DNA from: Gulosibacter sp. 10
GTDB lineage: Bacteria; Actinomycetota; Actinomycetes; Actinomycetales; Microbacteriaceae
Assembly (NCBI RefSeq): GCF_900163695.1
Contig: NZ_FUIC01000011.1
Location: 1-64,000 of the forward strand
Direction of reading: 5' to 3'
DNA length: 64,000 nt
The first letter of the stretch is position 1, and each line of letters starts with the position of its first letter. A model generated the notes under the pieces. That model did not search any database. It had not been told where the DNA came from and saw nothing but the letters and a program-made list of their open reading frames with translations. Shown here one piece after another: positions 1 through 64,000 of the stretch. A program made the translations under genes and the position numbers.

Positions 1-30
1 TCGGCAGCGTCAGATGTGTATTAGAGACAC
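1..30 (+). other. Sequencing adapter remnant (Nextera/Tn5 mosaic end)
   Basis: The first 30 bases match the end of the Nextera read-1 adapter from its TCGGCAGCGTCAG part through the 19-base Tn5 mosaic end, with two mismatches (TATTAG for TATAAG, and a final C for G). This is library DNA, not genome. The true contig begins near base 31, and nothing upstream of the first gene can be read here. Confidence 0.93.
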
Positions 31-175
31 GCCCCGCCCTGTGTTGGCAACTGACCCATCCTGTCCTGTGTCGGTGCCCGACGAGCCCTGTCCCGCGCCG
101 GCCTCCGACGCATCCTGCCTTGCGGAGGCGCTTGCCGTCCCGCCTCGGTGTCCGCCTCGTGCGAGACTCGCAGGC

Positions 176-1021
176 ATGAGCGCAGCAGACCCGATCGACA
201 TCTCCCTCCCGGACGGAAGGCGCCTCGCGGGCGCGACGACGGGCCCCGAGACCGGCCGCCCGGTGCTGTTCATCGCGGGGGCCGGCACCGGCAGGAGCAT
301 GACGTTCGGGGAGGACCTGCTCGAGGAGCTCGGCGTCCGCCTGCTCACGATGGACCGGCCCGGCATGGCCGGATCGACGGCGGCGGAGGACCGGACCCTC
401 GCATCCACCGCCGAGGACTACCGCGCCTTCGCGACGCGGACCGCCGGCACGGATGCGGTGCCGATCGTCGCGAACTCGCAGGGCGCGGCGTTCGGGCTTG
501 CGGCGGCGGCCGCGGGCTGGCCGACGCGGCTCGTGCTCGTCTCGCCGGCCGACGAGCTCGCGCATCCGCCGATCCGCGCGATGCTGCCCGAGGAGGCGAC
601 CGGTCTGGCCGATCTCGCCGCGACGCAGCCCGAACGGGCCGAGGCGGTGCTCCGCGGCTTCACCGCCGAGGCGATGGAGCGCATGGTCCTCGAGGGCGCG
701 GGCGAGGCCGACCGGGCCCGCTACTCGCAGCCGGAGTTCCTCGAGCGGTACCGGCGGGCGCTCGCGGAGGGATTCGCTAACGATGCCCGAGGATACGCGC
801 GGGACACGCTCCTGGCGATGCGGACCTGGCGGATCGACTTCGAGCGCATCGGGTGCCCAGTCGACATCCTCTTCGGCGCCGAGGACCTCGGGCACTCGCC
901 CGATCACGGGGCGACGCTCGCGGGGCGCATCCCCTCGACTCGTCGTGAGGTGCTCCCGGACGCGGGCGGCGCGCTGCTCTGGACGCACGCCCGCGAGGTG
1001 CTCGACCGGGCTCTGGCCTGA
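176..1021 (+). CDS. Alpha/beta hydrolase
   Basis: A 281-residue protein with an alpha/beta-hydrolase fold; the substrate is unknown. Visible parts are an oxyanion-loop-like GAGTG near residues 35-39, the nucleophile elbow A-N-S-Q-G-A with Ser101 (the usual first Gly of G-x-S-x-G is Ala), a candidate acid Asp237 in FGAED, and a candidate base His271. The ATG at 176 was chosen because homology-like sequence begins just after it; the frame stays open upstream into low-complexity and adapter sequence. No clear ribosome site is visible. It converges on the next gene across a strong hairpin. Family is fairly sure, function is not. Confidence 0.75.
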   Translation: MSAADPIDISLPDGRRLAGATTGPETGRPVLFIAGAGTGRSMTFGEDLLEELGVRLLTMDRPGMAGSTAAEDRTLASTAEDYRAFATRTAGTDAVPIVANSQGAAFGLAAAAAGWPTRLVLVSPADELAHPPIRAMLPEEATGLADLAATQPERAEAVLRGFTAEAMERMVLEGAGEADRARYSQPEFLERYRRALAEGFANDARGYARDTLLAMRTWRIDFERIGCPVDILFGAEDLGHSPDHGATLAGRIPSTRREVLPDAGGALLWTHAREVLDRALA

Positions 1022-1124
1022 ACGGATCACGACCAGTCGCACGAGGAGTTCCAGGCTGGATGCCCGCCTGCGCCTGACGAGATGCTCGCCCTCGCCTGAC
1101 GGGACTCGCGCCCGCGCCTGAACG

Positions 1125-1179
1125 GATGCGTCGCAGTTCGCGGTTATGCGCGGCCCATAACCGCGAACTGCGACGCATC
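1125..1179. terminator. 24-bp perfect inverted repeat between convergent genes
   Basis: Two 24-base arms (1125-1148 and 1156-1179) are perfectly complementary around a 7-base loop. The hairpin lies between two genes ending toward each other, so it could end transcription from both sides. There is no T-tract. The arms are longer than a normal terminator needs, so it may also be a palindromic repeat element. Confidence 0.6.
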
Positions 1180-1208
1180 TGCGCGAAGACGGCCGGGCCG
1201 CCCCGCGG

Positions 1209-1892
1209 CTACTTCGCGAGCGCGGTGAAGAACGCCGGGGCCTCGCCCTTGCCGACGCCGAAGTACTCGTGCTGGAACAGCGGGCTCACCACGAGCTTGG
1301 GGAAGCGCATGCCGCGCGCGAGCAGCTGCGAGAACTGGTCGCTGCCGCCGCCGGCCGCCTTCATCGCGTCCCACTTGCGGTCGAAGGTGCGCTTGGTGGG
1401 GATGTCGTACGCGAGCTCGGCCTTGGGGCGGAACTGCGCGATCTGCTCCTCGCTGAAGGGCACGGTCTTGCGCAGGGTCTTGGCGACCTGGGCGCCGCGG
1501 TTCACGAGCTCGCGGGAGATAGCGGCCTCGACGGTCGGCGCACCGAGGCGCTCGGCGACGGCGTCGCCCACCTCGTGCACGAGCACGTGCGCGGCCTCGT
1601 GCACGACGCCGATCGAGTCGTAGCCGAGGATGAGGTCGATCTGCTCGTTCGAGGCGAACTCGACGACGCGATCGGCGAGCTGCGCCGCGGCGTCGGACGC
1701 CTCGAGGTCGATGCCGTGGCCGAGGTTCTCGGCGCGCGCGGCGCCGAGCGAGTTGGCGACCGCGGCGGGCTCGTCGCCCGTGAACGTCGCCGCGATCACG
1801 CGGTGGCCCTCCTCCGTGAGGCGGGCGATGGTGCTGCCGGTGAGCAGCGGGATGTCGGCGACTGCGGCGTGCAGGGCGAGAACGGTGGCCAC
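1209..1892 (-). CDS. LmbE/PIG-L-like protein with a degenerate metal site
   Basis: A 227-residue protein with the layout of the LmbE/PIG-L deacetylase family: a hydrophobic first strand, a GSTIARLTEEGHRV segment matching the family's GGTIARL-EGHRV region, and a late K-W-D-A-M-K-A helix. The diagnostic zinc motif H-P-D-D after the first strand is replaced by HAAVAD, and the usual H-P-D-H segment reads VVHEAAH. Either it is inactive or it binds metal differently. The start is GTG at 1892, preceded by CTGGAG about 8 bases upstream. It diverges from the acetyltransferase gene. Family assignment is tentative. Confidence 0.5.
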   Translation of the reverse strand: MATVLALHAAVADIPLLTGSTIARLTEEGHRVIAATFTGDEPAAVANSLGAARAENLGHGIDLEASDAAAQLADRVVEFASNEQIDLILGYDSIGVVHEAAHVLVHEVGDAVAERLGAPTVEAAISRELVNRGAQVAKTLRKTVPFSEEQIAQFRPKAELAYDIPTKRTFDRKWDAMKAAGGGSDQFSQLLARGMRFPKLVVSPLFQHEYFGVGKGEAPAFFTALAK

Positions 1893-2076
1893 GATGGTCT
1901 CCAGGGTCGAACGGGTGCTGTCCCGCGAAAGCCTAGCCGGGTTCGCGCGCTCGAGGCGCGCGACGCAGCGGCCCGGGCGCGGAAGCGCGGGTGGGACTTC
2001 GCGCGGGGCGCCGCCGCCCGCCTCCGCGCGACTTCGCGGGGCCGGCTCGGCGGGGGAATTACAGTGGAGGCCGACT

Positions 2077-2577
2077 ATGAACGAACAGCAGCCGACCCGC
2101 GATATCCGCGTCCGCCCCGCGACCCTCGACGACCTCGACTCCCTCGCCCGCATCCACGCGCGGGGCTGGCGCGAGACCTACGGGGGCGTGCTGCCCGAGG
2201 GGCTCGTGGCCGAGATGGCCGACGAGGAGCGGCGGATCGCGGCGTGGCGCGAGGATCGCGCCTCCGCGGACGGGCTCTGGCTCGGGCTGGTCGACGGCGA
2301 GCCCGCGGGGCTCGCGGAATCGCGCCTCAGCGTCGAGGCGGATGCGCCGCGGCCGCTCGAGCTGCGCAAGCTCTACACGCTCCGGTCCGCGCACGGCTCG
2401 GGCCTGGGCGGCATGCTCATCCGCGAGGCGATCGGCGATGCGCCCGCGTGGCTGTGGATGCTCGAGACGAATGCGCGCGCCGAGGCGTTCTACCGCAAGC
2501 ACGGCTTCGCGCCCGAGGAGCCCCGCGTCGAGCGCGACTGGGGCCACGAGCTCGTCGACATCCGCCTGGTCCGGTAG
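2077..2577 (+). CDS. GNAT-family N-acetyltransferase
   Basis: A 166-residue single-domain acetyltransferase that would move an acetyl group from acetyl-CoA to an amine; the acceptor is unknown. The GNAT pattern is clear: an opening strand RVRPATLDDLDSLARIH, strand four with ELRKLYTLRSAHGSGLGGML (the CoA pyrophosphate loop in the G-x-G-x-G/A region), and the closing NARAEAFYRKHGF typical of the family. GTGGAGG lies 6 bases before the ATG and fixes the start. Transcribed away from the LmbE-like gene; the 184-base gap between them must carry both promoters. Confidence 0.88.
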   Translation: MNEQQPTRDIRVRPATLDDLDSLARIHARGWRETYGGVLPEGLVAEMADEERRIAAWREDRASADGLWLGLVDGEPAGLAESRLSVEADAPRPLELRKLYTLRSAHGSGLGGMLIREAIGDAPAWLWMLETNARAEAFYRKHGFAPEEPRVERDWGHELVDIRLVR

Positions 2578-2584
2578 CGGCCGG

Positions 2585-4021
2585 CTACGGCACCTGCGCG
2601 ACTCTGGGCCGGGCCGGCACCGTGAGGAAGATCGCGAGGCCGATCGCGATCGTGAGCAGGATGCCCCACACGCCCGCCTTGGGCACCATGAGCCAGCTGA
2701 TGAAGGCGAAGTAGAGCAGGTTCGAGAGCCAGCCCGCGGCGCGGCCGGTGGTGGCGTAGAGGCCGAACATCTCGCCCTCGCGGCCCGCGGGCACGGCGCG
2801 CGAGAGGTAGGTGCGGGAGGCGGTCTGCGCGGGGCCGACGAAGAGGCACAGCACGAGCGCGATGATCCAGAACGAGAGTTTGGTGTCCGGCGTGACCATC
2901 AGTACGAGCCCTGCGAGGATCATCGAGCACAGCGAGAAGATCACGACCGGCTTGGGCCCGAAGCGGTCGTCGAGACGGCCGGCGAGCAGGGTGCCGAGCC
3001 CCGCGACGAGGTTGGCGGCGACGGCGAAGTACATGACCTCGCTGCCCGAGAACCCGTAGACCTGGGCGGCGAGCACCGCGCCCCACGCGAAGATCGCGTT
3101 GAGCCCGTCGCGGAAGACGGCGCTCGAGAGCAGGAACTGCAGCAGCTTGCGGTCGGTGCGCCACAGCCGCGCGATCGTGCGCCCGAGCTCGATGTACGCG
3201 CGCCACAGCGTGATCTTCGGCACGTCCTCGCGCTGCTTCGCCTCGGGCACGCGGCGCAGCAGCGGGATGAGGAAGCCGATGAACCAGATCGCGGCGACGA
3301 GGATGGTGAGCCGGATGTTGAGGGCCTGGCCCTCCTCCCCGTCGGGCACGCCGAAGATGCCCGCGCCCGGCGCATCCCCGTTGAAGTTCTGGATGAAGAG
3401 GATGAGCACGACGAGCAGCAGCACGATCGAGCCGATGTAGCCGAGGCCCCAGCCCGTGCCGGAGACGCGGCCCACGTTCTTCTCGGTGGCGACCTGCGGC
3501 AGCATGGCGTTGTAGTTCACGCCCGCGAGCTCCGAGAACACGACGCCGATCGCCAGCAGCAGCGCGCCGAAGAAGAGGAGCTCCGCGTCGGGGAACACGA
3601 AGAACATCGCGAGCATCGCGGCGATCGTGACGCCCGAGAACAGCGCGAGGTAGAACTTGCGCCGCCCGGAGCCGTCGGTGGTGCGGCCGAGGGCGGGGGC
3701 GAGCAGCGCGACGATCACGGCGGCCGCGAGGTCGAGGCCGCTCATCACCTGCTGCGAGCCCGCCTGCGCCGCCTGGTAGACGGGGTTGGTCGGGTCGGCC
3801 TGGCCGAGCGCCACGACCTCGGGGTCGAGGAAGAGGTCCGAGGCCAGATAGGTGGCGAACACGAAGGTGACGACGACGGCCTGGAAGGCCGAGTTGCCCA
3901 CGTCGTACATCTGCCACGCGAATGCGCGGCGACGCTGCTCGCGCGGGGCGACGCGCTCGCCGTCCATCGTGGTCAGCAGCTCGTCCTGCTCGCCGGGCTC
4001 CGGCGTCGTTGGGGTGCTCAC
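2585..4021 (-). CDS. UMF1-type MFS transporter (Atg22-like)
   Basis: A 478-residue, roughly 12-helix membrane transporter. The first helix carries FAWQMYDVGNSAF, the signature of the UMF1/Atg22-like branch of the major facilitator superfamily, and LGRTTDGSGRRK sits at the MFS motif-A loop between helices 2 and 3. Substrates of bacterial UMF1 proteins are mostly unknown. The start is GTG at 4021. A TAGACT -10 hexamer lies 7 bases upstream (4029-4034, minus strand), so the mRNA is probably leaderless. The open frame further upstream runs into the 77-bp repeat and is unlikely to be coding. Confidence 0.85.
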   Translation of the reverse strand: MSTPTTPEPGEQDELLTTMDGERVAPREQRRRAFAWQMYDVGNSAFQAVVVTFVFATYLASDLFLDPEVVALGQADPTNPVYQAAQAGSQQVMSGLDLAAAVIVALLAPALGRTTDGSGRRKFYLALFSGVTIAAMLAMFFVFPDAELLFFGALLLAIGVVFSELAGVNYNAMLPQVATEKNVGRVSGTGWGLGYIGSIVLLLVVLILFIQNFNGDAPGAGIFGVPDGEEGQALNIRLTILVAAIWFIGFLIPLLRRVPEAKQREDVPKITLWRAYIELGRTIARLWRTDRKLLQFLLSSAVFRDGLNAIFAWGAVLAAQVYGFSGSEVMYFAVAANLVAGLGTLLAGRLDDRFGPKPVVIFSLCSMILAGLVLMVTPDTKLSFWIIALVLCLFVGPAQTASRTYLSRAVPAGREGEMFGLYATTGRAAGWLSNLLYFAFISWLMVPKAGVWGILLTIAIGLAIFLTVPARPRVAQVP

Positions 4022-4063
4022 AGGGCGGAGTCTATGCGGTCGGGGTGACGGGGCGCCGCCGCG

Positions 4064-4140
4064 GCTGCCGTTCCGGATGCGCATGGGTCGCAGAACCCGT
4101 ATATGACGATGCGCGCGCTATTCGCATCCGGAACGGCAGC
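4064..4140. repeat. 77-bp hairpin repeat, copy A
   Basis: The ends are perfect inverted repeats: GCTGCCGTTCCGGATGCG at 4064-4081 and its complement at 4123-4140, extendable to 20 bp per arm. Copies of exactly the same length lie at 28497-28573 and 29586-29662. The inner 41 bases are only partly conserved but keep a GTATAT/CTATAT block near the middle. All three copies are intergenic. The form resembles a non-autonomous mobile or REP-type element; no target duplication is obvious. Confidence 0.85.
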
Positions 4141-4185
4141 CGATGCGCGTACGGGGCTGTACCGCCGCCGACATGAACGGCTAAT

Positions 4186-4204
4186 TTAGGTTAGGCAACC
4201 CTAA
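4186..4204. promoter_or_regulatory. Iron box (IdeR/DtxR-type operator)
   Basis: TTAGGTTAGGCAACCCTAA matches the actinobacterial IdeR/DtxR/DmdR consensus TTAGGTTAGGCTAACCTAA at 17 of 19 positions. It sits 30 bases before the start of the flavin monooxygenase, where a repressor bound with ferrous iron would block transcription. The setting is AT-rich against the background. The regulator gene is not in this window. Confidence 0.85.
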
Positions 4205-4234
4205 ATAAACCGGCCGAGACCGCATCGGAGAGTC

Positions 4235-5551
4235 ATGTTCCAGGACCGTCAGATCCACCTGTCCCTGTTCGCCCTGCCCCACGGCCAGCTCGCCTCGGCC
4301 TGGCGGCTGCCGGAGATCCCCGAGGGCAGCACGAACGATCTCGGCCAGTACGCCGAGGCCGCGCGGATAATCGAGGACGCGAAGTTCGACGCGTTCTTCA
4401 TCGCCGACAAGCTCGCCGCCGGCGCCGACGGGAGCTGGCGATACGGGCCGCCGGTGGACGCGTTCGAGCCGTTCTCGCTGGGCGGCGCTCTCGCCGCGCT
4501 CACCGAGCGGCTCGGCATCATCGCGACGGCCTCGACCACTTTCCAGCACCCCTACCTCGTCTCGCGGCACGTGCTGGCGCTGGATCATCTCTCGCGGGGG
4601 CGCGCGGGATGGAACATCGTCACGAGCTACTCGCCCGACACGGTGGCGAACTTCGGCGGGGGCGAGCACCTGCCGCACGACGAGCGCTACGAGATCGCGG
4701 AGGAGGCGATCGAGGTCGTGCGCGGCCTTTGGCGCAGCTGGGATGAGGATGCGGTCGCGTGGGATCGCGAGGGCGGCGCCTACACTCGCGAGGGCGCGGT
4801 CCGCCCGATCGACCACCGTGGCCGCTACTTCACGGTCGAGGGGCCGGGGGAGTTCCGCCGCTCCGCGCAAGGGGAGCCGGTGCGCGTGCAGGCGGGCTCC
4901 TCGCCGCGCGGCGTGGCGTTCGCCGCCGCCCACGCGGAGGTCGTCTTCACGGCGCAGACCACGCTGCAGGCGGGGCGGGCCTTCGCCGAGCAGCTGCGCG
5001 GCGAGGTCGAGCGCGCGGGTCGGCGCCAGGACGAGGTGCTCATCACGCCCGGGTTCTCGTACGTCATCGGCTCGACGGACGAGGAGGCGCGGCGGACGCA
5101 CGAGGCCCTGCTCGACACCGTGCAGCCGGAGCACATCCTCGGCAGCATCCGCGACGTCGTGCAGGTCGACCTCCGCGAGTACCCGCTCGACGGCCCGGTG
5201 CCGCCGCTGCCGGATCCCGAGACGGCGCAGGGGCACCGGTCCCGGCTGGCCGTCTACAGGCGGATCGCCGAGACCGAGGGGCTCAGCCTCCGCGAGTTCG
5301 CCCGGCGGGTGGCGGGGCAGCGCGGACACCATCAGATCGTCGGCTCGCCGGAGCGGATCGCGGACGAGATGCAGCGCTGGTTCGAGTCGGCGGCGGCCGA
5401 CGGCTTCAATCTGATGCCCTACACGATCCCGGGCCAGCTCCGCGAGTTCGCGGAGCATGTCGTGCCGATCCTGCAGGATCGCGGCCTGTTCCGGCGGGAG
5501 TACGAGGGGTCGACGCTCCGCGAGCACTTCGGGCTGCCGTACCGGGGCTGA
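4235..5551 (+). CDS. FMN-dependent monooxygenase, NtaA/SnaA/DszA family
   Basis: A 438-residue luciferase-like (TIM-barrel) monooxygenase of the NtaA/SnaA/DszA branch, which uses FMNH2 from a separate reductase to oxidise substrates such as nitrilotriacetate, pristinamycin intermediates or sulfones. Family features are the opening QIHLSLFALPHG, the W-R-L-P segment, FDAFFIADKL, STTFQHPYLVSRHVLALDHLS (split here), GRAGWNIVTS, the Y-F-x-V-x-G-P stretch and QAGSSPRG. GGAG lies just before the ATG. An iron box directly upstream implies expression under iron starvation, so an iron chelator or siderophore is a plausible substrate (inference). No reductase gene is adjacent. Confidence 0.85.
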   Translation: MFQDRQIHLSLFALPHGQLASAWRLPEIPEGSTNDLGQYAEAARIIEDAKFDAFFIADKLAAGADGSWRYGPPVDAFEPFSLGGALAALTERLGIIATASTTFQHPYLVSRHVLALDHLSRGRAGWNIVTSYSPDTVANFGGGEHLPHDERYEIAEEAIEVVRGLWRSWDEDAVAWDREGGAYTREGAVRPIDHRGRYFTVEGPGEFRRSAQGEPVRVQAGSSPRGVAFAAAHAEVVFTAQTTLQAGRAFAEQLRGEVERAGRRQDEVLITPGFSYVIGSTDEEARRTHEALLDTVQPEHILGSIRDVVQVDLREYPLDGPVPPLPDPETAQGHRSRLAVYRRIAETEGLSLREFARRVAGQRGHHQIVGSPERIADEMQRWFESAAADGFNLMPYTIPGQLREFAEHVVPILQDRGLFRREYEGSTLREHFGLPYRG

Positions 5552-5614
5552 GCGGGCGGGCGGGGTGAGGCGGTGGACAGGGTCGTGCTCGTGTTCCCGC
5601 AGCGCGACCGGAAA

Positions 5615-5635
5615 CTTGAGTCGCCCTCACTCAAC
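5615..5635. promoter_or_regulatory. HAIR operator 1 (HspR binding site)
   Basis: CTTGAGT, seven bases, then ACTCAAC: the HspR-associated inverted repeat CTTGAGT-N7-ACTCAAG with one mismatch. It lies upstream of the dnaK -35 element. The regulator HspR is encoded as the last gene of the operon. Confidence 0.92.
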
Positions 5636-5651
5636 TCTCAGGTTCCCAAAC

Positions 5652-5679
5652 TTGACACGACTCGGCTCAAGAGTAACCT
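5652..5679 (+). promoter_or_regulatory. dnaK promoter
   Basis: A consensus -35 TTGACA (5652-5657), a 16-base spacer and a -10-like TAACCT (5674-5679) give a vegetative-type promoter about 90 bases upstream of dnaK. The second HAIR operator begins inside the -10, so bound HspR would block polymerase. Confidence 0.75.
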
Positions 5680-5698
5680 TGAGTCAGGTCAACTCAGG
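5678..5698. promoter_or_regulatory. HAIR operator 2 (HspR binding site)
   Basis: CTTGAGT, seven bases, then ACTCAGG: a HAIR element with one mismatch in the right arm. It overlaps the end of the -10 hexamer. Together with operator 1 it brackets the promoter, the standard arrangement for HspR repression of dnaK. Confidence 0.9.
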
Positions 5699-5767
5699 GT
5701 TGGCGGTTTTGAAAGCCGGCTCGGGTGAGCACCGCAGACCAAGCCTCAACGTAGTGAAGGAGAACAC

Positions 5768-7624
5768 ATGTCTCGTGCCGTTGGTATCGACCTCGGAACC
5801 ACGAACTCCGTCGTATCTGTCCTCGAGGGTGGCGAGCCGAAGGTCATCGCCAACGCCGAGGGCATGCGCACGACCCCCTCGGTCGTCGCGTTCGCCAAGG
5901 ACGGCGAGGTGCTCGTCGGCGAGACCGCCAAGCGCCAGGCCGTCACGAACGTCGACCGCACCATCTCGTCGGTGAAGCGCCACATCGGCACCGACTGGAC
6001 GCAGACGATCGACGACAAGAAGTACACGCCGCAGGAGATCTCGGCCCGCATCCTGGGCAAGCTCAAGCGCGACGCCGAGACCTACCTCGGCGAGACCGTC
6101 TCGAGCGCCGTCATCACCGTGCCCGCCTACTTCAACGACGCCGAGCGCCAGGCCACCAAGGAGGCCGGCGAGATCGCGGGCCTCGAGGTGCTCCGCATCA
6201 TCAACGAGCCCACCGCCGCGGCCCTCGCGTACGGCCTCGACAAGGGCAAGGAGGACGAGCTCATCCTCGTCTTCGACCTCGGCGGCGGCACGTTCGACGT
6301 CTCGCTGCTCGAAGTCGGCAAGGACGAGGACTTCTCGACCATCCAGGTGCGCGCCACCGCCGGCGACAACCGCCTCGGCGGCGACGACTGGGACGCCCGC
6401 ATCGTGGAGTTCCTCATCAAGGAGTTCAAGAGCCAGACCGGCGTCGACGTCTCGAACGACAAGATCGCGCTCAAGCGCCTCACCGACGCCGCCGAGCAGG
6501 CGAAGAAGGAGCTCTCGAACTCGACGAGCACCTCCATCCAGCTCCCCTACCTCTCGCTCACCGAGAACGGCCCCGCCAACCTCGACACGAGCCTGAGCCG
6601 CGCGAAGTTCGAGGAGCTCACCAAGGACCTCCTCGACCGCACCAAGAAGCCCTTCAACGACGTGATCACCGAGGCCGGCGTCAAGGTCGCCGACATCGAC
6701 CACGTCGTGCTCGTCGGCGGCTCGACCCGCATGCCCGCGGTCACCGAGCTCGTCAAGCAGCTCACCGGCGGCAAGGACCCGAACAAGGGCGTGAACCCGG
6801 ACGAGGTCGTCGCCGTGGGTGCGGCCCTGCAGGCCGGCGTCCTCAAGGGCGAGCGCAAGGACGTGCTGCTCATCGACGTCACCCCCCTGAGCCTCGGCAT
6901 CGAGACCAAGGGCGGCATCATGACCAAGCTCATCGAGCGCAACACCGCGATCCCGACCAAGCGCTCCGAGACCTTCACCACGGCCGAGGACAACCAGCCG
7001 TCGGTGCAGATCCAGGTGTTCCAGGGCGAGCGCGAGTTCACCCGCGACAACAAGCCGCTCGGCACCTTCGAGCTGACCGGCATCGCCCCGGCGCCCCGCG
7101 GCATCCCGCAGGTCGAGGTCACCTTCGACATCGACGCGAACGGCATCGTCCACGTGTCGGCCAAGGACAAGGCGACCAACAAGGAGCAGTCCATGACCAT
7201 CTCGGGCGGCTCGAGCCTCCCGCAGGAGGACATCGACCGCATGGTCAAGGAGGCCGCCGAGCACGAGGCCGAGGACAAGAAGCGCCGCGAGGCCGCCGAG
7301 CAGCGCAACCTCGCCGAGTCCACCGCGTACCAGGTCGAGAAGGTCATCCAGGAGAACGACGAGAAGCTCCCGGCCGACGTGAAGAACGAGGTGCAGGCGG
7401 ACGTCGACGCGCTGAAGACCGCGCTCGCGGGCGATGACGACGACGCGGTGAAGACCGCGTTCGAGAAGCTCAACGAGTCGCAGCAGAAGCTCGGCCAGGC
7501 GATCTACCAGCAGGAGGCCGCCGCGGGCGAGGCTCCGCAAGCCCCCACCGAGGGCGAGAGCGGCGAGGACGACATCGTCGACGCCGAGGTCGTCGACGAC
7601 GAAGACGAAGAGAAGAAGAACTAG
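5768..7624 (+). CDS. dnaK: Molecular chaperone DnaK (Hsp70)
   Basis: A 618-residue Hsp70 that binds and releases unfolded protein segments through an ATP cycle. The ATPase domain carries [25 protein letters not shown], the phosphate loop [12 protein letters not shown] and [10 protein letters not shown]. The substrate-binding domain follows, with [14 protein letters not shown] at the junction, and the tail ends acidic ([14 protein letters not shown]). AAGGAG stands 6 bases before the ATG. It is the first gene of the HspR-controlled heat-shock operon; only 3 bases separate it from grpE. Confidence 0.98.
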
Positions 7625-7627
7625 CCG

Positions 7628-8362
7628 ATGAGTGAGCAGAACCCGAACGAGCACGAAGAGCCGATCATCCGCGACAAGCGGCGGATCGACCCGGAGACCG
7701 GGAAGGTTCGCGAGCCGGAGGCGCAGGATGCGGCCGAGCCCGCGGACGCGGCCGAGGAGGCTCCGGAGACGGAGGCCTCCGAGGCCGCGGACGGGGCCGC
7801 CCCCGACGCGGACGAGGACGAGCTCGCCGAGACCATCTCGGAGGAGGACCTCCAGGCGCTGCTGAACGAGGCGATGAGCGCATCCGCCGCGTCCGACTCC
7901 CCGGCGGCCGAGGGCGAGGAGCCCGCGGCCGCCGGGGAGGCGCGGGGTACCGGCGAGCACCTCGAGGACCTGCGGCGCGTGCAGGCGGAGTACGCCAACT
8001 ACCGTCGCCGCACCGACCGCGAGAAGGCGGAGCTGACCGACGTGGCCGCCGCGAACATCGTGAAGCAGTTCCTCCCGGTGCTCGACGACCTCGGCCGCGC
8101 GGAGGCCGCGGGCGACCTGCCCGAGGGCAGCGCGCTCCAGGTCATCGTCGCGAAGTTCTACGCGACCATCGAGAAGCTCGGCGTGGAGACCTACGGCGAG
8201 AAGGGCGAGCCCTTCGACCCGAGCATCCACGAGGCGGTCGCGCAGCTGCCGAACCCCGAGGTGGCCGAGCGCACGATCGCGGACGTGATCGAGGTCGGCT
8301 ACCGCATCGGCGAGCGCGAGATCCGTCCCGCCAAGGTCGCGGTGTTCACCCCGGCCGAATAG
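7628..8362 (+). CDS. grpE: Nucleotide exchange factor GrpE
   Basis: A 244-residue GrpE that releases ADP from DnaK. The first ~110 residues are acidic, Ala/Glu/Asp-rich and probably disordered, longer than in E. coli GrpE. Then comes the coiled-coil helix (LEDLRRVQAEYANYRRRTDR) and the beta-domain with GVETYGEKGEPFDPSIHEAV and the closing R-P-A-K-V. Placed between dnaK and dnaJ and probably co-transcribed from the HAIR-regulated promoter. Confidence 0.96.
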   Translation: MSEQNPNEHEEPIIRDKRRIDPETGKVREPEAQDAAEPADAAEEAPETEASEAADGAAPDADEDELAETISEEDLQALLNEAMSASAASDSPAAEGEEPAAAGEARGTGEHLEDLRRVQAEYANYRRRTDREKAELTDVAAANIVKQFLPVLDDLGRAEAAGDLPEGSALQVIVAKFYATIEKLGVETYGEKGEPFDPSIHEAVAQLPNPEVAERTIADVIEVGYRIGEREIRPAKVAVFTPAE

Positions 8363-8369
8363 CGGCGAA

Positions 8370-8405
8370 GCGGGTGGGGTCTCGCTCCGCCGGGACCCCA
8401 CCCGC
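8370..8405 (+). terminator. Intra-operon hairpin between grpE and dnaJ
   Basis: Two 12-base perfect arms (8370-8381 and 8394-8405) form a GC-rich stem just after the grpE stop. No T-run follows. It could slow or partly end transcription, or mark an RNA-processing point, lowering dnaJ and hspR output relative to dnaK-grpE. Confidence 0.55.
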
Positions 8406-8446
8406 CCGGTCATCGCTGGGCATGACTGAGAACTAAGGAGCAGTGC

Positions 8447-9421
8447 ATGGCGAGCCAGGACTGGTTCGAGAAGGACTTTTATCAGACGCTCGGCGTCGAC
8501 AAGGACGTGTCCGAGGGCGACCTCAAGAAGACGTACCGCAAGCTGGCGCGGAAATACCACCCCGACTCGAACCCGGGCGACACTGCCGCGGAGGAGAAGT
8601 TCAAGGAGGTCTCCGAGGCCTACGACGTGCTCTCCGATCCCGAGACGCGCAAGGAGTACGACCAGATCCGCGCGATGGGATCCGGCGCGCGCTTCGCCGC
8701 CGGCTCGGGCGGCCCCGGAGGCGCGAGCGGCTTCGAGGACCTCTTCGGCGGCATGTTCGGCCAGGGCGGCGGCTACTCGAGCGCCGGCCGCGGCGGGGGC
8801 TTCCCCGGCGGCTACGAGGATCTCTTCGGCGGCATGTTCGGCGGCGGCGCAGGCTTCCAACGGGGCCCGCAGAAGGGCGCCGACCAGCGGGCATCCACCA
8901 CCCTGAGCTTCATGACCGCGATCCGCGGCGACACGATCGACCTGCAGGCCGGCGACGGCCGCGTCATCACCGCCCGCATCCCCGCGGGCGTGCGCGACGG
9001 CCAGAAGATCCGGCTGCGCGGCAAGGGCCAGCCCTCGCCGAACGGCGGAGAGCCCGGCGATCTCATCCTCGAGGTCTCGGTGCGCCCGCACCCGGTGTTC
9101 AGCCGCGACGGCGACAACATCGAGATCGCCGTGCCGATCACCTTCGCCGAGGCGGTCAAGGGAGCGAGGATCGAGGTGCCCACGATCGACGGCGGCACCG
9201 TCAAGCTCAAGGTCCCGCCGTTCTCGCAGTCCGGCAAGCGCATGCGCGTGAAGGGCCGAGGCGTCGAGACGAAGAAGCACAAGGGCGACATGGTCGTCCG
9301 GCTCGAGGTGGTCGTGCCGAGCCGCCTCACGCGCGAGCAGGAGGAGGCGCTCGACGCCTTCATCGCGGCATCCCCCGCGGACGACCCGCGCGAGGACCTG
9401 CTGCGCGAGGCGCGCAGCTAA
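8447..9421 (+). CDS. dnaJ: DnaJ-type co-chaperone without zinc finger
   Basis: A 324-residue J-protein that delivers substrates to DnaK and stimulates its ATPase. The J domain covers about residues 10-75 with HPD at 38-40. A Gly/Phe-rich linker follows and contains the phrase EDLFGGMFG twice. The two C-terminal beta-sandwich domains run from about residue 145. The four C-x-x-C-x-G-x-G repeats of class-I DnaJ are absent, so it is a class-II/CbpA-like protein at the dnaJ locus. AAGGAG precedes the ATG. It follows grpE after an intergenic hairpin. Confidence 0.93.
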
Positions 9422-9469
9422 CCCGGCACGATCCACCCGCAGGCATGACCAGCAGAACAGGAGGCGACG

Positions 9470-9940
9470 ATGACGACGACACCACCGCGGCACGAACTCG
9501 ACGAGGACGCGCCGGTGTTCTCGATCGCCGTCGCCGCCGAGCTCGCGGCGATGCACCCGCAGACGCTGCGCCAGTACGACCGCCTGGGGCTCGTGGTCCC
9601 CGAGCGCACCTCCGGCCGCGTGCGCCGGTACTCGCTCGCCGATATCGCGAAGCTGCGCGAGATCGGCGAGCTCTCCGAGGCGGGCGTCGGCCTGGAGGGC
9701 ATCGTGCGCGTCATCGAGCTCCGCCAGGAGGTGCGGATGCTGCGCAGGCGGATGCGCGAGCTCGAGCACGAGCTCGCCGAGGAGCGGCTCAACCGGCAGC
9801 GGGTCTTCGCCGCGGGCCACGGCGAGATCATCGCCCTCGCGCCCGGCACTCGCGTGCGTGCGCGCAACGAGATCGTGCTGTGGGATCCGCGTCGAGCCCG
9901 GCTCGAGCACGACGAGGATCTGGGCCCCGACGCGGAGTAG
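9470..9940 (+). CDS. hspR: Heat-shock repressor HspR (MerR family)
   Basis: A 156-residue MerR-type winged-helix repressor. The DNA-binding domain (about residues 14-85) reads FSIAVAAELAAMHPQTLRQY and GRVRRYSLADIAKLREI, followed by a coiled coil rich in Arg and Glu. HspR with DnaK as co-repressor binds HAIR sites; two such sites lie before dnaK, closing an autoregulatory loop. CAGGAGG precedes the ATG. Last gene of the operon; a short GC hairpin (9960-9978) follows it without a T-run. Confidence 0.95.
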   Translation: MTTTPPRHELDEDAPVFSIAVAAELAAMHPQTLRQYDRLGLVVPERTSGRVRRYSLADIAKLREIGELSEAGVGLEGIVRVIELRQEVRMLRRRMRELEHELAEERLNRQRVFAAGHGEIIALAPGTRVRARNEIVLWDPRRARLEHDEDLGPDAE

Positions 9941-10058
9941 ACCTCCGCGCGGAGCGTCAGCGGCCCCCTTCGGGCCGCATGTGGGAAGCTGAACCGGCCG
10001 CAGCCGCGGCCGCGCCGGAGGAGGTCTCCGACGCCGCTCGAGTTCGAGGAGACCCACA

Positions 10059-10961
10059 GTGACGGCAGACCGCGAGTCCCGCAGACGAAGCGCCTCATCC
10101 GGCGAGATCGCGATGCTCGGGATCAGCCTCGTGCTCGTCGCCGGCCTCGTGGTCGGCATCGGCGCCGTCGCGGGCTGGGGTGCCGAGGCGCAGGCGCTCA
10201 CCGTCGTGCCGAGCACGGCGAGCGCGGCTCCCGAGCCGACCGCGTCCGAGCCGCCGGCCGAGCCGACTCCCACCGGTACCGATCCGGCGGACGCGCCGGA
10301 GGAGACCCCCGAGGAGACGGGGGAGCCCGGCACCGTGGCCGGCTACGACGGCCCCTACGACATCACCACCGCCTCGAGCGAGACCGTGCTCGTGAACAAG
10401 CGCGTGCCCCTCGACCCCGAGGACTACGCGCCCGAGCCGCTCGTGCGGCTCACCGACATCGACGTGCCCTCCATGAACGACCACTCGCTGCGCGAGGATG
10501 CGGCGTACGCGGTCAAGGAGCTGTTCGCGGACGCCGAGGCGGCGGGCCTCATGCTCGACGCCACGAGCGGCTACCGCGACTACGCGCTGCAGACCGACCT
10601 CTACTACGGCTACATCGACGAGATGGGCCAGGAGGCCGCCGACGAGACGAGCGCCCGCCCCGGCTACAGCGAGCACCAGACGGGGCTCGCCATCGACATC
10701 TCCGACCCGGGCGAGGCGCCCGACTGCATCCTCGCCGAGTGCTTCGGCGAGACCGAGGCGGGGCAGTGGCTCGAGGAGCACGCGTGGGAGTACGGCTTCA
10801 TCCTGCGCTACCCCGAGGGGCTCGCCGATGTGACCGGGTACGAGTACGAGCCCTGGCACTTCCGCTTCATCGGGGTGGAGGCGGCCGCCGCCTTCCACGA
10901 GTCGGGCGCCGCGACCTACGAGGAGTTCCTCGGGCTCGACCCCGCCCCCGACTACGAGTAG
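10059..10961 (+). CDS. VanY-type D-Ala-D-Ala carboxypeptidase (peptidase M15)
   Basis: A 300-residue membrane-anchored peptidoglycan carboxypeptidase that trims the terminal D-Ala of stem peptides. One transmembrane segment (about 17-39) is followed by a Pro/Glu/Thr-rich spacer (50-95) and the M15B catalytic domain. Zinc and catalytic residues are visible: His206 and Asp213 in SEHQTGLAID, Glu264 and His267 in EPWHF, and Arg173 in SGYRDYALQ. The start is GTG at 10059 with a GAGGAGA site upstream. It stands alone between hspR and a long non-coding stretch. Confidence 0.9.
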   Translation: MTADRESRRRSASSGEIAMLGISLVLVAGLVVGIGAVAGWGAEAQALTVVPSTASAAPEPTASEPPAEPTPTGTDPADAPEETPEETGEPGTVAGYDGPYDITTASSETVLVNKRVPLDPEDYAPEPLVRLTDIDVPSMNDHSLREDAAYAVKELFADAEAAGLMLDATSGYRDYALQTDLYYGYIDEMGQEAADETSARPGYSEHQTGLAIDISDPGEAPDCILAECFGETEAGQWLEEHAWEYGFILRYPEGLADVTGYEYEPWHFRFIGVEAAAAFHESGAATYEEFLGLDPAPDYE

Positions 10962-10997
10962 CCGCGTCCGGGCCGCCGCGCGCGGGCGCCGCGTCCC

Positions 10998-11062
10998 TCG
11001 GGCGCGGGCGCTGTGCCCCTCCGGGCGCGGGCGCTGTGCCTTCTGGGCGCGGGCGCTGTGCC
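10998..11062. repeat. Short tandem repeat, ~22-bp period
   Basis: The 18-base block GGGCGCGGGCGCTGTGCC occurs three times (11000-11017, 11023-11040, 11045-11062), with 4-5 base spacers. It opens an 887-base stretch without a convincing gene between the VanY-type gene and the DUF2207 gene. Confidence 0.8.
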
Positions 11063-11140
11063 CGGATGTGGTCGCTGCGTTCTGGGCGTGGTTTTCGCGC
11101 TCCCGGTGTGGTCGTCGATCTGGGTGTGGACGCCGCGGTT

Positions 11141-11230
11141 GCTCCGGTCGCAGCCCCTCCGGTCGCGGCTGCTCCGGTCGCGGCTGCTCCGGTCGCGGCT
11201 GCTCCGGTCGCGGCTGCTCCGGTCGGCTGT
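11141..11230. repeat. 15-bp tandem repeat array
   Basis: The unit CTCCGGTCGCGGCTG repeats with a 15-base period; the four central units are identical and the flanking ones diverge. A multiple of three would allow an Ala-Pro-Val repeat peptide, but no start signal or flanking domain supports a gene. Confidence 0.8.
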
Positions 11231-11279
11231 CGCGGAGCCGGACGCTCGTGGCGGGTTCAGTTATCCGCGGCGGATTCGG

Positions 11280-11625
11280 CTGATCCTGGCTGAGACGGAT
11301 GGCGCTGGGAAGCCGCATACGTGGCTGGTGCTGCTATGCGTCCCATCCGGGGCTGTTTGCTCGGCTGTCGCGCCGTTCTGGGGTGAATAGCCGGCGGCAG
11401 TCGCATATGTGGATGGCGGCGCTATGCGTCCCATTCCGGGTGTTCGCTCATCCGTGATGACGTCGTTTCTGGGATGTATGGCCGGTGGGAGTCGCATATG
11501 CGGCCGGTGCTGCCATGCGTCCCATTCCGGGCGCTCACCCGCGGTGGCGCCTTTCTGGGGCGTATGGCCGAAAGGAACCGTCTATCTCGCTGGCGGAGCC
11601 ATGCAGCCCACCCGCGCCGCTGTGC
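11280..11625. repeat. Array 1 of ~90-bp hairpin units
   Basis: Units with a period of about 88-91 bases; the shared core GCATAYGTGG to ATGCGTCCC recurs at about 11315, 11403 and 11494, with a decayed fourth copy near 11580. From the GTATGGCC block to ATGCGTCCC the unit spans exactly 48 bases, the same as in the array at 39.9 kb, so they are one family. Left GTATGGCC and right GG(C/T)(T/C)ATGC blocks can pair. Confidence 0.75.
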
Positions 11626-11740
11626 CGCCACCGCCATCGGCGTAGCGCCCCTGTCCGCGCTACCGCGCCGCTACCCGATCCGTGCCGTCACCCCATCCGC
11701 GCCACTGTGCTGCCACCCGATCCGTGCCGCCACCCTCATC

Positions 11741-11796
11741 CGTCGCACCGTCGCACCGTCGCACCGTCGCACCGTCGCACCGTCGCACCGTCGCAC
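11741..11796. repeat. 8-bp tandem repeat (7 perfect copies)
   Basis: CGTCGCAC repeats seven times without error and decays at the eighth. The 8-base period would shift reading frame at each copy, so this is not coding. It is a likely slippage hotspot next to the end of the DUF2207 gene. Confidence 0.9.
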
Positions 11797-11848
11797 CGTC
11801 GTGTCATCCGAATCGCCGCACCGTCGCGCCATCCGAATCGCCGCGCCG

Positions 11849-13714
11849 CTACCGGCCGCCCACCGAGCCGCCGCCGAACCCGCCTCCCGCGAATCCGCCG
11901 CCGCCGAACCCGCTCGCGGAGGCCCCGCCGCCCGAGTCGCCGCCGACCGAGGCGGAGGAATCGGCGGCCGTGCGGACGTTCGCGAGCGCGAGCGGGAAGT
12001 ACTGCATCGACTGGCCGGGCAGCCACGCGGGCGTGTAGTCCGCCTGCTCGTAGTGGTGCTGCAGCTCCTCGGTCCAGGACCTCTCGAGCCCGAGCAGCAC
12101 CGCGTAGGGCAGCAGCCGCTCGTAGACGTCGACGACCCGGCGCTCGTCGACCTCCACGCGCTCGGCGGTGCCGGCGCCCTGGAGCATCTGCAGGCGCTCG
12201 GCCTCCGAGAGCTTCATGTATTCGCGCAGCCCGTCGAGCCGCTCCTTCGCCGCAGCGCCTGCGTCGGTGCGCAGCGTCACCGGCACGCAGGCCCCGACGA
12301 TGAGGATCGCGATCGCGGCGATCCCCGCGCCGATGGCCCAGGGCGCCAGCCGTTCGGTGGCGGCGGGGAGCAGCAGGATGGTGGCGACGACCGCCGCGAC
12401 CACGGCGACCGCGCCCGCGATGAGCGTCCGGCTGCGGGCGCGCATCGCGGTCTTGGACTCGGCGAGGAGCCCCTCGTCGACCGCGGCGTCCGCGGTGCTC
12501 GTGGTGAAGCGCTCGTAGCCCTTGCCCACGGTCTCGTTCGCGTCGAGCGAGACTGTGCCGCCGTCGCCGATGAAGAGCGCGGTGTCGACGAACCGCCGCT
12601 CGAGCGGGTGCAGGCGGTCCGTGCTGCCCGTCTTGCGCAGGAGCGGCTTCTTCAGCGCATCCTTCCCGTCCCCGGGCTCGTCCCCGCCCTCCTCGATCTG
12701 GAGCACGCCGTTCACGCCGGCCCAGAGCACCGCCGCGGGGAACGCGTTGCCCTGGAGCGTGGGGATGAGCCGCGCCGCGAGATGCGGCGGCAGCTCCTCG
12801 TCCGGCTCGTAGCGGGGGATGACGGTGCCGCCGCGCGCGTGCCGGCTCGCGCGGAACTGGAAGAGCAGGAGGATCAGCGCCGCGAGGGCGGTCGCCGGCC
12901 CCGCCGCCGCGATGAGGTAGGGGCGCCAGCCCTGCTCCTCGAACAGCGTGAGCTCGGGCACCGTGCCCGGCTCGAAGCCGAGGTCCACGGTCACGGTCTC
13001 GTCGGCCGCGAGCGGCCCGGCGGCGTAGGAGTAGGCGAGGCCGCCGTCGTCGAGCTCCACGGCCTCGAGCTCGCACGGCGAGGAGTCGTCCGCGGCGCCG
13101 CGGTAGCAGGAGGCGTCGCGGAGCATCGCGCCGGCGAGCTCGGCGTCCACGCGGATCTCGGCGGCGAACTGCTCGATGGTCTGCGGGTGCTCGGTCGGCA
13201 GCAGGTTCGGGTAGAACTCCTGCACGGACTCGTCGTCGATGGTCGCGATGACGTCGGACAGCGAGTACTCGATCACGTAGGTGGTCTCGCCGTGCACGTA
13301 GTCGTCGTCGCCGATCTCGAGCGTCACCTCGCCGCCGCCGTGCGAGGACTCGAAGGGCACCGGATCGCCGTGCTCGTCGAAGACCTGCGCGGCGCCGAAG
13401 AGCATCTGCCCGTCGCCGAGCGCAAGGGGGATCGAGCGGATGATGCCCCTGTTCTGATCGTGCTCCGGGAAGTCGGCGACGACGGTCTCGGTCACCTCGA
13501 CCACCGACGTCGTGTGCACCTCGGGCCCGGCGCCCGGGCCCGGATGCCGGAGGCTCAGGTCCATCTCCACGGTCCAGCTCGAGAACGTGAAGTCCTCCAC
13601 GTCGGCGCGCGCGGATGCGGCGCCGGGGAGGGTCGCCGCGAGGGCGGCGAGCAGGATCGTGCAGAGCACGATCGCGAGCGAGCGGTGGGGACGGCGAACG
13701 CGGGCTGCGGTCAT
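11849..13714 (-). CDS. DUF2207 membrane protein with glycine-rich tail (paralogue 1)
   Basis: A 621-residue envelope protein of the DUF2207 family, of unknown function. A signal or first membrane helix (about 12-35) is followed by an outside domain with VEDFTFSSW, Asp/Glu-rich strands and the Y-V-H-G-E-T-T-Y-V-I-E-Y-S motif. One membrane helix lies near residue 330 and two more near 450-500. The last ~25 residues are glycine-rich, ending FGGGSVGGR. Start at the ATG behind GAGGAGG. A paralogue lies divergently 221 bases away and ends with the same residues. Confidence 0.85.
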   Translation of the reverse strand: MTAARVRRPHRSLAIVLCTILLAALAATLPGAASARADVEDFTFSSWTVEMDLSLRHPGPGAGPEVHTTSVVEVTETVVADFPEHDQNRGIIRSIPLALGDGQMLFGAAQVFDEHGDPVPFESSHGGGEVTLEIGDDDYVHGETTYVIEYSLSDVIATIDDESVQEFYPNLLPTEHPQTIEQFAAEIRVDAELAGAMLRDASCYRGAADDSSPCELEAVELDDGGLAYSYAAGPLAADETVTVDLGFEPGTVPELTLFEEQGWRPYLIAAAGPATALAALILLLFQFRASRHARGGTVIPRYEPDEELPPHLAARLIPTLQGNAFPAAVLWAGVNGVLQIEEGGDEPGDGKDALKKPLLRKTGSTDRLHPLERRFVDTALFIGDGGTVSLDANETVGKGYERFTTSTADAAVDEGLLAESKTAMRARSRTLIAGAVAVVAAVVATILLLPAATERLAPWAIGAGIAAIAILIVGACVPVTLRTDAGAAAKERLDGLREYMKLSEAERLQMLQGAGTAERVEVDERRVVDVYERLLPYAVLLGLERSWTEELQHHYEQADYTPAWLPGQSMQYFPLALANVRTAADSSASVGGDSGGGASASGFGGGGFAGGGFGGGSVGGR

Positions 13715-13935
13715 GCTTCCTCCTCGTCGGGTGGGCACATCCTATGGGGCCGGGCTGAGGCCGGCCGTGCCGCCGGCCTCGGCCCCGGCGCCGGCCCCGA
13801 TGCCGGCCTTGGCTCCGGAGCCCGGCACCGGTGCCGGCCTCGGCCCCCCGCCCCGGCCCCGGCACCCGTCCCGGCCCCGGCGATCCGACGGCGGACGGAC
13901 GAGGCGGCGCGCGCCGGTCTGCAAGACTGGAGCGC
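13715..13935. other. Low-complexity divergent intergenic region
   Basis: A run of GCCGG/CCCCGG-type imperfect repeats fills the space between the two DUF2207 genes. It must hold both promoters, but I see no clear -35/-10 pairs. The composition is almost pure G+C over about 130 bases. Confidence 0.6.
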
Positions 13936-15846
13936 ATGCGTGCCTCACCCTCCGCCATCCGCCGCATCCGCGCCCTCCCCGGGCTGATCCTCCTCGCGGC
14001 GCTCCTGCTCGTGACCCTGCCGGGGCTCGCCCCGCCCGCGAAGGCGGATGTCGAGGACTTCTCGTTCTCGAGCTGGCACACCGACATCGAGGTGAGCGTC
14101 GAGCAGGGGCCGTTCGGCGGCGACATCGTGCGCTCGCACTTCACCGAGACCATCGTCGCCGACTTCCCGGAGTTCGATCAGAACAAGGGCATCGTGCGGG
14201 CGATCCCGGTGCGGATGGGCGAGCAGACCATGCGCATCGAGGACATCTCGGTCACCGACGGGGCGGGGAACCCCGTGCCCTTCGAGCAGTCGCAGGGGCA
14301 CGGCTCGCAGGACATGGAGCTCTCCCTCGGCGACGACGACTACGTGCACGGCGAGACCACCTACGTGATCGAGTACTCGCTCGTGAACACGATGCGGGAC
14401 TACGGGTACGGCTGGCAGAAGTACTCGCCGAACCTCGTGCCGCCCTACCGCGATCAGCCCATCCACGAGTTCTCGGCCGACGTGCACCTGCCGACCGAGC
14501 TCATGCAGCACGCCGAGTCGATGCGGGAGAGCGAGGACCGCTACGAGGGCGTGAACGGCCTGAACATCGTCTGCTACCAGGACAGCCTCTACAGCACCGG
14601 CACGGGCGACTGCGAGGTATCGATGACGGAGGACGGCGCCACGACGACCCTGTCGATCGCCCCCGTGGACATCGAGCGCGAGGCGGTGACGCTCGACGTG
14701 TCCTTCGCAGACACGGCCACGAACACCGGCTCGGCGCTCAACGCCCTCACGTGGCCGCAGCTCGTCGCGCTCCTCGTCTTCCTCGGCACGATCGTGCTCG
14801 CGGCGATCGCGATCACCGTTCGCATCCGCGGGCAGCGCGCCAAGCCGCTCGGGCCGGTGATCACCCGGTACTCCACCGACATCGAGCCGGTGCGGGCGAG
14901 CATCCTGCTCGCCAACGGCGCCAAGAAGAAGGGGGCCGGAGCCTTCGCGCCGAACGTGCTCTTCGCGGCCGTGCGGGGCGTGCTCCGCATCGAGCCCGAC
15001 GAGGGGCGGAAGCCCTCCGAGAAGCGCACCACGCTGCGGCTGATCGGGGATATCGGCAGGCTGCCCTCGGTCACGCGCAAGTTCGTGAGGACGGTGCTCG
15101 CGCTGAGCGAGCGCGAGGGCTCGACGCGCACCATCGGCTTCCGCGATGCGAGCTTCGCGAAGCGCTGGGACCAGTTCCTCGACGAGCAGTACAAGGCCGC
15201 GCAGGAGTCGGGCGACATCGGCCCCTCCGCGCCGGAGCGGACCAGGAAGATCTTCGTGGTGGTCTCGCTGCTGATCATGGTGGGCGCAGCGCTCTGGGTG
15301 GTGCTCGGCTGGGCGCACGTCAGCGAGGACCTCATGGCGGGCCCGCTCATCGCCGCCGTCCTCGGCATCGCCGCGCTCATCTGGATGCTGAGCGCCCTCA
15401 GCTCGTCCACGATCCGCCTCACCGAGCAGGGGCAGCAGGCGTTCGAGGAGCTGCAGGGGCTCAAGCAGTACATCACGCTCGCGGAGGCCGAGCGGCTCGC
15501 GGCCCTGCAGGACGCCCACACCGCCGAGCGCACCGAGGCGGAGGGGCGGACCGTGATCCAGGTCTACGAGCGGCTGCTGCCCTACGCCGCGCTGTTCGGG
15601 TACACGCGCTCCTGGTCCACGATCCTCGGCCAGTGGTACGAGCACGAGCGCACCTCGCCGACGTGGATGCCCGACACCACGCCGGTGAGCAGCCTGCACA
15701 CGAACATCAGCCACCTCGAGACCTCCGCGCGCGCCTCCGTCGTCTACGAGTCGAGCAGCAGCGGGGGCTATTCGGGCGGCGGCTCGTTCTCGGGCGGCGG
15801 CTCCGCGGGCGGCGGCTTCGGCGGCGGCTCGGTGGGCGGCCGGTAG
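13936..15846 (+). CDS. DUF2207 membrane protein with glycine-rich tail (paralogue 2)
   Basis: A 636-residue paralogue of the divergent neighbour. It shares the signal segment, VEDFSFSSW, IVADFPEFDQNKG, GDDDYVHGETTYVIEYS and the tail FGGGSVGGR. Predicted membrane helices lie near residue 280 and 460-510. Function is unknown; the family is common in Gram-positive bacteria as surface-facing membrane proteins. The ATG at 13936 is followed at once by a signal-like segment; upstream sequence is low complexity. The PucR gene starts 4 bases after the stop. Confidence 0.85.
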   Translation: MRASPSAIRRIRALPGLILLAALLLVTLPGLAPPAKADVEDFSFSSWHTDIEVSVEQGPFGGDIVRSHFTETIVADFPEFDQNKGIVRAIPVRMGEQTMRIEDISVTDGAGNPVPFEQSQGHGSQDMELSLGDDDYVHGETTYVIEYSLVNTMRDYGYGWQKYSPNLVPPYRDQPIHEFSADVHLPTELMQHAESMRESEDRYEGVNGLNIVCYQDSLYSTGTGDCEVSMTEDGATTTLSIAPVDIEREAVTLDVSFADTATNTGSALNALTWPQLVALLVFLGTIVLAAIAITVRIRGQRAKPLGPVITRYSTDIEPVRASILLANGAKKKGAGAFAPNVLFAAVRGVLRIEPDEGRKPSEKRTTLRLIGDIGRLPSVTRKFVRTVLALSEREGSTRTIGFRDASFAKRWDQFLDEQYKAAQESGDIGPSAPERTRKIFVVVSLLIMVGAALWVVLGWAHVSEDLMAGPLIAAVLGIAALIWMLSALSSSTIRLTEQGQQAFEELQGLKQYITLAEAERLAALQDAHTAERTEAEGRTVIQVYERLLPYAALFGYTRSWSTILGQWYEHERTSPTWMPDTTPVSSLHTNISHLETSARASVVYESSSSGGYSGGGSFSGGGSAGGGFGGGSVGGR

Positions 15847-15849
15847 ACG

Positions 15850-17262
15850 GTGGCCGCATCGGATGAGGTGCTCAAGGTCGCCGACCTCGTCTCCACCGCG
15901 AGCCTCAACGTGCGGGTGCTCGCCGGCGAGGCCGGGATCGGCCGCGAGGTGCTCTGGGCCCACAGCTGCGAGCTGAGCGACCCGGAGCGCTGGCTGGGGC
16001 CGCACGAGCTGCTCATGACCGTGGGGCTCTGCGTCCCCGCCGAGCCCGAGGAGCAGGCGGCGTTCGTCGGCCGTCTCGACGATGCGGGGCTCGCGGGCAT
16101 CATGATCGGCGATCACGACACCGCGCCGGCCATCACGAGGCCGCTGCTCGAGGAGGCCGACCGGCGCGGGTTCCCGGTGCTGTCGGTGGTGAGCGAGACT
16201 CCCTTCGCCGTGGTGGCCCGACATGTGGCGTCGGGCACCTCCTCGGCGCAGATCCAGCAGGTGCTCAAGCTGAGCAAGCTCTACCAGGTGGCGACGAACG
16301 CGGACGACGACGCAGCGGCGCTCGTGCGCGACCTCGTCTCGCTGCTCGGGGTGGGCATCCGCGTCGAGGACCGGCTCACCGGGCTGACGATCGTGGAGGC
16401 CAACCCGACCGTGCCCGCGGGGCAGTCGCTGGAGACGCGCAGCTATCCGCTCCGCGGCACCTACGAGGCGGACCTGCATCTCGCGGAGTTCCCCCGAGAG
16501 CCCCTCGACGGCTTCCTCCTGGTGCACCTGCTCAAAGTGCTCGAGGTCAACATCGACCGGATCATGGGGGCGTTCACGCACTGGGCCGAACGCTCCGCGC
16601 GGGCGATGACCGGCCTGCTCAACGGCACCGTGACGGCCGAGGCCGAGGAGCTGCTCGGCGACGTCTCGCTCGCAGACGGGTTCCAGGTCGCCGCCTTCGG
16701 CGGGCGGGTGGCGCCGCACGTGGCACGGGGCGTCGTGCTGCAGCGCATGACCGTGATCGTGGGGCGCTCGCGGGTCGCGCACCTCGCGCTGATCCCGCAT
16801 CGCGAGCTCGCCCGCTTCCGGGAGTTCGTGGAGGGGACGGGGAAGACCTTCGGAGTCTCCTCGACGTTCACCGACCTCCGCGATGTCCGGTCGGCGGCGG
16901 AGGAGGCGGGCCGGGTGCGCTCGGCCGGGCGGCACGGCGGTCGCAGCTGGGTGGAGTTCGAGGGCACCACGATCTCGGTGCTCGCCCGCTCGCAGCGCGA
17001 GGCGGAGGAGATCGTGGTCGGGGTGCTCGGCCCGCTCGCCGACCCGGACGGGCACGCCGACAAGCTGCGGGAGACGCTCTTCGCGTTCCTGCGCAACGAC
17101 CGGCGCTGGCGCGAGACCGCCGAGGAGCTCGGCGTGCACCGGCAGACGCTCTCCTACCGCCTCAAGCGCATCGAGGAGGAGACCGGGCTCGACGTGTCGA
17201 GCTCCGCGGACCTCTCCTCGATGTGGATCGCGTACCAGGCCTGGCAGCAGACCCGCACCTAG
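15850..17262 (+). CDS. PucR-family transcriptional regulator
   Basis: A 470-residue regulator of the PucR/CdaR type. The N-terminal sensing domain spans about residues 8-125 and includes the typical GIGREVLWAHSCELSDP and ELLMTVG. The C-terminal helix-turn-helix is clear: FLRNDRRWRETAEELGVHRQ and TLSYRLKRIEEETG. PucR-type proteins control purine, amine and amino-acid use. The gene starts with GTG 3 bases after the DUF2207 stop. It lies just upstream of the FAD oxidoreductase and peptide transporter, which it probably controls (inference). Confidence 0.88.
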   Translation: MAASDEVLKVADLVSTASLNVRVLAGEAGIGREVLWAHSCELSDPERWLGPHELLMTVGLCVPAEPEEQAAFVGRLDDAGLAGIMIGDHDTAPAITRPLLEEADRRGFPVLSVVSETPFAVVARHVASGTSSAQIQQVLKLSKLYQVATNADDDAAALVRDLVSLLGVGIRVEDRLTGLTIVEANPTVPAGQSLETRSYPLRGTYEADLHLAEFPREPLDGFLLVHLLKVLEVNIDRIMGAFTHWAERSARAMTGLLNGTVTAEAEELLGDVSLADGFQVAAFGGRVAPHVARGVVLQRMTVIVGRSRVAHLALIPHRELARFREFVEGTGKTFGVSSTFTDLRDVRSAAEEAGRVRSAGRHGGRSWVEFEGTTISVLARSQREAEEIVVGVLGPLADPDGHADKLRETLFAFLRNDRRWRETAEELGVHRQTLSYRLKRIEEETGLDVSSSADLSSMWIAYQAWQQTRT

Positions 17263-17292
17263 TCTCGGCAGTTGTTCAAGTGGATGAAAACC

Positions 17293-17321
17293 TTGTCCGT
17301 ATGTGAATCAAGTCGTATAGG
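17293..17321 (+). promoter_or_regulatory. Promoter of the FAD oxidoreductase
   Basis: TTGTCC (17293-17298), a 17-base spacer and TATAGG (17316-17321) form a good -35/-10 pair in a locally AT-richer stretch. A 9-bp perfect hairpin (GGACGCCGG at 17362-17370 with its complement at 17376-17384) sits in the leader just before the ribosome site. Confidence 0.65.
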
Positions 17322-17411
17322 AGGGCGATCGACGATGGCCTAGCGTCGGATGCGCATTCAAGGACGCCGGCGGCACCGGCGTCCGCGTCGTATTCCAAGG
17401 AGTCATCCCTC

Positions 17412-18830
17412 ATGTCCGCCATCCTCAACGGAGAGGTCTCGCACTGGATGCGGTCGGCCTCGCCCCGTCGCTACCACTCGCCCCTGCCGGACGAACGGCA
17501 GGATCTGCTCATCGTCGGCGCCGGGCTCACCGGGCTCTGGGCCGCCTACTTCGCGGCCAAGGAGCATCCCGACTGGAAGATCACCGTCGTCGAGGCGAAG
17601 CGGGTCGGCTACGAGGCCAGCGGCCGCAACGGCGGCTGGATGTCCACGCTGCTGCCCGGCAACCGCGCGGTGTGGGCCAAGCGCGTGAACAAGCAGGGCG
17701 GGGACGGCATCGCCGCCATGCGTGAATTCCAGCAGGCCGTGAACGCGAGCATCCACGAGGCGCTGGACATCATGCGCCGGGAGGGCATCGACGCCGGCCA
17801 GGCGCAGGGCGGCAACCTCCACGTCGCCCAGACCCCGGCCGGCTACGCCCGGCTCAAGGGCAAGTACGAGACCGACCTGCGGTACGGCTACTCGCCGGAG
17901 GACATCCGCCTGCTCGACGCGGAGGAGACGCGCGAGCGGATCAACGTCGACGGCGCCCTCGGCTCGCTCCACTACCAGCACACGACCGCGGTCGATCCCG
18001 CCCGGATGGTGGCGGGGCTCGCGGAGGCCGTCGACCGCCTCGGCGTGCGCATCTGCGAGGAGACCGCGGCCACGCGCGTCGAGAAGCAGCACGTGCTCAC
18101 GAACCGCGGACCGGTCATCGCGAACACCATCTTCGTCTGCGCCGAGGCGGCGACGGGCAAGATCGAGAGCGCGCTGCCCGGCTTCGGGCCGCGCGAGGTG
18201 ATCCCGGTCAACTCCTCGATCATCGCCACCGAGACGCTGCCGGAGCGGTTCTGGAAGCGCATCGGCTGGGACGAGCGGGACTGCCTCATGGACTCCGCGC
18301 ACACCTTCATCTACGCGCAGCGCACGCAGGACGACCGCATCGCGATCGGCGGGCGCGGCACACCGTACTTCTTCGGCTCCAAGCTCACGGGCGAGGGCGA
18401 GGTGGACGAGCGGACGATCCGGAGCCTGCGGCAGAAGCTCGCGCAACTCTTCCCCGGCGAGACGCTGCCGATCGCGCACGCGTGGCGCGGCTCGATCGGC
18501 GTGACCCGCGACTGGTGCGCCGGCCTCTTCTTCGATCGGGAGAGCCGCGTGGGCGTGGTTCGCGGCTACGCCGGGCACGGCGTGAGCTCCACGCTGCTCG
18601 CGGCGAAGACCCTGCTCGACCGGGCCGAGGGTCGCAGCACCGAGCTCGTCCGGATGCCGTGGAACGACCACCGGGCGAAGAAGTGGGAGCCCGAGCCCAT
18701 CCGCTGGCTCGGCGTGCACACGATGTACCGGCTGTTCGAGTACGCCGATGCGCAGGAGGCCCGCTCCGGCAAGCCGAAGACCTCGCTCATCGCGCAGTTC
18801 GGCTCGCGACTGGCGGGGCTGCACGAGTGA
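17412..18830 (+). CDS. FAD-dependent amine/amino-acid oxidoreductase (DAO superfamily)
   Basis: A 472-residue cytosolic flavoenzyme of the D-amino-acid-oxidase superfamily, similar in layout to gamma-glutamylputrescine oxidases. The FAD-binding Rossmann motif GAGLTG is at 36-41, with Glu61 ending strand two. RVGYEASGRNGG (64-75) is the hallmark of this branch, and RGYAGHGVSSTLLAAK is the C-terminal FAD-binding stretch. AAGGAG lies 9 bases before the ATG. It overlaps the peptide transporter by four bases, so both are one operon, probably importing and oxidising small peptides or amines. Exact substrate unknown. Confidence 0.85.
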   Translation: MSAILNGEVSHWMRSASPRRYHSPLPDERQDLLIVGAGLTGLWAAYFAAKEHPDWKITVVEAKRVGYEASGRNGGWMSTLLPGNRAVWAKRVNKQGGDGIAAMREFQQAVNASIHEALDIMRREGIDAGQAQGGNLHVAQTPAGYARLKGKYETDLRYGYSPEDIRLLDAEETRERINVDGALGSLHYQHTTAVDPARMVAGLAEAVDRLGVRICEETAATRVEKQHVLTNRGPVIANTIFVCAEAATGKIESALPGFGPREVIPVNSSIIATETLPERFWKRIGWDERDCLMDSAHTFIYAQRTQDDRIAIGGRGTPYFFGSKLTGEGEVDERTIRSLRQKLAQLFPGETLPIAHAWRGSIGVTRDWCAGLFFDRESRVGVVRGYAGHGVSSTLLAAKTLLDRAEGRSTELVRMPWNDHRAKKWEPEPIRWLGVHTMYRLFEYADAQEARSGKPKTSLIAQFGSRLAGLHE

Positions 18831-20287
18831 GGGTGCAGACCGAGACCCGCGCCGTCAGCGTCCACCACCTGCCCCGCACGGTCTGGGGCATGGCCTTCAC
18901 CGAGCTGTGGGAGCGCTTCTCGTTCTACGGGTTGCAGGGCATCCTGTCGTTCTACCTGCTCTACTCGCTCGTCGACGGCGGGCTCGAGCTCGGCCCCGCC
19001 GCCGCTGCCGGCATCGTCGGCGCCTACGGCGGTGCGGTGTATCTCGCGCAGCTGCTCGGCGCCTGGCTCGGCGAGCGCGTCATGAGCCCGAAGTGGATGG
19101 TGTTCTGGGGCGGGGTGATCATCACGCTCGGGCACGTGGCGCTCGCGGCGCTGCCGGGCATCCCCGGGCTCACCGCGGGCCTGCTGCTCATCGTGCTGGG
19201 CACCGGGACGCTCAAGACCAACATCACCGCGATCGTCGGGCTGGTGCTCGCGGGGCGCACCGAGGCCCAGCGCGACGTGGGCTTCGCGTACTTCTACATG
19301 TCGATCAACGTCGGCGCGGTCGTCGGACCGCTGAGCACCGGCTTCGTGCAGAACGAGTGGGGCTTCCACTGGGGCTTCGGGCTCGCGGCGGTCGGCATGC
19401 TCGCGGCGCTCGTCCAGTACGTGTTCTCGATGCGTCGCCTGCCGGAGGAGGCGAGCCTGGTGCCGCGGCCGATCTCGGGCGGGAGGCTGCTCGGCATCGG
19501 CGGCTTCGCGCTGCTCGTGGTCGTCGCGCTCGGCGCGGTCTGGGCGTTCGAGCTGGTCCGCGCCGAGCAGCTCGCCGGCATCGTCACCGCGGCCGTGCTG
19601 ATCGCGGCCGCGTGCTACTTCGTCATGATGCTCACCTCGAGGAAGGTGACCGCGGACGAGAAGCGCCGGGTGGGCGCCTATCTGCCGCTCTTCCTCGCGG
19701 CGGGCATCTACTTCGGTCTGCTCTTCCAGCAGTTCACGACGATCTCGATCCTCATCGCGGAGCGGGTGGACCTGCGGATCGGGGAGTGGAGCTTCCCCGT
19801 GGCGTGGATCACGATGATCAGCCAGCTCGCCGCGGTGGTCGTGACGCCGCTCATCGCGCAGATCTGGGGCAAGAGCGGTACCAGGGGGCCCGGCGCCCCG
19901 GCGAAGTTCGGCATCGGCCTCATCCAGATCGGCCTCGCCTACGTGCTCATGCTCGTGGTCCTGCAGGTGTTCCCCGGCGCGGCCGTGCCGCTCCTGCCGA
20001 TCATCGTCGTCATGATCGTCGCCGGTTCGTCCGAAGTGTTCGTGGGCCCCATCAGCCTGTCGCTGTCGACCCGCATCGGACCGGAGGCGTTCAAGTCGCA
20101 GCTCGTGGGGCTCAACTTCCTGACGCTCGCGCTGGGCTCGTCGTTCTCGGGCCTGCTCGGGCAGCTGTTCTCGATCACGGACGACGTGACGTACTTCCTG
20201 CTGGTCATCGCGATCGGCGTCGTGCTCGGGGGCGCGCTCTGGCTGGCGCGCAAGCCGCTGCAGCGGGGGCTGTTCGCGGGGCTCTAG
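18827..20287 (+). CDS. Proton-dependent peptide transporter (POT/PTR family)
   Basis: A 486-residue, about 14-helix di/tripeptide-proton symporter. POT signatures are all present: FTELWERFSFYGLQGIL in helix 1, GTGTLKTNITAIVG, and AYFYMSINVGAVVGP. The GTG at 18827 overlaps the previous stop (GTGA); a second GTG at 18833 is also possible. The overlap couples its translation to the FAD enzyme. A strong hairpin follows the stop. Confidence 0.9.
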   Translation: MRVQTETRAVSVHHLPRTVWGMAFTELWERFSFYGLQGILSFYLLYSLVDGGLELGPAAAAGIVGAYGGAVYLAQLLGAWLGERVMSPKWMVFWGGVIITLGHVALAALPGIPGLTAGLLLIVLGTGTLKTNITAIVGLVLAGRTEAQRDVGFAYFYMSINVGAVVGPLSTGFVQNEWGFHWGFGLAAVGMLAALVQYVFSMRRLPEEASLVPRPISGGRLLGIGGFALLVVVALGAVWAFELVRAEQLAGIVTAAVLIAAACYFVMMLTSRKVTADEKRRVGAYLPLFLAAGIYFGLLFQQFTTISILIAERVDLRIGEWSFPVAWITMISQLAAVVVTPLIAQIWGKSGTRGPGAPAKFGIGLIQIGLAYVLMLVVLQVFPGAAVPLLPIIVVMIVAGSSEVFVGPISLSLSTRIGPEAFKSQLVGLNFLTLALGSSFSGLLGQLFSITDDVTYFLLVIAIGVVLGGALWLARKPLQRGLFAGL

Positions 20288-20306
20288 GAGGAGGGCCTTC
20301 CACGGG

Positions 20307-20339
20307 GGAGCCGATCGGCCTGCGCGGCCGGTCGGCTCC
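20307..20339 (+). terminator. Rho-independent terminator after the POT gene
   Basis: GGAGCCGATCGGCC pairs with GGCCGGTCGGCTCC around a 5-base loop, with one T-G pair. A T-rich tail (TTCGTCTTCTCC) follows. It ends the FAD oxidoreductase-POT operon. Confidence 0.85.
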
Positions 20340-20424
20340 TTCGTCTTCTCCGGGACCCCGATCACCGATTACGTATTTCCTACGAGGCGCCCTGGTCACC
20401 GCCTTGATTGTCTCGAAGCACCCC

Positions 20425-20442
20425 TTCCACGAAGGCGTGGAA
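20425..20442. promoter_or_regulatory. Palindrome upstream of hyuA, possible operator
   Basis: TTCCACG-AAGG-CGTGGAA is a perfect 7-bp inverted repeat about 70 bases before hyuA. It is a candidate binding site for the LuxR/binding-protein regulator encoded across from hyuB, but it could be chance. Confidence 0.35.
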
Positions 20443-20510
20443 CCCGGCCGGCCCTCGACGCAGAGGACGGCGGGGCATCCGAGGGGCACGATGCAGTGTT
20501 AAGGAATGCA

Positions 20511-22556
20511 ATGTTTCGAGTTGGTGTAGACATCGGTGGGACATTCACCGACCTCTATGCGTGGGACGAGGAGAATCCGACGAATTCGGGGGTGCGGACG
20601 GCGAAGGTGCTGTCGACGCCGCAGGACCCGTCCCTCGGCGTGATCGATGCGCTGGAGAAGGCGGAGATCCTACCCGCCGAGATCTCCACGCTGGTGCACG
20701 GGACGACGATCGGGACCAATGCCCTGATCGAGCGCAAGTATCCGGATCCCGCGCTGATCACGACGAGCGGCTTCCGGGATGTGCTCGAGGTGGGGCGGCA
20801 GCGCCGGCAGGCGCTCTACGACCCCTACCAGGTGAAGCCGAAGCCGCTCATCTCCCGTCGCAACCGCTATACCGTCGTGGAGAAGATGGGCGCGGACGGC
20901 GAACCGGTGAAGCCGATCGACCGCGAGGAGCTGCTCGAGGTGGTGGCGGAGATCCGCGATCGGGGTATCAAGAACATCGCGATCGCGTTCATCAACGCGT
21001 ATCAGAACGGCGAGCACGAGCGGATCGCGCGCGAAGCGGTGCTGGAGCTGATCCCCGACGCCTCGGTGGCGCTCTCCTCCGAGACGCGGCCGAAGCTCCG
21101 GGAGCTGGGCCGCTTCACCACCACCGCCATCCGCGCGGCGCTGCTACCCGTGGTCGGCGATTACATGGCCCGCCTCGAGCAGCAGCTGAAGTCCCAGGGG
21201 TCCACCGCGCCGCTCTACATCGTCAAGAGCAACGGCGGGATGATGAGCAGCGCCGCCGCCAAGCAGCGCCCCGAGGAGCTCATCGAGTCGGGGCCGGCGG
21301 GCGGGGTCGCGGCCGGCGCCTACATCGGGAGGCTGCTCGACCTGCCCAACCTCATCGTCACCGATGTGGGCGGTACGAGCTACGAGGCCGCGCTGCTCGA
21401 AGACGGGCGGGGACTCGTCACCGACGAGTACGAGCTCGAGTGGGAGATGCCCGTCATTGTGCCGATGCTCGACATCCGCAGCATCGGGGCGGGCGGCGGC
21501 TCGATCGCGTGGATCGACGACGGCGGCTCGCTGCGGGTCGGACCGCAGAGCGCCGGCTCGGTGCCGGGCCCGGCCTGCTACGGGCGCGGCGGCGAGAACC
21601 CCACGGTGACCGACGCCAACCTGGTCCTGGGACGGATCAGCCCCGATCTCGGCGGCAAGTTCGAGCTCGACCTCGCCGCGGCGGAGTCGGCGGTCGGCGG
21701 TCTGGCCGAACGGCTCGGCATGACCGTGCCGGAATGCGCGGAGGGCATCATCCGCGTCGTCAGCGAGGGCATGGCGGGCGCGATACGGATGGTGTCGAGC
21801 GACCGCGGCCGCGACCCCCGGGACCACTCGCTGGTCGCGTTCGGCGGCGCGGGAGGGCTGCACGCCTTCGAGGTCGCCAAGGCCGCTGGGGTCGAGCAGA
21901 TCGTCGTCCCGCCCTACGCCGGGGTCGCCTGCGCCTTCGGCGCGATCACGATGGACGTGCGGCACGACCTCGAGACGACGTTCTACTCGCCGCTGGAGGG
22001 CGCGGACTTCGCCGCCCTCAACGCCGAGTTCGAGGCGCTCGAGGAGCGGGCGCGCGAGCTGCTCATCGCGGACGGCGCGGATCCCGATACGGCCGTGCTG
22101 GACCGCTCCGCCGCGATGCGATACATCGGGCAGTCGTACGAGGTCACCACCCCGCTCCCGTCGGGGACGCTGGGACCGGACTCCGTCGACGAGGTGCTGC
22201 GGGCGTTCTACGCCGAGCACGAGCGGGAGTACGGCCTCTACTCGACCGAGTTCCCGGTCGCGCTCGTGAACCTCCGGGTCACCGCGGTGGGCCTGACGCA
22301 GAAGCCCAGCGACGACTCGATGGCCGGCTCCGCCGCGGAGGCGAACGTCGAGCCGAAGACCCGGACGGTCTTCTTCGACGGCGAGTTCCAGGAGATCCCG
22401 GTCTACGACTCCCAGGCCGTCGCCTCCGGGCTCAGGATCGAGGGGCCGTCCATCGTCGAGCAGAAGGACGGGGTCGTCGTCATCCCCGCCGATGCGGTCG
22501 CGCGCATCGATCAGTACGGACACATCATTCTCCAGAGCAAGGGAGCGCAGTCATGA
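20511..22556 (+). CDS. hyuA: Hydantoinase/oxoprolinase subunit A
   Basis: A 681-residue ATP-dependent hydrolase subunit of the HyuA/N-methylhydantoinase A/oxoprolinase/acetone-carboxylase family. It holds the sugar-kinase-like ATP-binding fold: RVGVDIGGTFTDL at the start, TDVGGTSYEAAL midway and FGGAGGLHAF. It works with HyuB to open cyclic amides such as hydantoins or 5-oxoproline. The ATG at 20511 has AAGGA 5 bases upstream; a GTG 15 bases earlier lacks such a site. The next gene overlaps by four bases. The true substrate cannot be told from sequence. Confidence 0.92.
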   Translation: MFRVGVDIGGTFTDLYAWDEENPTNSGVRTAKVLSTPQDPSLGVIDALEKAEILPAEISTLVHGTTIGTNALIERKYPDPALITTSGFRDVLEVGRQRRQALYDPYQVKPKPLISRRNRYTVVEKMGADGEPVKPIDREELLEVVAEIRDRGIKNIAIAFINAYQNGEHERIAREAVLELIPDASVALSSETRPKLRELGRFTTTAIRAALLPVVGDYMARLEQQLKSQGSTAPLYIVKSNGGMMSSAAAKQRPEELIESGPAGGVAAGAYIGRLLDLPNLIVTDVGGTSYEAALLEDGRGLVTDEYELEWEMPVIVPMLDIRSIGAGGGSIAWIDDGGSLRVGPQSAGSVPGPACYGRGGENPTVTDANLVLGRISPDLGGKFELDLAAAESAVGGLAERLGMTVPECAEGIIRVVSEGMAGAIRMVSSDRGRDPRDHSLVAFGGAGGLHAFEVAKAAGVEQIVVPPYAGVACAFGAITMDVRHDLETTFYSPLEGADFAALNAEFEALEERARELLIADGADPDTAVLDRSAAMRYIGQSYEVTTPLPSGTLGPDSVDEVLRAFYAEHEREYGLYSTEFPVALVNLRVTAVGLTQKPSDDSMAGSAAEANVEPKTRTVFFDGEFQEIPVYDSQAVASGLRIEGPSIVEQKDGVVVIPADAVARIDQYGHIILQSKGAQS

Positions 22557-24322
22557 CCACCGCCCAGCGCCATACGCAACTCGACCCGGTGACCTTCGAG
22601 GTCATGCGCAGAGGCTTCGAATACTCCTGCGAGCGGATGTCCCAGGTGCTGCAGAAGTCCTCGTTCTCGCCGATCATCTACGACATGGTCGACTTCTCGA
22701 ACGCGGTCTTCGATGCGGACGTCGAGCTCATCGGCCAGACGGCCAACTGCCCGGTCCACATCGCCGCGATGCATTTCAGCGCGAGGGCCTCGCTCGAGCG
22801 ATTCCCCCGCGAGGGTCTGCGCGAGAACGACGTCGTCGTGCTCAACGACCCGTACATGGGCGGCACGCACACCCCCGATGTCACGCTGACCGCGCCGATC
22901 TTCTTCGAGGGAGAGATCATCGCCTTCGCGGTATCGCGCGCCCACTGGACCGACGTGGGCCAGGGAATGGACACCCACATCGCCGGCGAGGGCCTCCGGC
23001 TGCCTCCGAACAAGCTCGTCGCCGAGGGCGAGATCGACCAGGACATCGTCGCGATCATCAAGAACATGTCCCGCACGCCGCAGTACGTCGAGGGCGACAT
23101 CCAGGCGCAGATCGGCGCGCTCTGGGCGGGACGGGACGAGATCCTCCGGCTCGCGCGCAAGTACGGCGCGGAGCGGCTGCGCCAGGGCATGCGGGACGTG
23201 CTCGACTACACCGAGACGATGACCCGTCGGGCGATCGAGCGGATCCCGGACGGCGAGTACGAGGGCGCCGACTACGTCGACAGCGACGGATACAGCGACG
23301 AGCCGGTCAGGGTCCGGGCGCGACTCGAGGTGCGGGGCGATCGCATCCACGTCGACCTCACCGGCTCCGATCCGCAGGTGGAGGGGCCGATCAACTCGCC
23401 CTGGGCGAATACGGTGTCGGCGATCTACTACTCGCTGAAGTTCTTCCTCAACCCCGACGCCCCTGCGAACGCGGGCATGTACCGGCAGATCGACATCACC
23501 ATCCCCGAGGGCACCTGGCTGAACCCGCGCTGGCCGGCACCCACGCTCGGATGCACGACGGCGTCCTCATCGAAGGTCACCGGATCGATCTGGACCGCGC
23601 TGGCCCACGCGATCCCCGACCGGATCGTGGCCTCCACCTACGCGGAGGCGAACTGGTTCACCGCCAGCGTGTCGGATCCCGGAACGCGCGAGGTGCACGT
23701 GTTCTCGGACCTGCCGGCCGGAGGCTGGGGAGGGACGCCGTTCAACGACGGCATGCACGTCACGCAGGATCCGCTCGGCAACTGCCAGAACCTGCCCGCA
23801 GAGACGGCCGAGCTGCTCTTCCCCATCCGGTACAACGCCTTCGAGATGCTGACCGATTCGCCCGGCGCCGGAAAGTACCGGGGAGGGGCGGGGGTGCGGC
23901 TCGAGGTCGAGTTCATCGGCCGCGGCCAGATCATCACGATGGAGTCCTCCCGGACCAGGGAAGGCTCTCCCGGAACGAACGGAGGATTGCGCGGAGCGCG
24001 GCAGAAGCAGCAGCGCCGACGCTCGGACGGCGCGCTCGAGACGATCGGCGGAACCGACGACGCCTCGGGCGAATGGCTGCCGCAGATGCTCGGCGGCGTG
24101 CACTTCCGGCCGGGCGAGGCCTTCGTGTTCGAAAGCGGCGGCGGCGGGGGCTGGGGCGATCCGCTCGAGCGCGACGAGCGCGCCGTGCTCGATGACGTCC
24201 GCAACGAGATCATCTCGGCGGCGACCGCGCTGGACGCGTACGGCGTGGTGGTGACCGACGGCCTCGAGCTCGACGAGGGGGCCACCGAATCGGTTCGCGC
24301 CGAGCGCGCCCGCGCCGAGTAG
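22553..24322 (+). CDS. hyuB: Hydantoinase/oxoprolinase subunit B
   Basis: A 589-residue partner of HyuA. Family markers are DPVTFEVMRRGFEYSCERMS, VLNDPYMGGTHTPDVTL, AHWTDVGQ and, near the end, GAGKYRGGAG and GGGGGWGDPLERD. The ATG overlaps the hyuA stop (ATGA), so the subunits are translationally coupled. It ends 77 bases from the end of a convergent regulator gene. No hydantoin transporter or carbamoylase lies beside it; the POT transporter just upstream has its own terminator. Confidence 0.93.
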   Translation: MTTAQRHTQLDPVTFEVMRRGFEYSCERMSQVLQKSSFSPIIYDMVDFSNAVFDADVELIGQTANCPVHIAAMHFSARASLERFPREGLRENDVVVLNDPYMGGTHTPDVTLTAPIFFEGEIIAFAVSRAHWTDVGQGMDTHIAGEGLRLPPNKLVAEGEIDQDIVAIIKNMSRTPQYVEGDIQAQIGALWAGRDEILRLARKYGAERLRQGMRDVLDYTETMTRRAIERIPDGEYEGADYVDSDGYSDEPVRVRARLEVRGDRIHVDLTGSDPQVEGPINSPWANTVSAIYYSLKFFLNPDAPANAGMYRQIDITIPEGTWLNPRWPAPTLGCTTASSSKVTGSIWTALAHAIPDRIVASTYAEANWFTASVSDPGTREVHVFSDLPAGGWGGTPFNDGMHVTQDPLGNCQNLPAETAELLFPIRYNAFEMLTDSPGAGKYRGGAGVRLEVEFIGRGQIITMESSRTREGSPGTNGGLRGARQKQQRRRSDGALETIGGTDDASGEWLPQMLGGVHFRPGEAFVFESGGGGGWGDPLERDERAVLDDVRNEIISAATALDAYGVVVTDGLELDEGATESVRAERARAE

Positions 24323-24341
24323 GGCGCGGCGCGCGAGCGCC

Positions 24342-24379
24342 GGGGCCGCATCGCGAGTCGCCCGCCGCGATGCGGCCCC
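24342..24379. terminator. Bidirectional hairpin between hyuB and the regulator
   Basis: Perfect 14-base arms (24342-24355 and 24366-24379) around a 10-base loop, placed in the 76-base gap between two convergent genes. It can serve both directions. Confidence 0.75.
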
Positions 24380-24398
24380 GCCGCGTGCCGCAGGGGGC

Positions 24399-26162
24399 TC
24401 AGCGCGTCCAGGGCGGCGCGCGGAATCTGCCGGCTGCGTAGATCCGCGGGTGGATCAGGACATCCTGCCCGTCCTGGATCTGGAAGACCGTGTGCGCCTG
24501 GGCGAGGGACGGATCCTCGGATGTGCTGCCGAGCCCGAGCGTGCCCCCGCCCGGGGTCTCGAAGCTGTAGGGCCCGTTGACCCCGCGGTGGCGCGTCTCC
24601 AGAAGACGCGCCGCGACGGCGTCGAAGTCGGACGGGTCGCTCTGCCCCCACGCCTGGGCGAGCACCTCGACCCGGTCGAAGCTGAGCCCGGCGTGCGATC
24701 GCCCGGGCTCCACGCCGAATCGCCGCCGGTACTGCTCGACGAATCGCGCGCCGACCCGGTCGGAGTAGGTGCCCGTCGTCGTGGCCCAGATGATCCCCTC
24801 GGCGCCGTCGCCGAGCCGGTGCTTGAACTCGGGGATGGACGGCGCATAGACCGCGTGCACCAGCGCGTCCGCCCCTCGGCGGAGGAACTCCGCCATGAAC
24901 GCGGCGTGATCCTCGACGAAGTAGCTCGCGAGCATCACCGCGGCCGGTCGTCGCCGCGCCGCCTCCACGGCGGCATCGGACCAGTTCGACGGGCTGCCCG
25001 TGCGGCCGTCCGCCACCGAGACGGTCTCGACCTCCCAGCCGTGCCGCTCGCCGAGCCGCTGCGCCGGGAGCACCCCGAAATCGACGATCGCCCAGTCGCT
25101 CTGCTGCACGACCATCAGCCGGGGCGAGCCGGGGCGCCAGAGGCCCGCCGCGCGGAGATCCGTGGCGTGCTTCACGAAGCCGGGCGCGTAGTCCGCATCC
25201 GGAGGGCAGAACTGGAACACGCCGCGGTAGCGGTCGCGATCGGCCGAGACGAATCGCTCGGTCGCGGCGGAGGCGGAGGAATGGAGGAAGGGGATCCCCT
25301 CGACCCCGCTGCGGTCGATCGCGACGAGCTGATGCGCGAAGTATCCGGAGGTGACCGCCTCGACGCCGCGCCGGATCAGCCGGTCGAGGCCGCCTCGCAG
25401 GGAGCGCTCGTCATCGATGTCGACGCCGACGGGAAGCAGGTTCAGGCTCCTGCCCCGGATGCCGCCGCGCGCGTTGATCTGCTCCACGGCGAGGAGCGCT
25501 CCGCGGAGCATCGCGTTCCCGTCGTCGGCGGCCCGACCGGCTCTCGGGATGAGTGCGCCGATCGTGAGCGGGCTCTGCACAGGAGTGCGCGGGGAGAGCA
25601 GGCCGTCGTCGCGGCGGCGCCCCTTGGAAGCGGCGATCCGGGCGAGCGTCAGCGGCAGGGCGCCGATGTCCTCGACGGGCAGCGGAAACCGCAGCAGCGA
25701 CTGGTTGTACGCGGTCGCGCCGACCTGCGCGCGGTTCGTCGCGCCGAGTTTGCGCATGAGGTTGGTGACGTGCGTGGTCACGGTTCGCAGGCTCAGCACG
25801 AGCCCCTCGGCGATGTCCCGATTCGAGCATCCGGCCGCGATGAGCGTCACGATGTCGAGCTCGCGCGGGCTCAGGCCGTATGCGAGCTCCCGCAATCGCC
25901 ACGCGTGGACCCGACAAGCCGGTCCGTCCGGAAGCATCTCGCGGATGAGGTCGACCTGCCAGTGCTCCCGAGCCAGGCTCGTGCTCCAGACGAAGCCGAC
26001 GTGCAGGCAGCGCTCGTAGAGCAGCCCCTGCGCGAGCTCGACGAGCTCGGCGGGTACCGGGACGAGCGGCTCGCCGAGGGCAGGTGCGACGGAGCCGTCC
26101 GAGCGGACGATCGCCTCGATGCGGTCCGCCGGATGGGCGCGGTTCGGTGTTTCGTCTGCCAT
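24399..26162 (-). CDS. One-component regulator: LuxR helix-turn-helix fused to a type-1 periplasmic-binding-protein domain
   Basis: A 587-residue protein with two clear parts. Residues about 96-150 are a LuxR/FixJ-type helix-turn-helix (LSPRELDIVTLIAAGCSNRD then IAEGLVLSLRTVTTHVTNLM). Residues about 198-580 look like a leucine/amide-binding protein (Peripla_BP_6): LTIGALIPRAGRAADDGNAM and AVEQINARGGIRGRSL at its start. There is no signal peptide, so the binding domain should sense a ligand in the cytoplasm, as AmiC does. The first ~90 residues are unassigned. The ATG at 26162 has AGG 6 bases upstream; a GTG at 26168 is possible. It faces hyuAB, whose substrate is a candidate ligand (inference). 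Confidence 0.85.
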   Translation of the reverse strand: MADETPNRAHPADRIEAIVRSDGSVAPALGEPLVPVPAELVELAQGLLYERCLHVGFVWSTSLAREHWQVDLIREMLPDGPACRVHAWRLRELAYGLSPRELDIVTLIAAGCSNRDIAEGLVLSLRTVTTHVTNLMRKLGATNRAQVGATAYNQSLLRFPLPVEDIGALPLTLARIAASKGRRRDDGLLSPRTPVQSPLTIGALIPRAGRAADDGNAMLRGALLAVEQINARGGIRGRSLNLLPVGVDIDDERSLRGGLDRLIRRGVEAVTSGYFAHQLVAIDRSGVEGIPFLHSSASAATERFVSADRDRYRGVFQFCPPDADYAPGFVKHATDLRAAGLWRPGSPRLMVVQQSDWAIVDFGVLPAQRLGERHGWEVETVSVADGRTGSPSNWSDAAVEAARRRPAAVMLASYFVEDHAAFMAEFLRRGADALVHAVYAPSIPEFKHRLGDGAEGIIWATTTGTYSDRVGARFVEQYRRRFGVEPGRSHAGLSFDRVEVLAQAWGQSDPSDFDAVAARLLETRHRGVNGPYSFETPGGGTLGLGSTSEDPSLAQAHTVFQIQDGQDVLIHPRIYAAGRFRAPPWTR

Positions 26163-26342
26163 GGACACCTCGTCGTGGGAGCGAACCGGAGATGCGCTTC
26201 GGCATCATGCGGTTCCCCGAACGTAGGCGCTCGAGGTCGAGATGGCCATGAGAATCCGGTACAGATCCAGAGGGAGATCTATCCAGAAGTCCAATGACGA
26301 GATGGGCGGCTCTTGCCCTGGAGGGGCGCCGCCGCGCGCCGC

Positions 26343-27344
26343 CTAGAGCCCCAGCATCGCCCGCAGCTCGACGGCGTTGGTCGCGACGCCGGCGGCGCCC
26401 GCATCCTCGCCGACCCGGCCGTAGCCCCACGTGACGTAGATGCAGGGCACGCCGTGCTCGGCCGACCCCTCGACGTCGTAGAAGCGGTCGCCGATCATGA
26501 TCACGTTCGAGAGGTCCACGCCCTTGCCCTCGAGGCGGGCGAGGGCCTCCGCCACGACCTCGGTCTTCGCGGCGCGCGACTCGTCGGGGCTCGCGCCCGT
26601 GACGAAGTCGAACTCGTCGAGGATGCCGTAGTGGTGCAGCACGCGCAGCGCCGAGGGCTCGGGCTTGCTCGTCGCGGTGGATTGGGGAATGCCGGCGCGG
26701 TGCACGTCGCGCACGAGCTCGGCGACGCCCGCGAAGGGGGGCGAGTGGTCGAGCCCCGACTCGGAGTGGATCTCGCGATACGTCTCGATGGCGTGATGGA
26801 TCTCCACCGCGTTGTCGAGGTGGAGCTCCTTGAACGTGTCGATGATCGGCGGGCCGACGTAGGAGAGCAGCGTCTCGTCGTCGGGGATGGGCATGCGGAA
26901 CACGTCGAGGGTCTTCCGCAGCGCCGCGACGATGCCCGGCGCGGAGTCGGAGATGGTGCCGTCGAGGTCCCAGAGCACGGCGCTGAACGGCGGCGTCGCG
27001 GTGCCGCGCGGCAGCTCGCGGGGCTCGAGCGGCCGCGCGTCGGGCTGCTGCAGCCGGACCGGGGTCGTCGGGGCGATGGGGCGCGGCTGCACCACCGTCA
27101 CCGAGGCGGGCGAGAAGCGGCCGCGAGGTTCGTCCACCTCGCCGCCGCGGTGCTCGCGCGAGGCCGAGCGCGACTCCGAGAAGTCCGAGCCCGCGAACTC
27201 CTCCTCGCCGACCGCCTCGTGGGCCGACAGCGAGACCTCCGCCTCGGGATCGAGCTCCTCGAGCAGCGGCGCGTCGTCGAGCGCCCGGTCGTCGTCGGTC
27301 TGGCGGGAGGTGCCGGAGTCGGTCGTGGCGTCAGGCTCGGTCAT
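26343..27344 (-). CDS. HAD-family hydrolase (phosphoglycolate-phosphatase-like) with acidic N-terminal extension
   Basis: A 333-residue protein. Residues 1-118 are acidic, low-complexity and probably disordered. The HAD phosphatase domain follows: nucleophile Asp126 and Asp128 in WDLDGT, the cap domain, Thr/Ser in STATSKP, Lys in the K-P segment, and the metal site IGDRFYDVEGS near the end. This is the Gph/PpaX-like branch that removes phosphate from small sugars or acids. The ATG has a TGGAGG site. Its start is 9 bases after the glycosyltransferase stop, so both are one operon. Confidence 0.87.
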   Translation of the reverse strand: MTEPDATTDSGTSRQTDDDRALDDAPLLEELDPEAEVSLSAHEAVGEEEFAGSDFSESRSASREHRGGEVDEPRGRFSPASVTVVQPRPIAPTTPVRLQQPDARPLEPRELPRGTATPPFSAVLWDLDGTISDSAPGIVAALRKTLDVFRMPIPDDETLLSYVGPPIIDTFKELHLDNAVEIHHAIETYREIHSESGLDHSPPFAGVAELVRDVHRAGIPQSTATSKPEPSALRVLHHYGILDEFDFVTGASPDESRAAKTEVVAEALARLEGKGVDLSNVIMIGDRFYDVEGSAEHGVPCIYVTWGYGRVGEDAGAAGVATNAVELRAMLGL

Positions 27345-27353
27345 TCCTCCAGC

Positions 27354-28463
27354 CTATCGCCGCGCCGCCGCGAGGTCCCGGGCGGTGGCCCAGAGGGTCT
27401 CGGCCGAGCGCGCCCAGTCGAAGCGGGCGAGGTGAGCCCTGCCGGCCTCGAGGATGCGGGCGCGCGTCTCCGGATCCTCGAGCTCGCGCACGCGGGCGGC
27501 GAACGCCGGCGCATCCGCCGCGGGGAAGTAGAGGGCCCCGCCCCCGGCGACCTCGTGGAAGATCGGCATGTCGGTCGCGACCACGGGCACCCCCACGGCC
27601 ATGGCCTCGGCCAGCGGCAGCCCGAAGCCCTCGTCGACCGAGGCGGTCACGAGCGCGGCGTCATCGGCTAGCAGCGCCGCGTACTCCTCGTCGCTCACGC
27701 CGCCGTGGAAGACGACGTCGGCGCCCTCGGGCACGAGAGCCTCGAGCTCGTGGCGGCGGTCGTCCGAGATACGGCTGAGCAGGTGCAGCGTGCGGCCGGG
27801 CAGCTCCGCCATGCCGGCGATGAGCGTCTCGACCCCCTTGTACGGCAGGAACGCGCCCATGTACACGAGGTTGCGGACGGGGCGCCGCGCCGCGCCGTCG
27901 AGGCGGGCCAGCGCGTCCTCGTCGAGCAGCGCGCGCAGATCGTTGGGCGCATTCGGCACGACCACCACGGGGCGCTTCGTGAGGCGCGCCTCGAGGATCT
28001 CGCGCCTCGAGGTCTCGGAGACCGTGGCCACGACGTCCGCGCCGTTCAGCGCCGCCCGCTGGGGCCAGTAGGTGAGGTGGTACGCGCGCCAGCCGAGGCG
28101 TAGCAGGGGGTTGAGGTGCGTGGGCGGCTTGCGATGGCGGTAGTAGATGAGGTCGTGCAGGGTGAGGATGACCTTGAACCTGCGGCCCGCGGTGCCGATG
28201 GTCTGCAGCGGTGAGAACACGACGTCGGGTCGGTACTTGTTGAGCTTGAGGGCGGCGATCGGCTCGAGGGGCGATTCGTTGGAGTGGAGCAGCAGCCACT
28301 TCGCGTCCGCGGGCAGGTGCTCGAGCTGGCGCTCGTCGTGGATGAGGAAGGTCGTCTCGTCCGGCGATTGCGCGTGCACCGCCGCGGCCAGCTGGGCCGA
28401 GTAGCGGCTGATGCCGTCGTGGAAGTCGGTGCGGATGTATCGCGCGTCGAAGAAGAATCGCAT
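27354..28463 (-). CDS. Glycosyltransferase, GT4 family
   Basis: A 369-residue GT-B fold glycosyltransferase. The N-terminal half starts FFFDARYIRTDFHDGISRYS with LTLHDLIYY; the C-terminal half has NLVYMGAFLPYKGVETLI and the nucleotide-sugar E-x7-E-like motif EGFGLPLAEAMAVGVPVVA. It probably adds a sugar to an envelope glycolipid or polysaccharide. The ATG at 28463 lies 7 bases after a TAAGCT -10 (28471-28476, minus strand), so a leaderless start is likely. First gene of a two-gene unit with the HAD phosphatase. Confidence 0.9.
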   Translation of the reverse strand: MRFFFDARYIRTDFHDGISRYSAQLAAAVHAQSPDETTFLIHDERQLEHLPADAKWLLLHSNESPLEPIAALKLNKYRPDVVFSPLQTIGTAGRRFKVILTLHDLIYYRHRKPPTHLNPLLRLGWRAYHLTYWPQRAALNGADVVATVSETSRREILEARLTKRPVVVVPNAPNDLRALLDEDALARLDGAARRPVRNLVYMGAFLPYKGVETLIAGMAELPGRTLHLLSRISDDRRHELEALVPEGADVVFHGGVSDEEYAALLADDAALVTASVDEGFGLPLAEAMAVGVPVVATDMPIFHEVAGGGALYFPAADAPAFAARVRELEDPETRARILEAGRAHLARFDWARSAETLWATARDLAAARR

Positions 28464-28496
28464 CGGTCCGAGCTTAGCCGCCGGGGCCCTCGCCGG

Positions 28497-28573
28497 GCTG
28501 CCGTTCCGGATGCGTATAGGTCGCAGGACCGTATATCCGGGTTGTGCGCGCCATTCGCATCCGGAATGGCGGC
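28497..28573. repeat. 77-bp hairpin repeat, copy B
   Basis: Left end identical to copy A (GCTGCCGTTCCGGATGCG); right arm at 28556-28573 differs at two positions. Same 77-base length as copies A and C. It lies just upstream of the unknown gene at 28613, and copy C lies just downstream of that gene. Confidence 0.85.
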
Positions 28574-28612
28574 CCGCCCCGTACACTTCGAACGACTGCC
28601 GCCGAACGAGGG

Positions 28613-29530
28613 ATGCCCGTGACCGAGAGCCCGCCGATCAGACTCGGATCCGAATTCGCCTGCCGGATCGGCGAGGGCCCCATCCCGCGGACCGACGCCG
28701 AGCTCGCCGGGGCCCTCGCCGGGGCCGTGGACCGAGCGCTCGAGGAGGTCGGGGCGTCGCTTCCGGCCCCCGCGCGGGAGCGGGTGCTGGCCGGCTTCGC
28801 GGCGCATCCCGACATCGCGCGCATCGCGCTCGACCTCGGCGGCGCGGTCTTCCGCGTCGAGGAGCCCGGCGACGGGGCCGACCCGGACGCGGCGGGGTTC
28901 CGTCCGGTCGTCGCGAGCCGGACCGAGTCAGAGGTCGACCGCTTGGCGCTCGAGGCCGACACCCTCCGGATCGAGACGCTGCCGGTGCGGATAGCGCTGG
29001 ACGCGCACAGGCTGGGGGTCGCCTGGCTCGTCGATACCGGGGGCGGCCTGTGGCTCGATCTCGGCGAGCGCAAGCTCGAGGGCTTCTCGGCGGAGGGCGA
29101 GGTGGAGTTCGACATCGACGACGCGCGCGCCATGGTGCGGGCCCTCGCGGAACGGCTTGCGAAGGAGTCGTCGGCGCGCGTGAAGCGGGTCGATTTCGAC
29201 CTCGAGGTGGAGCGGCCGCTGGGCGGCGAGCAGGCGGTGACGATGACCGGGGTGCTCGACGGCGGCTATCGGTTCATCGGCACGCGCGTCGACTTCTCGG
29301 CGCGGGTGCTGATCCGCACCGGGACGGCCGTCGCGATCGTCGAGGATGTCTCGCTCAAGGCCTCCAACCCGCTCGCGAAGTTCGCCCTCCTGGCGTTGCG
29401 CAGGCGCATCCGCGCCGTCATCGGGGAGCCGATCGATCTCGTGTCGAAGCTTCCCGAGGGCTACCGTGCGGAGCACCTTGAGCTGCGCATGCGCGGTCGC
29501 ACGCTCATCGCGACCGTGCGGCTGGCGTAG
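28613..29530 (+). CDS. Hypothetical protein, possibly LmeA/DUF2993-like lipid-binding
   Basis: A 305-residue protein without signal peptide or membrane segment. I do not recognise a catalytic motif. The second half has alternating strands (VDFDLEVERPLGGEQAVTMT, SARVLIRTGTAVAIVEDVSL) and a long closing beta/alpha stretch, a layout that recalls DUF2993/LmeA phospholipid-binding proteins, but this is weak. The ATG at 28613 follows GAGG; a GTG at 28619 is also in frame. The gene is framed by two copies of the 77-bp repeat (28497-28573 and 29586-29662), which may reflect insertion as a unit. Confidence 0.6.
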   Translation: MPVTESPPIRLGSEFACRIGEGPIPRTDAELAGALAGAVDRALEEVGASLPAPARERVLAGFAAHPDIARIALDLGGAVFRVEEPGDGADPDAAGFRPVVASRTESEVDRLALEADTLRIETLPVRIALDAHRLGVAWLVDTGGGLWLDLGERKLEGFSAEGEVEFDIDDARAMVRALAERLAKESSARVKRVDFDLEVERPLGGEQAVTMTGVLDGGYRFIGTRVDFSARVLIRTGTAVAIVEDVSLKASNPLAKFALLALRRRIRAVIGEPIDLVSKLPEGYRAEHLELRMRGRTLIATVRLA

Positions 29531-29585
29531 GGCGAGGGCGCCTTGCCGATGCAGCCGTCGCGCGCTGCAACTGGGTTTGCCGCGG

Positions 29586-29662
29586 GCTGCCGTTCCGGAT
29601 GCGAATAGGATGCGGAACCCCCTATATAGGTTGTGAACGCCATACGCATCCGGAACAGCAGA
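29586..29662. repeat. 77-bp hairpin repeat, copy C
   Basis: Left arm identical to copies A and B; right arm at 29645-29662 has two changes. It opens a 1-kb non-coding stretch and, with copy B, brackets the unknown gene at 28613-29530. Confidence 0.85.
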
Positions 29663-29749
29663 CGGAGCCGACGCAGGCCGGCGCCGGCCCCCGGGCCGCT
29701 CAGAACAGCTCGGCGCGATCAGGCGCGCCTTGGATAGGACACCGGCCCC

Positions 29750-29850
29750 TGGAACAGCCGGGCCGGGCCGGACCGAGTGGGAACCGCGCCGCGCCGGGCC
29801 GGGCCGAGTCGGAACCGCGCCGGGCCGAGTCGGAGCCGGATCTGGAGCGC
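29750..29850. repeat. GGCCGGGCCG-type low-complexity repeat
   Basis: Imperfect short repeats of CGGGCCGGGCCG and CCGAGTCGGAACCGCGCC fill about 100 bases. No gene is seen here. Confidence 0.6.
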
Positions 29851-29861
29851 GATCGAACGGG

Positions 29862-30230
29862 GGCATATAGCCCTGCCGTAGACGCATTCGTCTCGGGGCG
29901 GCTATTCGGCGCGGCGGCGCCGTCCCGGTGCGTGCTTCGCCGGCCTGGATGGGTCGTATGACTCTGCTGTTGATGTATTTGTCTCGGGCAGGCTGGCTAT
30001 GTGGTTCGGGAACGCAGGTCGGTGAGGCTTGTTGAGCCGAGTAGGGGCGTATGGCCTCGCTGTCGATGTATCGGCCTCCGGTGGGCCATGTGGCTCAATG
30101 GTGCAGTTCGTCGAGTGCTGTGCGGGGCCGGGTGGAGGCACATGGCCCCGCCATCGACGCATTCGCCTCGGGCTGGCTATTCGTCCCGAACAGCGGGGTG
30201 GCGTCCGATGGATATGTGCCGGATGCCGAT
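29862..30230. repeat. Array 2 of ~90-bp hairpin units (decayed)
   Basis: Four diverged units begin near 29864, 29956, 30049 and 30140 (period 91-93). Each has the pattern (G/C)(T/C)ATGGCC-like block, GTCGAYGTATTCGTCTCGG-like core, then GGCTATNCG. They match the cleaner units at 39.9 kb. The bases between 30230 and 30440 hold no gene I can support. Confidence 0.7.
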
Positions 30231-30457
30231 CCGAGCATCTTCTCCGCCTCGGCCGTCCCATGCATCGTTTCCGGACGTCGCTTTCGCGTGCCGTCTCCGC
30301 GCGCGGACCTCGTGCGCCCAACTCCTTGGCACTGCCCCCTTGACCCCGGCCCCCATGCCGACCTTTCACTCCCACCTTTCCCGCTGCCCCGTCGTCATAC
30401 CGGCCCGCCCCGCCCGGTTACGCCGCCCTGCTCTCTCCTGCAAAATAGTCGACAAGA

Positions 30458-30468
30458 TTGTCAGACGA
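30458..30468. promoter_or_regulatory. Candidate GntR/FCD operator
   Basis: TTGTCAGACGA fits the FadR/FCD-type consensus TNGTNNNACNA at every fixed position. It lies 6 bases upstream of the -35 of the cluster promoter. A GntR/FCD regulator is encoded six genes downstream in the same cluster. A short pattern, so the support is mainly positional. Confidence 0.55.
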
Positions 30469-30473
30469 AAAGA

Positions 30474-30502
30474 TAGACAGAATCGTCAGCAATGTGTAGA
30501 TT
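30474..30502 (+). promoter_or_regulatory. Promoter of the galBCD-importer cluster
   Basis: TAGACA (30474-30479), a 17-base spacer and TAGATT (30497-30502), in the most AT-rich patch of the region. It lies 33 bases before the GTG start of the first gene, leaving room for the CAGGAGG ribosome site. Confidence 0.7.
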
Positions 30503-30534
30503 CGCAGTATCTGGCAAAGGCGACAGGAGGCGTT

Positions 30535-31314
30535 GTGGCGAAGGTAGTGGTTCTCGGACTCGGAGAGGCCGGCGCGCTGTACGCCCGCGGACTGCGGGAG
30601 CGCGGATTCGACGTGGTCGGCTACGACCCGTTCGTCCGGCTCGACGAGCCCGGGATCGAGCAGGCCGAGACGATCGCGGCCGCGGTCGAGGGCGCGGAGC
30701 TCGTGCTCTCGCTCGTGGGGGCGCGGGCGGCGGAGGCGGTGGCCCGGGAGGTCTTCGGCGCCGCGGTCGAGGGCACGGTCTACGCCGACCTCAACACGGC
30801 AGCGCCCGACCTGAAGGCCGCCCTTGAACGGGAGGCCGCAGGCGCGGGTATCGCGTTCGCCGATATCGCCGTGCTCGCCCCGGTGCCCCGTGCTGGCGCG
30901 GCCACGCCCCTCATGGCGAGCGGCACGGGCGCGGAGCGCTTCGCCCGCATCATGGCGCACGCGGGCGCCGAGATCGACGTGATCCCCGGCCCGGCTGGCG
31001 ACGCCGCGGGGCGGAAGCTCATCCGCAGCGCGTTCATGAAGGGCCTGGCCGCCGTCGTGATCGAGAGCGTCGGTGCGGCGCAGAAGGCCGGCTGCGAGCC
31101 GTGGCTCCGCGGACAGATCGCGAACGAGCTCACGGGCGATCCGGACGCCCTCGTGGACCGGCTCATCGACGGGTCCCGGCAGCACGCCGGCCGTCGCGTC
31201 CACGAGCTCGCCGATACGCGCGCGTATCTCGAGTCCATCGGCCAGCCCACGCGGGTCGTCGACGCGGCCCACTCGTGGCTCGCCTCGTTCCTCGACGATC
31301 AGCCGGCGCGCTAG
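30535..31314 (+). CDS. NAD(P)-dependent beta-hydroxyacid-type dehydrogenase (6PGDH-like, DUF1932)
   Basis: A 259-residue dehydrogenase related to 6-phosphogluconate and 3-hydroxyisobutyrate dehydrogenases. The Rossmann motif is GLGEAG at 8-13, with Asp31 after strand two, favouring NAD. The C-terminal helical part starts GRKLIRSAFMKGLAAVVIES and fits DUF1932. It probably oxidises a hydroxyacid or reduces its keto form. First gene of the cluster; GTG start behind CAGGAGG. A role in feeding a keto tricarboxylate to the GalD/GalB/GalC-like enzymes is inferred from position only. Confidence 0.82.
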   Translation: MAKVVVLGLGEAGALYARGLRERGFDVVGYDPFVRLDEPGIEQAETIAAAVEGAELVLSLVGARAAEAVAREVFGAAVEGTVYADLNTAAPDLKAALEREAAGAGIAFADIAVLAPVPRAGAATPLMASGTGAERFARIMAHAGAEIDVIPGPAGDAAGRKLIRSAFMKGLAAVVIESVGAAQKAGCEPWLRGQIANELTGDPDALVDRLIDGSRQHAGRRVHELADTRAYLESIGQPTRVVDAAHSWLASFLDDQPAR

Positions 31315-31365
31315 GCCGCGCACCATCCCGACAGCCAAGTCCACCTCGGAAGAAGGACAACACGA

Positions 31366-32082
31366 ATGGAACAGAAACGACTGCTCGTGGTCGGCGCGCA
31401 CAGCGCCGACTTCGTCTGGCGCGCCGCGGGCGCGATCGCCAAGCACACGCTCGGCGGCGGAGACGCCAGGGTCGTCGCGCTCTCCTACGGCGAGCGGGGA
31501 GAGTCCGGCGAGCTCTGGAAGGAGCCCGGGCAGACGGTCGAGAACGTGAAGCGGCACCGCCACGCCGAGGCCGAGGCGGCCGCGAACGAGGTCGGCGCGT
31601 CCTTCGAGGGGTTCGACCTCGGGGACTACCCCCTGCAGATCACCGATGAGGCGATCGAGCGCCTCGCGGAGCTCATGCGCGACTACCGGCCGCACATCGT
31701 GCTCACCCATCCGGACAAGGATCCCTTCAACCCCGATCACCCGGTGGCCAGCACCGCGGTCTCCAGGGCGCGCCTGCTCACGGCCGGCGCGGTCGTCGAG
31801 GCGGGGTTCCGAACCGCTCCGCCGAGCGAGTTCCTCGTCTTCGAGCCGCACCAGCCCGAGCTGTGCGGATTCGTGCCGAGCCTGTTCGTGGACATCACCG
31901 AGGTGTTCGAGCAGAAGAAGCGGGCGATGGGATGCATGAAGGCGCAGTCCTATCTGCAGCAGTACTACGCGGAGCGCGCCGAGCACCGCGGCAACCACGC
32001 CCGCAAGGTCACCGGCGACAAGTCCATCCGCCAGGCCGAGGCGTTCATGCGCCTCGTGCCCAACGTGGTCGGGGCGCTGTGA
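31366..32082 (+). CDS. galB: 4-oxalomesaconate hydratase-like protein (PIG-L family, GalB-like)
   Basis: A 238-residue PIG-L fold protein. Instead of AHPDD, the first metal motif is AHSAD (11-15) followed by FVWRAAGAIA, the form seen in Pseudomonas GalB, a zinc hydratase that adds water to 4-oxalomesaconate. The GERGESGELWKEPG segment (43-55) and THPDKDPFNPDH (114-125) complete the site. AAGGA lies 9 bases before the ATG. The next gene, a CHA-aldolase-like RraA protein, overlaps by one base, which matches the pathway order. A deacetylase role is less likely. Confidence 0.72.
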   Translation: MEQKRLLVVGAHSADFVWRAAGAIAKHTLGGGDARVVALSYGERGESGELWKEPGQTVENVKRHRHAEAEAAANEVGASFEGFDLGDYPLQITDEAIERLAELMRDYRPHIVLTHPDKDPFNPDHPVASTAVSRARLLTAGAVVEAGFRTAPPSEFLVFEPHQPELCGFVPSLFVDITEVFEQKKRAMGCMKAQSYLQQYYAERAEHRGNHARKVTGDKSIRQAEAFMRLVPNVVGAL

Positions 32083-32711
32083 TGGGCGGCGCCGCGATGG
32101 CGGAGCTGGCCCGGCTCGGCTCGGCCACCGTCTACGAGGCCCAGGGCCGGCGGGGGCTCATCGACGCGGATCTGATCCCGCTCGCACCGGGCGCCCGGAT
32201 CGCGGGCCCCGCTCGCACGGTGCTCTGCGCGCAGGACGACAACCGCGGCGTGCACGAGCTCTGCGCCCGCATCCGGCCGGGCGAGGTGGCGGTGCTCGCG
32301 ATGCCCGAGCCCCGACCGGTGGCGCTGATCGGCGACCTGCTCGTCACCCAGCTCGAGCGCGCTGGCGCGATCGCGATCCTCACGGACTCGAGCGTCAGGG
32401 ACGTCGCCGATCTGCGCGGCATGGGCATCCCGATCTGGACCCGATGGGTCCGCGCCCGGGGCGCGGGGAAGGAGACCCGGGGCCGGGTCGACGCCGAGGT
32501 GCGGATCGGGGGCGCCGCGATCCGCAGCGGCGACGCGGTGATCCTCGACGACGACGGCGGGACGGTCGTCGAATCGGAGCGGATCCCGGAGGCGGCCCGG
32601 CTCGGCCGGGCCCGGGAGGAGAAGGAGGCCCGGCTCCGCGAACGGTGGCGGGGCGGCGAGCTCTCCTACGACGCGTACGGCTTCCGAGCCGAGGACGAAG
32701 GGAATCGGTAA
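32082..32711 (+). CDS. galC: 4-carboxy-4-hydroxy-2-oxoadipate aldolase-like protein (RraA fold, GalC/LigK-like)
   Basis: A 209-residue RraA-superfamily protein. Class-II aldolase features are GDLLVTQLERAG, then SSVRDVADLR with the substrate Arg and metal-binding Asp, and SGDAVILDDDGGTVV. The family splits 4-carboxy-4-hydroxy-2-oxoadipate into pyruvate and oxaloacetate and can decarboxylate oxaloacetate. Start codon overlaps the galB stop by one base (TGATG) and the stop overlaps the ABC ATPase start (TAATG). RraA-fold proteins are varied, so the GalC call rests on sequence plus the adjacent GalB- and GalD-like genes. Confidence 0.72.
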   Translation: MGGAAMAELARLGSATVYEAQGRRGLIDADLIPLAPGARIAGPARTVLCAQDDNRGVHELCARIRPGEVAVLAMPEPRPVALIGDLLVTQLERAGAIAILTDSSVRDVADLRGMGIPIWTRWVRARGAGKETRGRVDAEVRIGGAAIRSGDAVILDDDGGTVVESERIPEAARLGRAREEKEARLRERWRGGELSYDAYGFRAEDEGNR

Positions 32712-33835
32712 TGGACATCAAGGTTGAGGGGTTGACGCTCCAGTACGGCGACAACGTCGCCGTACGCGATCTCGACGTGGAGATCGGGAAGGGCGAGTCC
32801 CTCGTGCTCCTGGGGCAGTCGGGCTGCGGCAAGACCAGCACGATGCGGTGCATCGCCGGGCTCGAGACCCCGACCACCGGCAGGATCACGGTGGGCGACA
32901 CCGTGCTCTTCGATGCGGAGCGCGGCATCAACAGGCCCTCGAACAAGCGCAATATCGGCATGGTCTTCCAGTCCTACGCCATCTGGCCGCACATGACGGT
33001 GTTCGAGAACGTGGCGTTCTCGCTGACCATCAGGCGGCGGCCCAAGCAGGAGGTGCGCGACCGCGTCATGGAGACGCTCGAGCTCGTCGGGCTCGAGGGC
33101 TTCGCCGACCGCGGTGCCTCCCGGCTCAGCGGCGGGCAGATGCAGCGCGTGGCGCTCGCGAGGAGCCTCGTGATGCAGCCCTCGGTCATGCTGCTCGACG
33201 AGCCGCTGTCGAACCTCGACGCACGGCTGCGGACGCGGCTGCGCGCCGACCTCCGGGAGCTGCAGCAGTCGCTCGGCCTCACCTCCGTCTACGTCACGCA
33301 CGACCAGGAGGAGGCGCTGGCGCTGGCGGATCGGATCGCGATGATGCAGTTCGGCCGGATCGTCCAGATCGGCTCCCCGCACGAGATCTACTCGAAGCCC
33401 AGGAGCGCCTCGATCGCCGACTTCCTGGGCGTGGGCAACGTCCTGCCGGTGGAGCCGCTGGACGGCGCGCACGTGCGGATCGCGGGATCCGACATCGCGC
33501 TGCAGGTGCCCGAATACGTGCCGGCCGACGAGCTGCGCGCGTGCATCCGCGCCGAGGACATCGAGTACATCGACGAGGAGTCGGGCGCGAACTGCATCCG
33601 CGGCCGCGTCGCCACCCGCGAATTCCTCGGCGCCACCGCCGTCTACCGGGTGCAGGTCGCACCGGACGTGCAGCTCGAGGTGGCCGGCAGCAAGCGGCAT
33701 CTGCCGCCGCAGACCGAGGGGGAGGAGATCCTGCTGCGCCTCGACGTCGAGGCGATCCAGGTGCTGCCCGCCGACGTGGACGACATCCCCCGGTCCGACG
33801 TGCCGACCACCTCGGTGGGGCAAGTGGGGGTGTGA
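32711..33835 (+). CDS. ABC importer ATP-binding protein (Fe3+/polyamine-type)
   Basis: A 374-residue ATPase energising the adjacent importer. Walker A GQSGCGKT is at 35-42, the Q-loop in GMVFQSYAIWPHMTV, signature RLSGGQ near 138-142, Walker B VMLLDEP near 160, and the switch His in YVTHDQEEA. The C-terminal ~120 residues are a TOBE-type regulatory domain. The family includes FbpC/AfuC and PotA. It overlaps both neighbours by one base. Confidence 0.92.
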   Translation: MDIKVEGLTLQYGDNVAVRDLDVEIGKGESLVLLGQSGCGKTSTMRCIAGLETPTTGRITVGDTVLFDAERGINRPSNKRNIGMVFQSYAIWPHMTVFENVAFSLTIRRRPKQEVRDRVMETLELVGLEGFADRGASRLSGGQMQRVALARSLVMQPSVMLLDEPLSNLDARLRTRLRADLRELQQSLGLTSVYVTHDQEEALALADRIAMMQFGRIVQIGSPHEIYSKPRSASIADFLGVGNVLPVEPLDGAHVRIAGSDIALQVPEYVPADELRACIRAEDIEYIDEESGANCIRGRVATREFLGATAVYRVQVAPDVQLEVAGSKRHLPPQTEGEEILLRLDVEAIQVLPADVDDIPRSDVPTTSVGQVGV

Positions 33836-35598
33836 TGGCGATGACGACTCGAACCGAGGAGCGCCGTCCCGCGCAGAAGCCGGCGCAGCGCCGCGGCGGC
33901 CGCGGCGGCGCGACCATCCGGCGCGGGATCTTCCCAGCCGTGCTCTACGCGGTGCTCGCGATCCTCATCCTGCTCCCCATCGCGCTGGTCGTGCTCTCCG
34001 CGTTCACCGACTCTCCGCCGCGGCCGGGCAACATCAACCTGACCGGGCTGACCCTCGAGAACTTCCGCACGGTCTTCGGGCCCGGCACGGGCCAGGCGGC
34101 CGTCAACTCGCTCATCGTCGGGGTCGGCTCGTCCGTGCTCGCGCTGCTCATCGGCGGGTTCCTCGCGTTCATCACGGCGAGGACGAACGTGTACGCGAAG
34201 GGCTTCCTCTACTTCGTCGGCCTCGTGCCGATGTTCCTGCCCTCCTACGTCGGGGCGCTGGCCTGGGCGGTGCTGGGCGGGCCGAACGCGGGGCTCATCA
34301 ACATCCTCGCCCGCGATCTGGGGCTGCCCCAGCTCGTGGACATCTTCAACATCGGCGGGCTCATCTTCGTGCTCGCGCTCTACTACGCGCCGTACGCGTT
34401 CCTGCTCATCCACTCGTCGCTGAGCCTGATGAGCCCGGATCTCGAGGAGGCCGCGCGCATCCACGGCGCGACCCCGGGCCGGGTGCTCCGCAGGGTCACG
34501 CTGCCGCTCGCACTGCCGGCGATCCTCGGCGCGGGGATCCTCATCTTCGTGCTCACCGTGGAGAACTTCCCGGTGTCGCAGATCATCGGCTCGGCCGGCG
34601 GCCTGGACACGCTGCCCACGTACATCTACCGGCTCATGAACTCGGCGCCCTCGCGGGCGAACGAGGCGGCGGCCGTGGCGATCACGCTGGTGCTCATCGT
34701 GCTCGTGGTCACGGCCATCCAGCGCCGGATCGTGTCGAAGCGGAGCTTCACCACGGTCTCCGGCAAGGGGATGAAGCTCGGCGTCGTCGGGCTGGGGTGG
34801 TTCCGCGCCCCCGCGCTGATCATCGGCATCCTCTACTTCACGCTCTCGGCGGTGCTGCCGATCGCGGCGCTGCTGTTCGTGACGCTGCACGACTCGCCCT
34901 ATATCGGCAGCGTGGTGGGCGCCTTCGCCGACGGGCGGCTCTCCCTCGACATGTTCGCCGACACGCTCTCCTCGGACCTCGTGCTGCGAGCCACGATGAA
35001 CTCGGTGATCGTCGCGGTGGCCGCCGCGCTGATCGGCACGATCCTCGCGTTCGTGATCTCCTACGTCGTGAACCGCACGAAGCTGCCTGGCAAGGAGGGG
35101 CTCGGGTACGTCTCGATGCTGCCCCTCGCGGTGCCGTCGATCGTGCTGGGCCTGGGCCTGCTGTGGACCTGGCTGATCATGCCGCTTCCGGTCTACGGCA
35201 CGCTCCTCGTGCTGATCATCGCGTTCGTAGCGGCGCAGATGCCGCAGGGCTACCAGGGCGCGAGCAGCTCGATCCTGCAGGTGCACGCCGACCTCGAGGA
35301 CAGCGCGGTCATGCACGGCGCGAGCCGGTGGCGGGCGGTGTCGAAGATCACGGTGCCGCTGCTGCGGGTGCCGCTGACCTCGACCTTCCTGCTGCTGCTC
35401 ATGCTCTCGATGCGCGAGCTCACCGTGCCACTGTTCCTGTTCACGACCGATACCCGGCTCATCTCGATCGTCATCTTCGACGACTTCGAGAACGGCATCC
35501 TGCAGCGCAGCGCGGCCACGAGCCTCGTGTACTGCGTCGTGATCTTCATCCTCGCCTTCTTCTCCCAGAAGGTCGGCGCCAAGCAGAAGAACGTCTAG
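33835..35598 (+). CDS. ABC importer permease, two fused permease domains
   Basis: A 587-residue membrane protein with two BPD-type permease halves of about six helices each. Each half has its coupling motif: EEAARIHGATPGRVLRRVTL in the first and EDSAVMHGASRWRAVSKITV in the second. This FbpB/ThiP-like layout is usual for Fe3+, thiamine and phosphonate importers. A basic, Gln/Arg-rich cytosolic stretch precedes the first helix. The ATG overlaps the ATPase stop (TGATG). Confidence 0.92.
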   Translation: MAMTTRTEERRPAQKPAQRRGGRGGATIRRGIFPAVLYAVLAILILLPIALVVLSAFTDSPPRPGNINLTGLTLENFRTVFGPGTGQAAVNSLIVGVGSSVLALLIGGFLAFITARTNVYAKGFLYFVGLVPMFLPSYVGALAWAVLGGPNAGLINILARDLGLPQLVDIFNIGGLIFVLALYYAPYAFLLIHSSLSLMSPDLEEAARIHGATPGRVLRRVTLPLALPAILGAGILIFVLTVENFPVSQIIGSAGGLDTLPTYIYRLMNSAPSRANEAAAVAITLVLIVLVVTAIQRRIVSKRSFTTVSGKGMKLGVVGLGWFRAPALIIGILYFTLSAVLPIAALLFVTLHDSPYIGSVVGAFADGRLSLDMFADTLSSDLVLRATMNSVIVAVAAALIGTILAFVISYVVNRTKLPGKEGLGYVSMLPLAVPSIVLGLGLLWTWLIMPLPVYGTLLVLIIAFVAAQMPQGYQGASSSILQVHADLEDSAVMHGASRWRAVSKITVPLLRVPLTSTFLLLLMLSMRELTVPLFLFTTDTRLISIVIFDDFENGILQRSAATSLVYCVVIFILAFFSQKVGAKQKNV

Positions 35599-35636
35599 CA
35601 ACACCAACACGCATTTCATCCGATGGAGGACGAATC

Positions 35637-36746
35637 ATGAACCGGAAACGTACCACTGGCCTCGCGGCGGCCGCCGCCGCGGCACTGCTGCTGGCGGGCT
35701 GCTCGGGCGGGGGAGGCGGCGCGGCCGCCGAGAACGTCACCGAGGACGGCCAGCTCGTCATCGACGGGCAGCTCATCGCCGACGCCGAGCTGTTCGCCGC
35801 GGCGCAGGAGGAGGGCTCGCTCACCTTCTACACCGGCGGCAGCGAGGTCTCGGAGCAGCAGGCGGCCGAGGCGTTCACCGAGGCCACCGGCATCGACGTG
35901 GACATCGTTCGGCTGGCGCCGAACAAGCTCAACGAGCGGATCCTCTCCGAGCAGGCCGCGGGCCAGCTCGCCGCGGACGTCATCAGGATCTCCGGCGAGG
36001 ATCTCATCGAGGGCATCGCCGACGCGGGCGCCTTCGCCCCCACGACGCTGTCCGCGGACGTGGCGGACGGCCTGTTCGAGGAGGCGGTGTACGACGACGG
36101 GCTCTACTACTCGAGCTTCGACCGGGTCTACAGCTTCGGCTACAACAGCCAGATCGTCGAGGAGGCGGATGCGCCGCAGAACTGGGAGGACCTGCTCGAC
36201 CCCAAGTGGGACGGACAGATCGGCATCGTGCAGGTGGGCGCCGGCGGCAGCACCGCGGCCCTCACCCGCTTCCAGTTCGATCGCCTCGGCGAGGAGTGGA
36301 TGGAGGGGCTCGCGGCCAACAACCCGCGCATCTACGACTCCTCGGCCGCGCTCACCGACGGCCTCGCCCGCGGGGAGATCTCGATCGGCACGATCCCGAT
36401 CGCGACGGGCTATTCGGCGGTGCTCGACGGAGCGCCGATCTCGATCGCGACGCCCGAGGAGGGCGCGGCGGCCTACCCGTTCTACCTCGGGCAGACCCAG
36501 TCGGCGAGCAACCCCGCGGCCGCCGAGGTCTTCGTCAACTGGCTCCTCTCGGACGAGGGGCAGGCGCTCGCGGCGTCCATCGGCGACTTCCCGGTCCGGG
36601 AGGGCGCTCCGAACCCGAGCATCGGCGACATCGAGCTCCCCTCGGCGGACAGCGACTTCGTCTTCCGCTCAACCCTGGAGGAATCGCTGGATAATCTGGA
36701 ACCTGACGCTGACAAGTGGGCCGAGATCTTCGGTTATACGGGCTAG
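35637..36746 (+). CDS. ABC importer solute-binding lipoprotein (family 1, AfuA-like)
   Basis: A 369-residue lipoprotein. The signal peptide ends in the lipobox LLAGC, followed by a Gly/Ala linker and a family-1 binding fold (SLTFYTGGSEVSEQQAAEAF, AADVIRISGED, YDDGLYYSSF). Relatives bind ferric iron, phosphonates, sugar phosphates or organic acids. The paired C-terminal tyrosines that hold iron in FbpA are not evident, and the partners are galBCD-like genes, so a carboxylate ligand is more likely (inference). GGAGGA precedes the ATG. A strong hairpin follows the stop. Confidence 0.9.
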   Translation: MNRKRTTGLAAAAAAALLLAGCSGGGGGAAAENVTEDGQLVIDGQLIADAELFAAAQEEGSLTFYTGGSEVSEQQAAEAFTEATGIDVDIVRLAPNKLNERILSEQAAGQLAADVIRISGEDLIEGIADAGAFAPTTLSADVADGLFEEAVYDDGLYYSSFDRVYSFGYNSQIVEEADAPQNWEDLLDPKWDGQIGIVQVGAGGSTAALTRFQFDRLGEEWMEGLAANNPRIYDSSAALTDGLARGEISIGTIPIATGYSAVLDGAPISIATPEEGAAAYPFYLGQTQSASNPAAAEVFVNWLLSDEGQALAASIGDFPVREGAPNPSIGDIELPSADSDFVFRSTLEESLDNLEPDADKWAEIFGYTG

Positions 36747-36753
36747 CAGTCGA

Positions 36754-36784
36754 GCGTCGGGGCGGGCTGCTCCCGCCCCGACGC
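36754..36784 (+). terminator. Hairpin after the solute-binding gene
   Basis: Perfect 13-base arms (36754-36766, 36772-36784) with a 5-base loop; no T-run. Such stems after binding-protein genes often protect the upstream mRNA and reduce read-through into the next genes, here gntR and galD. Confidence 0.7.
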
Positions 36785-36812
36785 ACGACCCAACAACGAC
36801 GGCGGAGAAGAC

Positions 36813-37451
36813 ATGGACCTTGCGGCACGAATTCGCGAACAGATCCTTGCCGGTGACCTGGTGCCGAAGCAGCGCCTCATCGAGACGGACCTCTCGGAGG
36901 AGTTCGGCGCATCCAGGCCCGCCGTGCGCGAGGCGCTGAGCGAGCTCGCGGGGGAGGGCCTGGTCGAGCGCAAGGCCAACCGCGGCGCCCGGGTGCGGGT
37001 GGTCGAGTTCGAGGAGGCGATCGAGATCGCCGAGGCGCGCCGGGCGCTCGAGAGCCTGTGCGCGAAGAAGGCCGCCGCCGCGGTGTCGGACGCCGAGATC
37101 GCCGAGCTCCGCGAGATCGGCGCCGCGATGCAGGAGGCGGTCGAGACCGGCGACCGCGAGCGGTACGCGCTGAAGAACCGCGAGCTCCACCGCCGGGTCC
37201 ACGAGATCTCGGGGCAGAACACCGCCCGGGCGCTCATCATGCGGCTTCGCGGGCAGAACGTCCGCCAGCAGTACCGGCTGGCGCAGAAGCCCGGCCGCGC
37301 AAACGTATCCGTCCACGAGCACCTCGCGATCATCGAGGCGATCTGCAGGCGAGACCCGGAGGCCGCGGAGGCGGCGATGGCCGCCCACCTGGACAGCGTG
37401 ATCCGGGCCATGCACGAGGTGCACGACCAGGAGACCGCCGCCCGCAAGTAG
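36813..37451 (+). CDS. GntR-family regulator, FCD subgroup
   Basis: A 212-residue regulator. The winged helix at residues 3-65 includes EEFGASRPAVREALSELAGE and GLVERKANRGARV. The FCD ligand domain (about 75-200) keeps three candidate metal His residues, in ELHRRVHEI, SVHEHLAII and MAAHLDSVI, typical of FCD proteins that sense organic acids. Probably controls the cluster from the TNGTNNNACNA-type site near 30460. Placed between the importer and galD. Confidence 0.9.
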   Translation: MDLAARIREQILAGDLVPKQRLIETDLSEEFGASRPAVREALSELAGEGLVERKANRGARVRVVEFEEAIEIAEARRALESLCAKKAAAAVSDAEIAELREIGAAMQEAVETGDRERYALKNRELHRRVHEISGQNTARALIMRLRGQNVRQQYRLAQKPGRANVSVHEHLAIIEAICRRDPEAAEAAMAAHLDSVIRAMHEVHDQETAARK

Positions 37452-37486
37452 ATCCTCGGGCGCGGCGCTCCGAACGAAAGAGACCG

Positions 37487-38536
37487 ATGACTTCAGGAAT
37501 CCGATGCTTCGTCATGCGCGGGGGGACGTCGAAGGGCGCCTACTTCCTCGCCGAGGAACTCCCCGACGACCCGCGCGAGCGCGACGACCTGCTGCTGCGC
37601 ATCATGGGCTCGCCCGATCCCCGGCAGATCGACGGGATCGGCGGCGCGCATCCGCTGACGAGCAAGGTGGCGGTCGTGCGCCGGCGCGAGGACGGGGTGG
37701 GATACCTCTTCCTCCAGGTCGCGGTGGACTCCGCGAGCGTCAGCGCGAAGCAGAACTGCGGGAACCTGCTCGCCGGCGTGGGGCCGTTCGCGATCGAGCG
37801 CGGGCTCGTCGAGCCGGAGGACGGCACGACGCGGGTGCCGATCGCGCTGGAGAACACCGGGGGGCGGGCCGTCGCGAGGGTCGCCACGCCGGGCGGGCGC
37901 GTCGAATACGACGGCGAGACGCGCATCGACGGCGTCCCCGGCACCGCGGCCGCCGTGGTCCTCGACTTCCTCGACACCGCGGGGTCGAGCTGCGGCGCGC
38001 TGCTGCCCACCGGCAACGAGCGCGATCTCGTGGACGGCCTCTGGGTCACCTGCGTCGACAACGGCATGCCCACGGTCCTGCTCCGCGCGGCGGACCTCGG
38101 CCTCGCGGGCGACGAGTCCGTCGAGGAACTGGAGGCGGACGAGCGGCTCCGCGCCAGGCTGGAGCGGGTGCGCTCGGCGGCCGGCCGGCTGATGGGCCTG
38201 GGCGAGGTGCGGGAGACCACGGTTCCGAAGATGACGATCCTCTCGCCGGCCCGGTCGGGCGGGACGGTCACGACCCGGACGTTCATCCCGCACCGATGCC
38301 ACTCGTCCATCGGCGTGCTGGGGGCGGCGAGCGTGGCGGCCGGCGTGCGGCTGCCGCGGGGGATCGCCCGCGATCTCGTGGGCGAGATCGGCACGCGCAT
38401 GTCGATCGAGCATCCCACCGGCGCGTTCGAGGTCGAGCTCGAGGTCGACGAGGACGGCGCTATCCGCCGGACGGGCGCCGTGCGGACCGCGCGGCCCATC
38501 ATGGACGGCGTGGTGTTCCCGCGCCCCCGGCGCTGA
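37487..38536 (+). CDS. galD: 4-oxalomesaconate tautomerase-like protein (PrpF family, GalD-like)
   Basis: A 349-residue PrpF-family isomerase (diaminopimelate-epimerase fold). The hallmark opening RCFVMRGGTSKGAYFLAEEL is present, as are the SAKQNCGNLL Cys-containing motif (replacing the usual N-C-G-N) and PTGAFEVELE near the end. The family includes GalD, which moves a double bond in 4-oxalomesaconate, and aconitate isomerases. Together with galB and galC in this cluster, the GalD role is the best guess. Start is the ATG at 37487; the ribosome site is weak (GAAAGAG). Confidence 0.75.
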   Translation: MTSGIRCFVMRGGTSKGAYFLAEELPDDPRERDDLLLRIMGSPDPRQIDGIGGAHPLTSKVAVVRRREDGVGYLFLQVAVDSASVSAKQNCGNLLAGVGPFAIERGLVEPEDGTTRVPIALENTGGRAVARVATPGGRVEYDGETRIDGVPGTAAAVVLDFLDTAGSSCGALLPTGNERDLVDGLWVTCVDNGMPTVLLRAADLGLAGDESVEELEADERLRARLERVRSAAGRLMGLGEVRETTVPKMTILSPARSGGTVTTRTFIPHRCHSSIGVLGAASVAAGVRLPRGIARDLVGEIGTRMSIEHPTGAFEVELEVDEDGAIRRTGAVRTARPIMDGVVFPRPRR

Positions 38537-38543
38537 GGCGCTG

Positions 38544-39728
38544 GTGCGCCCGGGCGATCGGACGGTGCGACTCGTCCTGCTGCTCGTCCACGCCGTGACG
38601 GTGCAGATCATCAGCTATGCGATGCGCCCCGCGATCTCCTACGGCCTGCTCGAGATCGGCGGGGGCGGCGGATGGATCGGCGTGGCCACGGCGGCCTTCG
38701 CGGTGCCCCCGCTCATCCTCGCCGTCCCCGCCGGGCGGCTCGCGGACCGGCTCGGCGAGCGCGTGCCGCTCGTGATGGGCGGGCTCTCGTTCCTCGCCGC
38801 CTGCCTGCTCGCGCTCTTCGCGGGCGGCGCGATCTGGGGCCTGGTGCTGGCCACCGCCCTGCTCGGACTCGGCGTGCTGTTCTCGGTGGTGGGCGAGCAG
38901 ACCTGGGTGATGCGGGATGCGGGGAGGGGCCGGCTCGACAACGTCTTCGGCCTCTACACCTTCGCCACCTCCTCGGGTCAGATGCTTGGCCCGCTGCTGC
39001 TCATGCAACCGGGGCGGCAGGATTCGCCCGAGCTGGCGCCGGTGATGATCGCCTGCCTCTGCGTCGCGGCGGCGTGCTTCGGGCTGTCCTTCGCGGTCAG
39101 GCCGACGCTCGAGCGCGGCGGCTCGCCCGCGCCGGCGGAGCGGATGCTGCCGGAGGCGTGGCGGCTGCTGCGGAGGCGGGGCGTGCCGCAGGCGCTCATC
39201 GCGAGCAGCCTCACGCTCACGTCTCTGGACATCCTGCTGGTCTATCTGCCCCTGCTGGCGCAGGAGCGGATGCTGGCGCCGGCCGTGCTCGCGGTGCTCC
39301 TCACCGTGAGGGGGCTGGCCACGATGGGGTCTCGGCTGCTGCTCGGCCTGCTCACCTCGAGACTCGGGCGCCGCCGGGTGCTCATCTGGGCGACTGCGGG
39401 AGCCGCGCTGGCGATGATCGCGTGCGCCGCGCCCGTGCCGGTCTGGGCGCTGCTGCTCGCGTGCGCGGTCTACGGCTTCGCGGCGGGGGCCGTGCAGCCG
39501 CTCACGATGTCGTGGATGACGCTCGTGACGCCGCGCGAGATCCGCGGGGTCGGCGCGTCGATGCGCCTGGTGGGCAACCGCGCGGGCCAGACCGCCATCC
39601 CCCTCGCGGTGGCCGGCCTCTCGGTGGTGTCCGGCGCGGCGGCGGTGTTCATCGCGACCGGGGCGAGCCTCTTCATCGCCGCGGGCCTGTCGCGAGCGGC
39701 CCCCGAGGACGATGCCGAGGACGGGTAG
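38544..39728 (+). CDS. MFS transporter
   Basis: A 394-residue, about 12-helix major facilitator protein with motif A GRLADRLGERVPL between helices 2 and 3 and LTSRLGRRRVL in the second half. It could import or export a substrate of the cluster's pathway; nothing in the sequence names it. The GTG at 38544 begins 7 bases after the galD stop; a second GTG a few codons later is possible. Last gene of the cluster. Confidence 0.82.
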   Translation: MRPGDRTVRLVLLLVHAVTVQIISYAMRPAISYGLLEIGGGGGWIGVATAAFAVPPLILAVPAGRLADRLGERVPLVMGGLSFLAACLLALFAGGAIWGLVLATALLGLGVLFSVVGEQTWVMRDAGRGRLDNVFGLYTFATSSGQMLGPLLLMQPGRQDSPELAPVMIACLCVAAACFGLSFAVRPTLERGGSPAPAERMLPEAWRLLRRRGVPQALIASSLTLTSLDILLVYLPLLAQERMLAPAVLAVLLTVRGLATMGSRLLLGLLTSRLGRRRVLIWATAGAALAMIACAAPVPVWALLLACAVYGFAAGAVQPLTMSWMTLVTPREIRGVGASMRLVGNRAGQTAIPLAVAGLSVVSGAAAVFIATGASLFIAAGLSRAAPEDDAEDG

Positions 39729-39885
39729 CCGCTCCCGGCGCGGCGTCCGGCGCGGCTTCCGGCGCGGCGCGCGGAGTGGCGCCGGCGTCCAGAGCGGGGC
39801 TTGGCGGCTCCCGGAGTCCCGGCGAGCACTCGATGCCCCGGCGGGGCTTCGCGGAGCCGGGACTCGGTCGTGCGGCCGGATCGGG

Positions 39886-40210
39886 ACGTATGGCCCCGCC
39901 GTCGACGTATCCGTCTCGGGCCGGCTATGCGTCCCGGAGGCGTCATCTGGTGGGTTTGGTCGAGCCGGATGGGGCGCATGGCCCCGCTGTCGACGTATTC
40001 GTCTCCGGCCGGCTATGTGCCCCGAAGGCGCTGTCTGGGGGTCGTCGGATCGGATTGGGATGTGTGGCTTCGCCGTGGAGGTATTCGCTTCGGGCTGGCT
40101 ATGCGTCCCGGAGGCGTCATCTGGTGGGTGTGGTCAAGTAACCGGATGGGGGTGCATGGCCTCGCCGTCGACGTATCCGCCTCGGGCCGGCTATGCGTCC
40201 CGAAAACGCA
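39886..40210. repeat. Array 3 of ~90-bp hairpin units (best preserved)
   Basis: Four units begin near 39888, 39976, 40062 and 40155 (period 86-92). The consensus runs GTATGGCCCCGCCGTCGACG, then TATCCGTCTCGGGCCGGC, then TATGCGTCCCGGAGGCG. GCATGGCC at the left can pair with GGCTATGC at the right. The 561-base gap around it has no gene I can support. Same family as the arrays at 11.3 and 29.9 kb. Confidence 0.85.
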
Positions 40211-40289
40211 GGTCGGCGGCTCGGAGGTGCAGGCCGGCGGCGGGGCAAAGGCCTGCCCCCGGAAGACACAGACCGGTGCCCCGGCCCGC

Positions 40290-40985
40290 TCAGAACAGCC
40301 GCAGGTGGCCCGACTCGTCGCCGCGCATCTCCTCGTAGTCGAGCACGACGCAGCGGATGCCGCGATCCTCGGCGAGGGTGCGCGCCTGCGGCCGGATCTC
40401 CTGGGCGGCGAAGACGCCCTGCACGGGTGCGAGCAGCGGGTCGCGGTTCATGAGCTCCAGGTAGCGGGTGAGCTGCTCGACGCCGTCGATCTCGCCGCGG
40501 CGCTTGATCTCGACGGCCACGGCGCGACCGGATTCGTCGCGCGCGAGGATGTCGACGGGCCCGATCGCGGTCATGTACTCGCGGCGCACGAGCGTGTGGC
40601 CGTCGCCGAGGCGCTCGATCTGCGCGGCCAGCAGCTCCTGCAGATGCGATTCGACGCCGTCCTTGGTGAGCCCCGGGTCGGTGCCGAGCTCGAAGCGCTC
40701 GTCCGAGATCCACTCGTAGATGTTCACGCGCAGCCGGTCGCCGGACTTGCGGTGCACGACCTCCCAGCACTCGATGACCCCGGCGAGCTGCTGCTCCTCG
40801 CTCAGCTCCGCCATGCTGAGCACGGCGGGCGGGCTCATCCAGTTGAGCGGCTTGTAGGAGCCGCCGTCGCTGTGGATGAGCAGGGAGCCGTCGGCCTTGT
40901 GGATGAGCAGGCGCGTGGCTTCGGGCAGGTGCGAGGTGAGCCGGCCGACGTAGTCGACCGAGCAGCGGGCAATGACGAGGCGCAT
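40290..40985 (-). CDS. nucS: Mismatch-specific endonuclease NucS/EndoMS
   Basis: A 231-residue nuclease that cuts both strands at mismatches and replaces MutS/MutL in most actinobacteria. The catalytic set of the RecB-like domain is visible: Asp145 in GPVDILARD, Glu159 and Lys161 in [10 protein letters not shown]. The C-terminus ends HLRLF, a sliding-clamp-binding tail. The N-terminal DNA-binding domain opens with [22 protein letters not shown] -10 lies 7 bases before the ATG (40993-40998, minus strand), so a leaderless start is likely. Confidence 0.96.
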
Positions 40986-41025
40986 CCGTGCAATCGTAGT
41001 CGAGCCGGCGGCCCCGGCGCAGCGC

Positions 41026-42351
41026 CTACCTCGCCGCGCCGAGCACGATCCAGCGGTCGCCGACGACGCGCAGGACGAGCGTGGCCGCGCGCGCCGCGAG
41101 GAACAGTCCGAACGCGGCCCACAGCAGGTTCACGCCCGCCTGGCCGCCCGGGTCGGCGCCGAGCAGCGCGAAGACCGCCGCGGCGAAGACCGCGAGGGTG
41201 ACGACGCCGGCGACGGCGAGGTACTTCACATCCCCGGCGCCGATGAGCACGCCGTCGAGCACGAACACCACGCCGCCGATCGGCAGGAACAGCGCCATCA
41301 CGAGCAGCGCGCCGGGCAGCAGGTCGAGCACGGCGTAGTCGGTGACGAAGAGATGGCCGAGCACGGGGGAGAGGGCCGCGGTGAGCAGCAGCAGGAGCAC
41401 GCCGAGGCCGATGCCCCACCACACGAGGATGCGTACGAGCCGCTTCACGGCGCTGCCGTCGCCGGCGCCCAGGTCGTGGCCGATGATCGCCTGCGCGGCG
41501 ATCGCCAGCGCATCCAGCGTGAACACGAGCACGTTGTAGACGGTGTACGTGACCTGCAGCGCCGCGAGCTCCGAGACGCCGAGCTGCGCGCCCGCCCACG
41601 TGAGCAGCAGCAGCGCGATGCGCAGGGTCACGGTGCGCAGGATCATGAGCGAGGAGGCGGTGAGGGCCTCGCGCGGCTTGCCGATGCCGGGGCCGATGGA
41701 CACCCCGTTGTCGCGCGCCGCCTGCATCGCCACGAGCACGTAGACCACGGCCATGAGCGTCTCGGCGATCGCGGTGCCGAGCGCCGAGCCCGCGATGCCC
41801 AGCTGCGCCCCGTAGATGAGCAGCGCGTTGAGCCCGGCGTTGACGATCGCCCCGCCCACCGCGACGACGAGCGGAGTCTTCGTGTCCTGCAGGCCGCGCA
41901 GCAGCCCGGTGCCGGCGATGACGAGGAGCATGCCGGGCAGCCCCCACAGCGAGACCGTGAGGTAGCTCATCGCCGCCTCGCGCACGAATGGATCCTCCGT
42001 GAACGCGTTCACCACCGAGGGTGCGATGGCGAGCCCCAGCAGGAGCAGCGCGATGCCGCAGCCGAGGCCGAGCCACATGCCGTCGATGCCCGCGCGAACG
42101 GCGCCGGGCAGATCGCCCGCGCCGAGGCGCCGGGCGACGAGCGGCGTGGTGGTGTAGGCGAGGAACACCATCAGCCCCACGAGGGTGGTCACCACGGTGG
42201 CGCCGATCGAGAGGCCCGCCAGCACGGACTCCCCGAGATGGCCGACCATCGCGGTGTCGGTCATGACGAACAGCGGCTGGGCCACGAGCGCGCCGAGCGC
42301 GGGGACCGCGAGGGCGAGGATGCGCTTGGAGGTCGAGGTGGGAGCCGTCAC
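41026..42351 (-). CDS. MATE-family efflux transporter (DinF-like)
   Basis: A 441-residue, 12-helix cation-coupled exporter. Helix 1 has [20 protein letters not shown] with the DTAMVGHLG motif typical of MATE proteins, and a second repeat begins near [20 protein letters not shown]. DinF-like members export drugs or metabolites. The start is GTG at 42351 ([10 protein letters not shown] at the start); only 75 bases separate it from the divergent M13 peptidase, so their promoters overlap. Confidence 0.88.
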
Positions 42352-42426
42352 CCGCCCATTGTTCCAGCAAACGCGGGCTCCCAGGAAACGGCCGGACGGC
42401 CGTTCGGGCGTGAGTACCCTGGTCAC

Positions 42427-44400
42427 ATGACGACCAACAGCGTTCCTCTCCGTTCCGGCATCGACATCGAGTCATTCGACGAGGGCGTGCGCCCGCAGGA
42501 CGACCTCTTCCGGCATGTCAACGGCCGGTGGATCGCCGAGACCGAGATCCCTGCCGACAAGGCCTCCTACGGGTCCTTCCACCGGCTGGGCGACGAGTCG
42601 GAGGAGGCGGTCCGCGCCATCCTGGAGGAGTCGAAGGAGGCCGAGGAGGGCTCCGGCATCCGCAAGGCGGCGGATGCCTACGCCGCGTTCATGGACGAGG
42701 AGACCCTCGCGCGCCTCGGCGCCGACCCGATCTCGCAGGACGTCATGCAGGCGCTCGTGGTCTCGTCGATCGAGGAGTTCCTCTGGGTCCTGGGCCGGCA
42801 GGAGCGCCGCGGCGTCGGCGGCTTCTTCGGGCAGGACGTCTTCGGCGACCTGGGCGACCCGGGCGTCAACGCGCTCTACTTCGAGCAGTCCGGCCTCGGG
42901 CTGCCGGACGAGTCCTACTACCGCGAGGAGCAGTACGAGCCGATCCGCGAGGCCTACCGCGCGCACATCGCCCGGATGCTCGGGCTCGCCGAGGTGCCCA
43001 AGGCGCAGGAGCGCGCCGAGCGGGTCTTCGCCCTCGAGACCGCGATCGCCTCGCACCACTGGGACGTCGTGAAGACGCGCGAGGCGGACCTCATCTACAA
43101 CCCGACGACGCTCGAGGAGTTCCTCGCGCGCTTCGAGGGCCTCGACATGCGCGGCTGGATGCAGGAGCTGCAGGCGCCCGAGGGCACCTTCGACCGCTTC
43201 GTGCTCTGCCAGCCCAGCTTCGCCGACGGCGTCGCGGGCCTGCTCGTCGAGGAGCGCCTTGAGCAGTGGCGCGACTGGCTCATCTGGCGCATCGTGCTCG
43301 CCCACGCCTCGGTGCTCAGCCCCGAGATCGGCGCGGCGAACTTCGAGTTCTTCGGCACGACCCTGCAGGGCGTGCCCGAGCAGCGCGACCGTTGGAAGCG
43401 CGGCGTGGGCCACGCGGAGTCGCTGCTGGGCGAGGCCATCGGCGAGGTCTACGTGGCCCGGCACTTCAAGCCGGAGTCGAAGGCCGCGATGGACGATCTC
43501 GTCGCCGACCTGCTCGCGGCCTACCGCGATTCGATCGAGCGGCTCGAGTGGATGAGCCCGGCCACGCGCGAGCGCGCGCTCGAGAAGCTCGCGAAGTTCA
43601 CGCCGAAGATTGGCTACCCGCCGAAGTGGCGCGACTACTCCGAGCTGCACATCTCGCCCCGCGACCTCGTGGGCAACGTGCGGCGGGCGGCCGTGTTCCA
43701 GCAGGACTGGGAGTACTCGAAGGTCGGCAACCCGGTCGACCGCGAGCTGTGGCTCATGACCCCGCAGACGGTCAACGCGTACTACATGCCGCCGCAGAAC
43801 GAGATCGTCTTCCCGGCCGCGATCCTGCAGTACCCGTTCTTCGACGTGGCGCGCGATGCGGCCGCCAACTACGGCGCGATCGGCGCCGTGATCGGTCACG
43901 AGATCGGCCACGGCTTCGACGACCAGGGGTCCAAGTACGACGGCGACGGGCGGCTCGAGAACTGGTGGACCGAGGAGGACCGCGAGGCCTTCGAGCGCCA
44001 CACGGCCTCGCTCATCGGCCAGTACTCGGCGCTCACGCCCACGGGGCTCGAGGAGACCGACAAGGTCAACGGCGAGTTCACGATCGGCGAGAACATCGGC
44101 GACCTCGGCGGGCTGGGCATCGCGTGGAAGGCCTATCAGCGCCACCTCGACGGCGCCGAGGCGCCCGTCATCGACGGGCTCACCGGCGCGGAGCGCTTCT
44201 TCCTCTCGTGGGCGCAGGCCTGGCGCGAGAAGCGTCGCCCGGAGTACATGAAGATGCTGCTCGCGGTCGACCCGCACTCGCCCGCCGAGTTTCGCTGCAA
44301 CCAGATCGTCCGCAACATCGACGTGTTCTACGGCACGTTCGGGGTGGAGGAGCAGGATGCGCTGTGGCTCCCGCCCGAGGAGCGCGTGACTATCTGGTAG
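42427..44400 (+). CDS. pepO: M13-family metallopeptidase (neprilysin/PepO-like)
   Basis: A 657-residue zinc endopeptidase. The active site is HExxH at about 491-495 in VIGHEIGHGFDDQG, with the third ligand Glu near 555 in ENIGDLGGLGIAW; N-A-Y-Y-M-P-P-Q-N-E-I-V-F-P is the typical upstream strand. No signal peptide, so a cytosolic oligopeptidase as in other actinobacteria. A TACCCT -10 (42415-42420) lies 6 bases before the ATG, which suggests a leaderless mRNA. Confidence 0.95.
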   Translation: MTTNSVPLRSGIDIESFDEGVRPQDDLFRHVNGRWIAETEIPADKASYGSFHRLGDESEEAVRAILEESKEAEEGSGIRKAADAYAAFMDEETLARLGADPISQDVMQALVVSSIEEFLWVLGRQERRGVGGFFGQDVFGDLGDPGVNALYFEQSGLGLPDESYYREEQYEPIREAYRAHIARMLGLAEVPKAQERAERVFALETAIASHHWDVVKTREADLIYNPTTLEEFLARFEGLDMRGWMQELQAPEGTFDRFVLCQPSFADGVAGLLVEERLEQWRDWLIWRIVLAHASVLSPEIGAANFEFFGTTLQGVPEQRDRWKRGVGHAESLLGEAIGEVYVARHFKPESKAAMDDLVADLLAAYRDSIERLEWMSPATRERALEKLAKFTPKIGYPPKWRDYSELHISPRDLVGNVRRAAVFQQDWEYSKVGNPVDRELWLMTPQTVNAYYMPPQNEIVFPAAILQYPFFDVARDAAANYGAIGAVIGHEIGHGFDDQGSKYDGDGRLENWWTEEDREAFERHTASLIGQYSALTPTGLEETDKVNGEFTIGENIGDLGGLGIAWKAYQRHLDGAEAPVIDGLTGAERFFLSWAQAWREKRRPEYMKMLLAVDPHSPAEFRCNQIVRNIDVFYGTFGVEEQDALWLPPEERVTIW

Positions 44401-44469
44401 CTGTGACCGCCGGGCGGCTAGCCTTGGCTTGTACATTGATGGCGCTTCGGCGCCGGGAGGGGAAATCCG

Positions 44470-44769
44470 ATGAAGACCTCGACAAAGCTCTCGCTCGTCG
44501 CCGGGCTGCTCGCCGGCTATGTGCTCGGCGCGCGCGCCGGCCGGGAGCGCTACGACCAGATCGCCGGGGCCGCGCAGAAGGCCTGGGACTCCAAGCCCGT
44601 GCAGAAGCAGGTGGTGAAGGTGCGCGGCGCCGTGGACCGCTACGTCCCGAAGGCGGTCGAGTCCACGTTCCACGCCATCGGCAAGGTGGCGTCGAATCTC
44701 GTGGGCAAGGTGCTCGGCGGGCCGAGGCAGGCCCCGACCGGGACCGTGGACAACCCCGCTCAGCGGTAG
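44470..44769 (+). CDS. YtxH-like small membrane protein
   Basis: A 99-residue protein with one N-terminal membrane segment (KLSLVAGLLAGYVLGARAGR) and a basic helical remainder. The G-Y-x-x-G-A-R-A-G-R-E-R-Y pattern is common in small actinobacterial envelope proteins of unknown role. GGAGGGGAAA precedes the ATG. Stands before the holin-like and DUF3618 genes, with which it forms a recurrent trio. Confidence 0.8.
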   Translation: MKTSTKLSLVAGLLAGYVLGARAGRERYDQIAGAAQKAWDSKPVQKQVVKVRGAVDRYVPKAVESTFHAIGKVASNLVGKVLGGPRQAPTGTVDNPAQR

Positions 44770-44800
44770 CCTCTACCGGGGAGAGAAGGAGAGTCACGCG

Positions 44801-45295
44801 ATGAGCGATTACGACAAGGGTTCGCGCGGAACCACGGACCATGAGCCGGCGCGGGGCGCGTTCCCGAATGCGGAGGAGCCCGCGCGCCTCGGCAAGTTCA
44901 ACCCGAAATCCAGGCAGTCGGTGGGCAAGCTCGTCAGCAGCGTGCCCCGGCTCGCCTCGCAGCTCGCGAAGGACGAGATCGAGCGCGCGAAGGGCGAGCT
45001 CGGCGCGAAGGCGAAGCTCGGTGGCATCGGCGCGGGGCTGTTCGCGCTGGTGGCCTTCTTCGCCGTCACGCTCTGGGCGGTGCTGATCACGGCGGCGATC
45101 CTCGGGCTCAACACGGTGTTCGCGCCGTGGCTGTCGGCGCTGATCGTCGCCGGTGCGCTGCTGCTCGTCATGATCATCGCCGCACTCATCGCGATCTCGT
45201 CCTTCAAGCGGATGAAGGGCGTGGTGCCGACCGAGACGATCGCCTCGGTCAAGCAGGATTTCAACGCAGTGAAGGGACTCGGAAAGTATGAGTGA
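44801..45295 (+). CDS. Phage-holin-superfamily (DUF1469-type) membrane protein
   Basis: A 164-residue protein: a polar N-terminus, an amphipathic helix (LASQLAKDEIERAKGELGAK) and two membrane helices (about 75-100 and 108-132). This matches the Phage_holin_3_6/DUF1469 family, which in actinobacteria is a normal chromosomal envelope protein and not a sign of prophage. AAGGAG precedes the ATG. The DUF3618 gene overlaps its last eight bases. Confidence 0.85.
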   Translation: MSDYDKGSRGTTDHEPARGAFPNAEEPARLGKFNPKSRQSVGKLVSSVPRLASQLAKDEIERAKGELGAKAKLGGIGAGLFALVAFFAVTLWAVLITAAILGLNTVFAPWLSALIVAGALLLVMIIAALIAISSFKRMKGVVPTETIASVKQDFNAVKGLGKYE

Positions 45296-45566
45296 GGAAG
45301 CGAAGGAGCAGCCGAAGCGCAGCTCCGGCGAGCTCAAGGCCGATATCGAGCACACCCGGCGAGAGCTCGCGGAGACGCTGGATGCCCTCGAGTACAAGCT
45401 CGACGTGCCGGCGCGGGTCGGCGAGTGGGTGGGCGATCGCAAGGCGCAGCTGCGCAAGGCCTTCGATGAGTCGCCCGTGGTCGTCGCCGGCGTCGCGGCC
45501 GGCGCGGTCGCGGTGATCGGCGGCATCATCGCGGGCGTCGTCGGGCTCGCGCGGCGCCGTCGCTAG
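45288..45566 (+). CDS. DUF3618 protein
   Basis: A 92-residue protein with the DUF3618 pattern SSGELKADIEHTRRELAETL (about 12-31) and D-A-L-E-Y-K-L-D-V-P-A-R, then a C-terminal membrane helix ending in four Arg. Function unknown; it regularly follows holin-like DUF1469 genes. Its ATG lies inside the end of the preceding gene (8-base overlap), so translation is coupled. Confidence 0.85.
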   Translation: MSEEAKEQPKRSSGELKADIEHTRRELAETLDALEYKLDVPARVGEWVGDRKAQLRKAFDESPVVVAGVAAGAVAVIGGIIAGVVGLARRRR

Positions 45567-45692
45567 CCTCGGTCCCGGAGCCGCGTCGCGGGGATCGAGG
45601 AGCGATCCGCGCGGCGTGCTCCGGGGCGGTATTCGTGTGCCGACCTTCGGTTCGACGACCGGGTCGCGGAGTTCTTGGGATCGGGAGCGGTG

Positions 45693-46643
45693 ATGGCTTC
45701 AGAAAAGCCACTCAAGGGGTGGAAGGTTCTCGTGCCCCGCGGGGGGATGTTCGGCGCGGCGGCCGCCGAGGTGGTGCGCGCCCGGGGCGCGTTCCCCATC
45801 ACTGCGCCGCTCATCAACTTCGCCAGTCCGGCCCCGCATGACGTCTCCGCGCTCGAGGAGGCCCTGCGCCGGCTGCAGGGCGGCGAGTACGACTGGCTCG
45901 CGGTGACGAGCGCGACGACGGTGGACGTGATGCACTCGATGGGCGTGCGCGTCCCGGACGAGACGATGATCGCGTCCTCCGGCGAGACGACCTCCTCGGC
46001 GCTCATGGACGCCGGATACCGCGTCGACTTCGTGCCAACCCACGACAACTCCGCGAAGGGCCTGCTCGTCGAGTGGCCCGAGGCGCAGCGCCGCAAGCCC
46101 AAGATCAAGGTGCTGTGGCTGCACTCCGAGGCGTCGCTGCCCGACTTCGCCCGCGGGCTGGGCCGCAGGGGCCACCGCGTGGACTCCGTCATCGCGTACC
46201 GCTCGATGGGCGTCCCCGCCCCCGAATCCATCCAGTACGACATGCGCAACGAGCGCATCCGCGCCGTGCTCGTGACGAGCGGGTCGGTGGCCGAGCAGCT
46301 CGTGCGCCAGTTCGACCCCATCCCCGAGGGCATCCTGCTCGGCGCGATCGGCCCCCGCACGGCGAAGGACGCGCGCGCCCTCGGCCTGCGGGTGGACGTG
46401 GTGGCGAAGCAGCGCTCGGTCGGCTCGCTGCTCGACGGTCTCGCCTGGGTCGCGGGCGGGGAGGTGCTCGAGGAGACCACGATGATCGACCTCAGCACGC
46501 TCGCGGCGATGCAGGACGAGGCCGAGCGGGACGGCGCCGAGGACGGCGAGATCAACGAGGCCGACGTGCCGGCCATCGACGAGGCGAGGTCGGACACCGG
46601 CGTGATCGATCTGCGCGACCTCCGCGATCTGCGCGACATGTAA
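45693..46643 (+). CDS. hemD: Uroporphyrinogen-III synthase (HemD family)
   Basis: A 316-residue HEM4-fold protein that closes the tetrapyrrole ring. Two-domain layout: LKGWKVLVPRGGMFGAAAAE opens, DWLAVTSATTVDVM and VLVTSGSVAEQLVRQF are the paired strand-loop motifs, and ILLGAIGPRTAKDARALGLR closes. The last ~50 residues are an acidic tail ending in a repeated RDLRDL. ATG behind GGGAG. No other heme gene is adjacent, which is unusual, so its placement in haem synthesis rests on the family. Confidence 0.82.
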   Translation: MASEKPLKGWKVLVPRGGMFGAAAAEVVRARGAFPITAPLINFASPAPHDVSALEEALRRLQGGEYDWLAVTSATTVDVMHSMGVRVPDETMIASSGETTSSALMDAGYRVDFVPTHDNSAKGLLVEWPEAQRRKPKIKVLWLHSEASLPDFARGLGRRGHRVDSVIAYRSMGVPAPESIQYDMRNERIRAVLVTSGSVAEQLVRQFDPIPEGILLGAIGPRTAKDARALGLRVDVVAKQRSVGSLLDGLAWVAGGEVLEETTMIDLSTLAAMQDEAERDGAEDGEINEADVPAIDEARSDTGVIDLRDLRDLRDM

Positions 46644-46729
46644 CGCCCGGCCGGGCGCCCGGGCGGGCGAGTCTGCGCCCCGACAGAGTGTCGCGGGTCG
46701 CGCTCGGTTCTGATGGTTAGTCTCGATTC

Positions 46730-49700
46730 ATGGCAACCCCTTTTGGCGAGGACGGGACGGGCGAACGCGGTTCGTCCCAGGAACGAGGTCGCCACGAGGC
46801 GCGGGAGACCGCGCGTGGCGACATCGAGCAGGTGCGCGTGCGGCGCGTGGAGCGCGCCGACCTCGTGCGCGAGATCCTCGAGAAGAAGCAGGCCGAGGAT
46901 CCCGGGCCGCGGGAGCAGGAGCCCCCGCGGACGCCCGAGCAGCCCGGCCCGGACTCGCCGTCCCGAGCGCCCGAGGCCGATGAGCCGGGACCGGGCGCCG
47001 CGGCATCCGGCGCGGAGCACTGGGATGCGACGCCGCGGCCGCAGCAGCAGCCGTCGGACATGCCGCCGCTGCCCGCGCTCATCCCGCAGAACTCCGAGCC
47101 GCGGGAGAGCCGGCAGCCCGCCGTGCTGCGCCCCGAGCCGCTGCCGAGCCACTCCGCTCCCAGCGTCGACGCCGACGAGGCCGTGGCCCCCACGCTGCAA
47201 TCGCTCGCCGAATGGCGCGCCGCCGAGCACGAGGCCCGGCAGCGGGTGCTCGCGGCGCAGGAGCAGGCGGGCAGCCCCCGCAGGCGCGACCGGCTCGACC
47301 CGGCCGACGACTTCGTGCGCGCCCTCCGCGCCGCCGGCGGCGCCGACTTCCTCCGGGGGCTGGTCGACGAGGTGCTGCGGCCCGACGACCTGCTCGCCTC
47401 CGGGTTCGGCCTCAGCGATCTCAAGGACGAGATTCCCGAGACCCTCACGCCGCACTCGCGTCGACTGTTCCGGCTCGGGGCCTTCGCGGGCCCGGGGATC
47501 CCCTTCATCGCGGTGCCGGCCGTGCGCCGCGCCGCGCGGGCCTTCTTCGGCAAGGAGGTGACCGGGGCGCGCGAGCTCGAGCGGGACCTGGGCGCCGCCG
47601 CCGAGCAGCACGCCATCCCGCGCGTGCTGCCGCTCACCGACCCCATCCTCGGAGATGCGGGCGCGGACGCCCTCTTCGAGCGTGTGCGCGAGCTGCTGCA
47701 CCGCGAGGACGTCCCCGAGATCGAGATCGCCTGGGGCGATCTCGAGCCCCGGCCCAGCGAATGGGATTTCGAGGGCACCGTCGAGCACGCGGCGATGCGC
47801 TTCGCGGCCCTGCTGCAGGAGGCCGCGAACTCCCCGCACCCCACGCTGCTCGTGCTGCGCGCGGAGGGGTCGCGGGACCTCGAGCAGACCGTCGAGACCA
47901 TCAGCCGGGTCATGGGCGACGACGGCCTCGGCCACGCGCGGCTGGGCATCAGCGCGCCCGTGGACCTGCCCGAGTCGAGCACGCTGCTGCGCCGCCTCGC
48001 GGGCCGCGCGCATCTGCGCCGCGAGGACGGCGGGGCGCCGGTGCGCATCGGCCTGTACCGCCTCGCGGACCGGGAGTCGGAGCGCGCCGACGCGGTGCGC
48101 CACGGCTGGAAGGTCGCGACCTACCTCGACGAGGGGGACGTGGACGCGAACATGATGCAGGTGATCGACGCGGTGCTCGCGCCGGAGCACCGCGGGGTGC
48201 TCGAGCTCGAGCTCTCGGGCGCCGAGCCCATGGACATCGCCTTCGCCGTCCATCTGGCGCGGATGCGCGAGAGCTTCGTCGCCGTCTCGGCGGTGCTCGA
48301 CGAGGGCGACGACGCGGGGCTCCGGGAGCGCTACGCGCGGCTCGGCGCGCGCGTGCACATCCGCATCCCGCTGCTGCCGGAAGACTCGTACCGGCCCGCC
48401 TGCGCGTACCTGTGGGGGCGCGTGACCCGGGCCGAGCGGCGGCTGGCGCAGCGCGAGGCGGCCCGCGACGGCCAGGACGGGGTCCACGCCGAGGACGACC
48501 GGCTGCTGCAGGCCATCGCGCGGATGCACCGCGTGGCGACCGGGCCGGTCCGCTCGCAGGTGCGCATCGCGCCCGAGGAGGCGCCCGGCATCACGGCCTC
48601 GATCGCGCTCGAGCTCTTCCCCGAGGGGCTGCTCGAGGAGGAGCCCGCGGCGTCGGCGCCAGAGCCCGGCAAGGGGCACGCCGGCTTCGACCCCGACGCG
48701 ACCACGGTGCTCGGGCGGCGCGGGGCCCAGGACGGCTCCGAGGACGCCGAGGCGTCGGCCGGCCGCGAGCTGCGGTCCCGCGACGAGGGTCGCGAGACGG
48801 GCGTCGTGCGCTCGGGCGCGGGCGACTCGGCCCCGCTCAACCCGGCGGAGACGGGCGCCGCGCCGAACCTCACCGAGGTCGTGATGGGGCTGCGCCGCGG
48901 CCGGCTGCTGCGCAACACGTTCCGCAACGAGCCCTGCTCCGATCCCACCGTGGCCGCCACACGCGAGTGGGCCACGCGGGTCCAGCGCCGCGCGGCGCGC
49001 TCCGACCTGGGCCGGGACGAGGCCGCCAGCCACCGCCTGCGCTCCGCGGACGAGATCGACGAGGTGCTCGAGCGCGCCCAGGCGGCCGGCGAGTCGTGGA
49101 GCCAGACGAGCGGATGGGAGCGCGCGGCGCGCCTCGAGCAGCTCGCGAAGGCCGTGGAGGCCAACCGCGCGCGGCTCATCGAGGTGGCGATGAACGAGAC
49201 GGGCCTGACGTTCGCCGAGGTGGACGCGGACGTGAGCCGCGCGGTCGACCTCGCGAACTACGACGCCCACCTCGCCCGGCAGCTCGACCGGATGCAGGGC
49301 GCGCGCTTCGAGCCGGTGCAGGTCTCGCTCGCCGTACCCGGCTGGATCCCCCCGGTCTCGAGCACCGCCGCGGGCGTGTTCGGCGCGCTCGCCGCGGGCA
49401 GCGCCGTGGTGCTCAAGCCCTCGCCGCGCACGCCGCGCACGGCGGCGGTGCTCGCGCGGGTGCTGTGGTCCACCGACCTCCCCGACGACCTGCTGCAGGT
49501 CGCCTCGGGCGACGACCTGGTCGTCACGGAGGAGCAGCTGGGCCGCCAGCTCATCGTGGACCCGCGGGTGGAGCGCATGATCATGCAGGGCGCATACGGC
49601 ACGGCCAAGCGCTTCTTCGGCTGGCGGCACGACCTGCCCGTGGTGGGCTCCTCGGGCGGCAAGAGCGCGGTGGTCGTCACCCCGGCGGCCGACTACGACC

Positions 49701-51019
49701 AGGCCGCAGCCGATATCGCCGCGTCCTTCACGGCTGCGACGGGGCAGCTCGCGCTGCGGCCCTCCACGGTCGTCCTCGTGGGCGCCGCCGCGCGCTCCGA
49801 GCGCTTCGTCAACCAGCTCGTCGATGCCGTCACCTCGACCCGCGTCGGCTATCCGAGCGACCACTCCGTGCACACCGGCCCGCTCGTGGCGCGCGCGGTG
49901 GGGGAGCAGCTCGCCATGCTCACCGAGCTCACCGGCGAGGAGAAGTGGCTCGTCGAGCCCCGCAGCCTCGACGACACGGGCCGACTGTGGACCCCGGGCA
50001 TCCGCACCGGCGTCACCGAGGAGTCGCCCGTCCTGCGCAACGCGACGCCGGTGCCCGTCGTGAACATCGTCACGGTCCGCACGCTCGACGAGGCCGTCGC
50101 GCTGCAGAACCGCATCGACTACGGCCTCGGCGCGGGCCTGTTCTCGCTCGACCGCGCCGAGATCGCGCAGTGGGTGCAGCAGGTCGAGGCGGGCAGCCTG
50201 TTCGTGAACCGCGACGTGCTCGGCATCACGGTGCAGCGCCAGCCCTCGGGCGGGTGGAAGCAGTCGATGATCGGCACGAAGATGAAGTCGGGCGGCCCGA
50301 ACGCCCTCATGCACCTCGGCAAGTGGCGCGCCGACGAGCACGAGCAGTCGCACACCCTGCACCTGCGGGGGCTCGAGGACCGCGTGGCCCGCCTCATCGA
50401 GGCGCTCCAGCCCGGCATGTCCTTCGACGAGTTCGAGCGGGTGCGGCGCACCGCGCTGAGCTGCCAGATCGCGTGGAACGAGGAGTTCGGCGAGGTCGTG
50501 GACGCCACGAACCTGCCGGTCGAGCGGAACCTGTTCCGCTACCGGCCCGTGGACTGCGTCATCCGCTTCTCCGAGGACGCCACCGCGGATGCGCTCGGCC
50601 AGGTGCTCGTGGCCGCCACCGTCGCGCGCGCCCGCATCCTGCTCTCCTCCGCGTGGCCGCTGCCGGCGAGCCTCGCCGCCGAGCTCGAGCTGCGCGGGGC
50701 CGGGGTGCGGGTCGAGACCAACGAGGAGTTCCTCGAGCGGCTCCGCGTCGAGGGGCTCCGGGACGCGCTGCGGCTTCGGCTCATCGGCGGCTCGCGCAGC
50801 GAGGTGTGCGAGGCGATCAGCAACGCCGTGGAGATCTCCGTGTTCTCCGACGACGTCACGCTCGCCGGCCGGGTCGAGATGCTGCCGTTCCTGCGCGAGC
50901 AGACCATCAGCATCCGCGCCGAGCGGCACGGCCGGCCCGACCCGCGGGTCGCGCGGCTGTTCCCCCACGAGCTGGTGCGGGATCCGGATGCGAGCCTGCT
51001 CGGCAGGCTCGAGGCGTAG
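46730..51019 (+). CDS. PutA-like protein with degenerate proline dehydrogenase and aldehyde dehydrogenase domains
   Basis: A 1429-residue protein with the layout of bifunctional PutA. Residues 1-195 are a disordered Pro/Glu-rich extension; about 196-650 follow the proline dehydrogenase fold; 770-1290 follow the glutamate-semialdehyde dehydrogenase fold. Key residues are missing: the PRODH K-G-A-N segment reads GLYRLADRES before HGWKVATY; the ALDH nucleophile motif G-Q-x-C reads GQLALR (~1003), and the E-L-G-G-K site reads SSGGK (~974). The frame is intact, so it is a probable pseudoenzyme under selection. A TAGTCT -10 lies 6 bases before the ATG (leaderless). It precedes ornithine aminotransferase, another P5C-linked enzyme. 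Confidence 0.8.
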   Translation: MATPFGEDGTGERGSSQERGRHEARETARGDIEQVRVRRVERADLVREILEKKQAEDPGPREQEPPRTPEQPGPDSPSRAPEADEPGPGAAASGAEHWDATPRPQQQPSDMPPLPALIPQNSEPRESRQPAVLRPEPLPSHSAPSVDADEAVAPTLQSLAEWRAAEHEARQRVLAAQEQAGSPRRRDRLDPADDFVRALRAAGGADFLRGLVDEVLRPDDLLASGFGLSDLKDEIPETLTPHSRRLFRLGAFAGPGIPFIAVPAVRRAARAFFGKEVTGARELERDLGAAAEQHAIPRVLPLTDPILGDAGADALFERVRELLHREDVPEIEIAWGDLEPRPSEWDFEGTVEHAAMRFAALLQEAANSPHPTLLVLRAEGSRDLEQTVETISRVMGDDGLGHARLGISAPVDLPESSTLLRRLAGRAHLRREDGGAPVRIGLYRLADRESERADAVRHGWKVATYLDEGDVDANMMQVIDAVLAPEHRGVLELELSGAEPMDIAFAVHLARMRESFVAVSAVLDEGDDAGLRERYARLGARVHIRIPLLPEDSYRPACAYLWGRVTRAERRLAQREAARDGQDGVHAEDDRLLQAIARMHRVATGPVRSQVRIAPEEAPGITASIALELFPEGLLEEEPAASAPEPGKGHAGFDPDATTVLGRRGAQDGSEDAEASAGRELRSRDEGRETGVVRSGAGDSAPLNPAETGAAPNLTEVVMGLRRGRLLRNTFRNEPCSDPTVAATREWATRVQRRAARSDLGRDEAASHRLRSADEIDEVLERAQAAGESWSQTSGWERAARLEQLAKAVEANRARLIEVAMNETGLTFAEVDADVSRAVDLANYDAHLARQLDRMQGARFEPVQVSLAVPGWIPPVSSTAAGVFGALAAGSAVVLKPSPRTPRTAAVLARVLWSTDLPDDLLQVASGDDLVVTEEQLGRQLIVDPRVERMIMQGAYGTAKRFFGWRHDLPVVGSSGGKSAVVVTPAADYDQAAADIAASFTAATGQLALRPSTVVLVGAAARSERFVNQLVDAVTSTRVGYPSDHSVHTGPLVARAVGEQLAMLTELTGEEKWLVEPRSLDDTGRLWTPGIRTGVTEESPVLRNATPVPVVNIVTVRTLDEAVALQNRIDYGLGAGLFSLDRAEIAQWVQQVEAGSLFVNRDVLGITVQRQPSGGWKQSMIGTKMKSGGPNALMHLGKWRADEHEQSHTLHLRGLEDRVARLIEALQPGMSFDEFERVRRTALSCQIAWNEEFGEVVDATNLPVERNLFRYRPVDCVIRFSEDATADALGQVLVAATVARARILLSSAWPLPASLAAELELRGAGVRVETNEEFLERLRVEGLRDALRLRLIGGSRSEVCEAISNAVEISVFSDDVTLAGRVEMLPFLREQTISIRAERHGRPDPRVARLFPHELVRDPDASLLGRLEA

Positions 51020-51060
51020 TCCCCCGGAACGGCGCGGATGCGGGCGATAGGCTTGGTCGT

Positions 51061-52305
51061 ATGACCGAATCTGTATCGCAGCGCGCCCAAACCGAGATCG
51101 GCAAGGTCCGGGACTACAGCGCGAACAACTACGCACCGCTTCCGCTCGTCGTCGAATCCGCCAAGGGCGCCTGGATCACCGATGTCGACGGCAAGCGATA
51201 CCTCGACTGCCTGTCGGCGTTCAGCTCGACGACCTTCGGCCATGCCTACGAGCCCTTCCTCGAGGTGCTGCGAGCCCAGACCGAGAAGATCTCGATCGCC
51301 TCCCGCGCCGTCTACGTCGAGGGCTTCGGCGACTTCGCCGAGTCGCTCGCGAAGCTCGCCGGCAAGGAGATGATCCTCGCCATGAACACGGGCGCCGAGG
51401 CCAACGAGACCGCGATCAAGATCGCCCGCAAGTGGGGCTACCGCGTCAAGGGCGTGGAGGAGGGCAAGGCGAAGATCATCGGCGCCGAGGGCAACTTCCA
51501 CGGCCGCACCACCACGATGATCTCGCTCAGCAACGACGAGAAGGCGCGCGCCGACTACGGCCCCTTCACACCGGGCTTCGAGCTCGTGCCGTTCAACGAC
51601 GCCGAGGCGATCCGCGCGGCGATCGACGAGCACACCGTGGCGGTCATCCTCGAGCCCATCCAGGGCGAGGCGGGCGTGAGCGTCCCCGACGAGGGCTACC
51701 TGCAGGCCGTGCGCGAGATCACGCGGGAGCACGACGTGCTCCTCATCCTCGACGAGGTGCAGACCGGCTTCGGCCGCACCGGCACGACCTTCCGCTTCGA
51801 GGCGGAGGGCGTCGACCCCGACCTCATCACCGTGGCCAAGGCGCTCGGCGGCGGCATCATGCCCGTCTCCGCCGTCATCGGCGACGAGGACGTGATGGGC
51901 GTGCTGACCCCGGGCACGCACGGCTCGACCTTCGGCGGCAACCCCCTCGCCGCCGCCATCGGCAAGGCCGTCGTCGACGAGCTCGCCACCGGCAGGTGGC
52001 AGCGGCACAGCCAGGAGCTGCACCCCGTGCTCTTCGACGGGCTCCGCGCGCTCGAGGGCCGCGGCGTCACCGCGGTGCGCGGCGCGGGCCTGTGGGCCGG
52101 CGTCGACATCAACCCGGCGATCGGCACCGCGCACGACGTGTGCATGGACCTGATCGAGCGCGGCATCCTCGCCAAGGACGCCAAGCCCGCCACGCTGCGC
52201 CTCGCGCCGCCCTTCGTCGTGACCCGCGAGGAGATCGACCTGCTGGTGCGAGAGTTCACCGCGGCGATCGAGGCGCGCTGGGCCGCCGCGCAGGAGCGCG
52301 CGTAG
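51061..52305 (+). CDS. rocD: Ornithine aminotransferase
   Basis: A 414-residue class-III PLP aminotransferase that turns ornithine and 2-oxoglutarate into glutamate semialdehyde and glutamate. Motifs: NTGAEANETAIKIARKWGY, FHGRTTTMISLS, LDEVQTGFGRTG, and the PLP Lys (about 260) in TVAKALGGGIMPVSA. The opening DYSANNYAPLPLV is typical of RocD. TAGGCT (51048-51053) lies 7 bases before the ATG, so a leaderless start is likely. Its product equilibrates with the substrate of PutA's second domain, yet the adjacent PutA-like protein looks inactive. Confidence 0.92.
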   Translation: MTESVSQRAQTEIGKVRDYSANNYAPLPLVVESAKGAWITDVDGKRYLDCLSAFSSTTFGHAYEPFLEVLRAQTEKISIASRAVYVEGFGDFAESLAKLAGKEMILAMNTGAEANETAIKIARKWGYRVKGVEEGKAKIIGAEGNFHGRTTTMISLSNDEKARADYGPFTPGFELVPFNDAEAIRAAIDEHTVAVILEPIQGEAGVSVPDEGYLQAVREITREHDVLLILDEVQTGFGRTGTTFRFEAEGVDPDLITVAKALGGGIMPVSAVIGDEDVMGVLTPGTHGSTFGGNPLAAAIGKAVVDELATGRWQRHSQELHPVLFDGLRALEGRGVTAVRGAGLWAGVDINPAIGTAHDVCMDLIERGILAKDAKPATLRLAPPFVVTREEIDLLVREFTAAIEARWAAAQERA

Positions 52306-52307
52306 CG

Positions 52308-53225
52308 ATGGGCGTCGCCGACCGGTTCTACACGCCGGGCATGGACACCACGAACGACGGCATCGAGGTCGACTACGTCGAGCACGTGCTGCCGATCGCC
52401 GGGGTCGACGTGCACGTGTACGAGTGGACGGCCGGCCGCACGCCCAAGGGCGTCGTGCACATCGCGCACGGCGCCGGCGACCACGCGCGCCGCTACCAGC
52501 GGCTCGCGAACGCGCTGGTCGAGCGGGGCTACGCGGTGGTCGCCGCCGACCAGCTCGGCCACGGCCGCACCGGTGTCGGGTTCCTCGGCCTCAGCAACGT
52601 GGGGCCGGGCGGCATGCCGGCCACCCGGGCCCTGCTGCGCGAGACGATCCTGTGGACGCGGGCGCGGTACCGCGGCATCCCCCTCATCGGCCTCGGGCAC
52701 TCGTGGGGGTCGATCCTCTCCCAGCAGCTCTTCGCCCGCGACGCGACGATCTTCGACGGCCTCGTGCTGACGGGCAGCACGCTCGTGCTGCCCGGGTTCA
52801 TCAACACCGGCGACTTCAACGCGCAGTGGGCCGGCGACGGCCACGGCATGAGCTGGATCAGCCGCGACGTCGCCGAGGTGCAGGCGATGATCGACGACCT
52901 CTACGGCTTCGACATCGCGGACTCCTCGGTGTGGACGCCCCTCGGGGCCGTGCAGCTGCTGACCCCGCCGCCGATGCCGCGCTTCGGCAGGGCCGCGCGC
53001 GTGCCCGTCCTCGTGCAGTCCGGCGCTGAGGACGTGATCGGCTACGGCGCTCGCGGCCCGCGCGCACTGGCATGGGCGTATCGTCATGTCACGAGGATGC
53101 GGGACGTGACGCTGCACATCTATCCCGAGGCCCGGCACGAGGTGTTCAACGAGCTGAACCGGGACGAGGTGACCGGCCACCTGCTCGACTGGCTGGCCTG
53201 GCACTTCGAGATGCCCGAGCGCTGA
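52308..53225 (+). CDS. Alpha/beta hydrolase (monoacylglycerol-lipase-like)
   Basis: A 305-residue hydrolase. The nucleophile elbow GHSWG holds Ser132; the oxyanion loop is AHGAGDHARRY; the acid is Asp in SGAEDVIG and the base His in EARHEVFNE, the spacing of monoacylglycerol lipases and lysophospholipases. Starts 2 bases after the rocD stop, so it belongs to the same transcript. Substrate unknown. Confidence 0.87.
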   Translation: MGVADRFYTPGMDTTNDGIEVDYVEHVLPIAGVDVHVYEWTAGRTPKGVVHIAHGAGDHARRYQRLANALVERGYAVVAADQLGHGRTGVGFLGLSNVGPGGMPATRALLRETILWTRARYRGIPLIGLGHSWGSILSQQLFARDATIFDGLVLTGSTLVLPGFINTGDFNAQWAGDGHGMSWISRDVAEVQAMIDDLYGFDIADSSVWTPLGAVQLLTPPPMPRFGRAARVPVLVQSGAEDVIGYGARGPRALAWAYRHVTRMRDVTLHIYPEARHEVFNELNRDEVTGHLLDWLAWHFEMPER

Positions 53226-53312
53226 TCGACCCGGAGATCGGGCCGACCGGATCGCCCGCCGGCCCCGATCATCCGAGACGGACCTCCGAGAAGACAGACA
53301 AGGAGTCGCACA

Positions 53313-54380
53313 ATGCAAGACAGGCAGGGACTGCACGGGGAGTACAAGGTTCCCGGCGGCAAGCTCGTGGTCATCGATTTCGACGTGGTGGACGGGGCGC
53401 TCGCGAACGTCCGGCTCGCCGGCGACTTCTTCCTCGAGCCCGACGACGCCCTCGACGCCGTCAACGCCGGGCTCGAGGGGCTGCCGCAGCAGGCCTCCGC
53501 GGAGGAGGTCGTCCGTCGGGTTCGGGAGGCGCTCCCCGAGGACGCGCAGCTGCTCGGCTTCTCGCCCGAGGCGATCGCCGTCGTGGTCCGCCGGGCCATC
53601 ACCGGGGCGCGCGACTGGCGCGAGTACGACTGGGAGATCCTGCACCCCGGGGCGCTGCCGCCGCGCGTGCACGTGGCGCTCGACCAGGTGCTGACCGAGG
53701 AGGTCGGCGCCGGCAGGCGCGGGCCCGCGATCCGCTTCTGGGAGTGGAACGAGGATGCGGCCATCATCGGCTCGTTCCAGTCGTTCAAGAACGAGATCGA
53801 TCCGGTGGGCGCCGAGAACGAGGGCGTGCAGGTCGTGCGGCGCATCACGGGCGGCGGCGCGATGTTCATGGAGGCCGACTCGGTCGTGACGTACTCGCTG
53901 TACGTGCCCGCCGAGCTCGTGGCCGGCATGAGCTTCGCCGAGTCCTACGCCTTCCTTGACCAGTGGGTGCTCGAGGCGCTGCAGGAGATCGGCATCGACG
54001 CGAGCTACGAGCCGCTCAACGACATCACCTCGCCGAAGGGCAAGATCGGCGGCGCGGCGCAGAAGCGGCTCGGCTCGGGGGCGCTGCTGCACCATGCGAC
54101 GCTCTCCTACGACATCGACGCCGACCGGATGCTGCGCGTGCTGCGCATCGGGCGCGAGAAGATGAGCGACAAGGGCACGAAGTCGGCCAAGAAGCGCGTC
54201 TCGCCGCTCAAGTCGCAGACCGGCATGGAGCGGCCGGCGATCATCCGCCACCTCATCGACAAGTTCGTCGAGCTGCACGGCGGCGCGCCGGGCGAGGTGA
54301 AGGACGAGGAGCTGGAGCGGGCGCGCGAGCTCGCGGAGACGAAGTTCGCGAGCCGGGAGTGGACGCACCGGGTGCCGTAG
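53313..54380 (+). CDS. lplA: Lipoate-protein ligase with N-terminal accessory domain
   Basis: A 355-residue lipoate ligase that attaches lipoate to lysines of oxoacid dehydrogenases and GcvH. Residues ~8-95 resemble the LplA accessory domain (YKVPGGKLVVIDFDV), which is C-terminal in E. coli LplA. The catalytic domain follows with VVRRITGGGAMFMEADS and the lysine motif SPKGKIGGAAQKR. So the domain order is reversed. CAAGGAG lies 7 bases before the ATG. An 87-base gap separates it from the hydrolase. Confidence 0.9.
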   Translation: MQDRQGLHGEYKVPGGKLVVIDFDVVDGALANVRLAGDFFLEPDDALDAVNAGLEGLPQQASAEEVVRRVREALPEDAQLLGFSPEAIAVVVRRAITGARDWREYDWEILHPGALPPRVHVALDQVLTEEVGAGRRGPAIRFWEWNEDAAIIGSFQSFKNEIDPVGAENEGVQVVRRITGGGAMFMEADSVVTYSLYVPAELVAGMSFAESYAFLDQWVLEALQEIGIDASYEPLNDITSPKGKIGGAAQKRLGSGALLHHATLSYDIDADRMLRVLRIGREKMSDKGTKSAKKRVSPLKSQTGMERPAIIRHLIDKFVELHGGAPGEVKDEELERARELAETKFASREWTHRVP

Positions 54381-54425
54381 GGCGCGGCGTCCTGGGCGCG
54401 GGCGCTCATCGCCCCGGGACGCGGA

Positions 54426-54474
54426 GAACCCGCCGGGCTCCGGGCCGCTGGCCGCGGCGGAGATCGGCGGGTTC
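54426..54474. terminator. Inverted repeat between lplA and the lipoprotein gene
   Basis: GAACCCGCCG at 54426-54435 pairs with CGGCGGGTTC at 54465-54474 in the 141-base gap between convergent genes. A second GC stem (GGCGCCGC/GCGGCGCC) lies near 54481-54504. Possible bidirectional terminators without T-runs. Confidence 0.45.
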
Positions 54475-54521
54475 CGGGAGCGGCGCCGCGGATGGCGGCG
54501 CCGGTTCCCTGCCGGTCGTCG

Positions 54522-55166
54522 CTAGTCGTCGTTGTCGACGGTCACCTCGCCGGTGGCGGCGTCGACGTTGAGGTCGTCGAGGCCGCGGTCCTCGTAGTCG
54601 ACGTTCCAGACGACGACGCCGTTCTCGGTGTCGAGGTCGACCTCCTCGAGCACGCCGGGCTGGTGCGCGAGCGCGGCGTCGATGGCCTCGAGGATGGTGA
54701 GCTGCGCGGCCTCGAGCTCGCGCTGGTCGTCGCCGTCGAGGTCGTCCTCCTCGGCCTCGTCGATGCGGGCCTCGCCGGAGGCGGTCACGTCGATCTCGTA
54801 CACGGTCGTGCCCTGCGCGACGTCGATGTTGAAGAGCGCGTCGTCGTCATCGTCGCGGTCCAGCGAGAAGGCCACGCCGTCGGCGCCGACGGCCTCCTCG
54901 GCCGCGGCGATCGCGGTGGCGTACTCGGCCGAGTCGCCGCCGGAGCCCGCCCCGTCGGCGCTCTCGCCGGTCGCGCCGTCCTCGGTCGGGGCGGCGTCCT
55001 CGGTGCTGTTCTGGAAGCCGCCGCCGTCCTGCGGCGCGTCGGCCGCCGGCGCATCCTGCGATGCCGCGGGGTCGCCCTGATCGCCGTTCGAGCAGGCCGC
55101 GAGCGAGACGAGCAGCGCGGGGACCGCGACGGAGGAGAGTGCGAGGTTCTGGAGCTTCTTGTTCAT
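54522..55166 (-). CDS. PepSY-like lipoprotein
   Basis: A 214-residue secreted lipoprotein: signal peptide with lipobox SLAAC, a disordered Asp/Gly/Ala-rich spacer to about residue 75, then two PepSY-like units (AIAAAEEAVG...YEIDVTASGEARID and AIDAALAHQP...DLNVDAATGEVTVDN). PepSY proteins often restrain peptidases or bind small ligands outside the cell. A TACGCT -10 (55174-55179, minus strand) lies 7 bases before the ATG: leaderless start likely. Confidence 0.82.
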   Translation of the reverse strand: MNKKLQNLALSSVAVPALLVSLAACSNGDQGDPAASQDAPAADAPQDGGGFQNSTEDAAPTEDGATGESADGAGSGGDSAEYATAIAAAEEAVGADGVAFSLDRDDDDDALFNIDVAQGTTVYEIDVTASGEARIDEAEEDDLDGDDQRELEAAQLTILEAIDAALAHQPGVLEEVDLDTENGVVVWNVDYEDRGLDDLNVDAATGEVTVDNDD

Positions 55167-55206
55167 GCGAGGGAGCGTATGGACGCTTGATGAGAGGAGG
55201 ATGAAA

Positions 55207-55527
55207 TCAGCCGCGGGCGCTGAGGAGGTGCGCGTAGTCCGGGTGGTTCTCGACCCACTTCGCGACGTACGAGCAGTCGGGGATCATCGGCATCCGGCTC
55301 CACTGGGCGAAATCGTCGAGCGCGAACCGCACGAGCCTGGACGCGACGCCGCCGCCCTGGTGGGCGGAGTCGACCACGGTGTGGTCGAAGTGCACGCCGT
55401 CGCCGAGCTCGCGGTAGGTGGTGAACCCCACGATGTCGCCGTCGTAGTGCACGACGTAGCGGTGGTGGCCGGGGTCCTTGGAGAAGTCGTAGTCGGCCTT
55501 GGCGGTTTCGGTAGCTGCTTCAGACAT
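55207..55527 (-). CDS. Small GNAT-family acetyltransferase (YjdJ-like)
   Basis: A 106-residue single-domain N-acetyltransferase of the short YjdJ/GTL3B type. Markers are FTTYRELGDGVHFDHTVVDS, the CoA loop HQGGGVASRLVRFAL and the closing C-S-Y-V-A-K-W-V. Acceptor unknown. TACCAT (55534-55539, minus strand) lies 6 bases before the ATG, a leaderless arrangement. Divergent from the zinc-ribbon gene. Confidence 0.88.
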   Translation of the reverse strand: MSEAATETAKADYDFSKDPGHHRYVVHYDGDIVGFTTYRELGDGVHFDHTVVDSAHQGGGVASRLVRFALDDFAQWSRMPMIPDCSYVAKWVENHPDYAHLLSARG

Positions 55528-55675
55528 GCGGTCATGGTAGGGATCGAACGTGTGGATTCGCTCCGATGCGGCGCCGAACCTTGGCGTGCGCGCAAGCAAA
55601 CGCGCCGTCGGGCAGGTAAATTTGCCTGAGACGTCCGGCCTCGAGCGGGTCTGTGGCAGCCAAGGAGTGATGAGC

Positions 55676-58435
55676 ATGACGAGATGTCCCCAGTGCGGAG
55701 CGGTCGCGAACGCGTCGCAGCGCTTCTGCGGCGAGTGCGGGACGCGGCTGCGCGAAGAGGCCGCGCCCGTCTCTCCGGACGAGCGCAACTCGGTTCCCCG
55801 ACGTCCGGGCGGGGGCCGCCCGGACCCGTGGGACATCGGCACAGCTGACACCGAGGAGAACGGCGAGGACGACTTCTTCAGCCGCTTCCGCCCCAAGTCG
55901 GCGGTCGGGGACGAGGACGTCCCGCCGCCCACGCGCCGCTCCCGCCGGCGCTTCAACTTCGACCTCGACAACACCGTGGAGGCGCCGACGGAGACCGCGC
56001 GGACCGAGCCCACGACGCCTCCCTCCGTGCCGCCGCTCTTCCCGCAGCACACCGGCGAGACCGCGGCCCAGCGGCCGCAGGCTCCAAGCGGTGCGCAGGG
56101 CCCGCAGCAGCAGGGCCCGCAGCAGCCCAGCCCGCAGACGCCGGGTGCCCGGACGCCGGGCGCGCAGGCCCCCGGATCGCAGCCCTTCGGCGCGCAGGAC
56201 TCCGGCGCGCGGGGTTCGAGCGGGCAGGGAACTGGCGCGCAGGGTCCTGACGCCCAGGTTCCCGGCGCGAACGCGCCGGCCGGGGATCGCGGCGCTCAGC
56301 AGCCGCCCCGGCAGGCCGCGCCGTCCCAGTCGCCGGACAGGCCCGTTCCGACCGCCGGCGCCGCCGGGCCGGGTCCGGCGCAGCAGCCGACGGGTCAGGA
56401 ACCGCCTCGCCGGCAGCCGCCCCGCCAGGAGCGGCCGCCCCAGCGCGATGCCCCGGCTGACGCGGGCGCGGATGCGCCGACGAGGGCGATGCCGCTGCCG
56501 GATGCGAGCGCCGACGAGCCCCGGCGTCAGCCGCGGAGCCCGTTCGCCCAGGACGGGAGCAGCAGCGCATCGTCCGCGACGCCGGCGCGCGGCGAGACGC
56601 CGCCGACGCTGCCCGCCGGATGGGCCCAGCCGCAGCCCCAGGTGTCCCCGCGGCAGCAGGCTTCGACCGGAGCGCCGCCTCAGGCCGCGCCGGACGCCTC
56701 CGGGCAGGGCCGGAACGCCCAGGGCCAGGCGCCGACGGGTCGGGCACAGGATGCGCAGACGCCGGGCGTTCAGCAGCTCGGCGCGCAGGCTCCGGACGCT
56801 CAGCGTCAGGGCCCCCGGAATCAGGGCGCGCAGAACCAGGGAGCTCAGAACCAGGGCGTCCACAACCAGGGTGTCCAGAACCAGCGCGCGCAGGAACAGG
56901 GCGCCCGCGGCGCCCAGCCGTCGGCGGCCCAGACCCCTCCCGCATCGAACCGCCCGGCGCAATCCACGCAGCAGCAGCGCCCCCAGCAGGACGCCTCCCG
57001 CACGGGGCAGGCCGCGCCCGCCGGCAGCGCGTTCTCGCGGCCCAGGCAGCAGGAGCCCGATTCGGGCGGCGCCGACGACGCGACGTTCACGCAGCTCATC
57101 AAGGGGCTCGCCGACGATCCGGCCGACCGGCCGATCGTGGCGCCCGGATTCGACCAGACCGGGATCGTCCCGCTGCCCTCGCGGATGCAGGAGCCGCAGC
57201 GGAGCGACGCCGAGAAGCGCGCGCAGAGCCGGGCCGCCGAGTTCTACGGGACGGGCCCCGTCGGCCGCAATCCCGCGGCCGCCGCCGCAGGCGCCGCGGC
57301 AGCCGCGACCGGGCCGGGCGAGGCCGGGCAGCGGGGCGACGCCGACGCCGCGGGCGCCGAGCAGCCCCGCCCCGAGAATCCCTTCCTCGCGGCGGCGAGG
57401 GCGGCGGAGCAGTCGGAGCAGCGGCCGCCCGAGCGGTCGGGCGGGATGCCCGACCTGCCGCCGATCGCCCCCGCCGAGCCCGTGCCGGGCCCTGCCCCGC
57501 AGGGCTCGGCTCCCCGCCCCGAGCCCGAGGCGCCGGAGTTCACCTCGCCGTTCGTGACCGAGGCGACCACGCCCCAGCAGGCGCGGGCCGCCAGGCAGCC
57601 GGAGCCCGAGGAGGGCTTCTGGCCCTTCGGCGACGAGTTCCAGCAGGAGCAGAGCGCGCCGCGCCGGTCGGAGCCCCAGGACGATGTCGACGCGCTGTTC
57701 GGTGCGGGCACCGGGGCCGTCGGCGGCGGTGGCAGTGTCGGTGGCGGTGGTGCCGGCGGCTTCGGCGGCGGCTCGGGGACGGGCGCCGGCGGAGGCGGAG
57801 GCGGGTCCTCGGATGAGGCCTCGACCAAGCGCAACGGCGTGAAGCTCATCCTCATCGCCGCGATCGCCGCGATCGTGATCGTCATCGGGGCCTTCGCGCT
57901 TCGACCGCTCTTCGGCGGCGGCGCGGACGAGGCGTCGGAGCCGACCACCGAGCAGACGGAGGAGCAGGGCCAGCAGGGGGATCCGGACGGCGGCGAGACG
58001 GACTCCGGCGAGGAGACGCCGGAGCCGACCGAGGACGCGCCGGAGCAGTTCGACCCGGTCGCGTTCCAGTCCGGCTCGGGCAATCTGCGCTGCCAGATCG
58101 ACCCCGAGAACGGGGCGGTGTGCCAGCTCGTGACCGTCAACTTCACGCCGCCGGCCGAGCAGTGCGAATCCGGCGCGGCTCGGGGGACGACCGTGGGCGT
58201 CGGCCAGGAGGGCATCACGTGGCCGTGCCTGACGGGCGACCTGCCGGGCGGCGAGGTGGTCGAGTACGACGTGCCGATCACCGCGGGCGACTACACCTGC
58301 TCGATCAACTACACCACCGGCGTGACCTGCGAGAACGGCAAGGGCGACGAGTTCTCCCTCGAGTTCAACAGCGGCGTCGCCACGACCGGGGAGACCGCGG
58401 GCGAATCGCAGCCCGAGGTGTCGCCGATCGGCTGA
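55676..58435 (+). CDS. Zinc-ribbon protein with long Pro/Gln-rich linker, one membrane helix and a cysteine-rich outer domain
   Basis: A 919-residue protein. Residues 3-24 form a zinc ribbon (two C-x-x-C pairs: CPQC and CGEC). Residues ~130-700 are disordered, rich in Pro, Gln, Ala and Gly, with a 5-residue N-Q-G-A-Q repeat near 380-400. A membrane helix lies at about 722-742, after which an acidic spacer leads to an outer domain with six Cys (~800-905). The ribbon is cytosolic and the Cys domain outside. AAGGAG is 8 bases before the ATG at 55676 and too close to the ATG at 55670. Function unknown. Confidence 0.82.
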   Translation: MTRCPQCGAVANASQRFCGECGTRLREEAAPVSPDERNSVPRRPGGGRPDPWDIGTADTEENGEDDFFSRFRPKSAVGDEDVPPPTRRSRRRFNFDLDNTVEAPTETARTEPTTPPSVPPLFPQHTGETAAQRPQAPSGAQGPQQQGPQQPSPQTPGARTPGAQAPGSQPFGAQDSGARGSSGQGTGAQGPDAQVPGANAPAGDRGAQQPPRQAAPSQSPDRPVPTAGAAGPGPAQQPTGQEPPRRQPPRQERPPQRDAPADAGADAPTRAMPLPDASADEPRRQPRSPFAQDGSSSASSATPARGETPPTLPAGWAQPQPQVSPRQQASTGAPPQAAPDASGQGRNAQGQAPTGRAQDAQTPGVQQLGAQAPDAQRQGPRNQGAQNQGAQNQGVHNQGVQNQRAQEQGARGAQPSAAQTPPASNRPAQSTQQQRPQQDASRTGQAAPAGSAFSRPRQQEPDSGGADDATFTQLIKGLADDPADRPIVAPGFDQTGIVPLPSRMQEPQRSDAEKRAQSRAAEFYGTGPVGRNPAAAAAGAAAAATGPGEAGQRGDADAAGAEQPRPENPFLAAARAAEQSEQRPPERSGGMPDLPPIAPAEPVPGPAPQGSAPRPEPEAPEFTSPFVTEATTPQQARAARQPEPEEGFWPFGDEFQQEQSAPRRSEPQDDVDALFGAGTGAVGGGGSVGGGGAGGFGGGSGTGAGGGGGGSSDEASTKRNGVKLILIAAIAAIVIVIGAFALRPLFGGGADEASEPTTEQTEEQGQQGDPDGGETDSGEETPEPTEDAPEQFDPVAFQSGSGNLRCQIDPENGAVCQLVTVNFTPPAEQCESGAARGTTVGVGQEGITWPCLTGDLPGGEVVEYDVPITAGDYTCSINYTTGVTCENGKGDEFSLEFNSGVATTGETAGESQPEVSPIG

Positions 58436-58483
58436 CCGCGGAGGGCCCGCCCGCGCCGGCGCAAGGCCGCGGCGAGCGCACGA

Positions 58484-58522
58484 CGAAGGGGCGGCCCGTT
58501 CCGAGAACGGGCCGCCCCTTCG
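58484..58522. terminator. Bidirectional terminator between the zinc-ribbon gene and pgm
   Basis: Perfect 17-base arms (58484-58500 and 58506-58522) around CCGAG. Left arm begins CGAAGGGG, so both strands end in a CCCCTTCG tail. Sits between two convergent genes. Confidence 0.88.
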
Positions 58523-58547
58523 CCGCACTGCGCGGGCTATCGGCGCA

Positions 58548-60179
58548 TCACGTCGCGTCGGCCAGGGCCGCGTCCACGATCGCCTTCGCCTCGGCCTGCA
58601 CGAGCGCGAGGTGGTCCGGGCCGTTGAACGACTCGGCGTAGATCTTGTAAACGTCCTCGGTGCCGGAGGGGCGGGCGGCGAACCAGGCGTTCTCGCTGAC
58701 GACCTTGACGCCGCCGATCGCGGCGCGGTTGCCGGGGGCCTCCGAGAGCTTGGCGATGATCGGCTCGCCAGCGAGCTCCGTGGCGGCGATGCGCTCGCCC
58801 GAGAGCTTCTTGAGCACGGCCTTCTGCGCGGGGGTGGCCGGCGCGTCCACGCGCTGGTAGGCGGGGTTGCCGAACCGCTCGGTGAGCTCCTGGTAGCGGC
58901 GCGCGGGCGACTTGCCGGTGACTGCGATGATCTCCGCCGCGAGCAGGGCGAGCAGGATGCCGTCCTTGTCGGTGGTCCACGTGGTGCCGTCGAACTGCTG
59001 GAAGGACGCCCCCGCGGACTCCTCGCCGCCGAACAGGATGGAGCCGTCGGTAAGGCCGGGCACGAACCACTTGAAGCCCACCGGCACCTCGGCGAGAGTG
59101 CGGCCGAGCGAGTCGACCACGCGGTCGATCATCGAGCTCGAGACGAGGGTCTTGCCGATGCCGGCGCCCTTCGACCACTCGGGGCGGTGCGTCGCGAGGT
59201 AGTCGATCGCCACCGCCAGGTAGTGGTTCGGATTCATGAGGCCCCCGCTGGGCGTCACGATGCCGTGCCGGTCGGCGTCGGCGTCGTTGCCCGTGAGGAC
59301 GTCGTAGTCGTCCTTGCGCTCGAGCACCGAGGCCATCGCGGCGGGGGAGGAGGGGTCCATGCGGATGCGGCCGTCCCAGTCGAGGGTCATGAAGGGCCAG
59401 CGCGGGTCGACCTTCGGGTTCACGACGGTGAGGTCGATGCCGTAGGTGTCGGCAATGAGCTGCCAGTACTCGGCGCTCGAGCCGCCGAGGGGGTCGGCGC
59501 CGATGCGCACGCCCGCGCGCTGGATCGCCTCGAAGTCGATCACCTTCGCGAGGTCCTGCACGTACTTCTCGCGGAAGTCGTAGAAGCCGATGCGCCCGTC
59601 GGAGTTGACCTGCTTGACGCCCTCGAGGCCGGCGGCGATGAGCTCGTTCGCGCGGTTCTCGATCCAGCTGGTCGCGTCAGTGTCGGCGGGGCCGCCGTGC
59701 GGCGGGTTGTACTTGATGCCGCCGTCCTCGGGAGGGTTGTGGCTCGGTGTGATGATGATGCCGTCGGCGAGCTCGACGTTGTCGCGATTGCGGTTGTACG
59801 CGATGATCGCCCGCGAGAGGGCGGGCGTGGGTACCCAGGAGCCGCGCGAGTCGGCGAGCACCTTGACGCCGTTGCCGGCGAGCACGTCGAAGGCGCTCTT
59901 CTCGGCGGGGTCGCTCAGGGCGTGCGTATCGCGGCCGATGAAGAGGGGGCCGCGGATGCCCTGGCCCGCGCGGTACTCGCAGACGGCCTGCGTGATGGCC
60001 ACGATGTGCGCCTCGTTGAACGAGCTCTTGAAGCTCGAGCCGCGGTGGCCGGAGGTGCCGAAGGCAACCCGCTGAGCAGGGTCCGAGACATCCGGGATAT
60101 TTCGGTAGTACGCGCCGACGAGTTGGTCGACATCGATCAGGTCATTCGGGACGGCGACAGTGCCTGCTCTCTCGTGCAT
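58548..60179 (-). CDS. pgm: Phosphoglucomutase (alpha-D-glucose phosphate-specific)
   Basis: A 543-residue enzyme that interconverts glucose-1-phosphate and glucose-6-phosphate for glycogen, trehalose and envelope sugar synthesis. The phosphoserine loop is [13 protein letters not shown], the metal loop [10 protein letters not shown], the sugar loop GGEESAG and the phosphate loop [20 protein letters not shown] near the start is the typical first motif. Length is normal for the family. The ATG at 60179 begins [13 protein letters not shown]; upstream open frame is probably not translated. It diverges from pheA, 97 bases away. Confidence 0.96.
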
Positions 60180-60263
60180 AACAGGATTTTGCCAAGGTTC
60201 GTTGAGTGCTGGCTGGTGGGCGGGCGGCGCCGGCGAGCGGGCGGGAGCGGCGCGGATGCGCAA

Positions 60264-60269
60264 TAGACT
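60264..60269 (+). promoter_or_regulatory. -10 element for leaderless pheA transcript
   Basis: TAGACT ends 7 bases before the pheA ATG and no ribosome site lies between, so transcription probably starts on the start codon itself. The same layout recurs before at least ten other genes here. Confidence 0.65.
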
Positions 60270-60276
60270 TGGCGCC

Positions 60277-61242
60277 ATGAGCCTTCCCGAGCAGCAGGAC
60301 CAGCACGTCGACGCGACCGAGGCGGCGCGCACCATCTCGTTCCTGGGGCCGGCCGGTACCTTCACGGAGTCCGCGCTCAAGCTCGCGCCCGAGGCGGAGG
60401 GGAAGCTCTGGAAGCCCGTCACCAACGTGCTCGAGGCGCTGATGGACGTGCAGACCGGGCGCTCCTACGCCGCGATGATCGCGGTGGAGAACTCGGTGGA
60501 GGGCGGGGTGACGGCCTCGCAGGATGCGCTGTCGACTATGGACCGGCTGCGGATCATCGGCGAGTACGTCGTGCCGATCCGGTTCATGCTGGCCGTGCGG
60601 CCCGGGGTGGAGCTGGCGCAGGTGCGGCGGGTGGCGGCGCATCCGGTCGCCTACGGCCAGTGCCGCCGCTGGCTGCACCGCGAGCTGCCGCGGCACGAGC
60701 ACGTCCCCGCGGCGTCGAACGTGGCGAGCGCGCAGATGCTGCTCGAGGAGCAGCCGGAAGCGGAGGCGGCGATCACGCCGCCGACGATCCGCGACCACGT
60801 GGATGTGGAGATCGCGGCGGAGGACATCCAGGACAGCATGATCGCGCGCACGCGCTTCGTGCTCGTGACCACGCGCACGGACCTGCCGCCGCGCACCGGC
60901 CGGGACAAGACCTCGGTGATCGTGGCGCTGCCGGAGGACCGGCCGGGCGCGCTGCTGTCGATGCTCGAGCAGTTCGCGGCCCGCGGCATCAACCTCTCGA
61001 TGATCACCTCGCGGCCGATCCCGGAGCAGCCGGGGCAGTACCGCTTCGTCATCGACATCGACGGGCATCTCGAGGATGCGCGGGTGACGGATGCGCTGCT
61101 CGGCCTGCGCCGCTACTGCCCGGCCGTGAAGTTCCTCGGCTCGTACCCGCGCGCGGTGGCCACCTCGGTGCCGATCGACCCGGCTTATTCCGACGAGAAC
61201 TACGAGCAGGCGCGGGCCTGGCTCGACGGCCTCGTGCAGTAG
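60277..61242 (+). CDS. pheA: Prephenate dehydratase
   Basis: A 321-residue enzyme that converts prephenate to phenylpyruvate for phenylalanine synthesis. The catalytic domain (about 18-200) has [23 protein letters not shown] and the Thr of ARTRFVLV. The ACT regulatory domain (about 210-290) has [20 protein letters not shown] and the phenylalanine-binding SRP motif in MITSRPIP. Leaderless start. Confidence 0.95.
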
Positions 61243-61600
61243 CCGCCCGTGCGGTAGGCAGGAGAGCCGGGCGGCCGGTGCCCGGTCGGCGCTCCGCGGT
61301 AGGGCGGTGAAGGGCATCCGCCCGAGACGCGACCGCTGCGTCGTCGATCGACCGCGCGCTCGGCGCGCGTCTCGTGTTGTCCGGTCCTTAGACCGTGGTC
61401 CAGGAGAAGCGGGCCGGACTGCACCACGGGGTAATGCGTGCACGCAGCATGCTTGATGACATTGCCGCATGATGATGGACAGGCGGCTCGACGAGCGGTT
61501 CCCGGGTGCAAAGGGGGTGATGCCCGGGGACGGTCGTACGCGCCGAGCACCGTGCAGCGCCCGGCGGGGACGATCCGACGAGGGGTCCCGTCGCGGGGCG

Positions 61601-61700
61601 CTACCTGGTCTTGGGCGGCGCCGAGGGCGCGGGGAACATCTCGGGCGTGACGCCTTCGAGCAGCTCGTCGGGCTCGGTTTCGAGGAATCTTCCGCTCTTT
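61601..61700 (-). pseudogene. Possible 3' remnant of a gene
   Basis: About 33 codons before a stop at 61601 show strong G/C preference at third positions and read as GRFLETEPDELLEGVTPEMF followed by PAPSAPPKTR. Upstream the frame loses this bias and no start or domain is visible. It may be the tail of a broken gene. The rest of the 612-base gap (61243-61854) holds nothing else I can support. Confidence 0.25.
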
Positions 61701-61854
61701 CGGTTGCCCGGCGTCGTCAGCCGTGGACGAAGCCGTCTGGGTGACGCGATCTTCGCGCTGGAGCAGTAGCAGTGCCGCAATGCGGACCACCGCGCGGACT
61801 CACCATCTGACATCCCTCGAACAGACCAGCACACAGCAGAGAAAGGCCCTTTTC

Positions 61855-62766
61855 ATGACCACCACCCGTTCTAGACTCGCCGCCGTGCTCGCCCTCTCGA
61901 TGGGCGGCGTCGGCCTCCTTGCCGGCTGCGGTGCGCAGGAGTCTCCCGACACTGCGAACGCGACCGGGGAGCAGCCTGACGCGGCCACCACGACGGCGTG
62001 GGAATTCCCCAGTGGCGAAGTCGCGCCGAGCGACGACGTGACCATCGCGATCCCCGACGACCTCCGCGAGGCGATAGGCGGCGAAGCGGATGCCCTGCTG
62101 ATCAATAGCGTGCGTGTCACTCCGCATGACATCGATGGCTTCGAACTCTGCGCTGCTGATCTGGAAATGGACTATGCCGAGGGTGGGCTCGAGACGCTCC
62201 AAGCCGGATATATTGATGAGAACGACAAAATCTTCGATGACCTTCAATGGCTGGACGAATTGATGAGCGATTTGGAATGGGATATGGAGAGAACGTGGCT
62301 CACGGCGCTTGAAGAAGGGGCTGACCGCATGACCGAAGAGCAGAAGGACCAGTTCCATAGTTTGATGACCGACTGGGATCGAGCTGGTCTTTGGGAGCTG
62401 GCTAACGAAATGACGTTTGAGCTTGAGTCTGGCTATACGGCTGTCGTCTATAATTTGCTTAACGGGAACTACGAGATGGCCAAGACTCAGGACGAGTTCA
62501 GTGAATCAGACCCGCAAAATGGGTATTACGTGTCGGATGACCTGTCCTTGATTACCGTAGTCACGAGCTGCGCGGAATCATCCGAGGGTCAAGATGCAGC
62601 TTTCGAATTCGAATTCCGCGAGTCCGACGCCGACAATCCGGAGATGGTCGCGGGATCCCCTTTCGCCACCGTGGAGATCACCGTCATGCAGTCGGGCACG
62701 ATCGGGGTGTCCGGCGAGATCGCCGACTACTCTCGCGACGCGGAGGGAAACTGGACGGCGAACTGA
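61855..62766 (+). CDS. Orphan lipoprotein of lower GC content
   Basis: A 303-residue secreted lipoprotein with lipobox LLAGC and no family I recognise. After a short spacer comes an acidic globular part rich in Asp, Glu and Trp (DDLQWLDELMSDLEWDMERT) with a beta-rich C-terminus. GAAAGG precedes the ATG. The middle of the gene is far less GC-rich than its surroundings (bases 62221-62280 are 43% G+C) and uses AT-ending codons, while both ends match the genome. That suggests transferred or recombined sequence. Confidence 0.75.
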   Translation: MTTTRSRLAAVLALSMGGVGLLAGCGAQESPDTANATGEQPDAATTTAWEFPSGEVAPSDDVTIAIPDDLREAIGGEADALLINSVRVTPHDIDGFELCAADLEMDYAEGGLETLQAGYIDENDKIFDDLQWLDELMSDLEWDMERTWLTALEEGADRMTEEQKDQFHSLMTDWDRAGLWELANEMTFELESGYTAVVYNLLNGNYEMAKTQDEFSESDPQNGYYVSDDLSLITVVTSCAESSEGQDAAFEFEFRESDADNPEMVAGSPFATVEITVMQSGTIGVSGEIADYSRDAEGNWTAN

Positions 62767-62866
62767 CGCCGATCCCATTCCCGTGACCAGGAGACGGCCC
62801 GGCGAGGGTGCCGACCGCCGCGAGTCCTCGCGGTAGCGGGCGACATCCTCGTCGGGCGCGGAGCAG

Positions 62867-63835
62867 TCACGCCACCCGCACCGTGAGCGCCTCGGGGATC
62901 GCCGAGAAGTGCGCGGCGGTGATCGCGCCCGCGGTGTCGCCGTCGACCTCGAAGGCCTGCGGGCCGGTGTCCAGGCGGAAGGTGAATTCCGCGTCCTGGT
63001 AGTAGTTCAGGATGCGGCGCCGCCCCTCCACCGCGTCGCGCGAGCGCAGCCGTGAGACGCGGAACTGCTTGGCGATGCCGCGGGCCACGATGCCCGCGCC
63101 GACCATCGACCAGCCGATCGGGCCGTGCGGCCGCATGATGATCATGTCGAGCCGGCCGTCGTCGATGCGCGCCTCCGGCAGCAGCCGCATCCCGCCCTGC
63201 AGCAGCCCGCAGTTGCCGACCATGAGCGTGGCCGCGCGGGTACCCCACGAGCGCCCCGAGCCCACCCGGTAGCGGCCGCGGAACGCATCGCCCGCGAGCA
63301 GCCACTTCGCGATGCCGCCGATGTACGCCGGCCACCCGATCCGCTCCTTGAGGGTGTCGTCGGTGTGCTCGATCATCCCCGCGTCGATGCCGAACCCCGC
63401 GATCACCGCGAACACGAAGGAATCGCGCCCGCCGTCCTCGCGCTCCACGTCGGCCCGGGCGAGGTCGATGCGGCGGTCCCGGCCCCCGAAGGCGATGCTC
63501 AGCGCATCCCGTGCGCCGTACTCGGCGATGCCGAGGTTGCGGGCGAGCAGATTGCCGGTGCCGGCGGGCACGACCGCGAACGGGACGTCCGCCTCGGCTT
63601 CCACGAGCTGCTCGGCGACGAGTCGGACCGTGCCGTCGCCCCCGGCGGCGATCACCAGCTCGGCGCCCCGCTCGAGCGCCTCGCGGGTCTGCCCCGCGCC
63701 GGCGTCCTCGACCGTGGTCTCGAGGACCAGCGTCGGCTCCCAGCCGTGCCGCCGCTCCACGATCGGGAGCACCCTGCGCACCTCGTCGAGGTCGATCCTC
63801 GTCGGATTGGCGATGATGGCAGCGCGCGGCGTCAT
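62867..63835 (-). CDS. Diacylglycerol kinase-family lipid kinase
   Basis: A 322-residue DAGK/YegS-type kinase that phosphorylates diacylglycerol or a related lipid. The nucleotide loop is IAAGGDGTVRLVAEQL, followed by VVPAGTGNLLARNLGI; the C-terminal beta-sandwich runs from about residue 150 and includes DDGRLDMIIM. TAGGCT (63842-63847, minus strand) lies 6 bases before the ATG, a leaderless arrangement. It diverges from serS with 54 bases between start codons. Confidence 0.93.
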   Translation of the reverse strand: MTPRAAIIANPTRIDLDEVRRVLPIVERRHGWEPTLVLETTVEDAGAGQTREALERGAELVIAAGGDGTVRLVAEQLVEAEADVPFAVVPAGTGNLLARNLGIAEYGARDALSIAFGGRDRRIDLARADVEREDGGRDSFVFAVIAGFGIDAGMIEHTDDTLKERIGWPAYIGGIAKWLLAGDAFRGRYRVGSGRSWGTRAATLMVGNCGLLQGGMRLLPEARIDDGRLDMIIMRPHGPIGWSMVGAGIVARGIAKQFRVSRLRSRDAVEGRRRILNYYQDAEFTFRLDTGPQAFEVDGDTAGAITAAHFSAIPEALTVRVA

Positions 63836-63889
63836 ACCCGCAGCCTAGTGCGGGGCGCCTGTGTCGTATCCGGCCGCTACCATGGCGGT

Positions 63890-64000
63890 GTGATCGACGT
63901 TCAGCTTCTCCGTGACCAGCCCGACCTCGTCAAGCGTTCGCAGGAGGCGCGCGGCAACGATCCCGCGACCGTCGACGCGGCGGTCGCCGCCGACGCCGCG
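63890..64000 (+). CDS. serS: Seryl-tRNA synthetase, 5' part only
   Basis: The first 37 codons of serS, cut by the window end. It reads V-I-D-V-Q-L-L-R-D-Q-P-D-L-V-K-R-S-Q-E-A-R-G, the N-terminal tRNA-binding coiled coil of SerRS. The start is GTG at 63890 with TACCAT (63878-63883) 6 bases upstream, so it should be leaderless. Confidence 0.9.
   Translation, partial: MIDVQLLRDQPDLVKRSQEARGNDPATVDAAVAADAA

Follow-up and report, generated by a model that had tools for sequence, protein, structure and literature searches.

Regulators of the LacI/GalR type hold a periplasmic-binding-type fold and a helix-turn-helix (HTH) in one chain. In the amidase operon of Pseudomonas aeruginosa, where AmiC is a cytosolic LivJ-type amide sensor acting on amide-hydrolase genes, sensor and output are two proteins, AmiC and AmiR, the latter being an ANTAR antiterminator (PMC3795266). 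The LuxR/NarL regulators of Actinobacteria were surveyed in 2012 in a census covering 991 LuxR proteins; the partner domains that it lists are REC, PAS, HDc, AAA, CHD, FHA, PKc, TPR and CSP, and a periplasmic-binding-type domain is not in that list (PMC3466318). Amide-hydrolase genes of the hyuAB type are further known from the nmp clusters for N-methylpyrrolidone of Alicycliphilus and Paracoccus, in which hyuAB-like genes accompany an FAD oxidase (PMC12866759, PMC6987047); nmpA/nmpB is given there as N-methylhydantoin amidohydrolase, nmpC as amino acid oxidase and nmpF as semialdehyde dehydrogenase, and nmp genes of Paracoccus sp. ZQW-1 were induced 102–690 fold during N-methylpyrrolidone degradation (PMC12866759).

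The gene described here lies in a 64,000-nucleotide stretch of the genome of Gulosibacter sp. 10 (contig NZ_FUIC01000011.1, positions 1 to 64,000), referred to below as the window. Like AmiC-AmiR, its product would combine a cytosolic LivJ-type amide sensor of the same fold with amide-hydrolase genes, whereas, unlike AmiC-AmiR, it joins the sensor and a DNA-binding GerE domain in one chain and has a PAS-like domain in front. The GerE domain scores above its cut-off, as in the LuxR/NarL regulators of Actinobacteria, but lies mid-chain with the sensor C-terminal to it, and the protein differs from LacI/GalR in having, by Pfam, another HTH family and another branch of binding proteins. The closest solved relatives, in sequence and in structure, are binding proteins of the 3h5l type (Peripla_BP_6) from branched-chain amino acid ABC transporters, and next to the regulator such proteins are found as exported partners of a transporter; unlike these, the window's domain is without a signal peptide and sits on a transcription factor. 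AmiC-AmiR is a conceptual precedent and the individual modules are already known. No description of the fusion appeared in the open-access titles and abstract openings searched, where absence is little proof. We consider it probable that the protein acts in the cytosol as a one-component transcription factor, in which the clamshell senses an amide and the GerE domain drives amide-hydrolase and transporter genes, including hyuAB in the window.

Domain layout and integrity of the fused gene

The gene and its domains are as follows.
24399..26162, minus strand: LuxR-SBP fused regulator, 587 aa, an uninterrupted open reading frame with GerE and Peripla_BP_6 in one chain
25893..26123, minus strand: PAS-like N-terminal domain, residues 14–90 (separate model, VIA-align)
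25722..25874, minus strand: GerE (LuxR/NarL-type) HTH, residues 97–147 (PF00196)
24402..25577, minus strand: LivJ-type clamshell ligand-binding domain, residues 196–587 (PF13458, structure matches)

Read from the sequence, the frame opens with ATG and encodes 587 residues with no internal stop. Pfam placed GerE (PF00196) at residues 97–147 (E 2e-16; 59.8 bits, cut-off 23.5) and Peripla_BP_6 (PF13458) at residues 198–538 (E 1.3e-19; 71.5 bits, cut-off 31.7), and inspection by eye together with the domain order put the HTH N-terminal to the binding domain and revealed no signal peptide at the start of the chain. The sequence-only reading had proposed a LuxR HTH and a leucine-binding-protein fold in one chain, the latter a periplasmic-binding-type domain without signal peptide, and both proposals are borne out; its further comparison with AmiC-type sensing with a built-in output domain is supported as well. 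The protein resembles LivJ-type binding proteins, yet from its sequence it appears to be no exported transporter component. With Pfam matches admitted up to E 1, the window protein showed no ANTAR domain, and a LacI-type regulator was rejected, no LacI HTH being found at the same threshold.

The AlphaFold2 model of the whole chain (mean pLDDT 82, pTM 0.66) runs from a small alpha/beta domain through the HTH helices and a poorly modelled linker (183–195) to a two-lobed clamshell. Approximately 90 N-terminal residues had previously been left unassigned; structure prediction gave a PAS-like fold for them, and a Pfam search of this stretch returned no match for the window row. Folded alone, residues 9–110 were predicted with good confidence to form a small alpha/beta domain (pLDDT 89). 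VIA-align gave a best Z of 8.3, and PAS or PAS-containing proteins formed the largest group among its 50 rows, 12 of which have PAS in the title, the others being unrelated; the best Foldseek match was a PAS domain, at a non-significant E of 0.045. On these models the domain is termed PAS-like, not PAS.

A frameshift or assembly error that joined two genes was named beforehand as a danger to this reading. The frame is continuous in the window, and HTH and binding domain share one frame in 22 further loci; because the same fusion is present in these other loci, a joining artefact was rejected, and its probability may be regarded as negligible. The window's own genome holds 17 further matching places, 16 of which are HTH alone or binding domain alone and one a weak match (E 1.1e-4) to residues 96–368 that contains four stops; no second intact copy of the fused gene was seen among these matches.

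Family, neighbouring genes and palindrome in relatives

The fused family is rare and patchy. At family level 3 of 249 genomes were found to carry a fused homologue, at order level 5 of 396 and at phylum level 4 of 396, each count including the window's genome, which was the single carrier among 11 at genus level; the searches scored the best three candidates per genome (best five in the family search), so that misses are possible. A draw from the phylum to which the genome of L030 belongs gave 11 matches in 398 genomes, ten of them binding domains alone and only L030 itself fused. L030 is a low-coverage metagenome contig, perhaps misbinned. Genomes of named species contributed 16 loci, including Leekyejoonella, Actinomycetospora and Leucobacter, and plasmid relatives were found in Agrobacterium and Paenarthrobacter, together with three apparently broken Paracoccus records (one inspected). 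The order HTH then binding domain holds in 22 loci besides the window, and additionally in L036, which is cut at a contig end. A viral scan confirmed no relative, and a phage or viral origin was rejected, the 8 matching phage records covering the HTH alone.

A tree of 43 binding domains (24 fused) required 2 fused/unfused changes compared with 14.5 under shuffled labels; eleven unfused proteins, including the transporter partners, formed one clade (100/100) beside the fused ones, and the window protein clustered with those of Leekyejoonella and Actinomycetospora (100/99). This unrooted tree, in which two unfused rows stand on long branches and 17 rows have unusual composition, is consistent with a single fusion event.

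The counts below refer to 22 genomes that are not independent lineages. L023–L025 and L051–L053 were counted as the same genomes as L033, L037 and L038; the plasmid loci L009–L011 stand outside the 22, the broken L011 also outside the tree; L036 (3.7-kb contig) was excluded from these counts and from the HTH listing; and L043 (split frame, frameshift or error) was kept in the neighbour counts and left out of the alignments, tree and HTH listing. Neighbours were identified by marker searches and gene clustering, with Pfam and NCBIfam applied to examples.

The sequence-only reading had made a conserved link with hyuAB a point to be checked, and in 8 of 22 genomes a hyuA is indeed found no more than about 10 kb from the regulator, where whole-genome copy numbers lead one to expect 0.4. 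A deacetylase-fold gene (PF01522) is found within the same distance in 16 of 22 (0.49 expected), one or other of the two in 19, and the remaining three genomes (L032, L039, L043) have an S45 penicillin-amidase homologue, assigned by clustering and confirmed by Pfam for L032 only. The claimed tie to cyclic amides and hyuAB is therefore present but not confined to hyuAB, the partners being amide and lactam hydrolases in general: recurring neighbours were PF01522 deacetylase-fold genes, hyuA/hyuB, C45 acyltransferases/hydrolases, S45 penicillin amidases and nitrilases. The window lacks the deacetylase, the commonest neighbour in relatives. The hyuA of L034, with its near end at ~9.4–9.6 kb and its Pfam domain at ~10.3 kb from the regulator, was counted as near, and the short flanks of L030 (6.6-kb contig), L035, L037 and others may have caused neighbours to be missed. 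Two deacetylases were typed, that of L009 being nearest to allantoinase PuuE and that of L045 to the XrtA-system deacetylase, both far below cut-offs; the neighbouring deacetylases presumably act on amides.

In L033, L034, L037, L038, L042 and L045 the regulator adjoins a Liv-type transporter whose exported binding protein belongs to the family of the sensor domain, and a seventh locus, L044, has the same arrangement cut by the contig end. These exported proteins are TAT-type and resemble the regulator's own sensor domain. The regulator is divergent from its neighbours or in one run with them in many loci, and convergent in the window, L029 and L030.

Alignment of the gaps beside the regulator revealed a palindrome, CATCCGTCA-NN-TGACGGATG, which is near-perfect in L033, L037, L038 and L042 and present in a weaker version in L034 and L044. 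NarL sites are 7-2-7 palindromes, and the 8-2-8 palindrome of the relatives, with its 2-bp spacer, resembles them. In 26 loci (520 kb) the pattern CATCNGTCANNTGACNGATG matched 21 sites when 3 mismatches were allowed, and none in reversed sequence, 6 of the 21 being those from which the motif was read; the reversed control underrates the palindrome background, for which family genomes without a fused homologue give a fairer figure. Over the 22 whole genomes a stricter pattern had 50 sites with up to 3 mismatches, while the control had 6, and at up to 2 mismatches 10 of 16 sites fell within about 10 kb of the regulator, that is, in 0.5% of the sequence (binomial P about 1e-19); when the four motif-giving sites were omitted, 6 of 12 remained at the regulator locus (P about 2e-11).

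Nearly all pattern sites are intergenic or at over-extended predicted starts, that at 13479 of L031 lying in coding frame. Some lie in the gap that separates the regulator from the exported binding protein or hyuA from the gene divergent to it, others in the upstream regions of the deacetylase, of a permease and of an MFS gene. Seven off-locus sites were inspected: one on another contig (L066, 0 mismatches) is 99 bp upstream of hyuA, one (L072, 3 mismatches to the strict pattern) is 26 bp upstream of a binding-protein gene of the same family, one (L067) is separated by 422 bp from a penicillin-amidase homologue and is itself overlapped by a small predicted open reading frame, and four (L068–L071) are within predicted genes. 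As 47 of 246 family genomes without a detected fused homologue carry a site at up to 2 mismatches, isolated off-locus sites may be background.

This palindrome was not detected at up to 3 mismatches in L029, L032 and L039, the loci of the window's nearest relatives, or anywhere in the window's genome, and the best match in the window has 4 mismatches at 42657, far from the regulator. Candidate operators in near relatives of the window's locus, CATACGCATTAACGCGTATG at 6591 in L009, upstream of a nitrilase gene, and AATCCGTCGAACGACGGACC at 9647 in L043, are suggestive only, and the former is not kept in L011. The recognition helix reads TVTTHVTN in the window and usually TVSTHVEH; residue 133, which we take to correspond to the DNA contact Lys192 of NarL, is T in the window and E in at least 90% of the column (12 aligned rows). 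Since the recognition helix differs, a changed operator is likely for the window protein. Loci with S129 and E133 had the operator at up to 3 mismatches in 10 of 13 cases and other loci in 3 of 10 (Fisher P 0.04, uncorrected for kinship, with groups chosen after the data were seen). At the level of sequence, the domain order, its recurrence, the enrichment of neighbours and the conserved palindrome are demonstrated.

The hyuAB run of the window

Beside the regulator, the window holds the following features.
15850..17262, plus strand: PucR-family regulator, the rival regulator of the hyuAB run (PF07905, PF13556)
17412..18830, plus strand: FAD-dependent oxidoreductase, DAO family (PF01266, E 4.9e-53)
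18854..20287, plus strand: oligopeptide:H+ symporter, POT family, approximate start (TIGR00924, 319.8 bits, cut-off 130.2)
20425..20442, no strand: TTCCACG-N4-CGTGGAA, an inverted repeat ahead of hyuA with no support for a function
20496..22556, plus strand: hyuA, hydantoinase/oxoprolinase subunit A, likely target (PF01968, PF05378, PF19278)
22562..24322, plus strand: hyuB, hydantoinase/oxoprolinase subunit B, likely target, approximate start (PF02538, E 2.9e-155)

The run PucR, FAD oxidase, POT symporter, hyuA, hyuB stands tail to tail with the regulator. The earlier description 'opposite hyuAB' amounts here to a convergent arrangement, with 3' ends 76 bp apart, so hyuAB and the regulator do not have a common promoter region. 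The nearest NCBIfam families are caprolactamase alpha for hyuA (517 bits, below the 1000-bit cut-off) and caprolactamase beta for hyuB (311 bits, below cut-off). The inverted repeat at 20425–20442 had been put forward as an operator, a suggestion that found no support: the putative operator of relatives differs in sequence, and the repeat is at chance level, 682 of 3000 shuffled versions of the 208-bp gap having a perfect 7-bp inverted repeat with a spacer of 0–12 and 82 of 3000 one with a spacer of 4. No second exact copy was present in the genome and none in 53 loci.

A hyuA match at E 1e-100 was found in 388 plasmid records, and five among the best were inspected. The window's hyuA and hyuB are 49–54% identical to those of the five plasmid clusters and 31–38% identical to those of four loci beside other fused regulators. 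An FAD-dependent oxidoreductase occurs in all five, PucR in L009, L011, L074 and L075, succinate-semialdehyde dehydrogenase in L009, L011, L073 and L075, and GABA transaminase in L073, a gene content that gamma-lactams would lead one to expect. L073–L075 have no fused regulator within the stretch inspected; it adjoins two of the five clusters (one broken), and the link is therefore recurrent, not obligatory. Similar Paracoccus plasmid clusters also carry PucR and succinate-semialdehyde dehydrogenase, and from this gene content we infer that these plasmid clusters are nmp clusters. Unlike these, the window is without a close semialdehyde dehydrogenase, the only match in its 64 kb being 24.5% identical and ~25 kb from hyuB (49067–49927), and its oxidase is 27–29% identical to those of the five plasmid clusters. 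The hyuAB subtype, the plasmid gene content and the nmp precedent lead us to guess, by analogy, at a gamma-lactam such as 2-pyrrolidone or N-methylpyrrolidone as the window's substrate.

Ligand class, rival readings and mechanism

The best PDB sequence match of the clamshell is 3h5l, a putative transporter binding protein (residues 196–586, E 8e-40), which is also the closest structure (VIA-align Z 45.0 over 382 residues), followed by 8wch (Z 40.0, 362 residues, 19% identity), with a ligand that its PDB title gives as L-pyroglutamate; the next row has Z 37.1, AmiC with butyramide (1qnl) 34.3 and urea-binding proteins 33.6–34.2. A literature search found no paper on SAR11_0655, the ligand again being taken from the PDB title. 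On the model, the lead of 3h5l and 8wch may come partly from a longer alignable C-terminus and is therefore a pointer to the ligand, not proof.

Glu226 of mature LivJ binds the ammonium group of leucine and Ser79 its carboxylate. When aligned by profile with LivJ of E. coli, the fused protein has Tyr439 opposite Glu249 of the precursor (mature Glu226), and the position of precursor Ser102 (mature Ser79) is variable among the fused proteins. Tyr439, Tyr274 and His294 are invariant in 15 of 15 fused proteins aligned, and the Tyr439 and His294 columns remain so in an alignment with six exported transporter proteins. Because an invariant Tyr replaces the ammonium-binding Glu of LivJ, branched-chain amino acids are less likely as ligand, and the conservation of Tyr439 and His294 speaks against an ordinary alpha-amino acid.

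These residues bear directly on the alternative that the clamshell senses an amino acid, either a product or a branched-chain one, and not the amide itself. The fold is LivJ-type, leucine- and valine-bound structures are among the top matches, and amino acids or amines are the products of hyuAB, deacetylases and acylases; with Tyr439 in place of LivJ Glu249 and the Ser102 position not conserved, we judge the alternative unlikely, though it carries real weight. A form of it in which the ligand is an omega-amino acid (such as GABA or N-methyl-GABA) is conceivable. Sensing could also reside at the other end of the chain, the clamshell having lost it and serving for dimerisation or docking: PAS-like folds are commonly sensors and the HTH directly follows this one. 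The N-terminal domain is, however, less conserved than the full chain (mean column identity 37% and 48%, from separate alignments of fused proteins), and the clamshell retains the invariant residues that it has in common with the exported transporter proteins, which makes loss of sensing there very improbable.

For the window itself, the neighbouring PucR protein could control hyuAB, the fused protein being a late arrival that acts on other genes or on its own alone. PucR is encoded at the head of the run and on its strand; L074 and L075, with a hyuA about 50% identical, carry PucR but showed no fused regulator over the part inspected; the fused gene and hyuB converge; and the window's genome lacks the family operator. 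Against this, the plasmid clusters of L009 and L011 hold both PucR and the fused regulator (broken in L011), and linkage to hyuA recurs in Actinobacteria, where hyuA and the regulator are divergent in L042, L044 and L046. We regard control by PucR as the less probable arrangement, while taking it seriously, and continue to favour the fused protein as an amide-sensing transcription factor.

In the mechanism proposed for this factor, the C-terminal LivJ-type clamshell would bind a small amide, with lactams, cyclic imides and related amides as the likeliest class, and its closure would rearrange the mid-chain GerE domains within a dimer, the PAS-like domain probably being a dimer or second-signal module. 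In relatives, the GerE dimer probably binds CATCCGTCA-NN-TGACGGATG at putative sites upstream of the regulator, the matching ABC transporter and the amide-hydrolase genes. The regulator would most likely be a ligand-dependent activator, a preference over repression for which the habit of LuxR-type proteins is the sole ground, and in the window its expected target would be the PucR/oxidase/symporter/hyuAB run, reached through an operator that has diverged. A broader proposal, quite possible and made here tentatively, is that these proteins form a distinct, undescribed family of one-component amide/lactam sensors, in which a sister of the transporter's binding protein was fused C-terminally to a PAS-LuxR module and reads the imported compound in the cytosol, with one palindromic operator for transporter and hydrolase genes, a hydrolase partner that varies and an operator that tracks the recognition helix.

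Two intact annotated members inspected bear the label 'ABC transporter substrate-binding protein', and a transcription factor family is for this reason probably hidden among proteins annotated as transporters. The fused protein could serve as a compact natural biosensor, its ligand and its DNA binding lend themselves to direct tests by way of the matching transporter and the palindrome, and the link to genes that break amides and lactams concerns a substrate class that includes industrial solvents and nylon precursors. For the family, the conserved hyuA/deacetylase neighbourhood suggests amide sensing that switches on amide-consuming genes.

Plasmid-borne hyuAB clusters

Clusters carrying hyuAB were located on plasmids of Pseudosulfitobacter and Pseudomonas amygdali:
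L073, 1-16007, hyuAB cluster, Pseudosulfitobacter plasmid pSMR1-6
L074, 3714-15582, cluster of hyuAB, PucR and FAD-oxidase genes, Pseudomonas amygdali plasmid p1

The hyuAB genes of L073 showed 51-54% identity to those of the window and were accompanied by genes for a GABA transaminase, a semialdehyde dehydrogenase, FolD, formyltetrahydrofolate deformylase and a Liv-type transporter; pSMR1-6 has the appearance of an N-methyl-lactam degradation plasmid. The P. amygdali plasmid p1 is conjugative, with two aminoglycoside phosphotransferase genes near the L074 cluster.

Apparently interrupted copies of the fused regulator

At two loci the fused regulator, which joins a GerE helix-turn-helix to a LivJ-type binding domain, was not matched as a single frame:
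L011, 6835-10415, nitrilase, deacetylase and fused regulator, each matching in several pieces, Paracoccus pantotrophus plasmid
L043, 9758-11490, fused regulator split across two frames, Actinomycetospora sp. NBRC 106375

The piecewise matches in L011 look as if all three genes were broken; the hyuAB, oxidase, cupin, PucR and semialdehyde dehydrogenase genes beside them are annotated as whole. The split in L043 is a frameshift or sequencing error. Upstream of the regulator, L043 and a second Actinomycetospora locus (L032) carry genes for a luciferase-like monooxygenase and a penicillin-amidase homologue (the latter also present in locus L039), both divergent from the regulator, an enzyme pairing unlike that of the rest of the fused-regulator family.

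An unfused binding protein beside two-component genes

Three consecutive genes were found in Aminobacter:
L012, 3418-7215, response regulator with GerE domain, hybrid histidine kinase and binding protein, Aminobacter niigataensis DMFA1 plasmid p1

This binding protein, of the same family as the sensor domain of the fused regulator, has no signal peptide visible at its start, and an N,N-dimethylformamidase gene lies approximately 2.5 kb from the row. Together the three genes may form a two-component system linked to a cytosolic sensor of amides that resembles AmiC.
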